From: an uncultured Oscillospiraceae bacterium
Lineage (GTDB): Bacteria > Bacillota > Clostridia > Oscillospirales > Oscillospiraceae
Direction of reading: 5' to 3'
Length of the DNA: 58,568 nt
NCBI GenBank assembly: GCA_944387125.1
Contig: CALXDT010000055.1
Coordinates: 1 to 58,568 of the forward strand
A program made the translations under genes and the position numbers. Shown here one piece after another: positions 1-58,568 of the stretch. How positions within the stretch are numbered: the stretch's first letter is position 1; every line of letters begins with the position of its first letter. The notes under the pieces were generated by a model, which saw only the letters and a program-made list of their open reading frames with translations, searched no databases and was not told the DNA's origin.

Positions 1-126
1 GGATCTTTTACCACATCCGTGCAGTTCAAAAAGTGGGAAATACATACAGTATTTCTCCACTTTTTGAACTTTCGGCTGAGGCAAAATCTCTCGGCATCCG
101 CTCTTGCCGATTGAATCAGAGCTTCC
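1..126 (-). repeat. MITE-like palindromic repeat, copy A (cut by window start)
   Basis: Read on the minus strand, the element begins at 126 with GGAAGCTCTGATTC, close to the terminal GGAACCTCTG of copy B at 2307. It then runs into a central palindrome: arms 22-35 and 55-70 pair, with the ACTGTATG core between them. The central palindrome and its flank match copy B in sequence (GAACTGCxCGGA follows the right arm in both). The right end lies outside the window. No protein is encoded. It is probably non-autonomous. Confidence 0.6.
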
Positions 127-417
127 CCAGCAACTCAGCACCTCCCCGGTCGGCTTCTTTGGTTCCTTTCTTGCCGAGACAAGAAAGGAACGCCCCCGGC
201 AGGGTCGGGGAGCACTTAAGCAGGAAAGCAGCCAAACCTTTGCGCCGATTTCCCTTTTGTTTCCCGGCAGTTGGATCAAAATTCGCACCAAGCTGTGTAA
301 ACCCGATAAGCGTAAAATGAAATATTTTAATAAGGAAATAGTATTAGAGCAAAAACCTTGCACCTACTTATCCGGCACTGCGCCATGCCGGATAATATAC
401 GCATTGATTGCCGCCTG

Positions 418-460
418 AATTGCATAAAAGCGGTTAAAAAAGAGCCGCTTTTATGCAATT
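418..460. repeat. Perfect 16-bp hairpin
   Basis: AATTGCATAAAAGCGG at 418-433 is the exact reverse complement of 445-460, with an 11-base A-rich loop. It is the longest of four consecutive hairpins. With no adjacent T-tract on either strand it does not look like an ordinary terminator. Confidence 0.7.
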
Positions 461-477
461 ACACACCTTCGGTGTGT

Positions 478-508
478 GAATAAGTCGTTATCACGACTTA
501 TTCAGCAG
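478..508 (-). repeat. CTGCTGAATAAG hairpin
   Basis: GAATAAGTCGT and ACGACTTATTC form a perfect 11-bp stem with a TATC loop. On the minus strand it starts CTGCTGAATAAG. The same start and the same AATAAG/CTTATT stem base occur at 2356-2387, with different but still complementary bases at the stem tip. Confidence 0.6.
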
Positions 509-523
509 ACATTAGATAAGAAA

Positions 524-557
524 AGAACGGGGCTGCCTCCCGGTGAGGCAGCCCCGT
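524..557 (-). terminator. Terminator of the TSCPD gene
   Basis: CGGGGCTGCCTC (528-539) pairs with GAGGCAGCCCCG (545-556) around a five-base loop. On the minus strand it is followed by TTCTTTTCTT, as expected for a rho-independent terminator of the gene ending at 583. Confidence 0.8.
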
Positions 558-582
558 ATGCGTTTGGCCGCGATGCGGAAAA

Positions 583-834
583 TTACTGCTGCGCCTTGGC
601 GGCTTTCAGCGCCTGAGCCAGCTGATCCGGGCAGGAGGTGGCCTTCATTCCGCAGCGGATGCCTTCCACCCGGGCAATGACTTCGTCAATGTCCATGCCT
701 TCCACCAGCTTGCCGATGCCCTTCAGGTTGCCGTTGCAGCCCCCCAGGAACTGGACGTTTTTTACCTTGCCCTCTTCCAGATCGAAGGAGATCATCTGAG
801 AGCAGGTGCCCTTGGTTTTGTACTGATACATCAT
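583..834 (-). CDS. TSCPD domain protein (TIGR03905 type)
   Basis: Small 83-residue protein of the TSCPD/TIGR03905 family, which has four or five conserved cysteines and no assigned reaction. The cysteines are visible at 11 (GTCSQ), 33 (GGCNGN), 61 (RCGMK) and 68, the last inside the signature TSCPD (residues 66-70). The spacing suggests a metal or cofactor site; the same domain occurs at the end of some class II ribonucleotide reductases (family knowledge). A ribosome site GAAAGGAA precedes the double ATG. It lies 21 bases after the YbaK-type gene, so the two are probably co-transcribed from the promoter at 1343-1371. Family assignment is firm; function is unknown. Confidence 0.85.
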   Translation of the reverse strand: MMYQYKTKGTCSQMISFDLEEGKVKNVQFLGGCNGNLKGIGKLVEGMDIDEVIARVEGIRCGMKATSCPDQLAQALKAAKAQQ

Positions 835-855
835 TGTTACGTTCCTTTCTGCTTG

Positions 856-1326
856 TCAAGTAATATCTGCAATAACAGCGCCCACCAGCTGCGCCAGATC
901 CTGGGGAGGGACGATCATCTGATGCCCCCGGGCACCGGCGGAAACGGCAATCTCATCCCAGAGAATGCAGGTTTCGTCAAAGAAAGTGGGGTACTTTTTC
1001 TTCATCCCCACAGGACTGCATCCGCCCCGGATGTAGCCGGTAAGCCCCAGCAGTTCCTTTACCGCCACAGGCTCCATGTTTTTGTCTCCTGCGGCTTTGG
1101 CTGCCTTTTTCAAATTCAGCTCGCAGCAAACGGGGATGCAGAACACATTGATGCCGGTTTTTTCTCCCCGGGCTACCAGTGTTTTGAATACCTGCTCCGG
1201 AGGCATGCCCACAGCTTCTGCCGCGTGAAGACCGCTGAGATCCTTTTCGTCCACTTCATAAAATTGTTCCCGGCAGGGGATCTTTGCCTGCTGAACCAGA
1301 CGGACTGCGTTTGTTTTCGTTGCCAT
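856..1326 (-). CDS. ybaK: YbaK/EbsC-type aminoacyl-tRNA deacylase
   Basis: A 156-residue protein of the YbaK/EbsC family, cytosolic enzymes that hydrolyse mischarged Cys-tRNA(Pro). It opens MATKTNAVRLVQQ, with the PCREQFYEVDE segment typical of the family. It then has VFKTLVARGEKTG and the conserved lysine-containing stretch KAAKAAGDKNMEPV. The glycine-rich GYIRGGCSPVGMKK segment is characteristic of the deacylase pocket. I chose the ATG at 1326, which has GGTGAT just upstream; an ATG at 1371 in the same frame falls inside the promoter. First gene of a two-gene operon with the TSCPD protein. Editing specificity cannot be decided from sequence alone. Confidence 0.9.
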   Translation of the reverse strand: MATKTNAVRLVQQAKIPCREQFYEVDEKDLSGLHAAEAVGMPPEQVFKTLVARGEKTGINVFCIPVCCELNLKKAAKAAGDKNMEPVAVKELLGLTGYIRGGCSPVGMKKKYPTFFDETCILWDEIAVSAGARGHQMIVPPQDLAQLVGAVIADIT

Positions 1327-1342
1327 ATGATCACCGGTCAAT

Positions 1343-1371
1343 ATTATACGACACTTTATCTTCACTTGCAA
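1343..1371 (-). promoter_or_regulatory. Promoter for ybaK-TSCPD operon
   Basis: On the minus strand TTGCAA (1366-1371) is followed after 17 bases by a perfect TATAAT (1343-1348), a housekeeping sigma-A type promoter 17 bases upstream of the chosen ATG. Confidence 0.75.
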
Positions 1372-1430
1372 GTATATTATGCCCGGATCTTTGGGTATCC
1401 TAATGGAAAATCTGCATGGGGAGGTATCTT

Positions 1431-2141
1431 ATGCGTGAAAGCGCGGAAATGAAAAAGCAGGAGCAGGAGCAGATTCTGGAGCTTGGATCAGACCTGACCA
1501 AAAGCAGCAAGGGCAATATCTATACCCTGACCATCATTGGCCAGGTGGAAGGGCATCAGCTGGCGCCTGAGACGGTGAAAACCACCAAGTATGAGCATGT
1601 GCTGCCGCTGCTGGCCGGGCTGGAAGAAAGTGAGGACATTGACGGACTGCTTCTGCTGCTGAATACCGTTGGGGGCGATATTGAGGCAGGGCTTGCCATT
1701 GCGGAGATGATCGCGGGAATGAAAAAGCCAACGGTATCTTTGGTGCTGGGCGGGGGACATTCCATCGGGATCCCGCTGGCCGTATGCACCAAAAAATCCT
1801 TCATTACGCCCACGGCCAGCATGACGGTGCACCCGGTGCGGATGACCGGTCTGGTGGTAGGTGCCCCCCAGACCTTCCGGTATTTCCAGCGGATTCAGGA
1901 GCAGATCGCGGACTTTGTCACAGCCAATTCCCGGATCAGCCGGGAGCAGTTTGAGCATTATATGATGGCTACGGGAGAGATGGCGACGGATGTGGGAACC
2001 ATTCTTTACGGGAAGGAAGCGGTGGCTTCCGGGCTGATTGACAAGCTGGGAGGTCTGAACGACGCATTGTCAGCGCTGCACAAAATGATCAACAAACAGA
2101 AAAAGCAGGTGCCTTCCCGACAGGAAGAAAATGACTCCTGA
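1431..2141 (+). CDS. tepA: ClpP-class serine protease TepA
   Basis: A 236-residue member of the ClpP/crotonase-fold protease group, closest in character to TepA (YmfB) of Bacillus. That protein is tied to protein translocation and sporulation. NTVGGDIEAGLAIAEMI forms the oxyanion-side segment. GGGHS carries the likely nucleophile Ser111, and MTVHP the likely general base His134. There is no Clp adaptor-binding N-terminus or signal peptide; the first 25 residues are charged. The start at 1431 has GGGGAGGT five bases upstream. In Bacillus subtilis tepA lies just upstream of spoIIIE, and here spoIIIE follows after one intervening gene, so the neighbourhood supports the call. Confidence 0.85.
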   Translation: MRESAEMKKQEQEQILELGSDLTKSSKGNIYTLTIIGQVEGHQLAPETVKTTKYEHVLPLLAGLEESEDIDGLLLLLNTVGGDIEAGLAIAEMIAGMKKPTVSLVLGGGHSIGIPLAVCTKKSFITPTASMTVHPVRMTGLVVGAPQTFRYFQRIQEQIADFVTANSRISREQFEHYMMATGEMATDVGTILYGKEAVASGLIDKLGGLNDALSALHKMINKQKKQVPSRQEENDS

Positions 2142-2143
2142 GC

Positions 2144-2178
2144 AACGCCCCGTACCGCGGTTCCGCGGTGCGGGGCGT
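2144..2178 (+). terminator. Hairpin after tepA
   Basis: CGCCCCGTACCGCGG pairs with CCGCGGTGCGGGGCG (one wobble) just after the tepA stop. The following T-tract is short (TCCTT), so termination may be leaky. Confidence 0.6.
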
Positions 2179-2306
2179 CCTTCCCGGTGGCAGGGAGAAA
2201 TACGAAAAAAGGACTGGAAATTCAGCTGAGAATATGATATTATAAAGTGTACTGTACTGTGTTGGATTCTGCGAATGTCTGCTGTTTTTGGGAAACCATC
2301 AGCCAG

Positions 2307-2459
2307 GGAACCTCTGGCGCGGCCGAGCCTTCAAAAGCGGAGGAATACTGTATGCCTGCTGAATAAGCCGCTTTCTGCGGCTTATTTCCCGCTTTTGAAC
2401 TGCGCGGACGGTGCAATGGCTCCGGCATTACACCGCAGACGATTGATTCAGAGGTTTTC
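2307..2459 (+). repeat. MITE-like palindromic repeat, copy B (full length)
   Basis: About 153 bp bounded by inverted ends, GGAACCTCTG at 2307 and CAGAGGTTTTC at 2449-2459. The central palindrome is TTCAAAAGCGG (2330-2340) with CCGCTTTTGAA, matching copy A. Inside it sits an extra hairpin (2356-2387). The right half, TGAACTGCGCGGACGG to the end, matches the solo half-copy C at 57807-57870. No transposase is nearby. The gap from 2142 to 2568 otherwise holds only a poor promoter-like TATTAT at 2238. Confidence 0.65.
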
Positions 2460-2568
2460 TGGAAAGCGCGGCCTTGCGCGCGGCTCCCGGATTGGGAGGC
2501 GGTGCCGGCTGCACGCCGGGGCAGTCCAGCCCCGGCGGCGTAAACATTTGAAAAAAGGAGGGACAGAC

Positions 2569-3405
2569 ATGGACTTAAATTGGCTGCAAAGCATCCTTTA
2601 CGGCTTTCTATCCGGGGTCACGGAAATCCTGCCTGTCTCGGCGCAGGCGCACAAGGCGCTTATGCTGAAAATATACGGAACCGGCGACATCATGGAGCTG
2701 ATGAATCTTTTGGTTCATTTGGGCGTATTTGCGGGATTGTATTTCTGCAACCAGAGCCAGCTGACCCGGTTCTCCCGGGCCAGGGCGCTGGCACGGGTGC
2801 CCAAGCGGAAGCGGAAGCGTCCTTTGGACGTTCGGACACTGATGGATTTGAGCATGCTCAAAACCATGCTCATTCCCGCTGTTGTGGGATTGGTGCTGTA
2901 CCGATACACCGCCGATATGCAGGGGAATCTGCTTTTGATTGCCATCTTCCTGTTTCTCAACGGGCTGATCCTGTATATACCTCAGTTTTTCCCTACCAGC
3001 AACCGGGACTCCCGCACCCTGTCCCGGGTGGAAGGAATCCTTATGGGAGTTGGCGGCGCGATTTCCATGCTCCCCGGCCTGTCCGCTGTGGGTGCCGCCA
3101 CATCCATTGGTTCCATCTGCGGTGTGGAGCGAACCTACTGCCTGAACATGGCGCTGCTGTTGAATATGTTTTTGATGGCGGGGTTTGTAATTTATGATGT
3201 GATGGCGCTGATGGCCTACGGCGCTGGGGCGCTTTCCTTTTCCATCTTCCTTCGCTACCTTGTTACGGCGCTGGCAGCCTTTGCCGGCTGCGTATTGGGA
3301 ATCCGCTTTCTGCGCAAGCTGGCAGAGAACCACAGCTTTTCGCTCTTCGGCCTTTACTGCGTGGGACTTTCCCTGTTTACATTTATCCTGAATCTCATGG
3401 CGTAA
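2569..3405 (+). CDS. Divergent UppP/BacA-like membrane protein
   Basis: A 278-residue polytopic membrane protein resembling undecaprenyl-diphosphatase (UppP/BacA), which recycles the lipid carrier of peptidoglycan synthesis. The first family motif is kept in altered form, GVTEILPVSAQAHKAL near residue 16 (family: E-G-L-T-E-F-L-P-V-S-S-T-G-H). The second motif, normally PG-S-R-S-G, reads PGLSAVGAAT near residue 165, so the catalytic arginine is absent. A basic cytoplasmic loop (KRKRKR) sits near residue 80. The start has AAAGGAGGG upstream. It ends 48 bases before spoIIIE and is probably co-transcribed with it. It may be inactive as a phosphatase or have a different substrate. Confidence 0.7.
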   Translation: MDLNWLQSILYGFLSGVTEILPVSAQAHKALMLKIYGTGDIMELMNLLVHLGVFAGLYFCNQSQLTRFSRARALARVPKRKRKRPLDVRTLMDLSMLKTMLIPAVVGLVLYRYTADMQGNLLLIAIFLFLNGLILYIPQFFPTSNRDSRTLSRVEGILMGVGGAISMLPGLSAVGAATSIGSICGVERTYCLNMALLLNMFLMAGFVIYDVMALMAYGAGALSFSIFLRYLVTALAAFAGCVLGIRFLRKLAENHSFSLFGLYCVGLSLFTFILNLMA

Positions 3406-3453
3406 TGGCCAGATCTTTGCTGCTTCCGCGGCAGAATGGAGGAGAATTGCCGT

Positions 3454-6282
3454 ATGGCTCAAAAAAGCGGCTCCAGCCGGGCTGAAAAAATGGTTTCGGC
3501 AGAAAAGAAAAAGACGTCCGCCACCGGAGCTTCCGGAAAATCCGGCAGCAAGAAAACAGAAAAAAAGCCTGTTCCTCCGGCGAAGAAACAGCCGAAGGTA
3601 AAAACGGAGTATGAAAATCCCGTTTCCACCCATTTTATTATCGCGTTTTTCAGCCTGGTGCTGTTTATCCTGTTTGTGATCATCAGCGTCAACCCGGAGG
3701 GCGCGCTGCTGCAGGTTATTAAGGATGTGGTGCTGGGACTGGTCGGACAGGCCGGATTCTATTTTTCCATTCCGGCCTTACTGTACCTGTTTATTTTGCA
3801 GACCTTTGCCCGAAAAAACGCCTCTACCATGCGCAGCATCTGCATCTGCTGCTTTGCCTTCCTGTGCGGCGTGATCTACCACCTGGCGGTTCAGCCCCAG
3901 GGAATGGCGCTGGATCTGGGAACCTTTGGGGACCTTTACCGGGGCGGCATTGGCGGATATACCGGCGGCGTGATCTGCGGCGGTTTCGGTGTGCTGCTGT
4001 CCTGGGCCTGCGGGCGGCCGCTGTCCTTCCTGATAACCATTACAGGCGCTGTTTTTACCCTGCTTGGCGCCTTCCAAATCACCATTCCCAGCATCATCCG
4101 CGCCATTGCCAACCGTCCCCGGGACGACTGGGAGGAGGATGAGGACGACTATATTGAACCGGCTGCCATTGTGGTCAACCACATTGCCAACAAGCAGATT
4201 GCCCACAAGCGCCAGCAGCGCCAGCGCCAGGCCAATGCCCAGGCGCAGGTGACGGCGCAGCCGGAAGCCCCTGCCCAGCACCCTGCCCCGAAAACGGCGC
4301 CCGTTCCGCAGCCCGCACCCCAGATACAGCCCAAGCAGTCCCGTCAGACTCCGGAGGCGCCCCAGCCGGTGAAGGATTCGGTGAAGCAGGTGCCGGGAAA
4401 GGGCGCTGCCTTTATGGATCGCATTGACCGGGAGATCAGCGCCCCTCTGGCCGGAACCTCCGAATATGTCCGGGAGGACATCCCCTCGGTGCTGGAGGAA
4501 CCCATCTCCGTAGGCGCCAAGGCGGCAGCGGAGACCGAACCGGAGATCCCCAGAAGGATGCCGGATCTGGATCTGGAAAAGCCCATTCCCCCGGCGCCGA
4601 AAATGGAGCCGGTTCCCAAGTCTGCGCCCAAGGCTCCGCCGAAGCCGGCCGGAAAGCCTGCCCCCCCGGAAGCCTCCGGGAAGATCACATCCAGGGAGGC
4701 CGCGGAGTCTGCCAAGGCGGTGGCCGCGGAGATTTCCCAGAACCAGGGGCAGCAGAAGCCGGAATACTGCTTCCCGCCGCTGGAACTGCTGAACCGCCCT
4801 GTTCGGGGCGGCATGGACGGCACCGAGGAAATGCGGGAGAACTCCCGCCGCCTGAATGAAACCCTGGCCAGCTTCAACATCGACGCCCACATCATCAATG
4901 TCACCCGGGGACCCAGTGTTACCCGCTATGAAGTGGAGCTGGACAAAGGCGTTCGGCTGAATAAGCTCACCGGCTGTGCCGACGACATAGCCCTGAGCCT
5001 GGGCGCCTCCGGCGTGCGGATTGCCGCCGTTCCCGGTAAGATTTCCGTGGTGGGCATTGAGGTTCCCAACCGGACAGTGACCACCGTATCCCTGCGGGAG
5101 GTCATTGATTCCGGAGAATTCTCCAAGGCCAAGTCCAAAACGTCTGTTGCTCTGGGAAAGAGCATCGACGGAAACTGTGTGGTGGGCAATATTTCCAAAA
5201 TGCCCCACCTGCTGATCGCCGGCACCACCGGCTCCGGCAAATCCGTTTGTATGAACGCCATCATTATCGGCCTGCTGTATAAGGCCGGACCCGAGGATGT
5301 AAAGCTGATCATGGTGGATCCGAAGATGGTGGAACTGGGGATTTACAACGGGATCCCCCATCTGCTGATCCCGGTTGTCACCGATCCGAAAAAGGCTGCC
5401 GGATCTCTCCAGTGGGCGGTGACGGAGATGCTCCGCCGGTACAAGATGATGTCTGAACTGGGCGTCCGGGATTTGGAAGCCTACAACAGCATTGTTACTG
5501 CGGAAGAGGAGGGGCAGAAGCTGCCCACGGTGGTCATTATCATCGATGAGCTGGCTGACCTGATGATGGTTGCCGCCAAGGAGGTGGAGGATTCCATCTG
5601 CCGGATTGCCCAGATGGGCCGCGCTGCCGGTATGCACCTGATCATTGCCACCCAGCGTCCCTCCGCCAATGTGATCACCGGCCTGATGAAGGCCAACATT
5701 CCTTCCCGAATCGCTTTCTCTGTGGCCTCGGCAATGGAATCCCGGATCATTCTGGATACGATGGGCGCGGAAAAGCTGGTGGGCAAGGGCGATATGCTCT
5801 ATGCGCCCATTGGCAGCGGAAAGCCTCTGCGGGTGCAGGGCTGCTTTGTCACCGACAGTGAAGTGGAAGCGGTGGCCGAATATGTAAAAGAGAACTATGC
5901 GGCAGAGTACAGCCAGCAGGTGCTGGAAGAGATCGAGAAGAAGGCGCAGCAGACCGGCAGCAAAAAGCCCGCCTCGGCTTCCGACCCGGATCCTACGGAT
6001 GACGAGCTGGAAGGGGATGAGCTGCTGCCCGCGGCAGTGGATGTGGTGCTGGAAACCGGGCAGGCCTCCGTCTCCATGCTTCAGCGCCGACTGAAGCTGG
6101 GCTATGCCCGGGCTGCCCGGATTGTGGATGAGATGGAAGAAAAGGGCATTGTGGGTCCCTTCCAAGGCTCCAAGCCCCGCGCCATTCTCATCACCAAGGA
6201 GCAGTGGCAGGCAGAGAAGGAGGGTCAGCAGATGGGCTTTGACGATGTGCTGACCTACGGCGACACAGAAGAAACGGAATGA
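3454..6282 (+). CDS. spoIIIE: DNA translocase SpoIIIE/FtsK
   Basis: A 942-residue FtsK/SpoIIIE-family motor that pumps chromosomal DNA through the septum, including into the forespore. A Lys/Ala-rich tail is followed by an N-terminal block of hydrophobic segments (about 60-210). Next comes a long Pro/Ala/Gln-rich linker (about 230-440), then the RecA-like motor. Walker A is GTTGSGKS near 590-597 and Walker B IIIDELAD near 695. The C-terminal gamma winged-helix domain (LETGQASVSMLQRRLKLGYARA, near 865-910) reads polarity sequences on DNA. I prefer the ATG at 3454, since GGAGG lies 11 bases before it inside the alternative start at 3436. TepA upstream and a sporulation context favour the SpoIIIE name. 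Confidence 0.93.
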   Translation: MAQKSGSSRAEKMVSAEKKKTSATGASGKSGSKKTEKKPVPPAKKQPKVKTEYENPVSTHFIIAFFSLVLFILFVIISVNPEGALLQVIKDVVLGLVGQAGFYFSIPALLYLFILQTFARKNASTMRSICICCFAFLCGVIYHLAVQPQGMALDLGTFGDLYRGGIGGYTGGVICGGFGVLLSWACGRPLSFLITITGAVFTLLGAFQITIPSIIRAIANRPRDDWEEDEDDYIEPAAIVVNHIANKQIAHKRQQRQRQANAQAQVTAQPEAPAQHPAPKTAPVPQPAPQIQPKQSRQTPEAPQPVKDSVKQVPGKGAAFMDRIDREISAPLAGTSEYVREDIPSVLEEPISVGAKAAAETEPEIPRRMPDLDLEKPIPPAPKMEPVPKSAPKAPPKPAGKPAPPEASGKITSREAAESAKAVAAEISQNQGQQKPEYCFPPLELLNRPVRGGMDGTEEMRENSRRLNETLASFNIDAHIINVTRGPSVTRYEVELDKGVRLNKLTGCADDIALSLGASGVRIAAVPGKISVVGIEVPNRTVTTVSLREVIDSGEFSKAKSKTSVALGKSIDGNCVVGNISKMPHLLIAGTTGSGKSVCMNAIIIGLLYKAGPEDVKLIMVDPKMVELGIYNGIPHLLIPVVTDPKKAAGSLQWAVTEMLRRYKMMSELGVRDLEAYNSIVTAEEEGQKLPTVVIIIDELADLMMVAAKEVEDSICRIAQMGRAAGMHLIIATQRPSANVITGLMKANIPSRIAFSVASAMESRIILDTMGAEKLVGKGDMLYAPIGSGKPLRVQGCFVTDSEVEAVAEYVKENYAAEYSQQVLEEIEKKAQQTGSKKPASASDPDPTDDELEGDELLPAAVDVVLETGQASVSMLQRRLKLGYARAARIVDEMEEKGIVGPFQGSKPRAILITKEQWQAEKEGQQMGFDDVLTYGDTEETE

Positions 6283-6289
6283 TCATCAG

Positions 6290-6336
6290 ATAGGAGGGCT
6301 GCAGGAAAACCGCCGGTTTTCCGCAGCCCTCCTTTG
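6290..6336 (+). terminator. Terminator after spoIIIE
   Basis: A long stem, AGGAGGGCTGC plus GGAAAACC, pairs with GGTTTTCC plus GCAGCCCTCCT around a three-base loop, followed by TTTG. Confidence 0.8.
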
Positions 6337-6517
6337 CCCATGAGCGGGAAATGCCGATGGCAAAAGCACCAGCGAAGCGGCCTGGAACTGGCCATTGCAC
6401 CGAATCGGTGGGAGGAAACTTTCAGGGATCATGGACGGTGAGCAGTTCCGGAAGTTGGTTTTCCTGCCGAAATCTGAAAGCGTTTTGTAAGACTTTCCTC
6501 CGAATGTCTGTAAGGAT

Positions 6518-6552
6518 CCCCCTGTATCATAAGTGGTACAGGGGGTGCTTTT
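6518..6552 (+). promoter_or_regulatory. Hairpin sequestering the ribosome site of the DUF2079 gene
   Basis: CCCCCTGTA (6518-6526) pairs perfectly with TACAGGGGG (6537-6545). The right arm contains the only purine-rich ribosome site, and the hairpin is followed directly by TGCTTTT and the ATG at 6553. It looks like an intrinsic terminator ending at a start codon. It could attenuate transcription or hide the ribosome site. The 180 bases upstream show no other clear feature. Confidence 0.5.
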
Positions 6553-8418
6553 ATGATTGCCAATGAAAAGCAGTGGGAATTCCGGAAAAACCGGAAACAT
6601 CCGGCTGCCCGGATTTTTCGGACACTGGCCGTATCCTGGCTGGCAGCGGCGGCGGTGGAATACCTGGGGCTGCCCGGGGAATACCGGGATCTTTCCGGTT
6701 TGGAGGGACTTCGTCAGATGTCCTTTCCCAGAGTGGTGCTGCTGACCCTGCTGGGTATCCTTTTCTGGAAGCTGGTTTCCCTTTTGGCGGATATCGGGCG
6801 ATTGCAGCGATGGATCCTGGCGGCGCTGTTTGGCCTTTTGGGTGGTGGGGCTGTATCCGCTTCCTTCTCATGGCCGTTTTTGGGGTTCTGCCTGACCATC
6901 ATGTGGATTCTACTGGTCTGCGCAATCAGAGGGTGGGACGGCCGGGAAGCGCCGGCTCCGATCCCGGAACAGCCCTGCCGCCGCTATGGATGCGTTACCG
7001 CTGTGGGAGCGGGTGCATTCTTCCTGTTTGTGTGTCTGTGGACGGGAGCCAGAGTCTTCAGTTTCAGCACACCCTCCTTTGACTTCGGGATCTTTTCTCA
7101 GATGTTTTCCTACATGGAAAAAACCGGCCTGCCGCTGACCACCCTGGAACGGGATGGGCTGCTTTCCCACTTCCGGGTACACGTTTCTCCGATTTATTAT
7201 CTGCTGCTGCCAATTTACGCTCTGGCGCCCACTCCGGCGACCCTGCAAGTCTGCCAGGGGGCGGTGCTGGCCTCCGGGGTGATCCCTCTGTGGAAGCTGG
7301 GAAGGCCGCTGGGGCTGCGGGGAGCGGAGCGGATGGGGTTGTGTTTCCTCCTGCTGCTCTACCCGGCATATGCCGGAGGAACCGGCTATGATCTGCATGA
7401 AAACTGCTTTCTGACACCGCTGCTGCTATGGGTGTTTTACGGAATCCAGGCAGAGAAGCCCCTGATCACCGGCTTGGCCGCAGTGCTGACCCTGATGGTC
7501 AAGGAAGACGCGGGGATTTATGTGGCGGTGATCGGCCTGTGGCTGCTGGTACGCACCTGGCTGCGCCCTTGCGAAAGCGGCCGGCACAGCGGGATCACCG
7601 GCGGGGCGCTGCTGACGGGATCGGTGCTGTGGTTTCTTCTGGTGCTGCGGTATTTGGATTCTGCAGGGGAGGGCGTTATGACCGACCGCTACAGCAATTT
7701 TATCTACGACGGTTCCGGTTCCTTGCTCACCGCCGTCAAAGCGGTGCTGATGAATCCCATGAAGGCGGTATATGAATGCGCCCATGGGGAAAAGCTGAAA
7801 TTCCTGGGGCTGACCATGGGCGCCCTGGCGGCATTGCCGCTGTGCACCCGGCGGTATGAACGATTCATTCTGCTGATTCCGTATCTGCTGGTGAATCTGA
7901 TGTCCGACTACCCCTACCAGCATGACATTTTTTTTCAATACACCTTTGGCTCCACTGCCTTTTTGCTGTATCTCACCGCCGCCAATCTGGGGGACTGGAA
8001 GGGCAGCAGACGCGCGGCGGCACTGGCGGCGGCGCTGGCAGTCAGCGGGATCTGCTTCGGAACGACGGTTGTGCCAAAGGCGGAGACCTACATCAGCCGA
8101 TGGGTTCAGAATGAAGATCACTATGACCGGATCCGCCGGGTGTTGGACACCATCCCCCCGGAGGCATCTGTAACGGCTTCGACCTTTTATACCACATATC
8201 TGTCCCGGCGGGAAATCCTGCATGATTTGAAATACTGTTCCCGGGAGCATCTGCTGGAGAGCCAGTATGTGGTGATCGCTCTGGGAGATGACATGCGAGC
8301 CTATGGGGAAGAGGGAAAAGACAACGAAAACCTGATCCGACTGCTGGAGGAAAACGGCTTTACCCAATGGGAAGCACTGGAAGGAACCCTGGTCGTCTAC
8401 AAACAAACCGGGAAATGA
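6553..8418 (+). CDS. DUF2079 polytopic membrane protein
   Basis: A 621-residue integral membrane protein of the DUF2079 family, distantly related to GT-C fold glycosyltransferases (family knowledge; the substrate is not known). Family landmarks are visible: FDFGIFSQMFSYMEKTGLPLTT, then SHFRVHVSPIYYLLLPIYAL, then YDLHENCFLTPLLLWVFY, then VKEDAGIYVA. Acidic residues in the first loop (DFGIF) and the HEN motif are where a catalytic site would be expected. About twelve hydrophobic segments are followed by a soluble C-terminal tail of about 110 residues. It stands alone between terminators. The start abuts a hairpin, described separately. Confidence 0.85.
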   Translation: MIANEKQWEFRKNRKHPAARIFRTLAVSWLAAAAVEYLGLPGEYRDLSGLEGLRQMSFPRVVLLTLLGILFWKLVSLLADIGRLQRWILAALFGLLGGGAVSASFSWPFLGFCLTIMWILLVCAIRGWDGREAPAPIPEQPCRRYGCVTAVGAGAFFLFVCLWTGARVFSFSTPSFDFGIFSQMFSYMEKTGLPLTTLERDGLLSHFRVHVSPIYYLLLPIYALAPTPATLQVCQGAVLASGVIPLWKLGRPLGLRGAERMGLCFLLLLYPAYAGGTGYDLHENCFLTPLLLWVFYGIQAEKPLITGLAAVLTLMVKEDAGIYVAVIGLWLLVRTWLRPCESGRHSGITGGALLTGSVLWFLLVLRYLDSAGEGVMTDRYSNFIYDGSGSLLTAVKAVLMNPMKAVYECAHGEKLKFLGLTMGALAALPLCTRRYERFILLIPYLLVNLMSDYPYQHDIFFQYTFGSTAFLLYLTAANLGDWKGSRRAAALAAALAVSGICFGTTVVPKAETYISRWVQNEDHYDRIRRVLDTIPPEASVTASTFYTTYLSRREILHDLKYCSREHLLESQYVVIALGDDMRAYGEEGKDNENLIRLLEENGFTQWEALEGTLVVYKQTGK

Positions 8419-8427
8419 CCGGAACAG

Positions 8428-8463
8428 AAAAAGGAGCGCCTTCAACAGGAGACGCTCCTTTTG
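8428..8463 (+). terminator. Terminator after the DUF2079 gene
   Basis: AAAAAGGAGCG and CGCTCCTTTT flank a 14-base loop. The element is symmetrical enough to serve the convergent small gene on the minus strand as well. Confidence 0.75.
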
Positions 8464-8483
8464 CGATACAGGGAATCCGGTGG

Positions 8484-8702
8484 TCAAAGGAACGCTTTCA
8501 CGGCCGCCCACAGGGCAATAAGGATCCCGGCCGCAATCAGACAGCTTTTGGGATTGGCCCAGTTGAGGGTCCAGCCAAGGCTCCTGGGCTTTCTGACCAC
8601 CCAATTTGCGTCTTCCGGGTTGGCATAGGTGATGGCGCCGGTTTGCTGATACCACCTGGTTACTTCCTCAGCCGTCCACTTGCGCTTCTTTTGTGTCCGC
8701 AT
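8484..8702 (-). CDS. Small DUF5808-type membrane protein
   Basis: A 72-residue protein with a basic N-terminus, a middle stretch ITYANPEDANWVVRKPRSLGWTLNWANP matching the DUF5808 pattern (YxNPED...GWTLNxxNP), and one C-terminal membrane segment (about 53-72). No function is known for the domain; it is often found at the end of SdpI-like membrane proteins. AAGGAGG lies 13 bases before the ATG, rather far. It sits 35 bases after coaBC read from the opposite end, so it is downstream of coaBC on the same strand and could be read through from it. Confidence 0.7.
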   Translation of the reverse strand: MRTQKKRKWTAEEVTRWYQQTGAITYANPEDANWVVRKPRSLGWTLNWANPKSCLIAAGILIALWAAVKAFL

Positions 8703-8737
8703 CTGCCTGCACCAGCCTCCTTCCCGCAGGGATTTTC

Positions 8738-9943
8738 TCAGTCCCGGATCCTGGGCAGATACTGCAGCGCCTGATCCAAAATGGCGTTGGCGGCGGATTC
8801 CTTGGACTGCAGGGGAAGCTCCAGCGTGTTGTCCGGGGTAATGATGGTGATTACATTGGTATCAGTGCCAAACCCGGCGCCTGCCACCTTCAGATTGTTG
8901 GCGCAGATCATGTCCAGATTCTTTTTTTGGAGTTTTTGACGGCTGTTTTCCACCAGGTTCTGGGTTTCCATGGAGAAGCCGCAGAGGACTTGCCCGGGGC
9001 GGCGGTGATTTCCCAGCCAGGCTAGGATGTCCTGGGTGCGCTTCATGGGAATGAAAAAACTGTCGTCCTGCTTTTTGATCTTGTGGTCGCTGCAGACTTC
9101 CGGGGTATAGTCCGCTACGGCGGCGGCTTTTATGATCAGATCCGCTTTCGGCGCGTGGGCTGTCACGGCTTCAAACATATCCTGGGCACTGGTGACGGGA
9201 ATGACCCTTACAAAGGGGGGCGGGGTCAGGGCGGCAGGGCCGGAAATCAGAGTCACATCCCCGCCCCGGAGCATGGCCATTTTGGCCAGGGCATAGCCCA
9301 TTTTTCCGGTGGAGTGGTTGGTCACATACCGAACGGGATCCAGTGCCTCCTGGGTGGGGCCGGCAGTTACCAGAACCTTCCTGCCCGCCAGATCCTTGGG
9401 AAGGGCGATTTCCCGGAGAATGTGCTCCAGAAGCAGCTCCGGCTCCGGCAGCTTTCCCTTGCCCACGGCGCCGCAGGCCAAACGGCCGCTGGCCGGTTCA
9501 ATGACCTCCCAGTTGTACCGGCGCAGAAGGGCCAGATTGTCCTGGGTGACTTGATTTTCGTACATATGGGTATTCATAGCCGGAGCGATGAGCTTGGGAC
9601 AGCGGCAGGCCAGCGCCGTGGTGGTAAGCATATCGTCCGCCAGACCATGGGCCAGCTTCGCGCAGATATTGGCGGTGGCCGGGGCGATGATCAGCAGATC
9701 CGTCCGCTCCGCCAGGGAGATATGCTCCACCTGATGGGAGAAGTTTCGGTCAAAGGTATCCACCATCACGCGCCGGCCGGTGAGCTGCTCAAAGGTCAGG
9801 GGTGTGATAAATTCTGTGGCGTTTTGGGTCATCACCACTTCCACGGCGGCATGCTGCTTTACCAGCAGCGAAGCCAGGGCAGCGGCCTTATAGGCGGCGA
9901 TGCCGCCGGTTACGCCCAAAAGGACGGTTTTTCCCTTCAGCAT
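8738..9943 (-). CDS. coaBC: Bifunctional CoaBC (PPC decarboxylase / PPC synthetase)
   Basis: A 401-residue fusion enzyme for two steps of coenzyme A synthesis: ligation of 4'-phosphopantothenate to cysteine (CoaB) and FMN-dependent decarboxylation (CoaC). The N-terminal flavoprotein half opens LLGVTGGIAAYKAAALASLL and carries PATANICAKLAHGLADDML and PAMNTHMYEN, the active-site PxMNxxM motif. The C-terminal synthetase half begins at KVLVTAGPTQEALDPVRYVTNHSTGKMGYALA near residue 190. A cytosolic housekeeping enzyme of normal length. AGGAGG precedes the ATG. It is divergent from the ECF S component, with back-to-back promoters between them. Confidence 0.95.
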   Translation of the reverse strand: MLKGKTVLLGVTGGIAAYKAAALASLLVKQHAAVEVVMTQNATEFITPLTFEQLTGRRVMVDTFDRNFSHQVEHISLAERTDLLIIAPATANICAKLAHGLADDMLTTTALACRCPKLIAPAMNTHMYENQVTQDNLALLRRYNWEVIEPASGRLACGAVGKGKLPEPELLLEHILREIALPKDLAGRKVLVTAGPTQEALDPVRYVTNHSTGKMGYALAKMAMLRGGDVTLISGPAALTPPPFVRVIPVTSAQDMFEAVTAHAPKADLIIKAAAVADYTPEVCSDHKIKKQDDSFFIPMKRTQDILAWLGNHRRPGQVLCGFSMETQNLVENSRQKLQKKNLDMICANNLKVAGAGFGTDTNVITIITPDNTLELPLQSKESAANAILDQALQYLPRIRD

Positions 9944-9973
9944 AGTGGTTCCTCCTGTGTATTCAGTAAGAAT

Positions 9974-10002
9974 AGTATACTCGTTTTTGGGGATGCTGTA
10001 AA
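9974..10002 (-). promoter_or_regulatory. coaBC promoter
   Basis: Minus strand TTTACA (9997-10002), 17-base spacer, TATACT (9974-9979), about 30 bases upstream of the coaBC start. Confidence 0.75.
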
Positions 10003-10041
10003 GGCAAAGCGGGGAAATTTTCCGAGACGGGAAAGTTTTCC

Positions 10042-10070
10042 TTGTAATTCTCCCAGGCCGCTGTTATAAT
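10042..10070 (+). promoter_or_regulatory. Promoter of the ECF S component-coaX operon
   Basis: TTGTAA (10042-10047), 17-base spacer, perfect TATAAT (10065-10070). It is divergent from the coaBC promoter, 39 bases away. Confidence 0.75.
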
Positions 10071-10143
10071 GTTGCCTGGAGCGAAAAGCTCTGAATTTGC
10101 GCTGTATCCTCCTCAGGAGGAACGGCAGCAGGAGGTAATACGT

Positions 10144-10776
10144 ATGTCAACTCGTAAAATGGACACCCGGTATATGGCGCTGCTTGCCATGTTCTGCGGT
10201 GTTCTTTTGGTTATGGGCATGACGGGAATCGGATTTATTCCTCTGCCTGTGATCAAGGCCACAACGATGCACATCCCGGTGATCCTGGGAGCTGTTTTGC
10301 TGGGCCCGGGCGCGGGCGCGGTGCTGGGGGCGGTATTCGGCCTGTGCTCCATTTGGGTCAATACCACGTCGCCGGGGCTGCTGGCCTTTGCCTTTTCCCC
10401 GTTTATGTCCACGGAAGGGCTGGTCGGTGCGGCCAAAAGCCTTTGGATCGCCCTGGGGTGCCGGATTCTGCTGGGGGTGATTGCCGGTTATCTTTGGAGG
10501 ATCCTGAAAAAATGGATTCGGAAGGACTATATCGCCCTTCCGGTCACGGCCGTGATCGCGACCCTCTGCCACACGGCGCTGGTCATGGGCAGCATTTATG
10601 TGCTCCTGGCGCAGCAGTACGCTGAGGCGAAAAATGTGGCCGTTACCGCTGTGTTTGGACTGGTGATGGGAACCGTGACCGCTTCCGGGATTCCGGAGGC
10701 CATCGCGGCGGCCATTCTGGTGACGGTGATCGGAAAATCCCTGCTGCACCTGATGGAGCGGATGAAAAAACGTTAA
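10144..10776 (+). CDS. ECF transporter S component, probably pantothenate (PanT-like)
   Basis: A 210-residue integral membrane protein with about six hydrophobic segments, of the ECF S-component type that captures a vitamin and delivers it to a shared EcfAAT energizing module. The opening DTRYMALLAMFCGVLLVMGMTGIGFIPLPVIKATTMHIPVILGAVLLGPGAGAVLGAVFG is the classic S-component N-terminus. The substrate is inferred only from context: it lies 11 bases before coaX and divergent from coaBC, so pantothenate is most likely. No ecfA or ecfT gene is in the window. GGAGG at 10132-10136 fixes the start at 10144 rather than an upstream in-frame ATG at 10069. Confidence 0.85.
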   Translation: MSTRKMDTRYMALLAMFCGVLLVMGMTGIGFIPLPVIKATTMHIPVILGAVLLGPGAGAVLGAVFGLCSIWVNTTSPGLLAFAFSPFMSTEGLVGAAKSLWIALGCRILLGVIAGYLWRILKKWIRKDYIALPVTAVIATLCHTALVMGSIYVLLAQQYAEAKNVAVTAVFGLVMGTVTASGIPEAIAAAILVTVIGKSLLHLMERMKKR

Positions 10777-10787
10777 GGAGATCGATT

Positions 10788-11555
10788 ATGCTGTTAGCCA
10801 TCGATATCGGAAATACCAATTTGGTGATCGGATGTTTCCGGGAGAACACCCTGGTGTTCAAAGCCCGCATTGCCACCGACAAGGCCAGAACATCCGACCA
10901 GTACGGCGTGGAAATCAAAAACATGATGGAAGCATTCGGGGTGCAGATCCGGGATATTGACGACTGCATCATTTCCTCGGTGGTTCCGCCGGTATTTAAC
11001 TCTGTGCGAACAGGCGTGCTGAAGATCATTGGCAAGCAGCCGATGGTGGTAGGGCCGGGACTGAAAACCGGTTTGAATATACAAATGGATGTGCCCTCTC
11101 AGGTGGGCAGCGACCGAATCGTGATTGCGGTGGCGGCGCTGGCGGAATACCAGGCCCCTTTGATCCTGATGGATTTGGGAACGGCTACCACCATCGAAGT
11201 GGTGGAGCCGGAGAACCGGTATATGGGCGGCGTGATCCTGCCGGGCGTGAAGATTTCTTTGGAAGCCCTTACCAACCGGGCGGCGCAGCTGCCGGGGATC
11301 AGCCTGGACAAGCCAAAGCATGTGATCGGGAAAAATACCGTGGACTGTATGCGAAACGGCATTATGTACGGCACGGCGGCCATGATCGATGGGCTGGTGG
11401 AGCGGATGGAAGAAGAGCTGGGACATCAGGCCACCCTGGTGGCCACCGGCGGCATGGCGCAGTTCATCGTCCCGCTGTGCAAGCGGAAAATCATTTTGGA
11501 AAAGGATTTGCTGCTGAAGGGACTGAACATCCTTTACCAGAAAAACAAACGATAA
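10788..11555 (+). CDS. coaX: Type III pantothenate kinase
   Basis: A 255-residue cytosolic kinase of the CoaX type, which phosphorylates pantothenate in the first committed step to CoA. Signature segments are MLLAIDIGNTNLVIG (phosphate-binding ASKHA motif), GSDRIVIAVAA near residue 105 and LILMDLGTATTIEVV near residue 125. VATGGMAQFIVPLC lies in the C-terminal adenosine motif. Type III kinases need a monovalent cation and are not inhibited by CoA (family knowledge). AAGGAG lies just before the ATG. Together with coaBC and the S component it forms a compact uptake-and-activation set. Confidence 0.95.
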   Translation: MLLAIDIGNTNLVIGCFRENTLVFKARIATDKARTSDQYGVEIKNMMEAFGVQIRDIDDCIISSVVPPVFNSVRTGVLKIIGKQPMVVGPGLKTGLNIQMDVPSQVGSDRIVIAVAALAEYQAPLILMDLGTATTIEVVEPENRYMGGVILPGVKISLEALTNRAAQLPGISLDKPKHVIGKNTVDCMRNGIMYGTAAMIDGLVERMEEELGHQATLVATGGMAQFIVPLCKRKIILEKDLLLKGLNILYQKNKR

Positions 11556-11556
11556 A

Positions 11557-11598
11557 AAGCATCCTGAACGGCGGAACCGTCGTTCAGGATGTTTTTTT
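11557..11598 (+). terminator. Terminator after coaX
   Basis: CATCCTGAACG (11560-11570) pairs with CGTTCAGGATG (11581-11591) and is followed by a run of seven T. Confidence 0.9.
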
Positions 11599-11633
11599 GC
11601 GCCAACAGGGGAAATGCCGGCGGGGTCAATCTC

Positions 11634-11663
11634 TGGAATACCCGGGCAGCCGGGGGCATAGTC
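11634..11663 (+). promoter_or_regulatory. Possible sigma-E promoter of the spoIIIA operon
   Basis: CATAGTCT at 11656-11663 resembles the sigma-E -10 box (CATACAnT), with GGAATA upstream at a spacing near 16. In other spore formers the spoIIIA operon is read by sigma-E in the mother cell. The match is imperfect, so this is tentative. Confidence 0.35.
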
Positions 11664-11682
11664 TGTTCCAGGAGTGATGCAA

Positions 11683-12510
11683 ATGATATGCTCATGGAAC
11701 GAGCTGCTGCTGATTCTGCCGCCCCGGCTCCGGGGGGAGGTGGACAGGCAGGGAAGAACCGGCGCCCAGGAGATTCGGCTGCGGATCAACGCGCCTCCGG
11801 AGGTGGTAACGGGGAACGGAAGCCTTTGGCTTTCGGGAAACTGCACCCCGGAGGAATTGCAATTTGTGGTCAACGCAGCCAGCCGTTACTCCCCCTGGGC
11901 AGCCCAAGGAGCGGCTGAGGGATATCTCACAGCCCCCGGAGGTCACCGCGTTGGGCTGTGCGGCCATGGCGTGATACAAAACGGGATGGTACAGGGGATC
12001 CGGGAGATTCAGTCGGTGTGCATTCGAGTGGCAAGAGATTTTCCGGGGATCGGGGAGCAGGCCGGGAGGCTTAACGGATCTGTTTTAATTATCGGTCCTC
12101 CGGGGTGGGGGAAGACCACTTTGCTGCGGGATCTGATCCGCCAGGTGGCGGAGCGGGCGCCGGTATCGGTGGTGGACGAGCGGGGAGAACTGTTTCCCGA
12201 TGGCTTTTTCCGGGGGAAGCGGGTGGACGTGCTTACAGGATGCCCCAAATCCCAAGGGGTTCTGATGACCCTGCGCACCATGGCGCCTAAGTATATCGCG
12301 GTGGATGAGATTACCCGGGAGGAGGATTGCCGCGCGATGCTGCAGGCAGCAAACTGCGGCGTATATCTTTTGGCTGCCGCCCATGCCGGATCCCTGCGGG
12401 ATCTTCACAGCCGCCCGGTCTATCGGATGCTGCTGGAAGGAAAGGTGTTTGAAACGGTACTGGTTTTACACCAAGACAAATCCTATACTATGGAAAGGAT
12501 GGCATTATGA
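11683..12510 (+). CDS. spoIIIAA: Stage III sporulation protein AA (ATPase)
   Basis: A 275-residue cytoplasmic AAA+ ATPase of the secretion-ATPase superfamily. It energizes the SpoIIIA-SpoIIQ channel between mother cell and forespore. Walker A reads GPPGWGKTT near residue 140; VVDERGELFPDG and the Walker B-like KYIAVDEITREED follow. The GHRVGLCGHGV segment upstream is typical of the family. Three in-frame starts cluster at 11674, 11677 and 11683; AGGAG at 11670-11674 fits 11683 best. First gene of eight, overlapping spoIIIAB by four bases. Confidence 0.95.
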   Translation: MICSWNELLLILPPRLRGEVDRQGRTGAQEIRLRINAPPEVVTGNGSLWLSGNCTPEELQFVVNAASRYSPWAAQGAAEGYLTAPGGHRVGLCGHGVIQNGMVQGIREIQSVCIRVARDFPGIGEQAGRLNGSVLIIGPPGWGKTTLLRDLIRQVAERAPVSVVDERGELFPDGFFRGKRVDVLTGCPKSQGVLMTLRTMAPKYIAVDEITREEDCRAMLQAANCGVYLLAAAHAGSLRDLHSRPVYRMLLEGKVFETVLVLHQDKSYTMERMAL

Positions 12511-13019
12511 GCTATAAAGGAATCGGTGCGGTGCTGATCATTGCCGGCTGCGGCGGATTCGGCCTTTCTCTGGCTGCCGGGTGCAGGCGGGAGGAGGCGC
12601 TGCTTCGCCAGCTGATACGGGTGTTGCAGGCAATGCGCTGGGAGCTGCAATATCGGCTGACGCCTCTGCCGGAACTGTGCCGTCAGGCGGCCGGGGAATC
12701 CGGCGGGGTACTTCGGGAGGTGTTTTCCAGGCTTTCCCGGGAGCTGGATGCCCAAAATGTGCCGGAGGTATCCGCGTGCATGGCGGCGGTGCTGCGGGGC
12801 AGCGGAGATCTGCCGGCGAGCCTGAAAAAACTGCTGCGGCAGCTGGGTCGCTCCCTGGGGCGCTACGACTTAAACGGACAGCTCCAGGGACTGGCCGCAG
12901 TGGAAAGTGCCTGCCGGGAGCAGATGAAGGCGCTGAACCAAAATAAGGAGGTGCGCCTGCGCAGCTATCAGACCTTGGCGCTGTGCGCGGGAGCAGCGCT
13001 GGTTATTCTGCTTGTATGA
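12507..13019 (+). CDS. spoIIIAB: Stage III sporulation protein AB
   Basis: A 170-residue membrane protein of the SpoIIIAB family, similar in topology to GspF-type secretion platform proteins. A hydrophobic N-terminus (IGAVLIIAGCGGFGLSLA) is followed by the family hallmark REEALLRQLIRVLQAMRWELQYRLTPLPELC. A C-terminal hydrophobic segment (TLALCAGAALVILLV) ends the chain. It overlaps spoIIIAA (ATGA) and spoIIIAC (ATGA), indicating translational coupling. Part of the mother-cell half of the feeding-tube complex. Confidence 0.93.
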   Translation: MSYKGIGAVLIIAGCGGFGLSLAAGCRREEALLRQLIRVLQAMRWELQYRLTPLPELCRQAAGESGGVLREVFSRLSRELDAQNVPEVSACMAAVLRGSGDLPASLKKLLRQLGRSLGRYDLNGQLQGLAAVESACREQMKALNQNKEVRLRSYQTLALCAGAALVILLV

Positions 13020-13216
13020 ATATGGATATCGATCTGATTTTTAAAATTGCCGCCATTGGAATCATTGTCTCCATTTTAAACCAGGTGCTGGCTCGCTCAG
13101 GCCGGGATGAGCAGGCTACCATGACCAGTCTGGCGGGGCTGGTGGTGGTACTGATGATACTGGCGCAGAAAATCGCGGATCTGTTTGACCTGGTAAAGAC
13201 CCTGTTTGAGTTCTGA
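13016..13216 (+). CDS. spoIIIAC: Stage III sporulation protein AC
   Basis: A 66-residue membrane protein with two hydrophobic segments (about 6-24 and 38-58) and the family sequence DLIFKIAAIGIIVSILNQVL followed by GRDEQATMTSLAGLVVVL. Length and sequence are typical for SpoIIIAC. It begins inside the spoIIIAB stop (ATGA) and ends overlapping the spoIIIAD start (TGATG). Confidence 0.95.
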   Translation: MNMDIDLIFKIAAIGIIVSILNQVLARSGRDEQATMTSLAGLVVVLMILAQKIADLFDLVKTLFEF

Positions 13217-13611
13217 TGGAGCTGTATTGGAAGGCCGCCGCGGCGGCGCTGCTGGCTGTGATCCTGGGGTCGGCGGTGGGAAAGCAGGAAAAGGACATCT
13301 CCATGCTGCTGGCGGTGGCGGTTTGCGGGATGGTGGGCTCTGTGGTTATTTCCTATCTGGAGCCGGTGCTGGATTTTCTCTGGGAGCTGGAGGATCTGGG
13401 CAGACTGGAAAGCGGGGTGCTGGGGATCCTGCTGAAGGCTCTGGGGATTGGGCTTGTGACCCATATTGCCGCGTGGATCTGCGCCGACGCGGGCAACGGG
13501 TCTCTGGGAGCGATGCTGCAAATGCTGGGTTCTGTGGCAATCTTATACTTATCCATCCCGATTTTTCGGGGATTTTTGACACTGATACAGGAGATCCTTG
13601 GCGCGCTATGA
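13216..13611 (+). CDS. spoIIIAD: Stage III sporulation protein AD
   Basis: A 131-residue polytopic membrane protein homologous to SpoIIIAC but longer. LLAVILGSAVGKQEKDISMLLAVAVC, GILLKALGIGLVTHIAAWICADAGNGSLGAMLQMLG and a final hydrophobic stretch match the family. It overlaps its neighbours by one to four bases on both sides. With spoIIIAC it probably forms a membrane base for the channel (family inference). Confidence 0.95.
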   Translation: MELYWKAAAAALLAVILGSAVGKQEKDISMLLAVAVCGMVGSVVISYLEPVLDFLWELEDLGRLESGVLGILLKALGIGLVTHIAAWICADAGNGSLGAMLQMLGSVAILYLSIPIFRGFLTLIQEILGAL

Positions 13612-14654
13612 AACGACTGATATGGATATTGCTGCTACTGTTGATCTGCGCTCTTGCGCCCCAGGCTGCTGCAGCGGAGCTGGAGGCACCGCAGGTGCCC
13701 CAGTCCGGTGCCGGGGATATGCCTCAGCATACAGATTCCCTTTTCCAAGGCCTTTTGGAGCTGCTGCAAAGGGGATTGATGCAATTGCGCCCGGAACTGA
13801 AAGAGGCGGCCCGGGCAAGTCTTTCCCTGGCGGCTGTGGTGATGATGGTGGGCCTGCTGCGTACCTTTCCCGGAGGTATTCAGCGGATCGGGGATTTGGC
13901 GGGAGCGGCGGCTGTGGCCTGGGTGCTGCTGCGGGATACCAATTCCATGATCTCTTTGGGCGCGGAGACGGTGCGGGAATTGAGCGAATACGGCAAGCTC
14001 CTATGCCCGGTGATGACCGCGGCGCTGGCAGCCCAGGGAGGCACCACAGCTTCCGCTGCCCTTTATGCCGGAACAGCGGCCTTTGACGCCATCCTCAGCG
14101 GCTTGATCGCCGGGGCGCTGCTGCCCATGGTCTATGTTTTCCTGGCGCTGGCGGTGGCGAACAGCGCCCTGGGAGAGGACGCGCTGAAGACCATGCGGGA
14201 TCTGATCAAAAACTTTGTCAGCTGGTGCCTGAAAATTTTGCTGACGGTGTTTACCACCTACATGGGGATCACCGGGGTTGTCAGCGGAAGCACCGATGCG
14301 GTAACACTGAAAGCCGCGAGAGTAACCATTTCCTCCGTGGTGCCGGTGGTGGGCGGAATTCTGTCGGATGCCTCCGAGGCGGTACTGGTCAGTGTGGGAG
14401 TGGCAAAGAGCGCGGCGGGGATCTACGGGATTCTGGCGGTATTGGCAGTGTTTTTGAACCCCTTTGTGACCATTGGCGTTCAGTACCTGACCCTGAAGAT
14501 CACGGCAGGGATATGCGGGGTCTTTGGCGCGAAAAGCGTCACCGGACTGATTGAGGATTTCTCCAGTGCCATGGGGCTGATTCTGGCCATGACCGGTTCC
14601 GCCTGCCTGTTGGTGCTGATCAGCACCATATGCTTCCTGAAAGGAGTGGGTTGA
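13608..14654 (+). CDS. spoIIIAE: Stage III sporulation protein AE
   Basis: A 348-residue protein with an N-terminal signal peptide (KRLIWILLLLLICALAPQAAAA, likely cleaved after AAA), then about seven hydrophobic segments. Landmarks of SpoIIIAE include LCPVMTAALAAQGGTTASAALY, FLALAVANSALGEDALKTM and LKILLTVFTTYMGITGVVSGSTDAVTLKAARVTISSVVPVVGGILSDASEAVL. It is the largest membrane component of the channel. The start at 13608 overlaps the spoIIIAD stop (ATGA); the longer in-frame extension upstream is only the shadow of spoIIIAD. Confidence 0.95.
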   Translation: MKRLIWILLLLLICALAPQAAAAELEAPQVPQSGAGDMPQHTDSLFQGLLELLQRGLMQLRPELKEAARASLSLAAVVMMVGLLRTFPGGIQRIGDLAGAAAVAWVLLRDTNSMISLGAETVRELSEYGKLLCPVMTAALAAQGGTTASAALYAGTAAFDAILSGLIAGALLPMVYVFLALAVANSALGEDALKTMRDLIKNFVSWCLKILLTVFTTYMGITGVVSGSTDAVTLKAARVTISSVVPVVGGILSDASEAVLVSVGVAKSAAGIYGILAVLAVFLNPFVTIGVQYLTLKITAGICGVFGAKSVTGLIEDFSSAMGLILAMTGSACLLVLISTICFLKGVG

Positions 14655-15124
14655 TGGCGGGATTGGGGCGTTATGTGCTTTCCGTTTCCACTGCCGCGCT
14701 GATCTGCGGGATTTTGACGGGCATGGCTGAAAACGGAGGGAAGAAGGAACTGTTCCGGCTTTTGGGAGGCGTCTTTCTGACAATTGTCATAATCCAGCCC
14801 TTGTCCCGGGTGGATCTGGATGCGCTGCTGGATCTTTCGTTTGCTTCCCGGGAGACGGATGCGGCTGTTCAGACGGGGGAAAAACTGGCGCGGGAAGCCA
14901 TGGCGGATATCATAAAATCGGAAACGGAAGCATATATCTTGGACAAAGCTGCCGCGCTGAACGCATCTGTCACCGTGGAGGTGATCCTGGAAGAACGCGG
15001 GACGCCGATCCCGGTGGAGGCAGTGATCAGCGGTGAAGTTTCCCCCTATGCCCGGAGGCGGCTGGAGAACATATTACAGACCGAGCTGGGGATCGCAAAG
15101 GAGAATCAGCGATGGACTGGGTAA
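14654..15124 (+). CDS. spoIIIAF: Stage III sporulation protein AF
   Basis: A 156-residue protein with two N-terminal membrane segments (VLSVSTAALICGILTGMA and LLGGVFLTIVIIQPLSRV) and a soluble ring-forming-type domain. The order and the LGGVFLTIVIIQPL stretch match SpoIIIAF. It overlaps spoIIIAE by one base (TGATG) and spoIIIAG by 13 bases. The C-terminal domain of the family resembles YscJ/FliF ring-building motifs (family knowledge). Confidence 0.93.
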   Translation: MAGLGRYVLSVSTAALICGILTGMAENGGKKELFRLLGGVFLTIVIIQPLSRVDLDALLDLSFASRETDAAVQTGEKLAREAMADIIKSETEAYILDKAAALNASVTVEVILEERGTPIPVEAVISGEVSPYARRRLENILQTELGIAKENQRWTG

Positions 15125-15615
15125 ACCTCAAAAGAACCGGAAGGGATGCCCTGAAAAAGTACCGGTATGTACTGCTGGTGCTCTTGGCGGGATTGCTTCT
15201 CATCACGATGCCCCAGGGAGATACAGAACAGGCAGTTGAACAGACCCCAAAGGTAAGTACAGAACCCGCGGATCTTCAAACATCACTGGGAGAGATCCTC
15301 AGCCAAATATCCGGAGCGGGGAAGGTGGAGGTACTGCTGACCCAGGCAGCCGGGGAGAAAACGGTTTATCAAACGGATGAAGACCGTTCCCAGGGAGAAG
15401 CCAACGGCAGCATTCGCCGGGAGACGGTGGTTGTCACCAATTCCGATCGGGAGGAGACCGGCCTGATTCAGCGGATCGATCCGCCGGTATACCAGGGGGC
15501 GGTGGTGGTATGCCAAGGCGGGGACAGTCCCAAAGTAAAGCTGGCCATTGTGGAGGCGGTGGCCAGTGCCACCGGTCTCACTGCAGACAGGATCACTGTT
15601 TTGAAAATGAAATGA
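15112..15615 (+). CDS. spoIIIAG: Stage III sporulation protein AG
   Basis: A 167-residue protein with one membrane segment (YVLLVLLAGLLLITMPQGD) and an extracellular ring-building domain. The family segments are LGEILSQISGAGKVEVLLTQAAGEKTVYQTDED, VVTNSDREETGLIQRIDPPVYQGAVVVCQGGDSPKVKLAIVEAVASATGL and ITVLKMK. SpoIIIAG forms a large ring in the intermembrane space (family knowledge). It overlaps spoIIIAF. Confidence 0.95.
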   Translation: MDWVNLKRTGRDALKKYRYVLLVLLAGLLLITMPQGDTEQAVEQTPKVSTEPADLQTSLGEILSQISGAGKVEVLLTQAAGEKTVYQTDEDRSQGEANGSIRRETVVVTNSDREETGLIQRIDPPVYQGAVVVCQGGDSPKVKLAIVEAVASATGLTADRITVLKMK

Positions 15616-15630
15616 ATGGGAGGCATTTTT

Positions 15631-16197
15631 ATGAAAGTCTGGAAGAAAAACATGGTAGCTGCGGCAGTGCTGGTGACTGTTTGTGCAGGGATTTATGTAA
15701 ACTGGTTCTATACGGAACAGAATGCAGCCGCCAGTCTGGAAGACACGCTGGATGCGGAAAAGGTGATGTCAGAGGACACCCTGGTTCTCAGCGAGGATAT
15801 GGCGGCAATTTCGGCCGGAGAGGATGTGGATACCACTGCCAGTGATTACTTTTCGGCTGTGCGCCTGTCCCGCCAGCAGGCCCGGGACAATGCGGTAAAT
15901 CTCCTGCAGGAAGCCATGTCTTATGAAGCCGCGGAAACCGGCGCCAAGGATGTGGAGTCTGCCATGGAGCTGGAGCAGATCGTCCAAACGGCTTTAAGCG
16001 AAGCCCAGATTGAAAGCCTGGTCATTGCCAAGGGCTATGCCGACTGTGTGGCCTATATGTCCGGGGAGGGCATTTCCGTGGCGGTAGCCTCTCCGGAAGG
16101 CGGTCTTCAGCAGGAAGATGTGGCGGTGATTGCGGATATCGTCATGACCCAATCGGAATACGGTTTGGAGGATATCCGGGTGGTAGAGGTACAGTAG
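15631..16197 (+). CDS. spoIIIAH: Stage III sporulation protein AH
   Basis: A 188-residue protein with a single N-terminal membrane anchor (KKNMVAAAVLVTVCAGIYVNWFY) and an outer domain that in the family binds SpoIIQ of the forespore. The middle is acidic; the C-terminal part, AYMSGEGISVAVASPEGGLQQEDVAVIADIVMTQSEYGLEDIRVVEVQ, matches SpoIIIAH. GGGAGG fixes the start at 15631. Last gene of the operon, followed by a hairpin. spoIIQ, the partner, is not in this window. Confidence 0.93.
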   Translation: MKVWKKNMVAAAVLVTVCAGIYVNWFYTEQNAAASLEDTLDAEKVMSEDTLVLSEDMAAISAGEDVDTTASDYFSAVRLSRQQARDNAVNLLQEAMSYEAAETGAKDVESAMELEQIVQTALSEAQIESLVIAKGYADCVAYMSGEGISVAVASPEGGLQQEDVAVIADIVMTQSEYGLEDIRVVEVQ

Positions 16198-16213
16198 CCG
16201 CTGCCCGGGACGC

Positions 16214-16675
16214 CTATTGGTCAGACCGTTTGAACCGCAAAGCCCATCGGTGAAAGCCGGTGGGCTTTGTACAGATGCAAAAGGAGATCAGACTGTACAG
16301 CAGCAGGATGCAGCTGGCGGCCAGCCAGATGCAGCAGATCACGAAGCAGATCCGGCCGGAAAGGGCATCCCGGGCACCGATTTGCGAAGGGGTAAGTTCA
16401 TCCTTTGAAGCAGACAGCCGCGGGTTCCCTTTGGCAGGATCGGTGGACGGATCCCGGAAGGAAGTCTCGCCGGATACAGCCGGCGGGGAGGGATTCTCCT
16501 GAACGAGAAATTGACCCCCCAGGGCATAGGGGATGAAAACGAAAAGAGCAGCCAGCAGCAGGATCAAAAGAAGGGATCCTGCCCTTTTTGCTTTTTTCAG
16601 CACCCGGAAAAGCAGCGCAGCCGCCGGGATCAGGATGATACAGTACAGGCCGGAAAAAGGAAAGATACCCTGCAT
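16214..16675 (-). CDS. Three-segment membrane protein, possible BlaR1/M56 N-terminal remnant
   Basis: A 153-residue protein with an excellent ribosome site (AAGGAGGAGCACAT). It has two N-terminal membrane segments (about 5-25 and 33-52), a Pro/Ser/Asp-rich outer linker, and a third segment near 110-135 (ICFVICCIWLAASCILLLYS) followed by a short basic tail. I do not recognise it firmly. The spacing, and the segment RAGSLLLILLLAALFVFIPYAL followed later by IWLxxSxxLLLYxL, recall the sensor part of BlaR1/MecR1 (M56) proteins, but the metalloprotease domain is missing. A promoter with two operator-like palindromes lies upstream. No repressor gene is adjacent. Confidence 0.5.
   Translation of the reverse strand: MQGIFPFSGLYCIILIPAAALLFRVLKKAKRAGSLLLILLLAALFVFIPYALGGQFLVQENPSPPAVSGETSFRDPSTDPAKGNPRLSASKDELTPSQIGARDALSGRICFVICCIWLAASCILLLYSLISFCICTKPTGFHRWALRFKRSDQ
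16239..16270. terminator. Hairpin between convergent genes
   Basis: AAAGCCCATCGG pairs with CCGGTGGGCTTT (one wobble) around TGAAAG. It follows spoIIIAH and lies within the 3' end of the minus-strand gene. The T-tract is weak. Confidence 0.5.
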
Positions 16676-16788
16676 ATGTGCTCCTCCTTATGGGGTAGTG
16701 TCTCTCTGACAGGCACGGAATTCCCGAAATCGGTGGGGTGGATGTCATTGCCCGATTGCTTCCGCCGGGAAGGGTCGTTACAGAGAGG

Positions 16789-16842
16789 TTTAATACATTA
16801 AATCTCATACATAAGTTTAACATATTAAACCTTATGTGTCAA
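16789..16842 (-). promoter_or_regulatory. Promoter with two operator-like palindromes
   Basis: Minus strand TTGACA (16837-16842), 17-base spacer, TAAACT (16814-16819). Two copies of TTTAA-N4-TTAAA are present, at 16816-16829 and 16789-16802, 27 bases centre to centre. The first covers the -10 box, the second lies just past the expected start of transcription. This is the layout of a repressor-controlled promoter. The core does not match the Rex (TTGTTAA) or BlaI (TACA) consensus exactly, so the regulator is unknown. Confidence 0.6.
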
Positions 16843-16867
16843 CAAAAAGTTTGACAAAACGCGCAAA

Positions 16868-16894
16868 AACCCCCGGCTCCTGGGAGCCGGGGGA
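16868..16894 (-). terminator. Terminator after gltX
   Basis: CCCCCGGCTCC and GGAGCCGGGGG pair around a short loop, followed on the minus strand by TTTTTG. Confidence 0.85.
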
Positions 16895-16901
16895 GGAGTC
16901 A

Positions 16902-18545
16902 TTACAGCTGGGACAGGGCTGCCCGGATGCGGGATTCGGTGCGTTCCTTGCCCAGGATCTGCATCACGGTGTACAGATCCGGGGAGTTGGTCTGGCCGGT
17001 GACGGCCAGCCGCAGGAAGGTGGATACATCCGCCACGGTTCCGGGGAAGGCGGCGGGGTCTGCCTTATAGGCCTTCATGTCGGTGGTGAAGCCGATGTCC
17101 TGGGTAATCTTCTTCACCTTCTCAAACCAGGTGGAGGCGTCGTCGGAAAGATCAAAGGTTTCCAGGAAACGGTTCAGAACATCCGCAATAACAGACTGAT
17201 CAAAGGCGGGATCGAACCGGGGCGCCTGCAGGTATTCCTCGTAGAAGAATCCCATATAGGCTTTGGCGTCCTTCCAGACAGCCAGATCCTTCCGGGGCTT
17301 TTTGCCGCCCCGGCCGATGGCCAGGATCCGTTTGGCATAGTCCGGGTCGGCGGCGAGCTTAGCCCCAAAGTCCGGATCGAATTCCGCTGCCCACTGAGAC
17401 AGGAGGGTATAGACTTTTTCCGCGTCCATTTTGGCAATGACGTTCTTGGATACATCCGTGAGCTTGGCGTAGTCAAACAGGGAGCCGGCGGGATTGAGCT
17501 TTTTGGGGCTGAACTTGAAAGCGGAGGCAGGCAGATCGGCATTGGCTCGCCGCCAGTCTTCAAAGTTGGAGTTGAGCAGCGTCATGATATACTCATACAC
17601 CGCTTCCACCGGGAACCCCTCAGACTTGTAATAGGTCAGCGCCAGCTCCGGATCCTTCCGCTTGCTGAGCTTGCGCTTGGAGGTGCCGTCCATCTTCATC
17701 AGCGGTCCGATGTGGACATACTTGGGCAGTTTGAAGCCCAGAGCCTTGAACAGCTGAATATGGAAGGGCAGGGTAGCCAGCCACTCATCGCCCCGCACCA
17801 CGTGGGTGGTGCGCATCAGATGATCGTCTACCGCGTGGGCGAAGTGATAGGTAGGAATGCCGTCGGATTTGAGCAGCACGTGATCCATGTCATTTTCCGT
17901 GATGGTCAGCTTGCCCTTTACCAGATCATCAAATTTAAACTGGTTTTCGATGCTCCCGGTGGAGCGGAACCGCAGAACCCAGGGGCTGCCGGCATCCAGC
18001 TGCGCGCGGACGTCTTCCAGAGAACGATCCCGCCACAGGGCATACTTGCCGTAATAGCCGGTGGTTTCCTTATTGGCCTCCTGCTGCGCCCGCATGGCGG
18101 CCAGCTCCTCCTCCGTGCAGAAGCAGGGGTAGGCCTGACCTTCCGACACCAGCTTTTTGGCATAGACATGATAGATTCCGGCGCGCTGGCGCTGACGGTA
18201 GGGACCGTACATACCATTGTCGCCGTCTATGGCGGCACCCTCGTCAAACTGGATGCCGTAGTGCTTCAGCGTATCGATGAGAACCTCCACCGCGCCGGGA
18301 ACCTCCCGCTTGGCGTCGGTATCTTCCACCCGGAGGAAGAGAATGCCTCCGCTCTGATGGGCCATGCGTTCTGCGGTAAGCCCCTGTACCAGATTGCCCA
18401 GGTGGACAAAGCCGGTGGGAGAGGGAGCCATCCGGGTGACGACGGCTCCTTCCGGGAGGGCTCTTGGGGGGAAGCGGGCTTCCAGATCCTCGGGTGTGTC
18501 CGTCACCTGGGGAAACAGCAGCTGCGCAAGTGCTTGATGATCCAT
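16902..18545 (-). CDS. gltX: Glutamyl-tRNA synthetase
   Basis: A 547-residue class I aminoacyl-tRNA synthetase that charges tRNA(Glu), and in bacteria lacking GlnRS often also tRNA(Gln). The nucleotide-binding HIGH motif appears as HLGN in APSPTGFVHLGN (residues 41-51), and the KMSKR loop as KLSKRKD near residue 290. LRVEDTDAKREVPGAVEVLIDTLKHYGIQFDE and VLLKSDGIPTYHFAHAVDDHLMRTTHVVRGDEWL are GluRS hallmarks. The start at 18545 has CGAGGT upstream; the longer frame to 18608 crosses the promoter. Monocistronic, with its own promoter and terminator. Confidence 0.95.
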   Translation of the reverse strand: MDHQALAQLLFPQVTDTPEDLEARFPPRALPEGAVVTRMAPSPTGFVHLGNLVQGLTAERMAHQSGGILFLRVEDTDAKREVPGAVEVLIDTLKHYGIQFDEGAAIDGDNGMYGPYRQRQRAGIYHVYAKKLVSEGQAYPCFCTEEELAAMRAQQEANKETTGYYGKYALWRDRSLEDVRAQLDAGSPWVLRFRSTGSIENQFKFDDLVKGKLTITENDMDHVLLKSDGIPTYHFAHAVDDHLMRTTHVVRGDEWLATLPFHIQLFKALGFKLPKYVHIGPLMKMDGTSKRKLSKRKDPELALTYYKSEGFPVEAVYEYIMTLLNSNFEDWRRANADLPASAFKFSPKKLNPAGSLFDYAKLTDVSKNVIAKMDAEKVYTLLSQWAAEFDPDFGAKLAADPDYAKRILAIGRGGKKPRKDLAVWKDAKAYMGFFYEEYLQAPRFDPAFDQSVIADVLNRFLETFDLSDDASTWFEKVKKITQDIGFTTDMKAYKADPAAFPGTVADVSTFLRLAVTGQTNSPDLYTVMQILGKERTESRIRAALSQL

Positions 18546-18579
18546 AAAATCTACCTCGTATTCACAGTTTTCTGGTTGC

Positions 18580-18608
18580 AGTATACCACAGACACCGGCT
18601 GAAATCAA
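18580..18608 (-). promoter_or_regulatory. gltX promoter
   Basis: Minus strand TTGATT (18603-18608), 17-base spacer, TATACT (18580-18585), 35 bases before the ATG. Confidence 0.7.
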
Positions 18609-18656
18609 TTCTTCCTGTCATTTTTCCCGTACATCGGGAATATTTTGTTTTTTTAC

Positions 18657-18684
18657 TTGACATTTGGGAATATATGTGTAAAAT
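18657..18684 (+). promoter_or_regulatory. metK promoter
   Basis: TTGACA (18657-18662), 16-base spacer, TAAAAT (18679-18684), about 20 bases before the riboswitch. Confidence 0.75.
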
Positions 18685-18702
18685 AAGTATGAAAACTGCA
18701 TA

Positions 18703-18804
18703 TGAGCCTTATCAAGAGCGGTGGAGGGAACGGCCCGATGAAACCCGGCAACCTGTCCGAAAGGGCAAGGTGCCAAATCCGGCGGCAAACGAAAGATGAG
18801 GATT
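18703..18804 (+). ncRNA. SAM-I (S-box) riboswitch
   Basis: The S-box core is recognisable. It begins CTTATCAAGAG, continues GGTGGAGGGAACGGCCCGAT, GAAACCCGGCAACC and GGTGCCAA, and closes with GAAAGATGAG pairing back to the start. Binding of S-adenosylmethionine stabilises this fold and lets the downstream terminator form, so metK is turned off when its product is abundant. Confidence 0.95.
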
Positions 18805-18812
18805 CGATTTTT

Positions 18813-18847
18813 TTCGCACATCGGATCCTTCGGTGTGCGGTTTTTAT
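18813..18847 (+). terminator. Riboswitch expression-platform terminator
   Basis: CGCACA and TGTGCG with an inner TCGGATCCTTCGG loop region, followed by GGTTTTTATTT. It lies between the S-box aptamer and the metK ribosome site. Confidence 0.85.
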
Positions 18848-18873
18848 TTCAAAAAACGAAAGGGAATTAAAAA

Positions 18874-20028
18874 ATGGAAAAAAGACTGTTTACCTCTGAA
18901 TGCGTGACCAACGGCCATCCCGACAAAGTGGCAGATTCCATCTCCGACGCCATTTTGGATGCCTGCCTGCAGCAGGATTCCCTGTCCCGGGTGGCCTGCG
19001 AAACCATGGTCACTACAAATTTCTGCCTGATCTGCGGTGAGATCACCACCAAGGCGCAGGTGGATTATCAGGCAGTTGCCCGGGAGACCATCCGCAGCAT
19101 CGGCTATATCTACCCTGAGAACGAATTTGACGCGGATTCGGTAGAGATCCAGTGCCGGATTCATACCCAGTCCGCAGACATTGCCCTGGGCACCAATGAG
19201 GAAGTGTGCGGCGCCGGAGACCAGGGAATGATGTTCGGCGGCGCCTGCACCCAGACCCCGGAGCTGATGCCGCTGCCCGCCGCGCTGTCCCGGGCGCTGT
19301 GCAGACGCATGACCCAGTGTGTTCAGTCCACGGATCTTCTGCGGCCGGACGGAAAGGCGCAGGTGACGGTGGAGTATGATGAAAGCGGAGCGGTTGTGGG
19401 CATTGATACCGTGGTGGTATCGATTATGCACAGCCCGGATTTTGAAATGAGCCAGCTGCGCCGGTATATCCGGGAGGGCGTGATCGCTCCGGTGCTGAAG
19501 GATTATGGGTTTGATATCGGCCAGGTGGCGCATATTCATATCAATCCCACAGGCAATTTTGTTATCGGCGGCCCCAATGGGGATACCGGTCTTACCGGCC
19601 GAAAGATCATTGTGGATACCTACGGCGGCTATTTCTCCCACGGCGGCGGCGCCTTCTCCGGGAAGGACCCCACCAAGGTGGATCGCAGCGCAACCTATAT
19701 GGCGCGCTACATGGCAAAGAACCTGGTGGCGGCCGGTCTTGCCACCCAGGTGCAGGTTCAGCTGGCCTATGCCATCGGTGTTGCGGAGCCGGTTTCTCTG
19801 CGGGTGGACAGCTTCGGCACCGGCCTGATCAGCGATGAGCAGATGACTGCCTTACTGCGAAAAACCTGCGATCTGACCCCTGCGGGGATCATAAAAAAGC
19901 TGGATCTGCGCCGTCCCATCTATACCGCCACTGCCAGGGAAGGGCATTTCGGATTGCCGGACCGTCCCTGGGAGCGGACGGATCTGGCGGAGGAATTCCG
20001 CAAGGCGCTTTCTGCGGACGGTGTGTAA
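18874..20028 (+). CDS. metK: S-adenosylmethionine synthetase
   Basis: A 384-residue cytosolic enzyme making S-adenosylmethionine from methionine and ATP. Landmarks: FTSECVTNGHPDKVADSISDAILD at the N-terminus (methionine/ATP site), GAGDQGMMFGGAC near residue 113 (family GAGDQGxMFGYA), and NPTGNFVIGGPNGDTGLTGRKIIVDTYGG near 230. The phosphate-binding GGGAFSGKDPTKVDRSATYMARYMAKNLVAAGLA follows. The family GYA reads GGA here, a mild variant. Full length. Expression is controlled by the S-box riboswitch upstream; a strong terminator follows. Confidence 0.97.
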   Translation: MEKRLFTSECVTNGHPDKVADSISDAILDACLQQDSLSRVACETMVTTNFCLICGEITTKAQVDYQAVARETIRSIGYIYPENEFDADSVEIQCRIHTQSADIALGTNEEVCGAGDQGMMFGGACTQTPELMPLPAALSRALCRRMTQCVQSTDLLRPDGKAQVTVEYDESGAVVGIDTVVVSIMHSPDFEMSQLRRYIREGVIAPVLKDYGFDIGQVAHIHINPTGNFVIGGPNGDTGLTGRKIIVDTYGGYFSHGGGAFSGKDPTKVDRSATYMARYMAKNLVAAGLATQVQVQLAYAIGVAEPVSLRVDSFGTGLISDEQMTALLRKTCDLTPAGIIKKLDLRRPIYTATAREGHFGLPDRPWERTDLAEEFRKALSADGV

Positions 20029-20036
20029 TGGAATGT

Positions 20037-20083
20037 GAAGAACCCGGGATGTACCGCAACAGGGTACATCCCGGGTTCTTGTT
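20037..20083. terminator. Bidirectional terminator between metK and the aro operon
   Basis: A 16-bp stem, GAACCCGGGATGTACC with GGTACATCCCGGGTTC around GCAACAG, followed by TTGTTG on plus and TTCACATT on minus. It can end both metK and the convergent aro operon. Confidence 0.85.
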
Positions 20084-20161
20084 GTCTCCAATAACGCACA
20101 GGGAACAATGGAAACAGTCGGTTCAGAAGAGACGATTTCGGAACGTTCCGCTGCTTACAGC

Positions 20162-20602
20162 TTATTTGGCAGATGTCAAATAGGATTTTAAATACTGAAT
20201 CGCTTCCCGATAGCCTTCCAAGCCATGGCCTTTGATGGTCTTGATGCAGGCCATTCCGGCATAGGAGATTTGCCGAAACGGCTCCCGGGAATCCACATCA
20301 GAGATATGAACCTCCACAGCTGGGACAGACACAGCTTTCAAAGCGTCCAGGATGGCGACAGAGGTATGGGTGTAGGCGGCGGGATTGATGACGATGCCGT
20401 CTGCGGTTCCGTAAGCCCACTGGATCTTGTCCACCAGGTCGCCTTCGTGGTTGGACTGGTACTGGATTACCTCCAACCCCTCCTCCCGGGCGGTATCCTC
20501 CAGCAGCCGGAGCAGATCCGAGAAGGTTCCGGTTCCGTAGATTCCCGGCTCCCGGATCCCCAGCATATTCAGGTTCGGTCCGTTGATTACCAGTATTTTC
20601 AT
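20162..20602 (-). CDS. aroQ: 3-dehydroquinate dehydratase, type II
   Basis: A 146-residue type II dehydroquinase, the third step of the shikimate pathway (3-dehydroquinate to 3-dehydroshikimate), a small dodecameric cytosolic enzyme. KILVINGPNLNMLGIREPGIYGTGTFSDLL carries the catalytic Tyr of the flexible loop. NPAAYTHTSVAILDALK and VEVHISDVDSREPFRQISYAG carry the conserved His and the substrate-binding loop. GGAGG fixes the start at 20602. Last gene of the aro operon, 109 bases after aroEK; this short gap shows nothing notable. Confidence 0.95.
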   Translation of the reverse strand: MKILVINGPNLNMLGIREPGIYGTGTFSDLLRLLEDTAREEGLEVIQYQSNHEGDLVDKIQWAYGTADGIVINPAAYTHTSVAILDALKAVSVPAVEVHISDVDSREPFRQISYAGMACIKTIKGHGLEGYREAIQYLKSYLTSAK

Positions 20603-20711
20603 TCCACATCCTCCATATTTCTTGATGTGTGCGGAACAACGCAGAAGTCCCTGCGAGCCAAGGCGTTCCGCTTGTTTTTTGCGTGATTCGGGAGCAAAGG
20701 CTTTGCTTGCT

Positions 20712-21971
20712 TCAGAGGAAAAACCGTTCCGCCGGATCCGCCGGGGCGGGAGCTTCAAGGCAGGCTAAAATCGCTTTGACCGTATCCTCCGGGGTGCCGT
20801 TGTTATCGATCACATAATCGGAAAAGGACTGATACCACGGCTTCCGCTGGGCGTATATCCGGGTCAGGGGAATGGACTCAGATAAGGGACGCCCCTGGGT
20901 GGGCAGCAGAGAAAGATCCCGTGTCAGCCAGAAAATCCTGCCGTTCTGGTGGAGCAGCGGATAATTTTCCGGGCGGGTGACACAGCCGCCTCCGGTGGCA
21001 ATGATCAGCCCGGAGGATTTCCCCAGCCGCGCCAGCACCTGGGTCTCCCAACGGCGGAAGCCGGTTTCTCCTTCCAGGGCGAAAATCCGGGGGATGGGCA
21101 TGCCGGCCGATTCCGCAATCTGCTGATCCGCGTCTACCACCGGCGCATCCAGAGCCTGTCCTAAAAGAGCGGCAATGGTTGACTTTCCGCAGCCGGGCAT
21201 ACCGATGAGGATGATATTTTCCATATGGGCGGAGAGCTTGCGGTGAATGGCGGCAATGACGTCCTCATCCATGGTCTGCCCGGTGAAATACTCCGCCGAT
21301 TCCTTGGCCTGCGCCACCAGCATCCAAAGCCCGTTGGCGTTCGGCAGTCCCAGCTGTTCCGCATCCAGAAGCAGCTGGGTTCGGGAGGGATTGTAGATCA
21401 CGTCCAGCACCCCTTCCAGATGGGGGAAGTCCTTCAGATCCACAGGGGCTGCTCCGGTATTGGGGTACATCCCCACCGGAGTGGTGTTGACGATCACTGC
21501 CGCGTCCCGGTGCAGGTGCAGGTTTTGGTAATTGTTTTTTCCGGAGCGGGAAATGACAATTGCCTGGGCGCCCAGATCCTCCAGCGACTTCACAGCCGTT
21601 CCGGAGGTGCCGCCGCTGCCCAGAACCAGCACCTTTTTTCCGGACACTTCCATGCCGCTGTGCCGCACCAGAGAGGTAAACCCGTAATAATCCGTATTAT
21701 GGCCGAAGAGCGTTCCGTCCGGCCTCCGAACAATGGTGTTGACAGCGTTCATTTTTTGGGCGGTGGGGGACAGCGCGTCCAGGAACGGGATCACATCCCT
21801 TTTGTAAGGGATGGTCACATTGAGGCCGGTAAAGTCTCCGTGCTTCAGAAAGGCTTCCAGTTCCTCCGGCTCTTTTTCATAGAGCGCATAGGAATAGGCT
21901 CCCAGATCCCTGTGGATCCGGGGAGAATAGCTGTGACCCAGCTTTCGTCCCAGCAATCCGCACCGCATCAA
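20712..21971 (-). CDS. aroE-aroK: Fused shikimate dehydrogenase-shikimate kinase
   Basis: A 419-residue fusion that would carry out two consecutive steps. Residues 1 to about 248 are shikimate dehydrogenase: GRKLGHSYSPRIHRDLGAYSY (substrate motif SxSP), LNVTIPYK with the catalytic Lys, NTDYYGF, and the NADPH site VLGSGGTSGTAVKSL. From about 250 the shikimate kinase follows: IILIGMPGCGKSTIAALLG (Walker A), DADQQIAESAGMPI, and IATGGGCVTRPEN (substrate-binding GGG). AroE and AroK are usually separate proteins. It overlaps pheA by four bases (ATGA). Confidence 0.93.
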   Translation of the reverse strand: MMRCGLLGRKLGHSYSPRIHRDLGAYSYALYEKEPEELEAFLKHGDFTGLNVTIPYKRDVIPFLDALSPTAQKMNAVNTIVRRPDGTLFGHNTDYYGFTSLVRHSGMEVSGKKVLVLGSGGTSGTAVKSLEDLGAQAIVISRSGKNNYQNLHLHRDAAVIVNTTPVGMYPNTGAAPVDLKDFPHLEGVLDVIYNPSRTQLLLDAEQLGLPNANGLWMLVAQAKESAEYFTGQTMDEDVIAAIHRKLSAHMENIILIGMPGCGKSTIAALLGQALDAPVVDADQQIAESAGMPIPRIFALEGETGFRRWETQVLARLGKSSGLIIATGGGCVTRPENYPLLHQNGRIFWLTRDLSLLPTQGRPLSESIPLTRIYAQRKPWYQSFSDYVIDNNGTPEDTVKAILACLEAPAPADPAERFFL

Positions 21972-23110
21972 ACCACCTCAGTATAGCTGCCCAGATATTT
22001 GAATTCCTCGCACAGCTCGTCCAGCTCACACATCAGCTGTACAAACTCTTCGGAGTAAATGGAGGTTTCCAAATCGAAATAGAACATGAACTCAAACTCC
22101 CGGTCGGGGATGGGACGGGATTCCAGCTTGGTCACGTTGATGCCCAGGGTGTACAGCCGCGCCAGCACTTTATACAGAGAGCCGGGACGGTGGCTGAGGA
22201 TCATCATGATGCTGGTCTTGTCGGAACCGGGGTAAATCTCCAGGTTTTTGCTGATACAAATGAATCGGGTGCGGTTGTTGCCCTTATCCTGGACGGAGGC
22301 GGCCAGGCATTCCAGGCCGTACAGCTCGGCGCAGGAGCGGCTGCTGAGGGCTGCCACATCCCGGCGCCCGGATTTGGCCACCATTTCCGCGGCAATGGCG
22401 GTATTTCCCGCGGGGATCACATTGACGCCCTGAAGCTGCGCCAGGAAATCGCCGCACTGGCTGATGGCCTGCTCGTGAGAGTAGATCTCCTTAATATCCG
22501 AAAGGGCAGTACCGGGGTTCACCAGCAGATTGTGATCCACCTTCAAACGGAAGGTGCGGACAATGGAAAAATTATGGTGGATCATCAGGTCGTAGACCTT
22601 CTTTACGGAACCGGCGGTGGAGTTTTCAATGGGCAGGATGCCGTACTGACACATCCCCTGCTCAATGGCGGAAAATACCGCCTCGAAGTTTTTGAAATAG
22701 AGGATAAAGGGATCCTTGAAGATCTTCTCACAGGCAATTTGCGAATAGGCGCCCTCCACCCCCTGGCAGGCTACCATAGGCGCCTGGGGGAACAGATTGG
22801 GCGTATTCTCAATGGCTTGGGTAATCTGCCGGTACAGAGGGCTGATGGCTCCGTTACGCTTGCTCTGGTAGCTGCGGCTCAGCTCAAACAGCATGGAATA
22901 CAGCACCCGGGTATAGTTGGCCATCTCCGGCCCTGCTTTTTTTGCCACATCCTGGAGCTTATCCCGCTCCCGGGCAGGGTGTAATATGGGCAGCTGATGG
23001 GCTTTTTTGTAGTCGGCAATCCGGGCGGCTACGTCCATTCGCGCGTCAAACAGCTGCACAAGCTGATCGTCGATTCTGTCCATTTCCTGGCGCAGTTCAT
23101 TCAGATCCAT
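21968..23110 (-). CDS. pheA: Chorismate mutase/prephenate dehydratase (P-protein)
   Basis: A 380-residue bifunctional enzyme of phenylalanine synthesis. Residues 1-85 are an AroQ-class chorismate mutase (DLNELRQEMDRIDDQLVQLFDARMDVAARIADYK). About 105-285 is prephenate dehydratase (VACQGVEGAYSQIACEKIF, GILPIENSTAGSVKKVYDLM, and the catalytic TRF motif in NNRTRFICIS). About 295-380 is an ACT domain (RPGSLYKVLARLYTLGINVTKLESRPI) that in the family binds Phe for feedback inhibition. It overlaps both neighbouring genes. Confidence 0.95.
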   Translation of the reverse strand: MDLNELRQEMDRIDDQLVQLFDARMDVAARIADYKKAHQLPILHPARERDKLQDVAKKAGPEMANYTRVLYSMLFELSRSYQSKRNGAISPLYRQITQAIENTPNLFPQAPMVACQGVEGAYSQIACEKIFKDPFILYFKNFEAVFSAIEQGMCQYGILPIENSTAGSVKKVYDLMIHHNFSIVRTFRLKVDHNLLVNPGTALSDIKEIYSHEQAISQCGDFLAQLQGVNVIPAGNTAIAAEMVAKSGRRDVAALSSRSCAELYGLECLAASVQDKGNNRTRFICISKNLEIYPGSDKTSIMMILSHRPGSLYKVLARLYTLGINVTKLESRPIPDREFEFMFYFDLETSIYSEEFVQLMCELDELCEEFKYLGSYTEVV

Positions 23111-24200
23111 GGTTCTTCCTCCTGTCTGTCTGGGTATTGCCCAGTATCATATCAAAAATCGCAATGGCCGCGGCGGCTTCCACTACCGGTACGGCTCTGG
23201 GGACAATGCAGGGGTCATGACGCCCCCGGACGGTCAGGGACTTCGGCGCCTGCCGGCTGAGACTGACGCTTTGCTGGGATCTGGCAATGGAGGGGGTTGG
23301 TTTGACGGACACCCGCAACAGCACCGGCATTCCGTTGGTGATCCCTCCCAGAATCCCGCCGGCGCAGTTGGTTTCCGTGCGGATCTGCCCGTTTTTCAGA
23401 ATAAAGGGGTCATTGCACTGGCTGCCCCGCATGCGGGCCGCCTGAGATCCGGCGCCGAATTCCACGGCCTTTACCGCCGGGATGCCGTAGACAATGGACG
23501 CAATGCGGCTTTCCACTCCGCCGAACATCGGCTCGCCCAAACCGGCCGGAAGTCCGGTAACGGCGCACTGGATAGCGCCGCCCAGGCTGTCCCCGTGGGC
23601 TTTGACCAGGGCGATCTGCTCCTGCATGGCCTTCCCGGCCTGGGGAGAAAGGGTGGGGAAGGCGCTGTCAACGGCATCCAGCTGCGGATCCAGGGGATCA
23701 AAGTCTTCGTCCTGAACGGTGCCGATGCCGGCGATATGGGCGCCGATTCGGATTCCCTTCAGCGCCAGCCACTGCTTGCACAGACCTCCGGCAATGCACA
23801 GGGGGGCTGTCAGACGGCCGGAAAAGTGCCCGCCGCCTGCCGCGTCCTGAAAACCGCCGTATTTGATCTGAGCGGTATAGTCCGCATGGCCGGGACGGGG
23901 GCAGTCGCGAAGCTCCGAATAGTCCCGGGAGCGGGTATTGCAGTTTCGGATCACCGCGGCAATGGGCGCGCCGCAGGTAAAGCCGTCCAATATTCCCGAG
24001 AGGAATTCCGGACGATCCTCCTCCTTCCGGGGGGTGGACCAATCGCCCTGCCCGGGAGCACGGCGGTTCAGAAACACTTGCAGAGCATCCGCATCCACAG
24101 GCAGCCCCGCGGGGATCCCGTCCAAGGTCATACCGATGGCTGCTCCGTGGGACTGCCCGAAAATGGACAGCTTCAGATGTTCACCGTAGGTACTGCTCAT
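23097..24200 (-). CDS. aroC: Chorismate synthase
   Basis: A 367-residue FMN-dependent enzyme making chorismate from 5-enolpyruvylshikimate 3-phosphate. The first signature is GEHLKLSIFGQSHGAAIGMTLDGIPAGLP. FGAGSQAARMRGSQCNDPF near residue 250 and TNCAGGILGGITNGMPV near 280 are family motifs, and RGRHDPCIVPRAVPVVEAAAAI is the third. Normal length. It overlaps aroA by 20 bases and pheA by 14, indicating tight translational coupling. Confidence 0.95.
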   Translation of the reverse strand: MSSTYGEHLKLSIFGQSHGAAIGMTLDGIPAGLPVDADALQVFLNRRAPGQGDWSTPRKEEDRPEFLSGILDGFTCGAPIAAVIRNCNTRSRDYSELRDCPRPGHADYTAQIKYGGFQDAAGGGHFSGRLTAPLCIAGGLCKQWLALKGIRIGAHIAGIGTVQDEDFDPLDPQLDAVDSAFPTLSPQAGKAMQEQIALVKAHGDSLGGAIQCAVTGLPAGLGEPMFGGVESRIASIVYGIPAVKAVEFGAGSQAARMRGSQCNDPFILKNGQIRTETNCAGGILGGITNGMPVLLRVSVKPTPSIARSQQSVSLSRQAPKSLTVRGRHDPCIVPRAVPVVEAAAAIAIFDMILGNTQTDRRKNHGSE

Positions 24201-25374
24201 ATTTGCCTCCTAACCGGCAGTATTCCTGCCAAAACTGGGGATAGGACTTTTCCGTGCACTGGGCGCCTGTAATTGTCACCGGCTCCGGGCAGACGGTAGC
24301 GGCGATGGCGGCGGACATGGCAATGCGATGATCGTTGGCACTGTCAACGGTTCCGCCCCGGAGCGCGGCGGGAAATACGGTGAGGCTGTTTTCATCCGCC
24401 ACCGCGCTGCCGCCCAGAGCCTGGAGCATGGCCATGACGGAAGCGACCCGGTCGGATTCTTTCAGACGAAGGCGGCGAATCTGGGTAAAGACCGCACCGT
24501 GCCTGCAGGCGGCGGCTACCGCTAAAATGGGAACCAGATCGGGAATGTCTCCGGCGGCAATGACTGCGGGGCGCTCCAGGGCGGGCAGCAGATCCAGAAT
24601 CGCCCGGTCTCCCTGAAGGGAGTCCCGGCGGAGGTTTTCTACCCTTACGGGATTTCCCAGCGCCTTGGCTGTTAGAAAGAAGGCGGCGTTGCTCCAATCT
24701 CCCTCCACCAGAATCTCCCCGGGGGAACGAAAGACACCGGGGCAGACCCGAAGATTGTCCGTGTGCCGGCCGAAGGCCTTCATCACGTCCTGGGTCATGG
24801 AAATATAGGGTCGGGATTCCACATTACCGATGAGCCGGATGTGGCTTTCCTCCGGAAGCAGCGCCAAAGCCAGAAGCAGGCCGGTGATAAACTGACTGGA
24901 GATGCTTCCGTCCAGGGTATACTCGCCCGGCCGCAGCCGTCCCTGACACCGGAGGGTATTTGCTGTGGGGCGGGACAGGGCGCAGCCCATCCGCTCCATC
25001 TCCTCCCACAGGGGGGATAAGGGCCGCTGGGGAAGCCTGCCCTCCATGTGGAAAACGCCGTCCACACCCAGGGCGCCCAGGATAGGCAGGAGAAACCGCA
25101 GGGTGGAGCCGCTGTCCCGACAGGGAAGTTCTGCCGCAGCCGGGAGCCGCTGTACGGGACAGACCCGGTATCCCTGCGCCGTCCGGGCAATTTGCGCGCC
25201 CAGGGCTTGCAGGCAGGCGGCGGTAGCGTCCATATCCCGGTTGGTCTGGGGACAGATCAAATCTGTGGGCGCGTCGGCAAAGGCGGCGCAGATAAGCAGA
25301 CGATGCGCCTGGGATTTGGATGGGATGGCGCGGACGGTTCCGGCGAGCTTGCCGGGGGTGATGGTAATGTCCAT
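24181..25374 (-). CDS. aroA: 3-phosphoshikimate 1-carboxyvinyltransferase (EPSP synthase)
   Basis: A 397-residue enzyme joining shikimate-3-phosphate and phosphoenolpyruvate. MDITITPGKLAGTVRAIPSKSQAHRLLICAAFA has the catalytic Lys and SKS motif. DSGSTLRFLLPILGALG, DGSISSQFITGLLLALALLP and IRRLRLKESDRVASVMAMLQALGG are further EPSP synthase signatures, and DHRIAMSAAIA ends the core. AGGAAGGT precedes the start, which lies one base after the aroB stop. Whether it is glyphosate-tolerant (class II) cannot be settled by eye. Confidence 0.95.
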   Translation of the reverse strand: MDITITPGKLAGTVRAIPSKSQAHRLLICAAFADAPTDLICPQTNRDMDATAACLQALGAQIARTAQGYRVCPVQRLPAAAELPCRDSGSTLRFLLPILGALGVDGVFHMEGRLPQRPLSPLWEEMERMGCALSRPTANTLRCQGRLRPGEYTLDGSISSQFITGLLLALALLPEESHIRLIGNVESRPYISMTQDVMKAFGRHTDNLRVCPGVFRSPGEILVEGDWSNAAFFLTAKALGNPVRVENLRRDSLQGDRAILDLLPALERPAVIAAGDIPDLVPILAVAAACRHGAVFTQIRRLRLKESDRVASVMAMLQALGGSAVADENSLTVFPAALRGGTVDSANDHRIAMSAAIAATVCPEPVTITGAQCTEKSYPQFWQEYCRLGGKYEQYLR

Positions 25375-25375
25375 A

Positions 25376-26428
25376 TCAAAGACCTTCCTGGATCCAGGAT
25401 TGTACCTGCTCCACAGGTGTGGGCAGGATGGCACAGCAGCCAATGCGCCGGGGAACAATCAGATTCACCGTGCCGCCGGAGCGCTTTTTGTCTGAAAGCG
25501 CATAGGAATACAACGTTTCCGCCGGGTATTTCGTATCAATGGGGAGGCCAAACCGGGTCAGAAGATCCAGAATCCGGGCGCCGTCGGACGCAGGGCAGAT
25601 GCCGCGCTTCATAGCGGCCCGGGTGATCATGGCAATCCCGGCGGCAACAGCCATGCCGTGGGAGACGGAGAAACTGCTGGCGGCTTCGATGCCGTGGCCG
25701 ATGGTGTGCCCCAGGTTCAGCTTCATCCGGGCGCCGGTATCAAACTCATCTTCCATTACCACATTCCGCTTCAGCTCTACGCACCGGGCGATCACCTGCT
25801 CCAAATCAAAGGAGGCGCCGGTTTTTTCCAAAAGGGAGAAAAGCTGCGGATCATAGAGAATGCCGTATTTGATCACCTCTCCGCAGCCGTCCAGAAAGAC
25901 CTGGGGAGGCAGGGTGGCGAGGGTATCGGTATCGCACAGCACCAAGGAAGGCTGGTAAAAGGCGCCTGCCAGATTCTTGCCTGCCGGCAGATCAATGGCA
26001 GTCTTTCCGCCTACGGAGGAGTCCACCGCTGCCAGCAGTGTGGTGGGAATCTGGATCAGCCGGATTCCCCGAAGGTAGCAGGCGGCGGCAAAGCCGGAAA
26101 GATCCCCGGTGACGCCCCCTCCCAGGGCGACGACCAGATCCCGGCGGGTCAGCCTGTTTTCCGCCAAATGGTTTAAAAGCTCCAAAAAGACGCTGCCGTT
26201 TTTGCTGGATTCTCCGGCAGGAAAGGTGTAATGGATCACCGAAAAGCCTGCCTGCTCCAAGCTGCGGCGTGCGGCCGCTCCATACAGGGGAAAGACCCGG
26301 CTGTCGCTGACGATACACACCGTTTCCCCGCCGGTAAGGGCGGCGGCAGCCTCCCCCAGGCCGGACAAAAGACCCGGACCGATGTGAACGGCGTATTCTT
26401 TTGAGGCATTGACCACAACGGTTTTCAT
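25376..26428 (-). CDS. aroB: 3-dehydroquinate synthase
   Basis: A 350-residue NAD- and metal-dependent enzyme forming 3-dehydroquinate from DAHP, the second step of the pathway. GGGVTGDLSGFAAACYLRGIRLIQIPTTLLAAVDSSVGGKTAIDLPAGKNLAGAFYQP contains the NAD/phosphate site and the metal-site region. LNLGHTIGHGIEAAS gives two metal-binding His residues. The start overlaps the tyrA stop (ATGA) and has GGAGG just upstream. A longer in-frame extension is the shadow of tyrA. Confidence 0.95.
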   Translation of the reverse strand: MKTVVVNASKEYAVHIGPGLLSGLGEAAAALTGGETVCIVSDSRVFPLYGAAARRSLEQAGFSVIHYTFPAGESSKNGSVFLELLNHLAENRLTRRDLVVALGGGVTGDLSGFAAACYLRGIRLIQIPTTLLAAVDSSVGGKTAIDLPAGKNLAGAFYQPSLVLCDTDTLATLPPQVFLDGCGEVIKYGILYDPQLFSLLEKTGASFDLEQVIARCVELKRNVVMEDEFDTGARMKLNLGHTIGHGIEAASSFSVSHGMAVAAGIAMITRAAMKRGICPASDGARILDLLTRFGLPIDTKYPAETLYSYALSDKKRSGGTVNLIVPRRIGCCAILPTPVEQVQSWIQEGL

Positions 26429-27255
26429 CCGTCCACCTCCTCTTTGCGCTTCTTGCCTTCTTCCAGCAGTGCGGTAAGGGCGGGTTCGTCTCCTTCGGCA
26501 ATGGCACTGCGGTAGGCGCTGAGACTTTGTATGTATTGATCCAGCTCGAACAGTACGTTTTCTTTGTTTTCCAGGAACAGCTCTGCCCACATCCGGGAAT
26601 TCAGCCAGGCCACCCGGGTCAGATCCTTGTAGCTGCCTGCGGAGAAGCCTTTGTGGGTACGGGCGGTGGGGGACTTGATAAAGGCATTGCTGAGAATATG
26701 GGGCACCTGAGAGGTAAAGGCGATCATTTTGTCGTGATTTTCCGCGGTGGTAACAGAGAAGGAGCCAAAATGACAGGGCTTCAGTGCTTCCTTCACCCGA
26801 TCCAGCAGATAGATATCGTCGAACACCGGGGGAACCAAAATCATAGGCGCGCCCTCAAACAGATCCGCCCGGCTGTATTTGAATCCGGAGAACTGGGAGC
26901 CGGCCATGGGATGTCCTCCCACAAAGGTAAACCCATAGCGCTGAGCCAGAGGGAAGCACCGGCTGCAGATCTTCTTTTTGATGCCGCAGCAGTCCAGAAC
27001 CAGAGCTGTTTTGGAGATGCTCCCGGCGTGCGCCTCCAGCCAGGAGGCGCTGCCATCGGGGTAGATGGCCAGCAGGATCAACGCACACCGGGAGATCAGG
27101 GAATCTTCCAGCCTTCCGTGAACGGCTCCGGCCAGAATGGCGAAGCTGAGCATATTTTCGTCCTTTTCCGCGGCGTAGACGGTGTGCCCGGCCAGGGCAT
27201 AGGCTCTGGCCAGGGAACCGCCGATGAGCCCCAGACCCAGGATGCCTACATTCAT
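26425..27255 (-). CDS. tyrA: Prephenate dehydrogenase
   Basis: A 276-residue NAD-dependent enzyme of tyrosine synthesis. The Rossmann motif is GILGLGLIGGSLARAYALAGHTV; the catalytic region is FVGGHPMAGSQFSGF with the conserved His near residue 120. SPTARTHKGFSAGSYKDLTRVAWLNSRMWAELFLEN is typical of the C-terminal helical domain. No ACT domain is attached, unlike the Bacillus enzyme, so feedback control may rest on the leader attenuator. It overlaps aroF and aroB by four bases each. Confidence 0.93.
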   Translation of the reverse strand: MNVGILGLGLIGGSLARAYALAGHTVYAAEKDENMLSFAILAGAVHGRLEDSLISRCALILLAIYPDGSASWLEAHAGSISKTALVLDCCGIKKKICSRCFPLAQRYGFTFVGGHPMAGSQFSGFKYSRADLFEGAPMILVPPVFDDIYLLDRVKEALKPCHFGSFSVTTAENHDKMIAFTSQVPHILSNAFIKSPTARTHKGFSAGSYKDLTRVAWLNSRMWAELFLENKENVLFELDQYIQSLSAYRSAIAEGDEPALTALLEEGKKRKEEVDG

Positions 27256-28253
27256 ACGATTGCCTCCCGGATTTTCCGCACCTTATGACATACCTCGTCA
27301 AATTGGTGAGGCGTCAGGGACTGGGCGCCGTCGCACAGGGCGCAGGCGGGGTTGTTGTGCACCTCGATCATAATGCCGTCGGCACCGGCGGCGGTGGCGG
27401 CGTAGGCCATAGGCGCAACCAGATCTGCCTTGCCGGTGGCATGGCTGGGATCCACCACCACAGGAAGATGGGTCAGCTTATGCAGCACCGAAACCGCGGA
27501 CAGATCCAGGGTGTTCCGGGTGGCGGTTTCAAAGGTACGGATACCCCGCTCGCAGAGGATCACCTGCTCATTGCCTTCGCTCATGATGTACTCGGCGCTC
27601 ATCAAAAGCTCCTGCAGAGTGTTGGCCAGTCCCCGCTTCAGCAGAATGGGCTTTTGGGTCTTCCCCAGTTCCTTCAAAAGATCGAAGTTCTGCATATTTC
27701 TGGCGCCCACCTGGATGATATCCACATCCGCGAACATATCCAGGGCGGTAATGTTCATGATCTCCGTGACAATGGGAAGACCGGTGGCCTTCTTGGCTTC
27801 CAGCAGCAGGCGGATCCCTTCTCCGTTCATGCCCTGAAAGGCGTAGGGGGAGGTACGGGGCTTAAAGGCGCCGCCCCGGAGGATGTTGGCGCCGGATTCC
27901 TTTACCGCGCGGGCAACGGCGATGATCTGCTCCTCGGACTCCACGGAACAGGGACCTGCGATCATGGCAAAATATCCGCCGCCGATGCGCACGTCTCCGG
28001 CCTGGACGATGGTATCCTTTGGATGGAACTTCCGGTTTGCCTGCTTATACGGCTCCGAAACCCGCTTGACCGATTCTACCATGTCCAGGCTTTTCAGCAG
28101 ATCCATATCTACCCGGCTGGTATCGCCGATGAGCCCCAGGACCGTGACTTCCGTACCCTTGGAGATGTGAACGTCCAAATTCATATGCTTGAGCCAATCG
28201 ACCAGATGCTGCATCTGCGCGGGGGTGGTACCAGGCTTGAGGATTGCAATCAT
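27252..28253 (-). CDS. aroF: DAHP synthase with N-terminal ferredoxin-like domain
   Basis: A 333-residue 3-deoxy-7-phosphoheptulonate synthase, the first step of aromatic synthesis from phosphoenolpyruvate and erythrose-4-phosphate. Residues 1-70 form the ferredoxin-like regulatory domain known from the Thermotoga-type enzyme (IAILKPGTTPAQMQHLVDWLKHMNLDVHIS). The barrel follows with FAMIAGPCSVESEEQI, GGAFKPRTSPYAFQG, QVGARNMQNFDLLKELG, LLKRG and VVDPSHATGKADLV. TAGGAG lies before the ATG at 28253. First structural gene of the operon, directly downstream of the attenuator. Confidence 0.95.
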   Translation of the reverse strand: MIAILKPGTTPAQMQHLVDWLKHMNLDVHISKGTEVTVLGLIGDTSRVDMDLLKSLDMVESVKRVSEPYKQANRKFHPKDTIVQAGDVRIGGGYFAMIAGPCSVESEEQIIAVARAVKESGANILRGGAFKPRTSPYAFQGMNGEGIRLLLEAKKATGLPIVTEIMNITALDMFADVDIIQVGARNMQNFDLLKELGKTQKPILLKRGLANTLQELLMSAEYIMSEGNEQVILCERGIRTFETATRNTLDLSAVSVLHKLTHLPVVVDPSHATGKADLVAPMAYAATAAGADGIMIEVHNNPACALCDGAQSLTPHQFDEVCHKVRKIREAIV

Positions 28254-28265
28254 AATAAACACTCC

Positions 28266-28307
28266 TAACAAAAAATAGGCGCCGCACGGGCAATTCGTGC
28301 GGCGCCT
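28266..28307 (-). terminator. Attenuator terminator of the aro operon
   Basis: A perfect 12-bp stem (28277-28288 with 28296-28307, AGGCGCCGCACG arms) followed on the minus strand by TATTTTTTGTT. It lies between the leader peptide and aroF, so it would stop transcription before the operon unless an alternative fold forms. Confidence 0.88.
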
Positions 28308-28354
28308 GAAAAAACGGTTTTGCAGTCTCGAACATTTTACTGCAGCACAAATTG

Positions 28355-28385
28355 CTATTACTTTTTCCGGGGAAAAAAGTAATAG
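28355..28385 (-). promoter_or_regulatory. Leader hairpin over the Tyr/Phe codons
   Basis: In the leader RNA a perfect 12-bp stem forms between 28385-28374 and 28366-28355 (CTATTACTTTTT arms). Its first arm is made of the Tyr14-Phe18 codons of the leader peptide, its second of the last codons, the stop and five bases beyond. A ribosome stalled at these codons would open it. Further pairings (28321-28326 with 28339-28344, and CTGCAGT with ACTGCAG in the peptide region) offer competing folds. Confidence 0.65.
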
Positions 28386-28426
28386 TAGCTAAAGAAAAAG
28401 CTGGCTGCAGTGCTGGTGTACATCAT
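28358..28426 (-). CDS. Phe/Tyr leader peptide of the aro operon
   Basis: A 22-codon open frame beginning ATG ATG, with GAGAGG eight bases upstream. Its centre reads FFFSYYYFF: eight aromatic residues out of nine, followed by PRKK and a stop. It sits between a near-ideal promoter and a terminator ahead of eight aromatic-biosynthesis genes. This is the layout of leader peptides that sense charged tRNA by ribosome stalling, as for pheA and trp operons of enteric bacteria. There are no Trp codons, so the signal should be Phe and Tyr supply. The peptide has no other evident role. Confidence 0.85.
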   Translation of the reverse strand: MMYTSTAASFFFSYYYFFPRKK

Positions 28427-28459
28427 AGCGGAAACCTCTCTGTCCGGGAACTGTAGACA

Positions 28460-28488
28460 AGTATACCACGAGCGGCGGATGATTGCAA
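28460..28488 (-). promoter_or_regulatory. aro operon promoter
   Basis: Minus strand TTGCAA (28483-28488), 17-base spacer, TATACT (28460-28465). Transcription would start near 28453, about 27 bases before the leader-peptide ATG. Confidence 0.8.
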
Positions 28489-28522
28489 GAGGGAAATGAA
28501 AGGAATTGGAAAAAATTCTGAA

Positions 28523-28600
28523 GGAACCTGTGATGAAACCGGCAGGCGGGGATGGGAAAAGGATCCGGCATTCAGACCCGGACGATTGCTTCAGAGGCGC
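28523..28600 (+). repeat. MITE-like repeat, copy D (short form)
   Basis: Begins GGAACCTGTGATG and ends GATTGCTTCAGAGGCGCC, inverted ends like copies A and B. It keeps GGATGGGAAAA and CCGGCATT of the right half but lacks the central palindrome. It lies between the aro promoter and the helicase gene. The rest of 28254-28697 is the aro leader. Confidence 0.5.
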
Positions 28601-28697
28601 CTGGATTTCCAGGCTTACCCAGCTGCGAAACGGAAATGTACCCACTTTATTGGACCGATTGTGTGATAGAATACGTTCAGCCAAAGGAGGGATGGAA

Positions 28698-30836
28698 ATG
28701 GATTATATCAAGGAATTGAAGCCGCAGCAGGCCGAGGCGGCCACCACCACAGAAGGCTGCATACGGGTGGTGGCAGGAGCAGGCTCCGGAAAAACCAGAA
28801 CCCTGACCGCCCGGTATCTGTATCTGGTGGATCAGCTGGGGATCTCCACCGCCAATATTCTGTGCGTCACCTTTACCAATAAGGCAGCGGCCGAAATGAA
28901 AAAGCGCATTCGGCGCCGGCTTCCGGATCAGGATCTGGGACGGATTACCACCTTCCACGGGTTTTGCGTGGGACTGCTGAAAGAGGATTGCCATGTGGTG
29001 CAGTATCCCTCCACCTTTATTGTCCTGGACGAAGAGGATAAGGAATCCATTCTCCGGGCCGTGTTCGCGGATCTGGGGATTACCGCCCGGGAGATGACCG
29101 TGAAAGAAGCGGTGGATCACATCGGATGGCGAAAAGGGGGACGGGGGTATGTGAAGACCCTCATCGGCAGTCCTGAAAAGCTGCGGCAGCTGTCGGAGGA
29201 AGCGGGGACGTTAAAGGATAAGGTGATGTACCGGTATTTCTACGAGCAGCGGAAATGTTATGGATTGGACTTTGACGATCTGATCTACTTTACGCTGTAC
29301 ATTTTGCAGCAGGACGCGCCAACCAGGGAAAAGTGGCAAAGACGCCTGGAGTATGTAATGGTGGACGAATTTCAGGACATTGACAAGGATCAGTATGCGC
29401 TGGCGGATATTCTCGCCGGCTATCATAAAAACCTGTTCGTGGTGGGGGATCCGGATCAGACCATCTATACCTGGCGGGGAGCGGATGTGAAGTTTATTAT
29501 GGAATTTGACAGCCGTCACGAACAGGTGAAGACCATCTGCTTGAATACCAACTACCGTTCGGTGCCCCAGATTCTTGCGGCCTCCAACGCGCTGATTGAC
29601 AAGAACCGGGAGCGGCTGAAAAAGCAGCTTACGGCGATCCGCCCGGATGGCAGGAAGCCCCTGTACTTCCATGGCAAAACAGGGCAGCTGGAAGCGGACT
29701 GGATCACCGCCAATATGCGCGCCCTGCATGAGGGCGGGATGGCCTACAGTGCCATGGCGGTGCTGTATCGGGCGCATTACGTGTCCCGGACGGTGGAGGA
29801 ATCCCTGATCCGCAATCGGATCCCCTATGTGCTCTACTCGGGCGTGGAGTTTTACAAGCGTAAGGAGATCAAGGATGTTCTGTGCTATCTGCGGATGATC
29901 TATTCCGGAGACGACATCAGTTTTCTGCGCACGGTCAACGAACCCCGCCGGGGAATCGGACGAACCCGGATCTCGGCATTAAAAGAATATGCCCAGATAA
30001 ACGGATGCAGCTTGTATGAATCCCTGATGGCAAATCTGGAAACGGAGCTGTTCCGCCGCAGCCGCGCCCGGGAATATGTGCGGATGATTGAAAAGTACCG
30101 AGCCATTTTCGATGGCATGGATCTGACAGACCTGCTGACGGGGATCCTCAGCGAAAGCGGCTACGAGGATATGCTTCGATCCAGCGGGGAGGAGGAGCGG
30201 CTGGATAATTTGGCGGAGCTGAAACAGGCCGTCTATGACTTTTCCCGGAAAGCGGGGGAGGAAGTCAGCCTTGGGAATTACCTGGATCACGCGGCGTTGT
30301 TTACCAATATGGATCAAACGGAAAAGACACAGGCGGTGAAGCTGATGACGGTTCACGCCGCCAAAGGGCTGGAATTCCCGGTGGTATTTCTGTGCGGCTT
30401 GTCCGAGGGGATCTTTCCGGGAAAGCGGGCAAACACCCGGGAAAAGCTGGAAGAGGAGCGGCGGCTGTGCTATGTGGCGTTTACCCGTGCCCGGGATCGG
30501 CTGTTTTTGTCTGACGCGGCGGGAAGCCACTATGACGGATCCTTCCGCTATCCCAGCCGGTTCTTGTTCAACGCGGAGAAAGAGAACGTGGAATACGTCC
30601 TTCCGCTGGATCCGGAGTTGGAAGAGAGAACCCTGGAGCAGGTTTCCCGGACGGAAGAAAGCGGATTGCCCCACAGAGCGGAACATGCGCTGATCGGCAA
30701 GCGGGTGGCGCATCCGGTATTCGGAGAAGGGAGCGTGATTGGAATCCCCAGGGATCAGGAGGGGGTCATTGTTCAATTTGACTCCATGGCGACGCCCAGA
30801 ACCTTCGGCCCCGGTGCGAAGCTGACCGGTCTGTAA
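28698..30836 (+). CDS. UvrD/PcrA-type superfamily 1 DNA helicase
   Basis: A 712-residue ATP-dependent 3'-5' DNA helicase. Walker A is AGAGSGKT near residue 25-32. Motif Ia/Ib CVTFTNKAAAEMKKRI, motif II VDEFQDIDKDQ near 222, motif III VVGDPDQTIYTWRGAD, motif IV LNTNYRS, motif V MTVHAAKGLEFPVVFLCGL and motif VI RRLCYVAFTRARDRL are all present. The C-terminus VAHPVFGEGSVIGI resembles the Tudor-like tail of PcrA that contacts RNA polymerase. At 712 residues it is a little shorter than PcrA. Two close ATGs occur; AAAGGAGGG favours 28698. PcrA or a UvrD paralog cannot be separated by eye. Confidence 0.9.
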   Translation: MDYIKELKPQQAEAATTTEGCIRVVAGAGSGKTRTLTARYLYLVDQLGISTANILCVTFTNKAAAEMKKRIRRRLPDQDLGRITTFHGFCVGLLKEDCHVVQYPSTFIVLDEEDKESILRAVFADLGITAREMTVKEAVDHIGWRKGGRGYVKTLIGSPEKLRQLSEEAGTLKDKVMYRYFYEQRKCYGLDFDDLIYFTLYILQQDAPTREKWQRRLEYVMVDEFQDIDKDQYALADILAGYHKNLFVVGDPDQTIYTWRGADVKFIMEFDSRHEQVKTICLNTNYRSVPQILAASNALIDKNRERLKKQLTAIRPDGRKPLYFHGKTGQLEADWITANMRALHEGGMAYSAMAVLYRAHYVSRTVEESLIRNRIPYVLYSGVEFYKRKEIKDVLCYLRMIYSGDDISFLRTVNEPRRGIGRTRISALKEYAQINGCSLYESLMANLETELFRRSRAREYVRMIEKYRAIFDGMDLTDLLTGILSESGYEDMLRSSGEEERLDNLAELKQAVYDFSRKAGEEVSLGNYLDHAALFTNMDQTEKTQAVKLMTVHAAKGLEFPVVFLCGLSEGIFPGKRANTREKLEEERRLCYVAFTRARDRLFLSDAAGSHYDGSFRYPSRFLFNAEKENVEYVLPLDPELEERTLEQVSRTEESGLPHRAEHALIGKRVAHPVFGEGSVIGIPRDQEGVIVQFDSMATPRTFGPGAKLTGL

Positions 30837-30891
30837 ACAAGGAAGATTGGACAGCGCCGGCCTGGAAAGGGCGTTATTTTGGAAAGACATG

Positions 30892-30937
30892 AAAAAGGCA
30901 CCCAATTTTCGATGCACGAAAACCGGGTGCCTTTTAA
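30892..30937 (+). terminator. Terminator after the helicase gene
   Basis: AAAAGGCACCC with GGGTGCCTTTT, extended inward by ATTTTCG and CGAAAA around a five-base loop. Confidence 0.85.
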
Positions 30938-31004
30938 AGTGAAATACTTTCCTCAGGAAACAGTATGCGTTGGCACGGATTGTCAGCGGTTATGACAGAA
31001 CCCG

Positions 31005-31526
31005 TCAGTCATCCTGAAAAGCCGAACTTGTTGCCTCGTAAAAGTCAAGCTCGCCCCGCAGCTGATATCGCTGCAGCGTATGCTGATTCATCATCCGAAG
31101 GACGCGGTTGGTACTGGCAAGCTCTTCCAGGGTGATGCCCAGGCGGCGGCAAAGCCAATGGGTATAGCGCTTATCATACTCCAGATGATTCCGGTAGATT
31201 TCCAGTCCCTTTTCCGTGGGGTAGAGCTGACTGAAGCGGCTGTCCTGGGAATCTTCTTTCTGGATAATCAGCCCCTTTTGCTTCAGCTTCTGAACCACGG
31301 CGGAAGTGGCGCCCTTGGTGCGAAACATCTGCTCGCTGAGCTGGGTTTGGTTGATGCCTTCGTTCTGGGCAATTGCCTTCAGGGTATATACTTCGTTGGG
31401 GTAGAGAAGAGTATCGCTGCCGTAATATCTCGGCTTATTTTCCATGGAGCGCATGTGCCGGCCACGGATGTACAGGTTATCAACAAAGTCCACCAGTTCT
31501 GTCTCCCAAATCTCTTGTTCAGTCAT
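31005..31526 (-). CDS. MarR family transcriptional regulator
   Basis: A 173-residue winged-helix regulator. The DNA-binding part is YPNEVYTLKAIAQNEGINQTQLSEQMFRTKGATSAVVQKLKQKGLIIQKEDSQDSRFSQLYPTEKG: recognition helix TKGATSAVVQKL, then the wing. Flanking helices form the dimerisation domain. GGGGGAG precedes the ATG. It lies downstream of the EFR1 protein and MFS genes on the same strand but has its own promoter 400 bases upstream. Ligand and targets are unknown; the MFS/EFR1 genes are plausible targets. Confidence 0.88.
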   Translation of the reverse strand: MTEQEIWETELVDFVDNLYIRGRHMRSMENKPRYYGSDTLLYPNEVYTLKAIAQNEGINQTQLSEQMFRTKGATSAVVQKLKQKGLIIQKEDSQDSRFSQLYPTEKGLEIYRNHLEYDKRYTHWLCRRLGITLEELASTNRVLRMMNQHTLQRYQLRGELDFYEATSSAFQDD

Positions 31527-31943
31527 GCTGCTCCCCCTTGATAGGCTCGTTAACGAACCGGCCGGCCCGGATTTGCCTGCGCCATCCGGTGCTGCACAAA
31601 TTGGTTGAGAGCCTGAATATCTGTTGAAAGTGAATCATCATTTGTCCGCCCGGAAAAAGCCGTTGGAGCATCCTCCCGCCGCCGGCAGGGGGATGGGGTA
31701 CAGCCGCCAAAAAAAGTGATGATCTTGGTATCTGCCGAATCAGCCGCGCTTCGCGGCATATTCTCCGCCGGTCGGGACAGACCCTTGGATTTCCCCGCAA
31801 AGACGAAGATCCCGGGAAGCTCTGATGAAATCGGCAAGGGCTGAGGACGAGAGATGACGATTGAATCAGAGGTTCTAAGCACCAAACCTGCGCAAAGCGC
31901 GTTCGCCAGGGCTTATGGCGTAGTTCAGCGTACACTACCTTCT
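31527..31943 (-). other. Long leader of the MarR gene
   Basis: About 410 transcribed bases between the promoter at 31944-31972 and the MarR start. It contains a short copy of the dispersed palindrome (31815-31876). A 138-codon open frame covers it but has no ribosome site and a low-complexity composition, so I do not call it a gene. No known riboswitch fold is recognised. Confidence 0.45.
31814..31877. repeat. MITE-like repeat, copy E (ends only)
   Basis: GGGAAGCTCTGATGAAATCGG and CGATTGAATCAGAGGTTCT face each other across about 22 bases. They match the two ends of copies A, B and C, so this is a short form with the inner part lost. Confidence 0.55.
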
Positions 31944-31972
31944 ATTATACGTTCGGAGGGAACAAAAGTCAA
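31944..31972 (-). promoter_or_regulatory. Promoter of the MarR gene
   Basis: Minus strand TTGACT (31967-31972), 17-base spacer, perfect TATAAT (31944-31949), 22 bases after the end of the EFR1 gene. Confidence 0.75.
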
Positions 31973-31993
31973 TGACAATCCGAAACCGGGGAA

Positions 31994-32749
31994 TCAGTAC
32001 TTGCTTAGGTCAAAACCCTTGAATAAATATCGATATTGGCCTTTGGAGAATTCTCCGTACTCAATGGCCTCTGTGGGACACCGGTTCAGGCAGGCCATGC
32101 AGATATAGCAGTCTTCCTTTACCCAAACAGGCTTTCCCTCCCGCATCTGGATCGCGTCTGCGGGGCAGACCTTCGCGCATACACCGCAGGAGATGCACTT
32201 GTCGGCGGTCACATGGTAGGGCGTGGTTTTGAAGTAGGGGGCCTCCAAAAACTTGACGCCCCGTTCCCAGGTGTGCGCCTCCGGGGTTGGACCATAGTAG
32301 ATGTCGAAGCCTGTCTCCCGGTTTTTTACCTTTTCCGCCACCTGTTCAAAGCGGGGGATTGCGGCTTTGAGCTTTTCCATGGCGGTCTCCCGGGTCTCCA
32401 CAATTTTGTCGAACACAGGCATATTGTCGGGCATTTTGATGCCGAAGCCGCCGTCCAGATGGCAGGCGGTCTGGGAGAAGTGTTCCAGGGTGCATCCGGC
32501 GGCATTGCTGAAGGTGGGAATTGCGTAGGTATAGGCCTTACCGCAGGAGACTTTTTTCGCGAAGTCCAGCATCACGGCGGGAGCCACATAGGCGTAGATC
32601 GGGAAGACGAAGCCAACGGAGTCCTGCTCCGAGAACGTATAGGCTTCCGGATCCGCGCCGATGATGTTTACGGCCTGATCGCCCAGACGCTGGGCAAGCA
32701 GACGGGCAATCCCGGCGGAATTGCCGGTTCCAGAAAAGTAAAAAATCAT
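31994..32749 (-). CDS. EFR1-type flavodoxin/ferredoxin protein
   Basis: A 251-residue protein with an N-terminal flavodoxin-like domain (MIFYFSGTGNSAGIARLLAQRLGD, FMN phosphate loop SGTGN at 6-10) and a C-terminal double [4Fe-4S] domain. The cluster motifs are CISCGVCAKVCPADAI near 185-200 and CYICMACLNRCPTEAI near 212-227. Such EFR1 proteins are common in gut Clostridia and presumably move electrons between FMN and iron-sulfur clusters; partners are unknown. It lies 18 bases after the MFS gene, likely the same transcript. Confidence 0.9.
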   Translation of the reverse strand: MIFYFSGTGNSAGIARLLAQRLGDQAVNIIGADPEAYTFSEQDSVGFVFPIYAYVAPAVMLDFAKKVSCGKAYTYAIPTFSNAAGCTLEHFSQTACHLDGGFGIKMPDNMPVFDKIVETRETAMEKLKAAIPRFEQVAEKVKNRETGFDIYYGPTPEAHTWERGVKFLEAPYFKTTPYHVTADKCISCGVCAKVCPADAIQMREGKPVWVKEDCYICMACLNRCPTEAIEYGEFSKGQYRYLFKGFDLSKY

Positions 32750-32767
32750 AGAATCATCCTTACACTG

Positions 32768-34018
32768 TTAATATCGTTCGGTTCCGAAGCGCTGCCTGTA
32801 TTCCTTCTTGGAAAGATGATCGGCGCATACGATCGTCACCACGGCCAGCGCGAACAGACCGGCACAGATCACCCACAGCAGCCGATAGTTTCCAAAGATG
32901 TCGTAGACCGCCGCGCTCAGAGGACTGTCCACAGCGGAGCCGACATAGAGAATCGGCGTCACGATCCCATATACAAAGGCGTATTCCCTGTCGCCGAACA
33001 GTCTGCTGACGACGTAGGTGTCTACCAGCACCTGAACGGAGGCTGTTACGGCGAACAGCACCGCGGGAATGAAAATGGCATATCCCCGGGGGAACAGCAG
33101 CAGACAGAGATAGGACAGAACGGCCAGACTGCCTACCATGATGGTGCCCTTGCTGACGGATGTATGATCGTAAACGATCCCAAGGAAGATTTTGGTAAAA
33201 ATGGCTGTGAACATGACCACGGAATACATATAGGACGCGAAGGAAGCGGAGTTGCCTTCGGAAGTCCAGTAGGCCACCAGCTGCTGCTGGGCAGGTCCGG
33301 TGACACAGCCCAGCAGGAAGATCCCGAGAGCGAAAACCCAAAAGGCTTTTCCGGAAAAGATCTCCTTCCGGGAAAATCCCTGTATTTCCTTGTTGGGATC
33401 CGGCGCGCCTTTTTCCCCATAAGGAAGAAGACCCATTTGCTCCGGGGTTTCGCGAATGATAAACAAAGTGACCGGCACCACAGTGCAGAGAATCAAAATG
33501 CAAATCAGACGGTAAGCGGACTGCCAGCCGTAATTGGCAATGATATTGGAAACCACAGGGGACAGCAGGGAGGATGCGGCGCCGGTGCCCGCGAAGATCA
33601 AGCCGGTGGCGATGCCTTTTTTCTCATGGAACCAGTTGGCGGTGAGCACAGCCATGGGAATCGAACCGTATAAACAGGTGCCGATGCCGGCAAAGGTGCC
33701 GCCCAGGTAAAAGTAATGCACACTGGTGGCGGAGGAATAGCAGAATTCCGCCGCGGCGCCAAAAAGGGCGCCGGTGAGGATCATGACTTTCAGCGGGATT
33801 TTTTTGTGGAGACTGCTTGCCAAAGGCATGCAGATCACGGTGGCGATGGTGCTGAAGGTCTGGTAGACCATGAAAGTGGCTCTGGAAATACCCAGGTCTT
33901 CTGTTACCGGTTCCACGAACAGCGGATTCAGATAGGAGAGCATTCCGGTGGATGCCGCGGCCAGGATCATACAGGCAAACACCACATACCAGCCGTAGAA
34001 TATCTTTTTTTTCTTCAA
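32768..34018 (-). CDS. MFS transporter, OFA-like
   Basis: A 416-residue major facilitator with about twelve hydrophobic segments. The opening KKKIFYGWYVVFACMILAAASTGMLSYLNPLFVEPVTEDLGISRATF is typical of the oxalate/formate antiporter-like branch. Loop 2-3 has PLASSLHKKIPLKVMI, and KEIQGFSRKEIFSGKAFW marks the central loop. No ATG is available near the N-terminus; I use the TTG at 34018, which has AAAGGAAG nine bases upstream. It follows the nucleoside hydrolase by 14 bases. The substrate is unknown; a nucleobase, ribose-derived acid or monocarboxylate are all possible. Confidence 0.8.
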   Translation of the reverse strand: MKKKKIFYGWYVVFACMILAAASTGMLSYLNPLFVEPVTEDLGISRATFMVYQTFSTIATVICMPLASSLHKKIPLKVMILTGALFGAAAEFCYSSATSVHYFYLGGTFAGIGTCLYGSIPMAVLTANWFHEKKGIATGLIFAGTGAASSLLSPVVSNIIANYGWQSAYRLICILILCTVVPVTLFIIRETPEQMGLLPYGEKGAPDPNKEIQGFSRKEIFSGKAFWVFALGIFLLGCVTGPAQQQLVAYWTSEGNSASFASYMYSVVMFTAIFTKIFLGIVYDHTSVSKGTIMVGSLAVLSYLCLLLFPRGYAIFIPAVLFAVTASVQVLVDTYVVSRLFGDREYAFVYGIVTPILYVGSAVDSPLSAAVYDIFGNYRLLWVICAGLFALAVVTIVCADHLSKKEYRQRFGTERY

Positions 34019-34032
34019 ACAGAGCACTTCCT

Positions 34033-35061
34033 TTACTTGCAGGCGCCGGCGGCTTCTACCAGCATGGTTAAGAAACGCTCTGTATCCATATTGTAGACCA
34101 CATCCACATTTTTCGGCAGAGATTCCAGAGCACCCTGGTAGTCGCACACCGTGGCGCCGTCCAGCAGGCTGCCGCCGACGTTGATATCCACGTGCATTTT
34201 CCGCACATCGGTGACCACCGAGGGATCAATGACCCCGGCTACGGCGCAGGCGTCGTGGATGGGAGCGGTGTCGCCCAGGTTCAGCCGGCTCAAGGAGCGG
34301 TTGTGGCTGCTGCGGAAATAGCTCAGAAGATCCGCCACCATATTGCCGGTGTTGTTGCCCAGGGCTCTGAGCCGGTCGATGGTGCTTTGGTTGAACAGAA
34401 CCCGGTATGTTACGTCGTAGCCGTACATCGTGATGGGAATGCCGCTTTCAAAGACGATTTTGGTGGCCTCGGGATCCACAAAGGTATTGAATTCCATAAA
34501 CTGCCGGGTCAGCACAAACTCGCTGGTGCCGCCCATCAGAGAGATCCGCTGGATCTTGGAAAGCAGGTGGGGATACAGCCGGATCAGGAAGCCCAGGTTG
34601 GTCAGCGGGCCGGTGGCGATCAGGGTGATCGGCTCCTGGCTTTCCCGCAGAACCTTTGCCATCATTTCCACGGATCGCAGATCCGCCGGGGTTTTGGGGT
34701 TGCTTTCCGGGAAGTCAAAGCCGTCCATGCCGGTTTTTCCGTGGACAGCCGCGCCGGTGATGCCGGTGGCGGGAGCGGCGGCCTGGGGACGCATTTTTTT
34801 CCGGGAGGCAGCCAAAAGCTCCATCTGTTCCTTATGGCTGCGAACCATGGGATCCTGATACCCCATGGCTACAGGGATCCCGTCCGCACCGATGTAGTGC
34901 AGTACGTTCAGGGCATTCTGGGTGGTATTGGCGATGGTATTGTTGCCTGCCACGGTGGTAACAGCCCGGATGTCCAGCTTTCCGCTGCCGTATGCCAGCA
35001 CCAGAGCCATCATGTCGTCGTGACCGGGGTCACAGTCAATGATTACAGGGATTTTTTTCAT
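34033..35061 (-). CDS. Nucleoside hydrolase (IunH/Rih family)
   Basis: A 342-residue enzyme that cleaves ribonucleosides into base and ribose. The calcium- and ribose-binding motif DCDPGHDD is at residues 9-16 and VTTVAGNNTIANTTQNAL follows. LIATGPLTNLGFLIRLYPHL and FMEFNTFVDPEATKIVFESGIPITMYGYDVTYRVLF complete the active site, and HDACAVAGVIDPSV carries the C-terminal Asp. Substrate preference is not decided by sequence. It sits between the nucleoside permease and the MFS gene; ribokinase at the head of the cluster would phosphorylate the ribose released. Confidence 0.92.
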   Translation of the reverse strand: MKKIPVIIDCDPGHDDMMALVLAYGSGKLDIRAVTTVAGNNTIANTTQNALNVLHYIGADGIPVAMGYQDPMVRSHKEQMELLAASRKKMRPQAAAPATGITGAAVHGKTGMDGFDFPESNPKTPADLRSVEMMAKVLRESQEPITLIATGPLTNLGFLIRLYPHLLSKIQRISLMGGTSEFVLTRQFMEFNTFVDPEATKIVFESGIPITMYGYDVTYRVLFNQSTIDRLRALGNNTGNMVADLLSYFRSSHNRSLSRLNLGDTAPIHDACAVAGVIDPSVVTDVRKMHVDINVGGSLLDGATVCDYQGALESLPKNVDVVYNMDTERFLTMLVEAAGACK

Positions 35062-35076
35062 AGAGACTCCTTTCCA

Positions 35077-36003
35077 TCAGAGGGCAGCGCTTTTCTTCCG
35101 CGCCTGGTGCTTCCGGTTCATGGAATACAGAATCAGGCCGATGACGGTGGTGACGTAGGGGATCATCTGGATAAATTCCGCCGGAATGCTCAGCACCTGC
35201 AAAGAGCTGGACAGAGCGTCGGCGATACCGAACAGGAAGCTGGCCAGGAAGGTGCCTACAGGCGTAGCGTTGCCCAGATTTTGGGCGGCCAGGGCGATAT
35301 AGCCGCGCCCGGCAGCCATATCCCGGGCGAACCAGGAGACATAGCCCATGGACATGAAGGCGCCGCCCAGACCGCACATGATGCCGGTAATCATCAGGGC
35401 GATGAAACGGGTCTTCACCACGCTGATGCCCACGGATTCCGCCGCGTCGGGATTCTCGCCCACGGAGCGGATCCGAAGACCCAGGGGACTTTTGTTGATG
35501 AGGATATAGACGAAGACCACAGAGATCAGAGCCAGGTAGGTCAGCAGGTTATGGCCGGAAAGGATCTCACCGAGGATGGGAATGTCTTTGATCAGGGGCA
35601 GCTCAATGCTGGGAACCACCAGGCTGTTCATGGAGGTGGAAACGCCCTTGTCGCCGCAAAGGATATACAACAGGAATACCGTTCCGCCGGAGGCCATCAG
35701 GTTTAAGGCGATACCGGTCAGAATCAGATCGGACTTCAGCTTCAGAACAAAGTAGGCGAATACCAGCGACAGGAGCAGGCTGGCCACCACGGCGCACAGA
35801 ACGCCCAGGAACGCGCTTTGGGAATAGGCAGAGCCGATGACGCCGAACAAAGCGCCGATCAGCATCATGCCTTCCAGGCTGATGTTCATGATCCCCGCCC
35901 GGCGGCTGATCATGGCGCCCAGAGCGGTAAAGAGAATGGGCGTGGTGACGCGGAACACCATAAAGGCAAAGTCTGTGGTGAAAATAATGTCAAATGCGTT
36001 CAT
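35077..36003 (-). CDS. Nucleoside ABC transporter permease (NupQ-like)
   Basis: A 308-residue inner-membrane permease of the BMP-associated nucleoside/simple sugar type. Family segments are TTPILFTALGAMISRRAGIMNISLEGMMLIGA, FAYFVLKLKSDLILTGIALNLMASGGTVFLLY, SPLGLRIRSVGENPDAAESVGI and MCGLGGAFMSMGYVSWFARDMAAGRGYIALAA. Complete in itself. It starts one base after the second, truncated permease. Its ATPase and the rest of the system are lost in the deletion described at 36430-36445. Confidence 0.9.
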   Translation of the reverse strand: MNAFDIIFTTDFAFMVFRVTTPILFTALGAMISRRAGIMNISLEGMMLIGALFGVIGSAYSQSAFLGVLCAVVASLLLSLVFAYFVLKLKSDLILTGIALNLMASGGTVFLLYILCGDKGVSTSMNSLVVPSIELPLIKDIPILGEILSGHNLLTYLALISVVFVYILINKSPLGLRIRSVGENPDAAESVGISVVKTRFIALMITGIMCGLGGAFMSMGYVSWFARDMAAGRGYIALAAQNLGNATPVGTFLASFLFGIADALSSSLQVLSIPAEFIQMIPYVTTVIGLILYSMNRKHQARKKSAAL

Positions 36004-36447
36004 TTATTTGCCCTCCCTTTCCAGCTCACGCACAGATGCTTTTACGATCTGCTTGTGGCGAATCTTAGACAGGAACATTTGCGCGCCTACCAGCATAATG
36101 ATCAGGGCCTGGATGATGCTGACGATCTCCGAAGGGACGTCGCTGGTTCTGGAGATGACATCGGCGCCTACGCGGACATAGGCCAGGAACAGCGCCGCCA
36201 CGGGCACCAACGCGGGGTTTCTGTGGGCAATGGCCGCAACCATGATGCCGTCAAAGCCGGTGGAGGGGGCGGCAGCCCATTCAAACCGGGTGTACATACC
36301 CAGGACTTCCGTTGCGCCGCCGATGCCGGCGATAAAACCGCCCAGCATCTGAGAGAACAGCAGGGTGCTGGTGACGCCCATGCCGGAGTAAATGGCGAAC
36401 TTGCCGTTAAAGCCCATCATGCGGATCTGATAGCCATATCCTTGGCC
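36004..36447 (-). pseudogene. C-terminal fragment of a second nucleoside ABC permease (NupP-like)
   Basis: The readable frame GYGYQIRMMGFNGKFAIYSGMGVTSTLLFSQMLGGFIAGIGGATEVLGMY is the last part of a BMP-type permease. Such proteins are usually about 350 residues; only about 145 remain. The frame runs upstream without a start, directly into the BMP lipoprotein gene in another frame. Translation could only begin at internal ATGs (36420), giving 138 residues. It is the downstream side of a deletion junction, not a normal gene. Confidence 0.8.
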
Positions 36448-37115
36448 TTGGCGGCGTCAACGGCTCCGATATAGGCGCTGTTGATTTTAATGTCAGGGTT
36501 GACATACTGGCAGCCTTCAATGAAGCCAACCATAAAGTCGTTGATAACGGCCATGTCCATCAGGAGCACGTTGCCTACGATGGCATCGTCGTTCAGATCC
36601 TCCAGCGCTCCGCTGGTGGTCATGCCTGCCGCCACCACGCCGGCCAGGAAGCTGGCTTCGTTCTGCAGGAAGGTGTTGCAGTAGACGTTTTCAAAGGTGC
36701 CGTTGTCGTAGTTGACGGCGGCGTCAAACAGGTAGAACTTCTGCTCGGGATATTCCTTGGACACATTTTCCAGCACTTCCCGCATGGCGTTGCCGGAGGC
36801 GATGATCAGGTCGTATTCCCCGGTGTCGGCCAGATCCAGCAGGGTAGGCTCATATCTGGTCTTATCGCTGCTGGGGATCTCCACAACCTGGGAGGTCACG
36901 CCGAATTCTTCCGCAGCCATGTCAACACCGGCTTTGGCGCTGTCGTTGAAGCCTTTGTCGCCCAGAGAACCGGCTACCACAAGCGCTACATTCAGGGGCT
37001 TTCCTTCGGTGGTTTCCCCATTGCCGCCGCTGCTGTCGTCTGCGCTGCTGCCGCATCCTGCAAACATGCCGATGAGCAGGACGCATACAAGGATCAGGGA
37101 CATTGCTTTTTTCAT
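36417..37115 (-). pseudogene. Truncated BMP family nucleoside-binding lipoprotein
   Basis: The N-terminal 230 residues of a BMP (Med/PnrA) lipoprotein. It has a signal peptide with lipobox FAGC (MSLILVCVLLIGMFAGCGSS), KPLNVALVVAGSLGDKGFNDSAKAGVDMAAEEFG, YDLIIASGNAMREVLENV, and NEASFLAGVVAAGM. It breaks off at AYIGAVDAAKAKDMAI, where the family continues for about 120 more residues. Family members bind nucleosides and feed the NupOPQ-type permease. GGAGG precedes the ATG. The chain ends by running into the permease remnant in a different frame. Confidence 0.85.
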
Positions 37116-37202
37116 GGTAAGTTTCCTCCATTTCTTTTTCTGTGGCCGGATTTGTCTGACGCGGCCGCAAAATTATAACGGCTTATGCCGCTAACGACAG
37201 GA

Positions 37203-38102
37203 TCACTGCTGCTTTGCAAAGGCGGCCAGCTCTTCCAGAGAGGGAATGCTGGGCGCCGCGCCCTTGCGGCTGACGGAGATGGCGCTGGCCATGCTGGCTC
37301 GCTCCAGGCAGGTCTCCACCGGCAGTCCCTCCGCGATGCCCGCCAGGAAGTAACCGCAGAAGGTATCCCCGGCCGCGGTAGTGTCCACAGCCTTTACCCG
37401 GTAGATTCCGTGGGAGAGGACTTGACTGCCCTGACGGAAAACCACGCCGTCCTCACCGACTGTCAATACAATGGCTGCATTGGGATAAGCCCTGGCCATG
37501 GCATCCAGAACCGCCCATTTGTCCGCGCAGTACTCAGCCCCCGCCAGATATGCCCCCTCAATTTCATTGACCAGGAAATAATCCACCAATTCCAGAGGAT
37601 ATTCCAGGAGCTTCTGGTCGATGGGGGAGGCGTTGAAGGCGATTTTCAGCCCCCGCTGCTTTCCCTCGGCCATGGCATAGTCCACGTTGCTGATTTCGTT
37701 CTGGAGAAGGAGGAGGTCTCCCTCAGAAAAGTTGTTCAGCAGCTGGCGGATATAGTCCTTCCGGATCTCGCCGTTTGCTCCCGGGGAAATGATAATGCAG
37801 TTCTTTCCCTCCGGGGTCAGCTGGATAATGGCGTGGCCGGTTGCGGTATCCAGGGTTTGCAGATACTGGGTGCGGACACCGGCTTCCTCTAACTGGGTGC
37901 GGAGCGCCCCGCCGTCCGTTCCGACGGCGCCAGCGTGATAGACCTGGGCACCGGCTTTTGCCAGCGCAATCGACTGATTCAGACCTTTGCCGCCGCTGAA
38001 TACCTCCATCCTGGTGCTGGAGATGGTTTCTCCCGAAGTTACAAAATGCGCTACGCTGTATACTTTATCGATGTTCAAAGATCCCAAATTCAGAATTTTC
38101 AT
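37203..38102 (-). CDS. rbsK: Ribokinase (PfkB family)
   Basis: A 299-residue sugar kinase. NLGSLNIDKVYSVAHFVTSGETISS and FSGGKGLNQSIALAKAGAQVYHAGAVGTDGG form the substrate-binding N-terminal region (GGKGxNQ motif). VVDYFLVNEIEGAYLAG, VLTVGEDGVVF and VDTTAAGDTFCGYFLAGIAEG follow, the last carrying the catalytic Asp of the PfkB signature 2. Likely phosphorylates ribose from the nucleoside hydrolase. GGGAGGG precedes the ATG. First gene of the cluster, with its own promoter and operator-like site; 87 bases separate it from the BMP gene. Confidence 0.9.
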   Translation of the reverse strand: MKILNLGSLNIDKVYSVAHFVTSGETISSTRMEVFSGGKGLNQSIALAKAGAQVYHAGAVGTDGGALRTQLEEAGVRTQYLQTLDTATGHAIIQLTPEGKNCIIISPGANGEIRKDYIRQLLNNFSEGDLLLLQNEISNVDYAMAEGKQRGLKIAFNASPIDQKLLEYPLELVDYFLVNEIEGAYLAGAEYCADKWAVLDAMARAYPNAAIVLTVGEDGVVFRQGSQVLSHGIYRVKAVDTTAAGDTFCGYFLAGIAEGLPVETCLERASMASAISVSRKGAAPSIPSLEELAAFAKQQ

Positions 38103-38141
38103 AGGTTCCCTCCCAACTCAAAAAAGTTCAAGTGCGAAACA

Positions 38142-38198
38142 GTTTAAGAGTTAAACTAATTACAAGATAAACATACAGAGTTTTGCACAGTTTGTCAA
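38142..38198 (-). promoter_or_regulatory. rbsK promoter with operator-like palindrome
   Basis: Minus strand TTGACA (38193-38198), 17-base spacer, TATGTT (38170-38175). Just downstream of the expected start lies the palindrome GTTTAA-N3-TTAAAC (38142-38156), a probable repressor site in the untranslated leader. The rest of the gap (38199-38425) is AT-rich then GC-rich, and I see no gene in it. Confidence 0.6.
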
Positions 38199-38425
38199 TA
38201 CAGAATTTAACAGAATACAACAATTTGTACAAACCAACAAGCTGGAAGTTCATAATTTGTGCATATCGTCCTGATGCTCCCCGGACGGCATAGAACCCCC
38301 CGGCAAGCAAAAGACCGGGTATTTGCGGAAAGACGGCCTGAACCGTTCTGCTGACGGGCGGAAAAAAGAAAACCACCCCTGATCCGGAGACGGCCGGCTT
38401 GCCGACCGCAATTGATCAAGGGAGG

Positions 38426-39043
38426 TTATCCGAAATGAACCAAAGAGGAGGAAAGGGGAATCAGAGGGAAAATGATATCCGATAAAAACGGCTGCAGCAG
38501 GAACATCACCCCGAAGGCGATGCCGCAAACCAGGTAAACTTCTCTGGTTTTTTCCTGGGCGGGCACCTGGGGCTGAAAGCGTGCCACCGGATAGCCGAGA
38601 CACCAGCCAACCAGCGTTCCCGTGGTATTGGTCATCAGGTCATTGATATCGGTAGCCCGGAAGGTAAAGATCTGCAAAACTTCGATCAGCAGTGAAAGCC
38701 CCAGGCCAAACAGCAGCGTCCAATGAAGTTTCCGGAAACGGAGCCACAGAATTGGAAGCAGGAAACCCAAGGGAATAAACAACAGCACATTTAAAAGACT
38801 GTTTTTATAGTCGGAGAACATATAGGCAAAGGGGATGAGGTTGATACGCAGATCAAAGCGGATATAGCGAATATCCGGCAGCCCCACCACCGCGTAAACG
38901 CCGGACAGATAAACCGCAAAGAAAAAATACAGGACTGTCCGTTTGGTGTTATGAAAGTATTTACAATCCAGCACTCGGAACAGGGGAATCAGCACGATGG
39001 ACGCGATGGCGGCATCCAGAAGCATATAGATAACTCTATTCAT
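38426..39043 (-). CDS. VanZ family membrane protein
   Basis: A 205-residue protein with five hydrophobic segments and the VanZ pattern. VYLSGVYAVVGLPDIRYIRFDLRINLIPF is followed by NSLLNVLLFIPLGFLLPILWLRFRKLHWTLLFGLGLSLLIEVLQIFTFRATDINDLMTNTTGTLVGW. The motifs NxxLFxPxGFxLP and E-x-Q, then DINDLxxNTxGxxxG, are diagnostic. VanZ proteins are linked to low-level glycopeptide resistance in one operon, but most are of unknown role. It follows the phospholipase-like gene by 15 bases. Confidence 0.88.
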   Translation of the reverse strand: MNRVIYMLLDAAIASIVLIPLFRVLDCKYFHNTKRTVLYFFFAVYLSGVYAVVGLPDIRYIRFDLRINLIPFAYMFSDYKNSLLNVLLFIPLGFLLPILWLRFRKLHWTLLFGLGLSLLIEVLQIFTFRATDINDLMTNTTGTLVGWCLGYPVARFQPQVPAQEKTREVYLVCGIAFGVMFLLQPFLSDIIFPLIPLSSSLVHFG

Positions 39044-39058
39044 GAAGTCAGGCTCCCA

Positions 39059-39610
39059 TTACAAAATGGGCTTGGCAAACAGAACAGCCAGCACACAGCA
39101 GCAGGCGGACAAAACAAAGCGGGTGTCGGTGTAGATGTTGGTGGGCTGGGTCTTGTACTCCCGCCGATAGCTGTAAATGGCATCCATGACAGAATAGGCG
39201 GCCTCAGGATCGACGCTGGGATCCTCCTGCATGTAGCTTAAGAAATGATCCTGCATAGCCGCTTCGTATTCCCGGTGATCGTTCAGATTGCTGCTGAAGG
39301 TATCGTTGTGGGCAGAGGTGAAGGCGTCGGCGGTATAGTGGATCAGCTTTCCCAGGGTATAGTAATCCAAAATGTTCATCTTGCTGCGGTTTTCCAGACG
39401 CTGAGAAACACGGCGCATAAAACCGCGGGCATTCTTATAATTGTGCCCCCGAAGCCATTGGTAACGGAGGGAACCTTTCAGGTAAGTAGCGGGGTTTCTG
39501 TCCGGTTCGATACAACCGAGCAGGAATGCTCGCTTATGACGCTCCGGCTGATTGCTCATGTAATGCTGCACCAGGTACTGTCCGAGGCATTGGTGGCTTT
39601 TTCCGCGCAT
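39059..39610 (-). CDS. Zinc-dependent phospholipase C-like protein
   Basis: A 183-residue protein with the metal-binding pattern of the zinc-dependent phospholipase C/S1-P1 nuclease fold: KSHQCLGQYLVQHY, GCIEPDRNPATYLKGS, RGHNYKNARGFM, LGKLIHYTADAFTSAHND. The His and Asp residues that bind zinc are visible (His17, D-R-N, GHN, HYTADAFTSAHN). A hydrophobic C-terminal stretch (FVLSACCCVLAVLFA) may anchor it to the membrane. There is no signal peptide, so it is probably cytosolic-face. Co-transcribed with the VanZ gene. Confidence 0.8.
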   Translation of the reverse strand: MRGKSHQCLGQYLVQHYMSNQPERHKRAFLLGCIEPDRNPATYLKGSLRYQWLRGHNYKNARGFMRRVSQRLENRSKMNILDYYTLGKLIHYTADAFTSAHNDTFSSNLNDHREYEAAMQDHFLSYMQEDPSVDPEAAYSVMDAIYSYRREYKTQPTNIYTDTRFVLSACCCVLAVLFAKPIL

Positions 39611-39751
39611 GAACTCGCTCCTTTATCAAATTTCATTATTGCCTCCGAATTATAACACAAATCCGCCGGAAATGTGTGAACAATCCGAAAAATCGGAAAT
39701 ACGCATAAGGTTTTCAGAATATCGGGGAAGACAATTTGTAAAAAGCAACAA

Positions 39752-39784
39752 ACCGCGCCCCGGGACAATGCCCCAGGGCGCGGC
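39752..39784 (-). terminator. Terminator after the kinase gene
   Basis: CCGCGCCC and GGGCGCGG form the base of a stem with inner GGGAC/GCCCC pairs; the minus strand continues GTTTGTTGCTTTTT. Confidence 0.75.
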
Positions 39785-39791
39785 AAAAGGG

Positions 39792-42728
39792 TTATTCTGT
39801 AACGGTGAATTCCACGGAAGCCACAACACAGCTGTCAAAATATACGGTAACACTGTAGTCGCCGGCGGCGGTGGGAGCTTTGGGAAGATCCAATTCACCT
39901 GTGCGGTAATTGCCGCCTTCCCAGATGTCCTTCCAGATCCGCTGCTCCCGGGAGGCCAGGCTGGGGATCACATTGCCGTAAGCATCCCGGATGATGTACA
40001 TCACTTCCATTTGGGTTCCGGGGAGATAGAAGCTTTCCTCCGTCTGAAGAACGATGGAAATGCTGTCGCCGGAGGTAAATTCGGTGGTAAAATCATCCTT
40101 GGACATGCTGTCGAAGCGCCAATCCTCTTCCTCGGGGGTCTTCAGCAGATTCCCGGTGATGTCGTCCCGGGTCAGCCCATTGCCTTCAAAATCCGCCGCT
40201 TCCGGGCAGGTATAGGTATGGGTATTGTTGAAAATGGAGATGGCGCTGGCGGCCTGAATGGTAAACTGATACTTGGCGCCGGGATACCGATCCTGCACGG
40301 AGGCGGAGGCCTCCTTGCACTTGACCACGTTTTCGCTGTCGCTGCCATCGATGGTATACATCAGGAGCCACCCGCCGTCCGGGGCGGCGCCGGTGTATTC
40401 CCACTGGATCTGCAAGGCGGCGGGGTCGGAATCGTCTACGGTAATGGCCGTGATGTTAATGGGGTTGGCTGTGATGTTCGCCCGGGCGGGCTGGGTCATA
40501 CCGGCCGCGGTGACTTCCACGGTGTAGCTCACGGTGGGATCGATGTCCGTCAGATAGACTTCGGTATCGTGCACCGTCAGCTGCTTTTCATAGCCTGCGG
40601 TATTGTAGCAGCGGACAGTCCAGGTGTCTACCACAATATCTCCCGGGGCGTTCCAATGGATGGTCAGATCGCTGCCGCCATTGGAGGTGATGGTCAGGTC
40701 TTCTGCCAGGATCAGCCTGGAGGCCATAAATTCCAAGGAGGTGCTGCCGCTGAGGGACAGCTCCTCGCCGGCTTCCAGGGTGAAGGTGTAGACCTTGCCG
40801 ACGGTCAGCCCCTCGACGGTGATGGAATGACCGGTGAAGGTCTGGCGCTGGGGCTCCTCGCCTTCCGCCTGATATACCAGCGTCCATTCCTCAGGCTCGT
40901 CTCCGTCGGAGGTGAAGCTGAGCATCACGGAGCCGTCCTCCTGACCGGTAACGGCAGTGAAGCTGAGAATGCTGGTGGTGGTATCGGTGGTGAAAATATC
41001 CGAGGTTTGCCCTACCAATTCGTGAAAACCGCTGATCTGCAGCTGGATCCGATACATGGTGTTGGGCTGCAGACCGGTAAAGACGGCCTGGTTATCGACC
41101 AGCTGCTGGGTATTGGTGTTGCCGTAATTGTCCGAGCAGGTGACGGTGAGCAGCGCGTTGTCCACCTGGGTTTCTACATTGACGGTCAGCTGATTTCTGT
41201 CACCGATGATGGTGATATTGTCAATGGTTTGCAGGTATAGGTTTTGATACATCCAGTAAGCGCCGAAGCCGATGCCGGCCAGAACCAGAAGCACCAGGAT
41301 GGTGCTGAGGATCTTCTTTGACCGCTCCTTCGCTTTGGTTGAAGCGAATTTCCTTTCGCCCTTTTTTTTCTTCTTTTTGCCGGATGCTTCCTCCGGATCT
41401 TCCATCAAAGGCTCCGCAGGCACATCGGAATCGTCCAATTCCTCATCTTTGGCAAAGGCGAAGGGATCCGGCGGATCGGGGATATCCGGCAGGACGACTC
41501 CCTCGGGCGCTTCATGGGAGATCAGGTCGTCGGCCTTAGCCATGATCCGGGAAAGCTCATCGGACATTTCGTGGGGCTGCAGAGAATCGGCATCCTCTTC
41601 ACCGGGGATGGTCTCATCCACAGGCTCCGGGGGCCGGGCTTCCGGGTTCGGTTCGCCGGAAGTCTGGGACGGGGGCGCCTGGGAAGCCGGCTCCCCGTCT
41701 GCCGCCGGAGAAGCCGGGTCCGGATCCCCATCGGAGACAGGCGCCTCCGGAACAGCCTGAGGGGGCTGGCTCTCCGCGTCCGGGGCAGGGAGGACCGGTT
41801 CCTCGGGGGTTACATCCAGGGGGGTGTAGGGGGTAATGGGAACATCGTTGACGATATTGCGCTGCATATAGTCAACCAAGGCCCGCCGCATATCCATAGG
41901 CTCCTGCCAGCGTTCCTTCGGATCCGGATGGATCGCTTTCATGATGATCTCCGCCAGCTCATAGTCCGCATTCACCGGCGTGGGCAGCGGTGTATCCGGC
42001 GCCTTTCCCTGGAAAGGGAGATACCCGTCATTATACAGCTGGTACAGGATCATGCCCAATGCATATGTATCCGCGGTGAGATTCAGGCTGGACATGGGGT
42101 CATGCAGTTCCGGCGGGGTATAGAGGCTGCGGTATTTGTCCGGCAGCGCGGTATACTTCAAAGCGTCCATCATCACAAAGCCCAGGTCGCCGATGCGGTA
42201 TTCCTTTTTGGCGGATATAAACACGTTGCTGGGCTTCAGATCCACATACAGTGCGCCGGCCTCCCGGCATGCGGTCAGTGCCGAGCACAGATCCAAGCCC
42301 AGGTTCATGGCTTCCAAATGGCTGACCGGATTGGTGCGGACATACTTTTCCAAAGAACGCTTATAGCTGCCCACCATGTAAACTTCATAACCCAAACGGC
42401 GTTTGGTGATAGGTTCCATCTGCCAGTTGTCGTAGGACAGGAAGCCCTCCTGTGCGCTGAGGGTTTTCAGAAGCTGCGCTTCTTTCATCACGTCCTCGCC
42501 CTGCTGGCGGAAATATTCCATGGCGTCGGCAGGATCCCGATAGGCGCCCGCTAACAGAAGCGCATCCATCTGCGTCTGAGAAGCCGGGATGGCAATGATT
42601 TTTACAATGTACTTCTTATCGGAATTTTCCTTTATTGCAGGACAACAGCGGACACCGTTGTGCTCGCTCATTGGGGGGCCCATAGCAAACCCGTCCAGCA
42701 AAGGAGAGATGAGTTTGGGGTCTGACAA
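39792..42728 (-). CDS. Membrane Ser/Thr protein kinase with fibronectin III-like ectodomain
   Basis: A 978-residue protein. Residues 1-290 are a Hanks-type kinase: Lys in YIVKIIAIP, Glu in EDVMKEAQLL, catalytic loop YVDLKPSNVF (YVD instead of HRD), metal motif GDLG, and TPPEL with DTYALGMILYQLYNDGYLPF. An acidic, Pro-rich linker (about 300-450) and a KKKKKK cluster lead to one membrane segment (about 476-497, ILVLLVLAGIGFGAYWMY). Outside are three to four fibronectin III-like domains and a C-terminal beta domain. It lacks PASTA repeats, so it is not PknB/PrkC. The start is TTG at 42728 with AAAGGAGG upstream. It is divergent from the zinc-ribbon protein. Confidence 0.85.
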   Translation of the reverse strand: MSDPKLISPLLDGFAMGPPMSEHNGVRCCPAIKENSDKKYIVKIIAIPASQTQMDALLLAGAYRDPADAMEYFRQQGEDVMKEAQLLKTLSAQEGFLSYDNWQMEPITKRRLGYEVYMVGSYKRSLEKYVRTNPVSHLEAMNLGLDLCSALTACREAGALYVDLKPSNVFISAKKEYRIGDLGFVMMDALKYTALPDKYRSLYTPPELHDPMSSLNLTADTYALGMILYQLYNDGYLPFQGKAPDTPLPTPVNADYELAEIIMKAIHPDPKERWQEPMDMRRALVDYMQRNIVNDVPITPYTPLDVTPEEPVLPAPDAESQPPQAVPEAPVSDGDPDPASPAADGEPASQAPPSQTSGEPNPEARPPEPVDETIPGEEDADSLQPHEMSDELSRIMAKADDLISHEAPEGVVLPDIPDPPDPFAFAKDEELDDSDVPAEPLMEDPEEASGKKKKKKGERKFASTKAKERSKKILSTILVLLVLAGIGFGAYWMYQNLYLQTIDNITIIGDRNQLTVNVETQVDNALLTVTCSDNYGNTNTQQLVDNQAVFTGLQPNTMYRIQLQISGFHELVGQTSDIFTTDTTTSILSFTAVTGQEDGSVMLSFTSDGDEPEEWTLVYQAEGEEPQRQTFTGHSITVEGLTVGKVYTFTLEAGEELSLSGSTSLEFMASRLILAEDLTITSNGGSDLTIHWNAPGDIVVDTWTVRCYNTAGYEKQLTVHDTEVYLTDIDPTVSYTVEVTAAGMTQPARANITANPINITAITVDDSDPAALQIQWEYTGAAPDGGWLLMYTIDGSDSENVVKCKEASASVQDRYPGAKYQFTIQAASAISIFNNTHTYTCPEAADFEGNGLTRDDITGNLLKTPEEEDWRFDSMSKDDFTTEFTSGDSISIVLQTEESFYLPGTQMEVMYIIRDAYGNVIPSLASREQRIWKDIWEGGNYRTGELDLPKAPTAAGDYSVTVYFDSCVVASVEFTVTE

Positions 42729-42754
42729 AATGAATCGCCTCCTTTAACGCATCT

Positions 42755-42783
42755 ATCATAAAATAAAATGGGAAAAAATGCAA
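42755..42783 (-). promoter_or_regulatory. Kinase gene promoter
   Basis: Minus strand TTGCAT (42778-42783), 17-base spacer, TATGAT (42755-42760). The divergent promoter starts 12 bases away. Confidence 0.65.
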
Positions 42784-42794
42784 TACTTTTGTAG

Positions 42795-42823
42795 TTGTAA
42801 TCTTTGGAAATGCGTGGTATAAT
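42795..42823 (+). promoter_or_regulatory. Promoter of the zinc-ribbon protein gene
   Basis: TTGTAA (42795-42800), 17-base spacer, perfect TATAAT (42818-42823), 50 bases before the GTG start. Confidence 0.75.
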
Positions 42824-42872
42824 GTCAAAAATATTGATACCATTCGGGTATCCGCATTGGAGGGGATCGAAC

Positions 42873-43892
42873 GTGAGCAAGATTATTTGCGATATTTGCG
42901 GAACCACTTATCAGGACACAGCGGAATGCTGTCCCATATGCGGCTGTTCGCGGGACGCCGCGGCATCCATGCTGGGAGAAGACATTGTTTTTGAGGAGAC
43001 GCAGGATCTCCGAACCAGAGGCGGACGGTTTTCCGCAAAGAAGAAAAAGGAAATCTTTGATTACGATGAAGCCAACGCTGAGCCGGAAGAACCCATGCCG
43101 GAGGAGGATCCTTACGGGGAAGAGCCGGTTTATGAGGAGCCTCCCCGGCACAATACGGTTGCGGTCATACTGCTGACAGTGCTCATCGCGGTGCTGCTCC
43201 TGGGGGCCGGTTTCTTCTTTGTGCGCTATTATCTTCCCAACATGGGGCAGAAGGATGCGCAGCCCACAGAGACGTCGGCGCAGACTGACCAGACAGAGCC
43301 TTCTGCTACGGAGTATTCCATTCCCTGCACCAACCTGGTGCTGACCAGCGGCAAGGCGGAGCTGACCAACGAGGGCAATTATCATCTTCTGAATGTTGTG
43401 GCGCTGCCGGAGAACACCACCGATGAGATCATCTACACCTCCGCGGATGAAAGCATTGCCACAGTCAGCGAAAACGGGCGGATTACCGCCGTTTCCGAGG
43501 GTGAGACGGTGATCTACATTACCTGCGGCAATATTCAGCAGGTCTGCCCGGTGGTCTGCCGCTTTACGGTAGAGACGCAGCCGGAAACGGAGGCCACCGA
43601 AGCGGCTGCCGGGGAAACGGAGGAGCAGACCGAACAGACCACTGCGCCCACTTCCGCCCCGGATGTGGTTCTGAAGCTGGAGAAGACCGATGTGATGCTG
43701 GGTGTGTACTACGAATTTCAGCTGAAGCTGGACTGTGATCTGGAGCAGAACCAGGTCACTTGGACCTCTGAGCATCCTCACATTGCCACAGTGGATGAAA
43801 ACGGTGTGGTCAAGGCGCTGAAAGCCGGCACCACCGCCATCACCGCGAAATACGGCGATCAGGAAGTCAGCTGCATTGTCCGCTGCGGCTGA
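42873..43892 (+). CDS. Zinc-ribbon membrane protein with Ig-like (BIG2) domains
   Basis: A 339-residue protein. The N-terminus is a zinc ribbon (CDICG at 6-10 and CCPICGCS at about 19-26). An acidic cytosolic region follows, then one membrane segment near 95-120 (VAVILLTVLIAVLLLGAGFFFVRYY). Outside is a Thr-rich stretch and two bacterial Ig-like group 2 repeats (SIATVSENGRITAVSEGETVIYITC and HIATVDENGVVKALKAGTTAITAKYG). I use the GTG at 42873, with GGAGGGG upstream, because the ATG at 42804 lies inside the promoter. Divergent from the kinase, with the same inside-out layout, suggesting a shared pathway (inference). No catalytic domain. Confidence 0.75.
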   Translation: MSKIICDICGTTYQDTAECCPICGCSRDAAASMLGEDIVFEETQDLRTRGGRFSAKKKKEIFDYDEANAEPEEPMPEEDPYGEEPVYEEPPRHNTVAVILLTVLIAVLLLGAGFFFVRYYLPNMGQKDAQPTETSAQTDQTEPSATEYSIPCTNLVLTSGKAELTNEGNYHLLNVVALPENTTDEIIYTSADESIATVSENGRITAVSEGETVIYITCGNIQQVCPVVCRFTVETQPETEATEAAAGETEEQTEQTTAPTSAPDVVLKLEKTDVMLGVYYEFQLKLDCDLEQNQVTWTSEHPHIATVDENGVVKALKAGTTAITAKYGDQEVSCIVRCG

Positions 43893-43919
43893 GCTTCAGA
43901 AACGTTCCCACGAATCAAC

Positions 43920-43956
43920 CAGGGCGCACTGCGAAGGGATTTGCAGTGCGCCCTCA
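43920..43956. terminator. Terminator between convergent genes
   Basis: AGGGCGCACTGC (43921-43932) pairs perfectly with GCAGTGCGCCCT (43943-43954). T-tracts are weak on both sides. Confidence 0.7.
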
Positions 43957-43961
43957 TGTGT

Positions 43962-44165
43962 TTATTGGCCTTCCGCAATGGCCCGTCTGCGAAACAGGAA
44001 CGAAATGCACCACAGTCCCGCAAGACCCACGATGCCGTAGACCAGACGGCTGAGCAGTATCCCGCTGCCGCCGAACAGCCAGGCAACCAGGTCAAACCGA
44101 AAAAGCCCGATCAGCCCCCAGTTGATGCAGCCGATGATGGACAGAATCAGAGCAAGGGTATCCAT
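43962..44165 (-). CDS. DUF378 small membrane protein
   Basis: A 67-residue protein with two hydrophobic segments. The sequence LSIIGCINWGLIGLFRFDLVAWLFGG and YGIVGLAGLWCISFLF is the DUF378 (YuzA-like) pattern. GGGAGGTAAG precedes the ATG. Unknown function; widespread in Firmicutes. It stands alone between a bidirectional terminator and the ispE promoter region. Confidence 0.88.
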   Translation of the reverse strand: MDTLALILSIIGCINWGLIGLFRFDLVAWLFGGSGILLSRLVYGIVGLAGLWCISFLFRRRAIAEGQ

Positions 44166-44235
44166 ATGCGCTTACCTCCCTTTCAACGTTTGATATGGAT
44201 AGGATGCACAGGTTTTCCGATTTTATCAGGATGGG

Positions 44236-44264
44236 TTGAAAAAAACGGATTCTGCCGTTATAAT
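44236..44264 (+). promoter_or_regulatory. ispE promoter
   Basis: TTGAAA (44236-44241), 17-base spacer, perfect TATAAT (44259-44264), about 52 bases before the ATG. Confidence 0.75.
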
Positions 44265-44316
44265 ACCAGTAACTGTACAACCGCTCCGGACGGTTGAAGG
44301 TAGAAAGGAACGAGCT

Positions 44317-45174
44317 ATGACCACACTGTATGAAGGCGCTTATGCGAAGCTGAATTTGACCCTGGATGTTTTGGGAAAACGAAAAGACGGCTATCACGAT
44401 CTGCAAAGTGTGATGCAGACCATTTCCATCCGGGATGATGTGGAGATTGATATAGGAACCGGGAAGGAATGGAAGCTGCTGTGCTCCATGGAGGGCATTC
44501 CCACCGACCGGCGGAACCTGGCCATGAAGGCTGCCGCGGTGTACTGCGACGCACTGGGGAAGGATCCCGGCGGCCTGGAGATCCGCATTCACAAGCGGAT
44601 TCCCTCCGGTGCGGGCATGGGCGGCGGCAGTGCCGACGCGGCGGCAGTGCTCCGGGCCTTGAACCGGCATTATGGCGAGCCGTTGTCTCTGCCGGCGCTG
44701 GCGGAGCTGGGCGCGCAGGTGGGCAGCGATGTGCCGTTCTGCACCATCTGCGGCACCGCTATGGTAGAGGGCAGAGGCGAGCGGCTGCGAAAGCTGCCCG
44801 ATATGCCCGACTGCGTATTTGTGGTGTGCAAGCCGGAGTTCTCTGTGTCCACCCCGGAGCTGTACCAAAAAATCGATACGGCAGCCATTCCCGTCCGCCC
44901 GGACAACCGGGCAATGGAAAGCGCGCTGCTGGCCGGGGATCTGGAAGCGGTGGCCAGGCAGGTGTACAATGTATTCGATCCGGTGGTCACGGCGGAGCAT
45001 TTGGAGCTGAACTATATTAAGTCCATCTGCAACAGCTACGGTTCTCTGGCACAGCAGATGACCGGCTCCGGTTCCGCGGTATTTGCCATTCTGCCCAGCT
45101 TTGAATACGCGGCGGTGGTGTGCAATATGCTGAAGGAGAACTATCCTCAGGTTTATATTGCCAAACCTGTATAA
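44317..45174 (+). CDS. ispE: 4-diphosphocytidyl-2-C-methyl-D-erythritol kinase
   Basis: A 285-residue GHMP-superfamily kinase of the MEP pathway of isoprenoid synthesis. AYAKLNLTLDVLGKRKDGYHDLQSVMQTISI is the family N-terminus with the substrate Lys. IPSGAGMGGGSADAAAVLRALN near residue 95 is the ATP-binding glycine-rich loop, and QMTGSGSAVFAI near residue 250 is the C-terminal GHMP motif. GAAAGGA precedes the ATG. Its terminator overlaps the leader of spoIIR. Full length. Confidence 0.95.
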   Translation: MTTLYEGAYAKLNLTLDVLGKRKDGYHDLQSVMQTISIRDDVEIDIGTGKEWKLLCSMEGIPTDRRNLAMKAAAVYCDALGKDPGGLEIRIHKRIPSGAGMGGGSADAAAVLRALNRHYGEPLSLPALAELGAQVGSDVPFCTICGTAMVEGRGERLRKLPDMPDCVFVVCKPEFSVSTPELYQKIDTAAIPVRPDNRAMESALLAGDLEAVARQVYNVFDPVVTAEHLELNYIKSICNSYGSLAQQMTGSGSAVFAILPSFEYAAVVCNMLKENYPQVYIAKPV

Positions 45175-45183
45175 TTTTGCCGG

Positions 45184-45226
45184 ACGCCGTCCATACTGAT
45201 GGTAATTCAGTATGGACGGTGTTTTT
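45184..45226 (+). terminator. ispE terminator abutting the spoIIR start
   Basis: CCGTCCATACTGA (45187-45199) pairs perfectly with TCAGTATGGACGG (45207-45219), followed by TGTTTTT and then directly the spoIIR ATG at 45227. The only ribosome-site-like purines (GGACGGTG) lie in the stem. Confidence 0.8.
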
Positions 45227-45838
45227 ATGAAACGATTGGTTAGAAACACGCTGTTTTGCCTGGTTTTGGCAGGAACGGTGTGGTGTGCGTCTTTGCTATT
45301 TGACCGCCAGACCCTGAACGAGGATCTGATCCGGCTCCATGTGGTGGCCAATTCCGACAGTCAGGAGGATCAGAGCATAAAACTGCAGGTGCGCGACGCA
45401 GTGCTGCAGAGCCTGGAAGGGGATCTGGCGCGGGTTACGGATGTGGAGGAGGCCAAAGCCTATATCCGGGAAAATCTGCCGAAGATCCAGGGCGTGGTGA
45501 ATCAGACGCTGGAAAGCCTGGGCTTTCACGGCGGCGCCGCGGTGACGCTGTGTCAGGAACGCTTTGATACCCGTACGTATCCTACCTTCACCCTGCCGGC
45601 CGGAGTTTATGAGGCGCTGCGGATCACCATTGGTCAGGGAGAGGGGAAGAACTGGTGGTGCGTGGCATTTCCCAGTCTTTGCCTGCCCTGTACGTCAGAG
45701 GGGTTTTCTCAGGTGGCGTCAGGGGCCGGATTCTCCGATCCTCTGTCCGGCGCGTTGTCCGGTGAACCGGAATATCAGGTGCGCTTTTACCTGCTGGACC
45801 TGTTGGGGCGATTGGAGAACCGCCTTTTCCGGGACTGA
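45227..45838 (+). CDS. spoIIR: Stage II sporulation protein R
   Basis: A 203-residue secreted signalling protein. Made in the forespore, it triggers SpoIIGA to process pro-sigma-E in the mother cell. The signal peptide (RLVRNTLFCLVLAGTVWCASLLF) leads into IRLHVVANSDSQEDQSIKLQVRDAVL, the SpoIIR hallmark. LPAGVYEALRITIGQGEGKNWWCVAFPSLCLP is the second. The family is usually a sigma-F gene, but I find no convincing sigma-F promoter. The ATG lies in the T-tract of the ispE terminator, so its translation signal is unusual. addB follows. Confidence 0.92.
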   Translation: MKRLVRNTLFCLVLAGTVWCASLLFDRQTLNEDLIRLHVVANSDSQEDQSIKLQVRDAVLQSLEGDLARVTDVEEAKAYIRENLPKIQGVVNQTLESLGFHGGAAVTLCQERFDTRTYPTFTLPAGVYEALRITIGQGEGKNWWCVAFPSLCLPCTSEGFSQVASGAGFSDPLSGALSGEPEYQVRFYLLDLLGRLENRLFRD

Positions 45839-45846
45839 CGGTTCCG

Positions 45847-45875
45847 TTGCGCCTGGAGAAAAAGTGTGGTATAGT
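45847..45875 (+). promoter_or_regulatory. addBA promoter
   Basis: TTGCGC (45847-45852), 17-base spacer, TATAGT (45870-45875), 25 bases before the addB ATG, starting just after the spoIIR stop. Confidence 0.6.
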
Positions 45876-45900
45876 AAAAAGAAAAAAGGAGGAGGCGCCT

Positions 45901-48900
45901 ATGCTGCACCTGCTGCTGGGGCGGGACTGGACTGCCAACCGGGAGGAGGTCTTCCGGCGTATTTCCCGGGACATACAAAACAAGCAGGGGAACCGGATCC
46001 TGCTGGTTCCGGAACTGATCAGCCACGAAACAGAGCGGCTTCTTTGCAAGGCAGGGGGTGATACGGCCAGCCGGTATGCGGAAGTCCTCTCCTTCACCCG
46101 CCTTGCCCGTCGGGTGGCAGATACCATGGGCGGCACCACCCGGGAATGCCTGGACAATGGCGGCCGGGTAGTGGCCATGGCTGCGGCGGCCCGTCAGCTG
46201 AGCAGCCGGCTGAAGGCTTATGCCGCTGTGGAGACAAAACCGGAGTTTCTCACCGGCCTGATTGACGGCGTGGATGAGTTTAAGCGCTGCTGTATCACTT
46301 CCCGGGATCTGAAGATCGCGGCGGCTCAGACAGAGGGAAGCCTTGCGCAGAAGCTGGAAGAGCTTTCTTTGCTGATGGAGACCTACGACAGTCTGTGCAG
46401 CCGGGGAAAGCGGGATCCCCGGGATCAGATGACATGGCTGCTGGAGCAGATGGAGCAGGGCACCTTTGCCCAGGAGCACACCTTTTACATAGACGGTTTC
46501 CCGGACTTCACCCGGCAGAATTTGGCGATTCTGGATCATCTGATCCGGGTCTGCCCCCATGTGACCGTAAGCATGAACTGCGACCGACCCGGTTCGGGAC
46601 TGCTGGCGTTTGAAAAGGCGGGAGCCACCGCCAGGGAGCTGATCCAGTGCGCCCGGCGAGCCGGAGTGGAGGTTCAGGTGGAGACGGTGCCGGAAACGGT
46701 TCGCCCATTGCATTCCGTCCGGGAGCGGATTTTTCAGGGGAGCATCACCCAGGGAGAAGCCAGGGACTGCCTGCAGGCCTGCAGAGGGCAGAATCCCTAC
46801 CAATCCTGTCTGGACGCGGCAAAGCGGATCCGGAAACTGGTGGAGCAGGGATGCCGGTACCGGGATATTGCTTTGGTATGCACAGACATGGGGGTCTACC
46901 GGCCGCTGGTGGATCTGACCTTCCACCGGTTTCACATTCCTTTGTATTGTTCCGGCACGGAGCAGATTCTGGATAAAAACGTCATCTACACGGTGCTGGC
47001 GGCAATGGAAGCGGCATTAAGCGGCTTTGACCAGCGAAGCACCCTGGCATATCTGCGTTCGGTCCTCTCCCCATTGGAACCGGATCTCTGCGACGAAATC
47101 GAAAACTATGCCATCATCTGGGGAATCCGGGGGCAGGCCTGGGTGGATCCCTGGGATAAGCATCCCCAGGGCTTGGGCGGAATCTGGACGGAAGAAGACA
47201 GGCGGCTTCTGGAGGCATGGAACGCTGCCCGGGACATGGCCATTTCTCCTTTGGAGCGGCTGCGCCGGGGGTTCCGGGATGCGGCGGATCTGCGAGAACA
47301 GGTCAACGCGCTGTATGGCTTTCTGGAGGATATCCGCCTGGAGCAGCGGCTGTCTCAAATGGCGCAGGAGCTGGACGATGCCGGTGAAAACCGGGAGGCG
47401 CAGATCCTGAACCAGCTTTGGGAGATCCTGCTCTCTGCTCTGGAACAGATGTATGATGTGCTGGGTCAGACCCATTGGGAACCGGAGAGCTTTATCCGGC
47501 TTTTCAAGCTGCTATTGAGCCAGTACGATGTAGGTACCATTCCGCCGGTGCTGGACGCGGTGCAGATGGGGCAGGTTTCCGCCATGCGCTGCAATCAGCA
47601 GAAGCACCTGATTCTCTTAGGCGCGGAAGAAGGCAGTCTTCCCGGCTACTCCGGCTCCACCGGCGTGCTGACAGACCAGGAGCGCACGATTCTCCGGGAA
47701 CTGGGCGTTCCCCTGACCGGCGGCGCCATGGAGGGAATCCAGGCGGAGTTTGCGGAAATCTACGGCGTTTTTTCAGGTGCGGAGGAGTCTGTTCGGGTCT
47801 ACTGTTCCGATGAACAGCCTTCCTTTGTGTTCCGCCGGCTTGCGCAGATGGCCGGAGGGGAGGAAGCGGTTTCGGAAGACCTGGGATTTGCCCAGGCGGA
47901 CGGATTTGAAGCAGGCGCTTTCCTGGCCCGGTGGAATGCCCGGGATCAGGCGGAGGCTCTGGGGGTGCTGGATGCCTATTCGGATATCTGCCGCCGTCGG
48001 GATTATTCTCTGGGCACGGTAACGGGAAAGCATATCCGCGCCATTTATGGCAATACCCTGCAGCTGTCTGCCTCCCAGATCGACCAGGTGGGGAAGTGCC
48101 GGCTGTCATATTTTCTGCAATACGGCATACGCGCCAGGGAGCGCAGGGAAGCCAGGATCGACCCCGCGGAATTCGGCACCTATGTCCACGCGGTTCTGGA
48201 GCATACTGCCCGATGCGTCCGGGATCTGGGCGGGTTCCATAAGGTATCGCTGGAGCAGACCCTGGAACTGGCGCACCGGTACAGCGAAGCGTACGCCCAG
48301 GAGAGGTTTGGACAAATCGCTTCGGATCGGATGCTGTATTTGTTCCGCAGGAATCTGCTGGAACTGGATATGGTGGTGCGGGAGCTGTGGCTGGAGCTTC
48401 GGAAGGCGGACTTTGAGCCGGTGGACTTTGAGGTGGGCTTTGGCTCCCATGCCGATCTTCCGCCCATTGTCATTCCCAACCGGGGGATGGACGCCATCGT
48501 TCGGGGATTTGTGGATCGGCTGGATGCCTGGAAGGCGGGGCCAAACACCTATTTCCGGGTGGTGGACTATAAAACCGGAAACAAGGATTTTGACTACTGT
48601 GATGTATTTAACGGTGTGGGTCTGCAGATGCTTTTGTATCTGTTTGCCCTGCGGGACAGCGGTCACGAGCAGCTGGGCGACAAACCGATTCCTGCCGGGG
48701 TTCAGTATTTTCCGGCGCGGGCGCCCTATCTGAGCGTGGATGGGAAGCTGAATCGGGAGGAGGCGGAGGACGCCCGGAAAGATCAGTGGAAGCGCCGCGG
48801 GCTGGTACTGTCGGATCAGAGCGTATTGCAGGCCATGGAGCCGGGGGCCGCGCCTGAACGGATGTGCTACAGCCTGCGGAAGGACGGGAGCCTCTCAGGG

Positions 48901-49161
48901 GATTTGGCGAATCGAGAACAGATGAAGCTGCTGGAAGGGTATATTTATCACATTTTAGCCAGAACCGTGGAGGATATTGCCTCCGGAAACGTTCAGCCCA
49001 ATCCCTATACCCGAGGCGCCAGCCACAACGCCTGTACATACTGCCCCTATGGGTCGGTGTGCCACCAACAGTCTGTGGAAGGCCGCCGAAACTATAAGGC
49101 CATGACTGCCCAGAGGTTCTGGGAGGAGATAGAAAAGGAGATGAAGCGCCATGGCGGATAA
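45901..49161 (+). CDS. addB: ATP-dependent helicase/nuclease subunit B (AddB)
   Basis: A 1086-residue subunit of AddAB, which resects double-strand breaks for RecA-dependent repair. LHLLLGRDWTANREEVFRRI opens it, followed by ILLVPELISHETERLL; the helicase core has decayed motifs, as is usual for AddB. The nuclease domain is C-terminal with DYKTG near residue 890. The four cysteines of the 4Fe-4S staple are visible: KCRLSYF near 732 and C-x2-C-x5-C in CTYCPYGSVC near 1044-1053. AAGGAGGAGG precedes the ATG. It overlaps addA by 11 bases. Confidence 0.95.
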   Translation: MLHLLLGRDWTANREEVFRRISRDIQNKQGNRILLVPELISHETERLLCKAGGDTASRYAEVLSFTRLARRVADTMGGTTRECLDNGGRVVAMAAAARQLSSRLKAYAAVETKPEFLTGLIDGVDEFKRCCITSRDLKIAAAQTEGSLAQKLEELSLLMETYDSLCSRGKRDPRDQMTWLLEQMEQGTFAQEHTFYIDGFPDFTRQNLAILDHLIRVCPHVTVSMNCDRPGSGLLAFEKAGATARELIQCARRAGVEVQVETVPETVRPLHSVRERIFQGSITQGEARDCLQACRGQNPYQSCLDAAKRIRKLVEQGCRYRDIALVCTDMGVYRPLVDLTFHRFHIPLYCSGTEQILDKNVIYTVLAAMEAALSGFDQRSTLAYLRSVLSPLEPDLCDEIENYAIIWGIRGQAWVDPWDKHPQGLGGIWTEEDRRLLEAWNAARDMAISPLERLRRGFRDAADLREQVNALYGFLEDIRLEQRLSQMAQELDDAGENREAQILNQLWEILLSALEQMYDVLGQTHWEPESFIRLFKLLLSQYDVGTIPPVLDAVQMGQVSAMRCNQQKHLILLGAEEGSLPGYSGSTGVLTDQERTILRELGVPLTGGAMEGIQAEFAEIYGVFSGAEESVRVYCSDEQPSFVFRRLAQMAGGEEAVSEDLGFAQADGFEAGAFLARWNARDQAEALGVLDAYSDICRRRDYSLGTVTGKHIRAIYGNTLQLSASQIDQVGKCRLSYFLQYGIRARERREARIDPAEFGTYVHAVLEHTARCVRDLGGFHKVSLEQTLELAHRYSEAYAQERFGQIASDRMLYLFRRNLLELDMVVRELWLELRKADFEPVDFEVGFGSHADLPPIVIPNRGMDAIVRGFVDRLDAWKAGPNTYFRVVDYKTGNKDFDYCDVFNGVGLQMLLYLFALRDSGHEQLGDKPIPAGVQYFPARAPYLSVDGKLNREEAEDARKDQWKRRGLVLSDQSVLQAMEPGAAPERMCYSLRKDGSLSGDLANREQMKLLEGYIYHILARTVEDIASGNVQPNPYTRGASHNACTYCPYGSVCHQQSVEGRRNYKAMTAQRFWEEIEKEMKRHGG

Positions 49162-52100
49162 ACTGACGCCCCAGCAGACCCAGGCGGTACAGGATCGGGG
49201 CGGCAAGCTGCTGGTGTCCGCCGCGGCAGGTTCCGGTAAAACAAAGGTGCTGGTGGATCGGCTTCTGGGTTATTTGACGGATCCCAAGGATCCGGCGGAT
49301 CTGGACGCGTTTTTGATTATCACCTATACCAAAGCGGCCGCGTCGGAACTGAGAGGGAAGATTGCGGCCAAGCTGACGGAGCGGATCGCCCAGGAGCCGG
49401 AAAACAGGCACCTGCAAAAACAAATGCAGCGGCTGTTCCTGACCAAGATCTCCACGGTTCACGGCTTCTGCGCGGACGTCGTTCGGGAGTACGCTTACCG
49501 CCTGGACGTGGCCGGTGATTTTCGGGTGGCGGATGAAAATGAGTGCGCGCAGCTGCGGGAACGGGTTTTGTCCGACCTGCTGGATCGTGCCTATGAACGA
49601 GCCGGGGAGGATCCGGAGTTCTGTGCCTTGATCGATACCCAGGGATTGGGCCGGGACGACAGTCTGGTTCCCCAGATGATCGAACAGGTGTATGACAGCG
49701 CCCGGTGTCACCTGGATCCGGAGGGTTGGCAGGAAGAATGCCTGGCTGCGGCGGAGGCGGATGTGACCCAGGACGCGGGAAAAACCCTGTGGGGCCGGTA
49801 TTTGCTGGAGGATCTGAGATGGTATCTGGATCGGCAGATCCGGGTGATGACCCAATGCGTCCGGGAGCTGGAGGCAAGCCAGGGGATGGAAAAGCCCGCC
49901 GCGCTTTACAAGGATATCCTTGAACAGCTGAAGCGGCTGCGCGGAGCGGAAACCTGGGACCAGGTGGTTTCCGGAAAGGACATCGCGTTCGGGCGGCTGA
50001 GCTTCCCCAGAAAGAACGTTGACGCGGAATTGGCGGAACGGGTAAAGGCCGCCAGAAATGCCTGCAAAAAGGGTTTGGAGAAGCGGCTGAAGAGCTTCAC
50101 CGATGATTCTGCGCAGGTGCTTTCCGACCTTTCCCAGACGGCTGACGGCGTCAGCAGCCTGATCAGGCTGGTGAAGGACTTTTCAAAGGAATATGACGCG
50201 GCCAAGCGCGGCAAACGGATCCTAGACTTCAGTGACCTGGAGCATAAAATGCTGGATCTGCTGCTGGGAAGATCCCGCTCCGGCCCTACAGCCGCCGCTG
50301 TGGAAATCGGCAGCCGGTATCGGGAGATTCTGGTGGATGAATACCAGGATTCCAACGGTGTGCAGGATGCCATTTTCTCCGCCCTTACAGGAAAAAGGCA
50401 GAACTGCTTCCTGGTGGGAGACGTGAAGCAGTCCATTTATCGGTTCCGTCTGGCAGACCCCGGGATTTTTTTGGAAAAGTACCACAGCTATGTGCCGGCG
50501 GATCAGGCGCTTCCCGGTCAGGGGAGAAAGGTGCTGCTGAGCCACAACTTCCGGTCAGGGGCTGAGGTTATCGAAGGCGTCAACCATGTGTTTTCCTGCT
50601 GTATGAGGCCAAAGGTGGGCGGACTGCACTACGGGGAAGCGGAGGCTTTGCGGGAGGGGATCCCCCACCAACAGCTTCCGGATCCGGGGGTGGAGCTGTA
50701 CGCGCTGGAAGTCCGTGAGGACGCGTATCAGGAAGAAGCTGCCTTTGTGGCAGAAAGAATCCAGGCAATGATCGCCCAGGGAACCCCGGTTCGGGACGGA
50801 GACGGTTTCCGTCCGGTGCAGCCGGAGGATATTGTAATCCTGCTCCGATCCCCCGGCAGCGCAGGGGGAGTCTTTCAGCGGGCGCTGGAGGCCAGAGGGA
50901 TCCGGTGCGCCTCGGGGGGAGGTTCCAATCTGCTTCAGACGCCGGAAATTGAGACCTTCCGGGCGCTTTTGCAGATCATTCAGAATCCCCGCCAGGATAT
51001 CCCCCTGGTTGCGGTGCTGGCAAGCCCGGTATTCGGCTTTACCGCGGACGATCTGGCGGCTGTTCGGGGCAGGGAGAAAAAGGGCAGCATATACGACGCC
51101 CTCCGGAGCAGCGATCTGAAAATAGCCGGAGGGTTTCTGGATACGTTCCGGCAGCTGCGCCGGGAGGCACGCCGGTGCACCCTGACCCAGCTGCTGGAAA
51201 GCTGCATGATGCTTACCCGGCTGGACAGCATCTATGGAGCGATGGCGGACGGCGCCGTCCGGAATGCCAATCTCCAGGCATTTTATCAGCTGGCAGGTGA
51301 GTTTGAGAAGGGGGAGAACCGAACGCTGTCCCAGTTTCTGGAGCATCTGGAGCTGCTGGAAGAAAAGAATGTGGCAGCGGCGGGAACGTCCAATGCAGGC
51401 TGTGTTACCATTATGAGCATCCACAAGTCCAAGGGACTGGAATTTCCGGTGGTCTTCCTTGCCAATCTTTCCAGAAAGTTCAATCAGGAGGATTTGCGCA
51501 AGCAGATTCTCTGTGATCGGGAGCTGGGGATGGGGCTGTCCGCTGTGGATCCGGAGACCCGCATTCGTTATCCGTCCCTGGCAAAGCGTGCCATCGCGGC
51601 AAAAATGGCGGCAGAGTCCGTTTCTGAGGAAATGCGGGTGCTGTATGTGGCCATGACCCGTGCACGGGATCGGCTGATCATGACCTATGCGCCGAGAAAT
51701 CTGGAAGCGGAGCTGAAAGACGCGGCGCTGCGGGTGGACTTTGACCGGGGGGAGCTGCTGTGCGCCGATGCCGTCTGCTTTGGCGACTGGGTGATGCTGG
51801 CGGCGCTGAGCCGCCGGGAAGCGGGCGAGCTGCACGCCCTGGGGGGAAGACCGAAGGAAACGATTCTTTCAGACCTCCCCTGGAAGATCCATGTTGCCGC
51901 CGCCCCGGAAGAGGCGGAAGCCGCGGAAGCGCCGCAGCCGGAGGCGGAGGCGTGTCTGCCGGAGAATCTGGTGGAGCAGCTTCAGAAGGCAATTGCTTTT
52001 TCCTATCTCTATATGGCGGCTGCCCAGGCGCCGTCGAAACAGACGGCCACCGGCCGGAAAGGCCGGGTGAAGGATGCGGAGGCTGCGGAGAACACCAGGG

Positions 52101-52663
52101 AGCCGGCCCAACCGGTGCGCACCTGGCGGAAGCCTACCTTCCTGCGGCCGGCGGAAAAGGCCGCCGCGGTGGGAACGGCCATGCACGGGGCGCTGCAATA
52201 TCTGGAATATAGCGCCTGCGGCAGCCCGGAAGGGGCGGCTCGGGAGGTCGCCCGATTGGTGGAGCAGGGATTTCTCACAGCGGAACAGGGGCAGCTGGTG
52301 GACTGCGGGCAGCTCGCCCGGTTCTTTGACACGCCGCTGGGCAGAAGGCTCCGTGCCGGAACGCCATATGTGCGGGAGTTCAAATTCTCCATTCTGGACG
52401 ACGGCTCCCATTACGGAGAAGGATTGGAAGGGGAGCAGGTGCTTTTGCAGGGCGTTGTGGACTGCGCGCTGCTGGAAGATGACGGGATTACCGTGATCGA
52501 TTTTAAAACCGACAGGGTGACAGAGCAGACCCTGGAGGATGTTTCGGATCGGTACCGCCTGCAGGTGCAAACCTATGGAGAAGCGCTGAGCCGGATCTTT
52601 GAGAAGCCGATAAAGGAAAGGTTTCTGTACTTCTTTCAGCTGGATCGCTTTGTGCGGATTTGA
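49151..52663 (+). CDS. addA: ATP-dependent helicase/nuclease subunit A (AddA)
   Basis: A 1170-residue UvrD-type helicase with C-terminal RecB-like nuclease. LTPQQTQAVQDRGGKLLVSAAAGSGKTKVLVDRLL gives the Q motif and Walker A (24-31). LIITYTKAAASELRGKI, DEYQDSN near 398, VGDVKQSIYRFRLADP, MSIHKSKGLEFPVVFLANLSR and RVLYVAMTRARDRLI are further helicase motifs. The nuclease motif is VIDFKTDRV near 1115, then QVQTYGEAL. Works with AddB. A terminator follows at once. Confidence 0.96.
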   Translation: MADKLTPQQTQAVQDRGGKLLVSAAAGSGKTKVLVDRLLGYLTDPKDPADLDAFLIITYTKAAASELRGKIAAKLTERIAQEPENRHLQKQMQRLFLTKISTVHGFCADVVREYAYRLDVAGDFRVADENECAQLRERVLSDLLDRAYERAGEDPEFCALIDTQGLGRDDSLVPQMIEQVYDSARCHLDPEGWQEECLAAAEADVTQDAGKTLWGRYLLEDLRWYLDRQIRVMTQCVRELEASQGMEKPAALYKDILEQLKRLRGAETWDQVVSGKDIAFGRLSFPRKNVDAELAERVKAARNACKKGLEKRLKSFTDDSAQVLSDLSQTADGVSSLIRLVKDFSKEYDAAKRGKRILDFSDLEHKMLDLLLGRSRSGPTAAAVEIGSRYREILVDEYQDSNGVQDAIFSALTGKRQNCFLVGDVKQSIYRFRLADPGIFLEKYHSYVPADQALPGQGRKVLLSHNFRSGAEVIEGVNHVFSCCMRPKVGGLHYGEAEALREGIPHQQLPDPGVELYALEVREDAYQEEAAFVAERIQAMIAQGTPVRDGDGFRPVQPEDIVILLRSPGSAGGVFQRALEARGIRCASGGGSNLLQTPEIETFRALLQIIQNPRQDIPLVAVLASPVFGFTADDLAAVRGREKKGSIYDALRSSDLKIAGGFLDTFRQLRREARRCTLTQLLESCMMLTRLDSIYGAMADGAVRNANLQAFYQLAGEFEKGENRTLSQFLEHLELLEEKNVAAAGTSNAGCVTIMSIHKSKGLEFPVVFLANLSRKFNQEDLRKQILCDRELGMGLSAVDPETRIRYPSLAKRAIAAKMAAESVSEEMRVLYVAMTRARDRLIMTYAPRNLEAELKDAALRVDFDRGELLCADAVCFGDWVMLAALSRREAGELHALGGRPKETILSDLPWKIHVAAAPEEAEAAEAPQPEAEACLPENLVEQLQKAIAFSYLYMAAAQAPSKQTATGRKGRVKDAEAAENTREPAQPVRTWRKPTFLRPAEKAAAVGTAMHGALQYLEYSACGSPEGAAREVARLVEQGFLTAEQGQLVDCGQLARFFDTPLGRRLRAGTPYVREFKFSILDDGSHYGEGLEGEQVLLQGVVDCALLEDDGITVIDFKTDRVTEQTLEDVSDRYRLQVQTYGEALSRIFEKPIKERFLYFFQLDRFVRI

Positions 52664-52683
52664 AACAGAAATCCGCACAAAGA

Positions 52684-52716
52684 GAACGGGTCTCCCCGGA
52701 TGGGAGACCCGTTTTT
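52684..52716. terminator. Terminator shared by addA and the Asn/Gln-rich gene
   Basis: A 12-bp stem (52685-52696 with 52702-52713) around CGGAT, followed on plus by a T-tract. It also lies two bases after the stop of the minus-strand small gene. Confidence 0.85.
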
Positions 52717-52717
52717 G

Positions 52718-52831
52718 TCAGCGGCTGGTCTTGTTCTGATTGGCGTTCTGGTTGCTGTTCTGGTTCTGGGACTGGGTTTTGTTCTGGTTCTGGGTATTGT
52801 TCTGATTCTGGTTCTTGTTCTGATTGTTCAT
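52718..52831 (-). CDS. 37-residue Asn/Gln-rich small protein, probable spore protein
   Basis: A very short gene with a good ribosome site (GGAGG, eight bases before the ATG). It starts MNNQNKNQNQNN and ends ANQNKTSR. About 26 of 37 residues are Asn or Gln, the rest Lys, Thr, Ser, with a single Ala and no Cys, Glu or Asp. The codons are a near-repeat of CAGAAC, seen on the plus strand as GTTCTG. It is 60 bases after spoVAE, on the same strand, and ends at a terminator. Composition and position recall gamma-type small acid-soluble spore proteins or coat-associated peptides, but I cannot assign a family. Confidence 0.65.
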   Translation of the reverse strand: MNNQNKNQNQNNTQNQNKTQSQNQNSNQNANQNKTSR

Positions 52832-52890
52832 ATTCTTTTCCTCCGCAATGATTCTCACGGCCTTGCCGCTACAGTAGCTTTCCCAGCTTT

Positions 52891-53247
52891 TCAAGATTTA
52901 TCCTTGGCTTTGAAAAGAATGCCCACGGTGAGGCCGGCGGCGATGGCCGCGGTGATGCCCGACGCGGCGGCTTTTAATCCTCCGGAGAAGATTCCCAGGA
53001 ATCCGTCCGTTTCCACTGCCTGGCGAACACCTTTGGCCAGGGTGTTTCCGAAGCCTGTAAGGGGCACAGAAGCCCCCGCGCCTGCAAAGTCCACCAGGGG
53101 CTGATAGACGCCAAGGGCGCCCAGAAGCACGCCCACGGTCACATAGCCCACCAGAATCCTGGCGGGGCTGAGCTTGGTTCTGTCAATCAGCACTTGCCCG
53201 ATGAGGCAGAGAAGACCGCCGATGAGAAACGCTTTTACATAGTCCAT
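52891..53247 (-). CDS. spoVAE: Stage V sporulation protein AE
   Basis: A 118-residue membrane protein with about four hydrophobic segments, of the SpoVAE (AEb) type needed for dipicolinic acid movement in spores. MDYVKAFLIGGLLCLIGQVLIDRTKLSPARILVGYVTVGVLLGALGVYQPLVDFAGAGASVPLTGFGNTLAKG is the family pattern. It starts four bases after the spoVAD stop, and is followed by the Asn/Gln-rich gene. Expressed in the forespore in relatives. Confidence 0.94.
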   Translation of the reverse strand: MDYVKAFLIGGLLCLIGQVLIDRTKLSPARILVGYVTVGVLLGALGVYQPLVDFAGAGASVPLTGFGNTLAKGVRQAVETDGFLGIFSGGLKAAASGITAAIAAGLTVGILFKAKDKS

Positions 53248-53251
53248 TGGT

Positions 53252-54268
53252 TTACCTGCCTCCTGTGATGCAGACCCCGTGGCATACCCCGGGTATGGGA
53301 AGCCCCTGCTGGGTGGATGTGGGGGAAAGCAGCGCGCCGGTGCCGCAGAACAGGATTTTTTTCAGCTTCCCGGTGTTCAGCTGATCCAAAAGATACCCGC
53401 ACAGGGTGATGGCGCTGCAGCCGCAGCCGGAACCGCCGGCGTGGACATCCTGCTTGGTGTTGTCGAAAACCAGGGTTCCGCAGTCGGTGAGCTTGCCCCC
53501 AAGACTTACCCCATCCAGCCGTGCCAGTTCCAGAAGCATTTCCTTGCCCACCTGCCCCAGATCCCCGGTAACAATCAGGTCAAAGTCCTCCGGGGCGGTT
53601 TTCATGTCATCAAAATGGGCGCGGATGGTCGCGTATGCTGCCGGCGCCATGGCGGCGCCCATATTGTTGGCATCCTTAATGCCCAGATCTGTGACGGTAC
53701 CGATGGTACAGCCGGTGATCTTCGGTCCGGAACCCTCCGGGCAGACCAGAGCCGCCCCGGAGCCTGTGACTGTCCACTGGGCAGTGGGGGTTCTCTGACC
53801 GCCGTAGCCCAGGGGAAACCGGTATTGCCGTTCCGAAGAGGCAAAGTGGGAGGATGTCATTGCCACCACCTTCTGGGCAAAGCCGCCGCCCACGGCCATG
53901 GAGGCCAGAAGGAGGCTTTGCGCCATGGTGGAACAGGCGCCGTACAGTCCCAAATGGGGAATGCCTGTGTTCCGCAGGGTAAAGGACGAGCCGATACATT
54001 GGTTCAGCAGATCCCCGGAGAAGACCAGGTCGAATTCCTTCTGCCCCATACCGGCTTTGGAGGCGAGCTTTTTCAGCGCCTGCTGCTGCATATGCTTTTC
54101 CGCCTGTTCCCAGGTTTTCTGCCCGAAGTAGGCATCCCGGTTCTTAACGTCAAAGGTATGCCCCAGGGGACCTTCCGCCTCCTTTTTTCCGGCCACGCTG
54201 GCCCAGGCGGTGATCACCGGAGGATCCTCCAGGAAGAAGCTCTGCCGTCCTCGTTTGCGATTTGCCAT
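53252..54268 (-). CDS. spoVAD: Stage V sporulation protein AD
   Basis: A 338-residue protein of the SpoVAD family, a thiolase-fold protein that binds dipicolinic acid and is needed for its uptake into the forespore. ITAWASVAGKKEAEGPLGHTFD, LFSGDLLNQCIGSSFTLRNTGIPHLGLYGACSTMAQSLLLASMAVGGGFAQKVVAMTSSHFASSERQYRFPLGYGGQRTPTAQWTVTGSGA and GGSGCGCSAITLCGYLL are hallmarks. The start at 54268 has GAAGGTG upstream. First gene of the unit, with a sigma-G-like promoter. spoVAC, which usually precedes it, is absent here. Confidence 0.95.
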   Translation of the reverse strand: MANRKRGRQSFFLEDPPVITAWASVAGKKEAEGPLGHTFDVKNRDAYFGQKTWEQAEKHMQQQALKKLASKAGMGQKEFDLVFSGDLLNQCIGSSFTLRNTGIPHLGLYGACSTMAQSLLLASMAVGGGFAQKVVAMTSSHFASSERQYRFPLGYGGQRTPTAQWTVTGSGAALVCPEGSGPKITGCTIGTVTDLGIKDANNMGAAMAPAAYATIRAHFDDMKTAPEDFDLIVTGDLGQVGKEMLLELARLDGVSLGGKLTDCGTLVFDNTKQDVHAGGSGCGCSAITLCGYLLDQLNTGKLKKILFCGTGALLSPTSTQQGLPIPGVCHGVCITGGR

Positions 54269-54346
54269 AAATGCACCTTCTTTTGCCCTTGCTTTCTCTG
54301 GGGCGAGAGGAGAATCCCCTTTTTGCCTATGGATCCAGAGCGTTCC

Positions 54347-54376
54347 TAGTATGCGCCGAATTTGATGTTGCCATAC
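54347..54376 (-). promoter_or_regulatory. Sigma-G/F-type promoter of spoVAD
   Basis: Minus strand GTATG (54372-54376, fits GHATR), 18-base spacer, CATACTA (54347-54353, fits CATNNTA). It matches the forespore sigma-G consensus; the -35 overlaps the -35 of the divergent GNAT promoter. Confidence 0.65.
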
Positions 54377-54396
54377 CGCCGGGACGGGGATATAAT
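54368..54396 (+). promoter_or_regulatory. Promoter of the GNAT gene
   Basis: TTGCCA (54368-54373), 17-base spacer, perfect TATAAT (54391-54396), 27 bases before the ATG. Vegetative sigma-A type. Confidence 0.75.
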
Positions 54397-54423
54397 GAAA
54401 AGAAAAGGGAAAAGAGGCGTTAT

Positions 54424-54909
54424 ATGCATTATCGGGTGCAATTGGCCGGTGCGGAAGATCTGAATCCAATCCAGGCGGTTTACGAAAAGGCCAGGAAATT
54501 TATGGCCGCAAACGGAAATCCGACCCAGTGGGGAAGCACATATCCCGACAGGGAGCTGCTGTCGGAGGATATCGCCAAAAAGCAGCTGTACAAGATCCTG
54601 GATAAGGACAGAATCTGCGGCGTTTTCGTGTTTTTTCAGGGAGAGGATCCCACATACCGGGTGATTACCCAGGGCGCCTGGCGTCGGCAGGAGGCTTACG
54701 GCGTTCTTCACCGGGTCGCCGGGGACGGCAGTGGCGGGATCCTGAAGACGGCGCTGGCTTTTGCTCGTGGGTCCTGCGGCTATCTTCGCATCGATACCCA
54801 TGAGAACAACTGTGTTATGCAGCATGCTTTGGAGAAATACGGGTTTGTAAAGTGCGGAATCATCTTTACGGATGACGGCACCCCCCGGATTGCCTATGAC
54901 GCGCTGTGA
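54424..54909 (+). CDS. GNAT family N-acetyltransferase
   Basis: A 161-residue acetyltransferase. The N-terminal part AGAEDLNPIQAVYEKARKFMAANGNPTQWGSTYPDRELLSEDI, with the NPTQW motif, is typical of a GNAT subgroup in Firmicutes. ICGVFVFFQGEDPTY is the first beta pair, and YLRIDTHENNCVMQHALEKYGFVKCGII gives the end of the acetyl-CoA fold with the usual N-x-x-M-x-x-x-x-x-x-x-G-F. The substrate is unknown. GAGGCG precedes the ATG. Divergent from spoVAD with overlapping promoters, probably by chance. Confidence 0.85.
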   Translation: MHYRVQLAGAEDLNPIQAVYEKARKFMAANGNPTQWGSTYPDRELLSEDIAKKQLYKILDKDRICGVFVFFQGEDPTYRVITQGAWRRQEAYGVLHRVAGDGSGGILKTALAFARGSCGYLRIDTHENNCVMQHALEKYGFVKCGIIFTDDGTPRIAYDAL

Positions 54910-54935
54910 CAGATACCGAATCGCGTAATTTCCGT

Positions 54936-55074
54936 GCGTTGTCTCAAAACTCCGTTTTGAGACAACGCCCAGGCCGTCGAGAAACCCCAGTTTTGCGTCA
55001 AGCAAAACTGGGGTTTCTCGACGGCCTTTCTTAATGAAAGGGAAATCCTTTCATCAAGAAACAGTATTAGAGAG
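54936..55074. repeat. Cluster of three near-perfect hairpins
   Basis: Three stem-loops follow one another. The first, 54936-54968, has a perfect 15-bp stem and TCC loop. The second, 54972-55026, has a perfect 25-bp stem and five-base loop. The third, 55027-55061, has 14 of 15 pairs and loop GAAAT. Then comes CAAGAAACAGTATTAGAG, like the motif at 331-349. The first can end the GNAT transcript, but three in a row with a 25-bp perfect stem exceed any terminator's needs. The rest of 54910-55175 shows no gene. Confidence 0.7.
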
Positions 55075-55175
55075 GGTTTAGAGATTGCCGGCGTATACTG
55101 AACGCATCCGATCGGGAAAATTCCCAGCACACAAACGAAAAGCACCGGATAAAAGATGAACCAGGAAGGACGATT

Positions 55176-55925
55176 ATGAAACAAATTTCCAAGTATGCTT
55201 ACGGCCTCCTGCTGCTGGCAGGCATATGCCTTTTTTCGGGATGCGGAAAAGAAGAAGCCGCTTTCCAGAGCGTTCCGGAGACGACCTCTCTGGACAGCAC
55301 GGTCCAGAGGGAAGAGACTGCCGCGACAACCCGAACCAGCCAAGGGCAGGACACTGCCGCGCAGGAAGAGAGCACGGCCATTGATTATGGGCCGAACCCC
55401 TGGAGCGGAACCTACATCATGGCCGATCCCAATATGGAAGCCGACCCGGAAGTGCTGGACAGCATTACCATGACCCTGCCGGAGGATGTGACCCGCCACC
55501 GGGTAACCAACTGCCAGATTGATTTCGTCAAGAACGGAACCCAGGTGGGCGGCTTCCTCTTGGTGGATATCCCGGAGGATATGCTGGAAAAGGCCTCCCA
55601 GACCAAGGAGGATTTTGAAGTTTTGTCCGACCATGTGGCCAAACAGGTCATGCCGGACATCTATCCCGCGGAAGCCAGCCTGTGGGGCGGCGGGCATACG
55701 AAAGGCAGAAACCATTATCTGACCATTTTTGTAAAAACCGCGGAAAAGAACGGTGCATGGACTCAGTACCGGCACTACATCTATGTAGGAGAAGAATACT
55801 GCTATGATTTTTGGATTGATGAAGGCTGGTGGGGAGACAGCGGTTTTGGCATCATGGAAAGCCTTTCCTGTGCGGATATCAAGCCGGAACTGAACGAAGT
55901 GGAATTCGCCTGGTCTAATGAATAA
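55176..55925 (+). CDS. Putative lipoprotein, tandem copy 1
   Basis: A 249-residue lipoprotein: signal peptide YAYGLLLLAGICLFSGC with the lipobox cysteine at 24, then a Ser/Thr/Glu-rich spacer of about 45 residues. The folded part starts at DYGPNPWSGTYIMADPNMEADPEVLDSITMTLPEDVTRHRVTNCQIDFVKNGTQVGGFLLVDIPEDML and has a C-terminal aromatic-rich stretch (YRHYIYVGEEYCYDFWID). I do not recognise a known family. AGGAAGGA precedes the ATG. The next gene is a close copy. Cell-surface, probably binding rather than catalytic (inference). Confidence 0.75.
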   Translation: MKQISKYAYGLLLLAGICLFSGCGKEEAAFQSVPETTSLDSTVQREETAATTRTSQGQDTAAQEESTAIDYGPNPWSGTYIMADPNMEADPEVLDSITMTLPEDVTRHRVTNCQIDFVKNGTQVGGFLLVDIPEDMLEKASQTKEDFEVLSDHVAKQVMPDIYPAEASLWGGGHTKGRNHYLTIFVKTAEKNGAWTQYRHYIYVGEEYCYDFWIDEGWWGDSGFGIMESLSCADIKPELNEVEFAWSNE

Positions 55926-55947
55926 TCATGATCGTTGAGGTGTAATG

Positions 55948-56684
55948 ATGAAACGACATATACCAATCCTGCTGTTACTTCTTGCCGTTTGCCTGACAGT
56001 ACAGACTGGGTGCGGGAAATCGGAGAATCCTTCCCGGAACGCTCCGGAGACGATTCGTCAGGAGACAACAGGGGAGTCCCAGACGCAAATTCCAAACAGC
56101 CAACCCCTGGAGACAGAACCGAACCAGGATGAAGCTGCGGCCTTGGACTATGGGCCGAACCTCTGGACGGGAACCTATATCACGGCGGATCCCAATATGG
56201 AAGCCGACCCGGAAGTGCTGGACAGCGTCACCATGACCCTGCCGGAAGGAATTACCCGCCACCGGGTATCCAACTGCCAGATTGATTTCGTCAGGAACGG
56301 AACCCAGGTGGGCGGCTTCCTGCTGGTGGATCTCCCGGAGGATATGCTGCAAAAGGCCGCCGAGACCAAAGAGGATTTTCTGACGCTGGGCGACCACCTT
56401 GGAAAGCAAATCATGGCGGATGTCTATCCGTCAGAATTGTCTGTATGTGGCGGAGGACATTTAAAGAACAGGGATTATTATTTAGCTGTTTTTTTTAAAC
56501 AACGAAAAGGGACGGCATATGGAACCAGTACTGGCATCGTATCTATATTGGGGAAACGTATTGTTATGATTTTTGGATCGATGAATCCTACTGGGGGGGA
56601 AGTGGCGTAACCATTACGGATAGCCTGTCTTCACAGGATATCAAGCCGGAGTTGAATGACAAAGAGTTTGCTTGGTCTTATTGA
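55948..56684 (+). pseudogene. Putative lipoprotein, tandem copy 2, frameshifted
   Basis: The same architecture as copy 1 (lipobox QTGC, then DYGPNLWTGTYITADPNMEADPEVLDSVTMTLPE, nearly identical over 70 residues). At 56497-56499, after a run of eight T, the frame shifts. Copy 1 has FVKTAEKNGAWTQYRHYIYVGEEYC here. The matching sequence WNQYWHRIYIGETYCYDFWIDESYWGG continues in another frame to the stop at 56684. One A is missing from what should be AAAACAACG. Translation of the first frame would end at 56610. A homopolymer error in the sequence is possible. Confidence 0.8.
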
Positions 56685-56716
56685 TGGGTTCCGTCTGTGG
56701 TCAGAATGGAACGGAC

Positions 56717-57778
56717 TTAGGAAAGATTTGATCCAAATTCTGCCAGAAGTGTTTGAAATTCCGCATCGTTTTGCAGAAAGGCAAATTCATCGCTGGTTTT
56801 CAACTGGTTCAAAAGGGGCTGGATCATACGCGCTGTGGAAATGCCGGCGCCGTTGGAGGGGATATGCGAATACAGGAAAGAGGCTCGGGGATCCCAGACG
56901 CACTTCAGAGAATCCAGCATATCCCCCAGAATCGCAGTGGTTTGGACGGGATCTTTCCGGGCTGCGGCGATTTGAAATCGGGCGACAAACTTACCGTAGG
57001 GACTCAGGGAAAACGTATCGGTGAACATGGCCACCCGCTCCGCTACCTGGGCTGCCGCATCCAATTCACCCAGAGCAAGGTCAGCGTTGATCAGCTGGTA
57101 AAGAAGGGTTTGCACATCGGCTACTGCGGCCATCAGGGTCTGCTCCAGCAGCTTAGCGGCCTCCTGGGCACGGCTCTGTTGAAGATAAAGAGCTGCTTGA
57201 AGCATTCGCTTGTCAGGCGTATCATTCCGATTGGGCATCTGATCCAAATGCGTTTGCGCTGTTTCAAACTGTCGCTTTGAGATGGCCTGACTGGCCAGCA
57301 GGTAATTGGCGCTGTTTCGGATCGCGTCGTTTTCAGATTCGGTCAGACGCTGGTACCAGGCGTGGATAGCTTCCCAGAAGCCTGTGGCGTTTTTCTCATC
57401 CAATCCGGCAGAAAAGAGCAGGCTTTGAAGCAAAAGGGCAAGATTGTAAACCAGGGAATCGCAGTTGGGATAGGCGAATACCTTCTCCTGAGCCAGGGCG
57501 AATCCTGCTTCAAAGCCCTGGGAGGCAGCGGTTTGCCGGACCTGGCTGCAGAACAGCTCCACTTCCTGGGCGGTCAGATCCTGATGAAAGCCCAACAAGG
57601 TATTCAAATCGATTTTCAAAAGTCTGGCTAGGGGAGAAAGCAGGGCAATGTCGGGACAGGTATTGCCCTTCTCCCACTTGTTCACCGCCGGAGCAGTAAC
57701 ACCAAGGTATTCCGCCACCTGCTCCTGGGTCAGCCCAAGCTGTTTCCGGCGCTGAAAAATGGTCTGGTGGATCGTCAT
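56717..57778 (-). CDS. XRE-type HTH regulator with tetratricopeptide-like region
   Basis: A 353-residue regulator: N-terminal helix-turn-helix IHQTIFQRRKQLGLTQEQVAEYLGVTAPAVNKWEKGNTCPDIALLSPLARLLKIDLNTLLGF (1-60), then an all-helical region. It resembles Rgg/PlcR-type repeats (QTHLDQMPN, AAKLLEQTLMAAVADVQTLLYQLINADLALGELDAAAQVAERV) that in related families bind peptide signals or substrates. I use the ATG at 57778, with AAAGG upstream. No small peptide gene is apparent beside it. The lipoprotein pair is convergent with it and cannot share its promoter. Confidence 0.85.
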   Translation of the reverse strand: MTIHQTIFQRRKQLGLTQEQVAEYLGVTAPAVNKWEKGNTCPDIALLSPLARLLKIDLNTLLGFHQDLTAQEVELFCSQVRQTAASQGFEAGFALAQEKVFAYPNCDSLVYNLALLLQSLLFSAGLDEKNATGFWEAIHAWYQRLTESENDAIRNSANYLLASQAISKRQFETAQTHLDQMPNRNDTPDKRMLQAALYLQQSRAQEAAKLLEQTLMAAVADVQTLLYQLINADLALGELDAAAQVAERVAMFTDTFSLSPYGKFVARFQIAAARKDPVQTTAILGDMLDSLKCVWDPRASFLYSHIPSNGAGISTARMIQPLLNQLKTSDEFAFLQNDAEFQTLLAEFGSNLS

Positions 57779-57806
57779 TGGGATCACGCCTTTCGTTGCA
57801 TTTTAA

Positions 57807-57870
57807 GGAACCTCTGAATCCATCCGCTTCGGCGGAATGTCGGATGTTTTGTCCCATCCGCGCAGTTCAT
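57807..57870 (-). repeat. MITE-like repeat, copy C (half element)
   Basis: Read on the minus strand it runs TGAACTGCGCGGATGG to GATTCAGAGGTTCC, the right half of copy B. The gap 57788-58102 otherwise contains no gene I can support; the frame spanning it has no ribosome site. Confidence 0.6.
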
Positions 57871-58061
57871 AAGAGCTTTCCTGAAACTATCATATCCAAT
57901 CCGGTGGAGATTTTCAATTGAGCAATCCTTTTTCTGCCGGTTCAAAAAATTAACCAATGGGAAACAGACCGATAAACCATTTTGCTCTTTCGGAGACCTT
58001 CCAATCCTGAGAACAGATCTGAGCGGATTTTCCGCGGATATGCAATTCAATGGGCTTGCTG

Positions 58062-58097
58062 AAACGGCGGCAGGGATTTGCTCCCTGCCGCCGTCTC
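58062..58097 (-). terminator. Hairpin after the last gene
   Basis: ACGGCGGCAGGGA pairs perfectly with TCCCTGCCGCCGT around TTTGC, seven bases after the stop of the gene at 58103. Weak T-tract. Confidence 0.65.
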
Positions 58098-58102
58098 GCT
58101 GT

Positions 58103-58456
58103 TCAGTTGATTTTTGCGTTTGCATCCTCCCGCAGCTTGCTTTCTTCTTCCTTTTTCATAACATAAGTCAAGAAATAGAAATACAAACCATCTAAAATAA
58201 AGCACACGATTCCGGTAACTACAATAAACACATTTTTCTCAATGACGCCAATCAATGTCGGGGCCAATGTGCCCACCCATTTGCACAGGGCAATCAGCTT
58301 GGTCTGCCCCAAAGAGCTGCGCCTCCGGTTGAGCATATAGAGATAGGCAGCGCTCATGGCAATATTCTGCAGATACGCGGAATAAATCTCTGCCTGCTGA
58401 TCGCCAAATTCAAAGATAAACAATACCTGAATGACAGCGCAAAGGAGGATTGTCAA
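58103..58456 (-). CDS. Hypothetical membrane protein, start uncertain
   Basis: A 117-residue frame from a TTG, with three to four hydrophobic segments (ILLCAVIQVLFIFEF; NIAMSAAYLYML; LIALCKWVGTLAPTLIGVIEKNVFIVVTGIVCFILDGLYFYFLTYVM) and a charged C-terminus. I do not recognise a family. The frame stays open upstream (VLAKPGTLANSGFGILTILL) as far as a TGA but contains no ATG and no clear ribosome site. The N-terminus may therefore be truncated, or TTG is the start. A 10-bp hairpin (GAAATTGGCC with GGCCAATTTC, 58508-58537) lies just upstream. Confidence 0.5.
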   Translation of the reverse strand: MTILLCAVIQVLFIFEFGDQQAEIYSAYLQNIAMSAAYLYMLNRRRSSLGQTKLIALCKWVGTLAPTLIGVIEKNVFIVVTGIVCFILDGLYFYFLTYVMKKEEESKLREDANAKIN

Positions 58457-58568
58457 GATTCCGAAACCAGAGTTTGCAAGAGTTCCGGGCTTTGCAAGTA
58501 CCTGTCGAAATTGGCCTCAAATTGTGGCCAATTTCGGCCACTGACCTCCACTCAAAATCAAAGGAGGC

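Follow-up and report, generated by a model that had tools for sequence, protein, structure and literature searches.

Our results indicate that the region upstream of aroF on the minus strand of a 58,568-nucleotide stretch of DNA from an uncultured Oscillospiraceae bacterium (hereafter the window, meaning the whole stretch that was analysed) is very probably a classical ribosome-mediated transcription attenuator, which would sense charged tRNA-Phe and charged tRNA-Tyr. They support the attenuation reading proposed in an earlier note on this DNA, and sequence and comparison establish the parts of the locus, their conservation and the mutually exclusive pairings between them.

Organization of the leader and the aro operon

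The elements lie ahead of aroF, between 28488 and 28270 of the minus strand, in the order promoter, Shine-Dalgarno, 22-codon ORF, codon hairpin and terminator. The features are as follows.

28460–28488, minus: sigma-70-type promoter, TTGCAA-17-TATACT, with TG before the -10 (consensus scan, 9/12 matches)
28435–28441, minus: Shine-Dalgarno-like AGAGAGG (read off the sequence)
28358–28426, minus: leader ORF MMYTSTAASFFFSYYYFFPRKK*, 22 codons, stop included (translation; conserved among relatives)
28404–28411, minus: segment 1, ACTGCAGC, within the leader ORF before FFF (folding; pairs with 28346–28339 as the protector)
28373–28399, minus: regulatory codon run FFFSYYYFF, eight aromatic codons (leader translation, alignment, folding)
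28355–28385, minus: codon hairpin, 14 predicted pairs (folding)
28342–28355, minus: segment 2, GCAATTTGTGC(T)GC, antiterminator 5' strand, starting two bases past the leader stop
28290–28303, minus: segment 3, GC(C)GCACGAATTGC, antiterminator 3' strand, inside the terminator 5' arm and loop
28270–28307, minus: intrinsic terminator, 12 pairs (28307–28277), then ATTTTTT (sequence scan and co-variation)
27252–28253, minus: aroF, DAHP synthase, first gene of the operon (NCBIfam PRK08673 and TIGR01361, above cut-off)
20162–27255, minus: tyrA, aroB, aroA, aroC, pheA, aroE-aroK fusion and aroQ (ORFs and NCBIfam matches)

The observation of leader and attenuator parts in the earlier note is thereby confirmed: the Shine-Dalgarno-like AGAGAGG at 28441–28435 corresponds to the ribosome site that it had placed before the leader, translation of 28426–28358 agrees with its 22-codon frame with the FFFSYYYFF core, and the 12-bp terminator with a T-run stands before aroF. 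Two descriptions needed correction. The promoter, called ideal, is present but only good (9/12 of the consensus), and boxes resembling it are also visible in relatives; the hairpin, said to be of 12 bp and built from exactly the Tyr/Phe codons, exists but has 14 predicted pairs, is made of the YYFF codons plus Lys-Lys-stop, and leaves the first FFF outside. The leader RNA (28453–28266) folds better than 200/200 shuffles (z -5.8).

Downstream of the leader there are eight tightly packed genes, aroF to aroQ. They bear out the eight-gene aromatic operon of the earlier note, several of them with NCBIfam matches below the curated cut-off, and their spacing suggests that they are co-transcribed. The genome assembly to which the window belongs has 164 contigs and is 85% complete; the best match to a named record is Candidatus Faecousia faecavium, with an aroF 90% identical. 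Elsewhere in the window, a SAM riboswitch (RF00162, 79.8 bits, 18706–18802, plus strand) is the sole Rfam match at gathering level, directly followed by an ORF (18874–20028) which by eye resembles S-adenosylmethionine synthetase, an ordinary arrangement.

A predicted stall-exposed antiterminator

Folding revealed an explicit antiterminator, in which GCAATTTGTGC at the leader stop pairs with GCACGAATTGC in the terminator 5' arm and loop; 28355–28342 and 28303–28290 form 11 continuous pairs and two more. The earlier note had expected stalling to free CTGCAGT segments for this role. That a ribosome on any aromatic codon exposes an antiterminator holds in our model, but the pairing is between segments 2 and 3, and the CTGCAGT candidate was rejected, as folding shows that pair to be the opposing protector helix.

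We propose that, when Phe and Tyr are both supplied, the ribosome would reach the leader stop and cover segment 2, and the terminator would form before aroF. When Phe-tRNA or Tyr-tRNA is short, the ribosome would stall on one of the eight Phe/Tyr codons, covering segment 1, and segment 2 would then pair with segment 3 before the terminator 3' arm is made, letting the polymerase enter all eight genes. If the leader is not translated, segment 2 should be kept occupied by segment 1 and the codon hairpin, and the terminator would form. Stalling, read-through, the response to each amino acid and dual sensing are what we infer from the arrangement of these elements.

The switch was modelled by folding growing transcripts with the ribosome footprint masked, a procedure that leaves out kinetics and assumes a 13-nt footprint starting with the first base of the codon in the A site. 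In RNAs ending at 28290 or 28285, the antiterminator had a probability of 0.95–1.00 with the A site at any of the nine positions of FFFSYYYFF, and of 0.08 and 0.01 with the A site at the leader stop codon. On the non-aromatic Pro or Arg codons that follow the run it was still 0.997, and on the two Lys codons it went from 0.79 to 0.49. The complete terminator prevailed in every modelled case, so that the outcome would depend on the order in which the RNA is made, as it does for known attenuators. With no ribosome, the protector helix was dominant (0.985) in RNA ending at 28300, the antiterminator was briefly favoured at equilibrium in RNA ending at 28290–28286, and protector and terminator returned from 28282 on; a protector helix equally strong was found in 1/200 shuffles of the window's leader. 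The idea that the codon hairpin must open was not borne out, since in the model most of the hairpin persists when a ribosome is held on the first Phe codons, and the antiterminator forms even so; opening is not strictly needed. By computation, then, the window holds a short ORF with codons for the products of the operon, an intrinsic terminator, and an antiterminator exclusive with it that is exposed by a stall and covered at the stop.

Conservation of the proposed attenuator

The near set consisted of the window and the 80 nearest aroF loci, and a leader was scored where an ORF beginning with ATG in the 250 nt upstream had 6 or more Phe/Tyr in a ten-residue stretch. The search for aromatic codon runs upstream of orthologous aroF genes, whose absence the earlier note had named as refuting evidence, found them strongly conserved: 60/81 of these loci have an aromatic leader, against 11/1620 shuffles and 1/81 opposite strands, and class-wide the figure is 59/87. 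Most Bacteroidales-labelled contigs are among the 21/81 near loci that miss the leader score; the misses also include leaders that start with GTG (L033), lie farther away (L046) or are weaker (L063), and loci with no visible leader, such as L032, L044, L050, L057 and L071. Two contigs labelled Bacteroidales/Bacteroidaceae (L042 and L067) do carry an aromatic leader and a terminator before aroF, which may reflect horizontal transfer or misbinning.

Within the genus, aroF was matched in 54/61 genomes and the attenuator was found less than 100 nt upstream in 49/54. The five exceptions comprise one locus cut by a contig end with the terminator visible (G436), two partial matches (G432 and G425), and G400 and G424, in which a divergent aroF (L276 and L277) is preceded by promoter-like sequence and a terminator with no visible leader ORF. 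Two further attenuator-model matches in the genus, both in G443 (E 2.7e-5 and 2.0e-4), look false.

In an alignment of 36 close sequences, inspected by eye, gaps in the leader are mostly multiples of three (the exceptions, L013, L031 and L033, use a different stop), and the first triplet of the codon run has Phe in some sequences where others have Tyr. Across these sequences the terminator has double changes at 7/12 pairs, a count reached by 48/500 shuffles, and 44 double-changed cells, where shuffles average 12.3 and 0/500 have as many. For the antiterminator, 89.8% of cells are paired (shuffles average 87.8, and slid versions do not exceed 54.3), and 4 pairs have double changes, which 39/500 shuffles equalled, so co-variation within this close clade is modest. 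The codon hairpin, with 99.3% of cells paired, is nearly invariant and so gives no co-variation evidence.

A class-wide search matched aroF in 290/392 genomes. The class sample of 89 upstream regions (29 of the best matches and 60 picked among the matches listed, spread over families) was partly hand-picked, and is thus neither random nor complete; its score, which admitted Phe/Tyr/Trp, any start codon and 450 nt, was looser than that of the near set and gives false positives, L060 being plainly a repeat protein. By this score an aromatic leader precedes aroF in 59/87 loci with at least 200 nt, against 21/870 shuffles and 7/87 opposite strands, and 28/87 are without one.

When the two sets were pooled, 122/170 loci had a leader and 117/122 of these a terminator. 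Among the 117, the locus's own segment-2 pairing beat at least 95/100 shuffled terminator arms in 75, and its own arm ranked in the best 5% against arms of other lineages in 61 (31/36 close loci, 30/81 others). The protector helix is weaker than the antiterminator, reaching the 5% level in 7/34 close loci and 30/81 others. In folding, the antiterminator was higher by more than 0.2 in the stalled than in the stop state in 31/36 close and 67/81 other loci, a contrast which is partly trivial because less RNA is free when the ribosome sits at the stop. Family f5, which belongs to the same order, has another kind of ORF (RFTSFGYPRFFWAWDFCAC) upstream of aroF in L157, L159, L171 and L189; these ORFs resemble one another and are alike among species, and the shuffled-arm pairing test gave no convincing antiterminator there.

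T-boxes and leaders on other genes

In the usual account, Firmicutes gauge amino-acid supply through T-boxes or TRAP. The earlier note was right to draw this contrast: the window's genome has 14 T-box matches, 5 of them above the curated cut-off. Genes were assigned to all but two of them, and include pheST, valS, metG, thrS, asnB, ilvA, those for a TrpX-type transporter protein, a TrpB-like enzyme and indolepyruvate oxidoreductase alpha, and an acyl-CoA ligase gene together with one for a sodium symporter. By eye, the Rfam alignments give the specifiers as the Phe codon UUC for pheST and the Trp codon UGG for the TrpX gene, both as expected; indolepyruvate oxidoreductase has UUC, and the ligase-symporter unit has the Tyr codon UAC. 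At one locus, L091 (G000:C153:6168-12305), tandem T-box units stand with UAC before an acyl-CoA ligase and symporter and UUC before indolepyruvate oxidoreductase, perhaps serving aromatic-acid salvage.

Searching 101 genomes of the family with the attenuator model gave 40 matches in 35 genomes. We inspected 39, all except the window's own: 27 lie before aroF, 5 before other genes with a clear leader, 1 before aroB, and 6 are leaderless. These last (E 0.0006 to 0.008), with no leader and no aromatic gene, look false; some true matches are equally weak, and therefore every match was judged by leader and gene. The aromatic leaders on other genes precede pheA (L207), phenylacetate-CoA ligase (L205 and L209), a symporter (L204) that shares 65% identity with the symporter following the Tyr T-box in the window's genome, and a TrpX-like (ABC) transporter protein (L227), which suggests an exchange of leaders and T-boxes on related genes. 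Leader control is not the rule for phenylacetate-CoA ligase: a leader-like ORF scoring at least 6 was found at 2/30 loci (L243, the original, in G510, and L249), the upstream stretch at some other ligase loci resembles by eye the end of the preceding gene, and a T-box was above threshold at 1/20 loci checked. The aroB match (L208, G469) lies behind a short ORF with a weak leader, YWRRFGF, perhaps of mixed specificity, and a nearby segment can by eye pair with the following terminator.

Tryptophan codons and trpE

The leader has no Trp codons, and this matches the absence of anthranilate synthase (TIGR00564, trpE), for which no match was found in 61/61 genus genomes, the window's included (19/61 of high quality), by a search that matched 14/14 control genomes. 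The operon can thus supply Phe and Tyr and not, by the usual route, Trp. Given this lack, and with a TrpB-like enzyme and a TrpX-type transporter behind T-boxes, this genus probably imports tryptophan or makes it from indole. Among the 58 class genomes that have leaders, Trp codons were commoner with trpE (10/21) than without (5/37; Fisher p 0.011, a test that ignores kinship); the table reads 10 with both, 5 with a Trp codon only, 11 with trpE only and 32 with neither, one of the leader Trp residues falling outside the aromatic run. Counting full-length trpE alone gave p 0.023, kinship again ignored, and the link is suggestive only.

Alternative explanations

The strongest competitor accepts the attenuator and has it answer one amino acid, one tRNA becoming limiting first and the other codons being kept mainly for hairpin and spacing. 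A hairpin arm that fixes the YYFF codons nearly invariantly could indeed explain their retention by structure. Nevertheless FFF lies outside the hairpin, Phe and Tyr swap there, and distant leaders without the codon hairpin still mix both, so we consider this reading unlikely. It is quite improbable that the leader works mainly by translational coupling or reinitiation onto aroF instead of by transcription termination: the short ORF does sit close upstream of aroF, and reinitiation at leader genes has reportedly been proposed, but about 100 nt and a strong conserved terminator intervene between the leader stop and aroF, which has its own ribosome site.

Sensing by a T-box or another riboswitch-like RNA, with no translation involved, is more improbable still. 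T-boxes are frequent in this genome, as the 14 matches attest, but none matches RF00230 at the aroF leader, and none of the 4227 Rfam models reaches its gathering score in the leader region, where only sub-threshold, chance-like matches occur. As the gathering threshold misses T-boxes (9/14 in the window's genome are below it), the scan of 40 of the 89 class aroF upstream loci was repeated at E up to 0.001, and again no T-box was found in those 40; we reject membership of the aroF leader in the T-box or any other Rfam family. Least credible of all is a chance codon run with hairpins, or an unregulated upstream terminator, for although T-rich runs readily translate as Phe/Tyr and 3/5000 dinucleotide shuffles of the 250-nt stretch ahead of aroF yield 7 aromatic residues in 10, 0/5000 yield the 8 in 10 of the real leader, and conservation, controls and co-variation contradict it.

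Significance

A broader proposal, for which we regard the case as evenly balanced, is that an attenuator sensing Phe and Tyr at aroF belongs to a class-wide aromatic regulon of Clostridia. Phe/Tyr leader attenuators would stand before the DAHP synthase operon, pheA, phenylacetate-CoA ligase (for salvage of arylacetates), a sodium symporter and a TrpX-like transporter, trading places with T-boxes on related genes, and the codon set would track the aromatic amino acids still made, Trp codons being kept mainly with trpE. Here a lineage of gut Clostridia retains T-boxes at genes such as pheST, yet its aromatic pathway begins behind a leader that is probably translated, and comparable leaders occur again in many other families of the class. 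This offers a natural test case of ribosome-based and tRNA-binding sensors for one amino acid in the same cell. The leader codons are also a clue for annotating transporters and salvage genes, and the leaders examined match no Rfam family and are thus easily overlooked in annotation.

Comparison with known systems

The enteric trp and pheA operons are controlled by leader-peptide attenuators. The aroF locus resembles them in its short ORF with runs of regulated codons, its predicted antiterminator and terminator helices, with a candidate protector helix, and its matching-pathway operon. It differs in belonging to another bacterial class, in mixing Phe and Tyr codons, in placing one leader before the whole shikimate pathway and both terminal branches, and in that no Rfam leader model matches it. 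T-box leaders sense uncharged tRNA ahead of amino-acid genes, and this genome has them at pheST and elsewhere; they differ in needing no translated leader, and none matches at aroF.

Another known system is uORFC-13-1, described as a uORF with Phe codon(s) and then a terminator before the DAHP synthase gene aroF in Acholeplasma (PMC8632094); by that description it differs in being Phe only and in being reported just from Acholeplasma and environmental sequences. Corynebacterium glutamicum aroF also has a predicted Phe/Tyr leader peptide, with Phe-Tyr-Phe (PMC4046766), which, compared by description, comes from an actinobacterium and has a shorter codon run. For Phe or Tyr operons of Actinobacteria, PMC1262725 reports no conserved RNA structure, and for Firmicutes it states that no tRNA-synthetase gene was known to be under classical attenuation.

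Leader-peptide attenuation in Firmicutes has precedents in the His leader of bacilli at hisS/hisZ (PMC2965389) and in the Leu-rich ilv leader of Staphylococcus aureus, for which support has been obtained (PMC5794164); both serve other amino acids in other classes of Firmicutes. The authors of the former remark that, to their knowledge, leader peptides had not been shown beyond Proteobacteria and Actinobacteria, except for ermC (PMC2965389). We found no report of a Clostridia aroF leader in the open-licence literature, which is weak evidence of absence. Leader-peptide attenuation is a known kind of control of which this instance appears to be undescribed; with its function predicted from sequence, it shows wide conservation in the sampled Clostridia together with dual codon specificity and an explicit switch.
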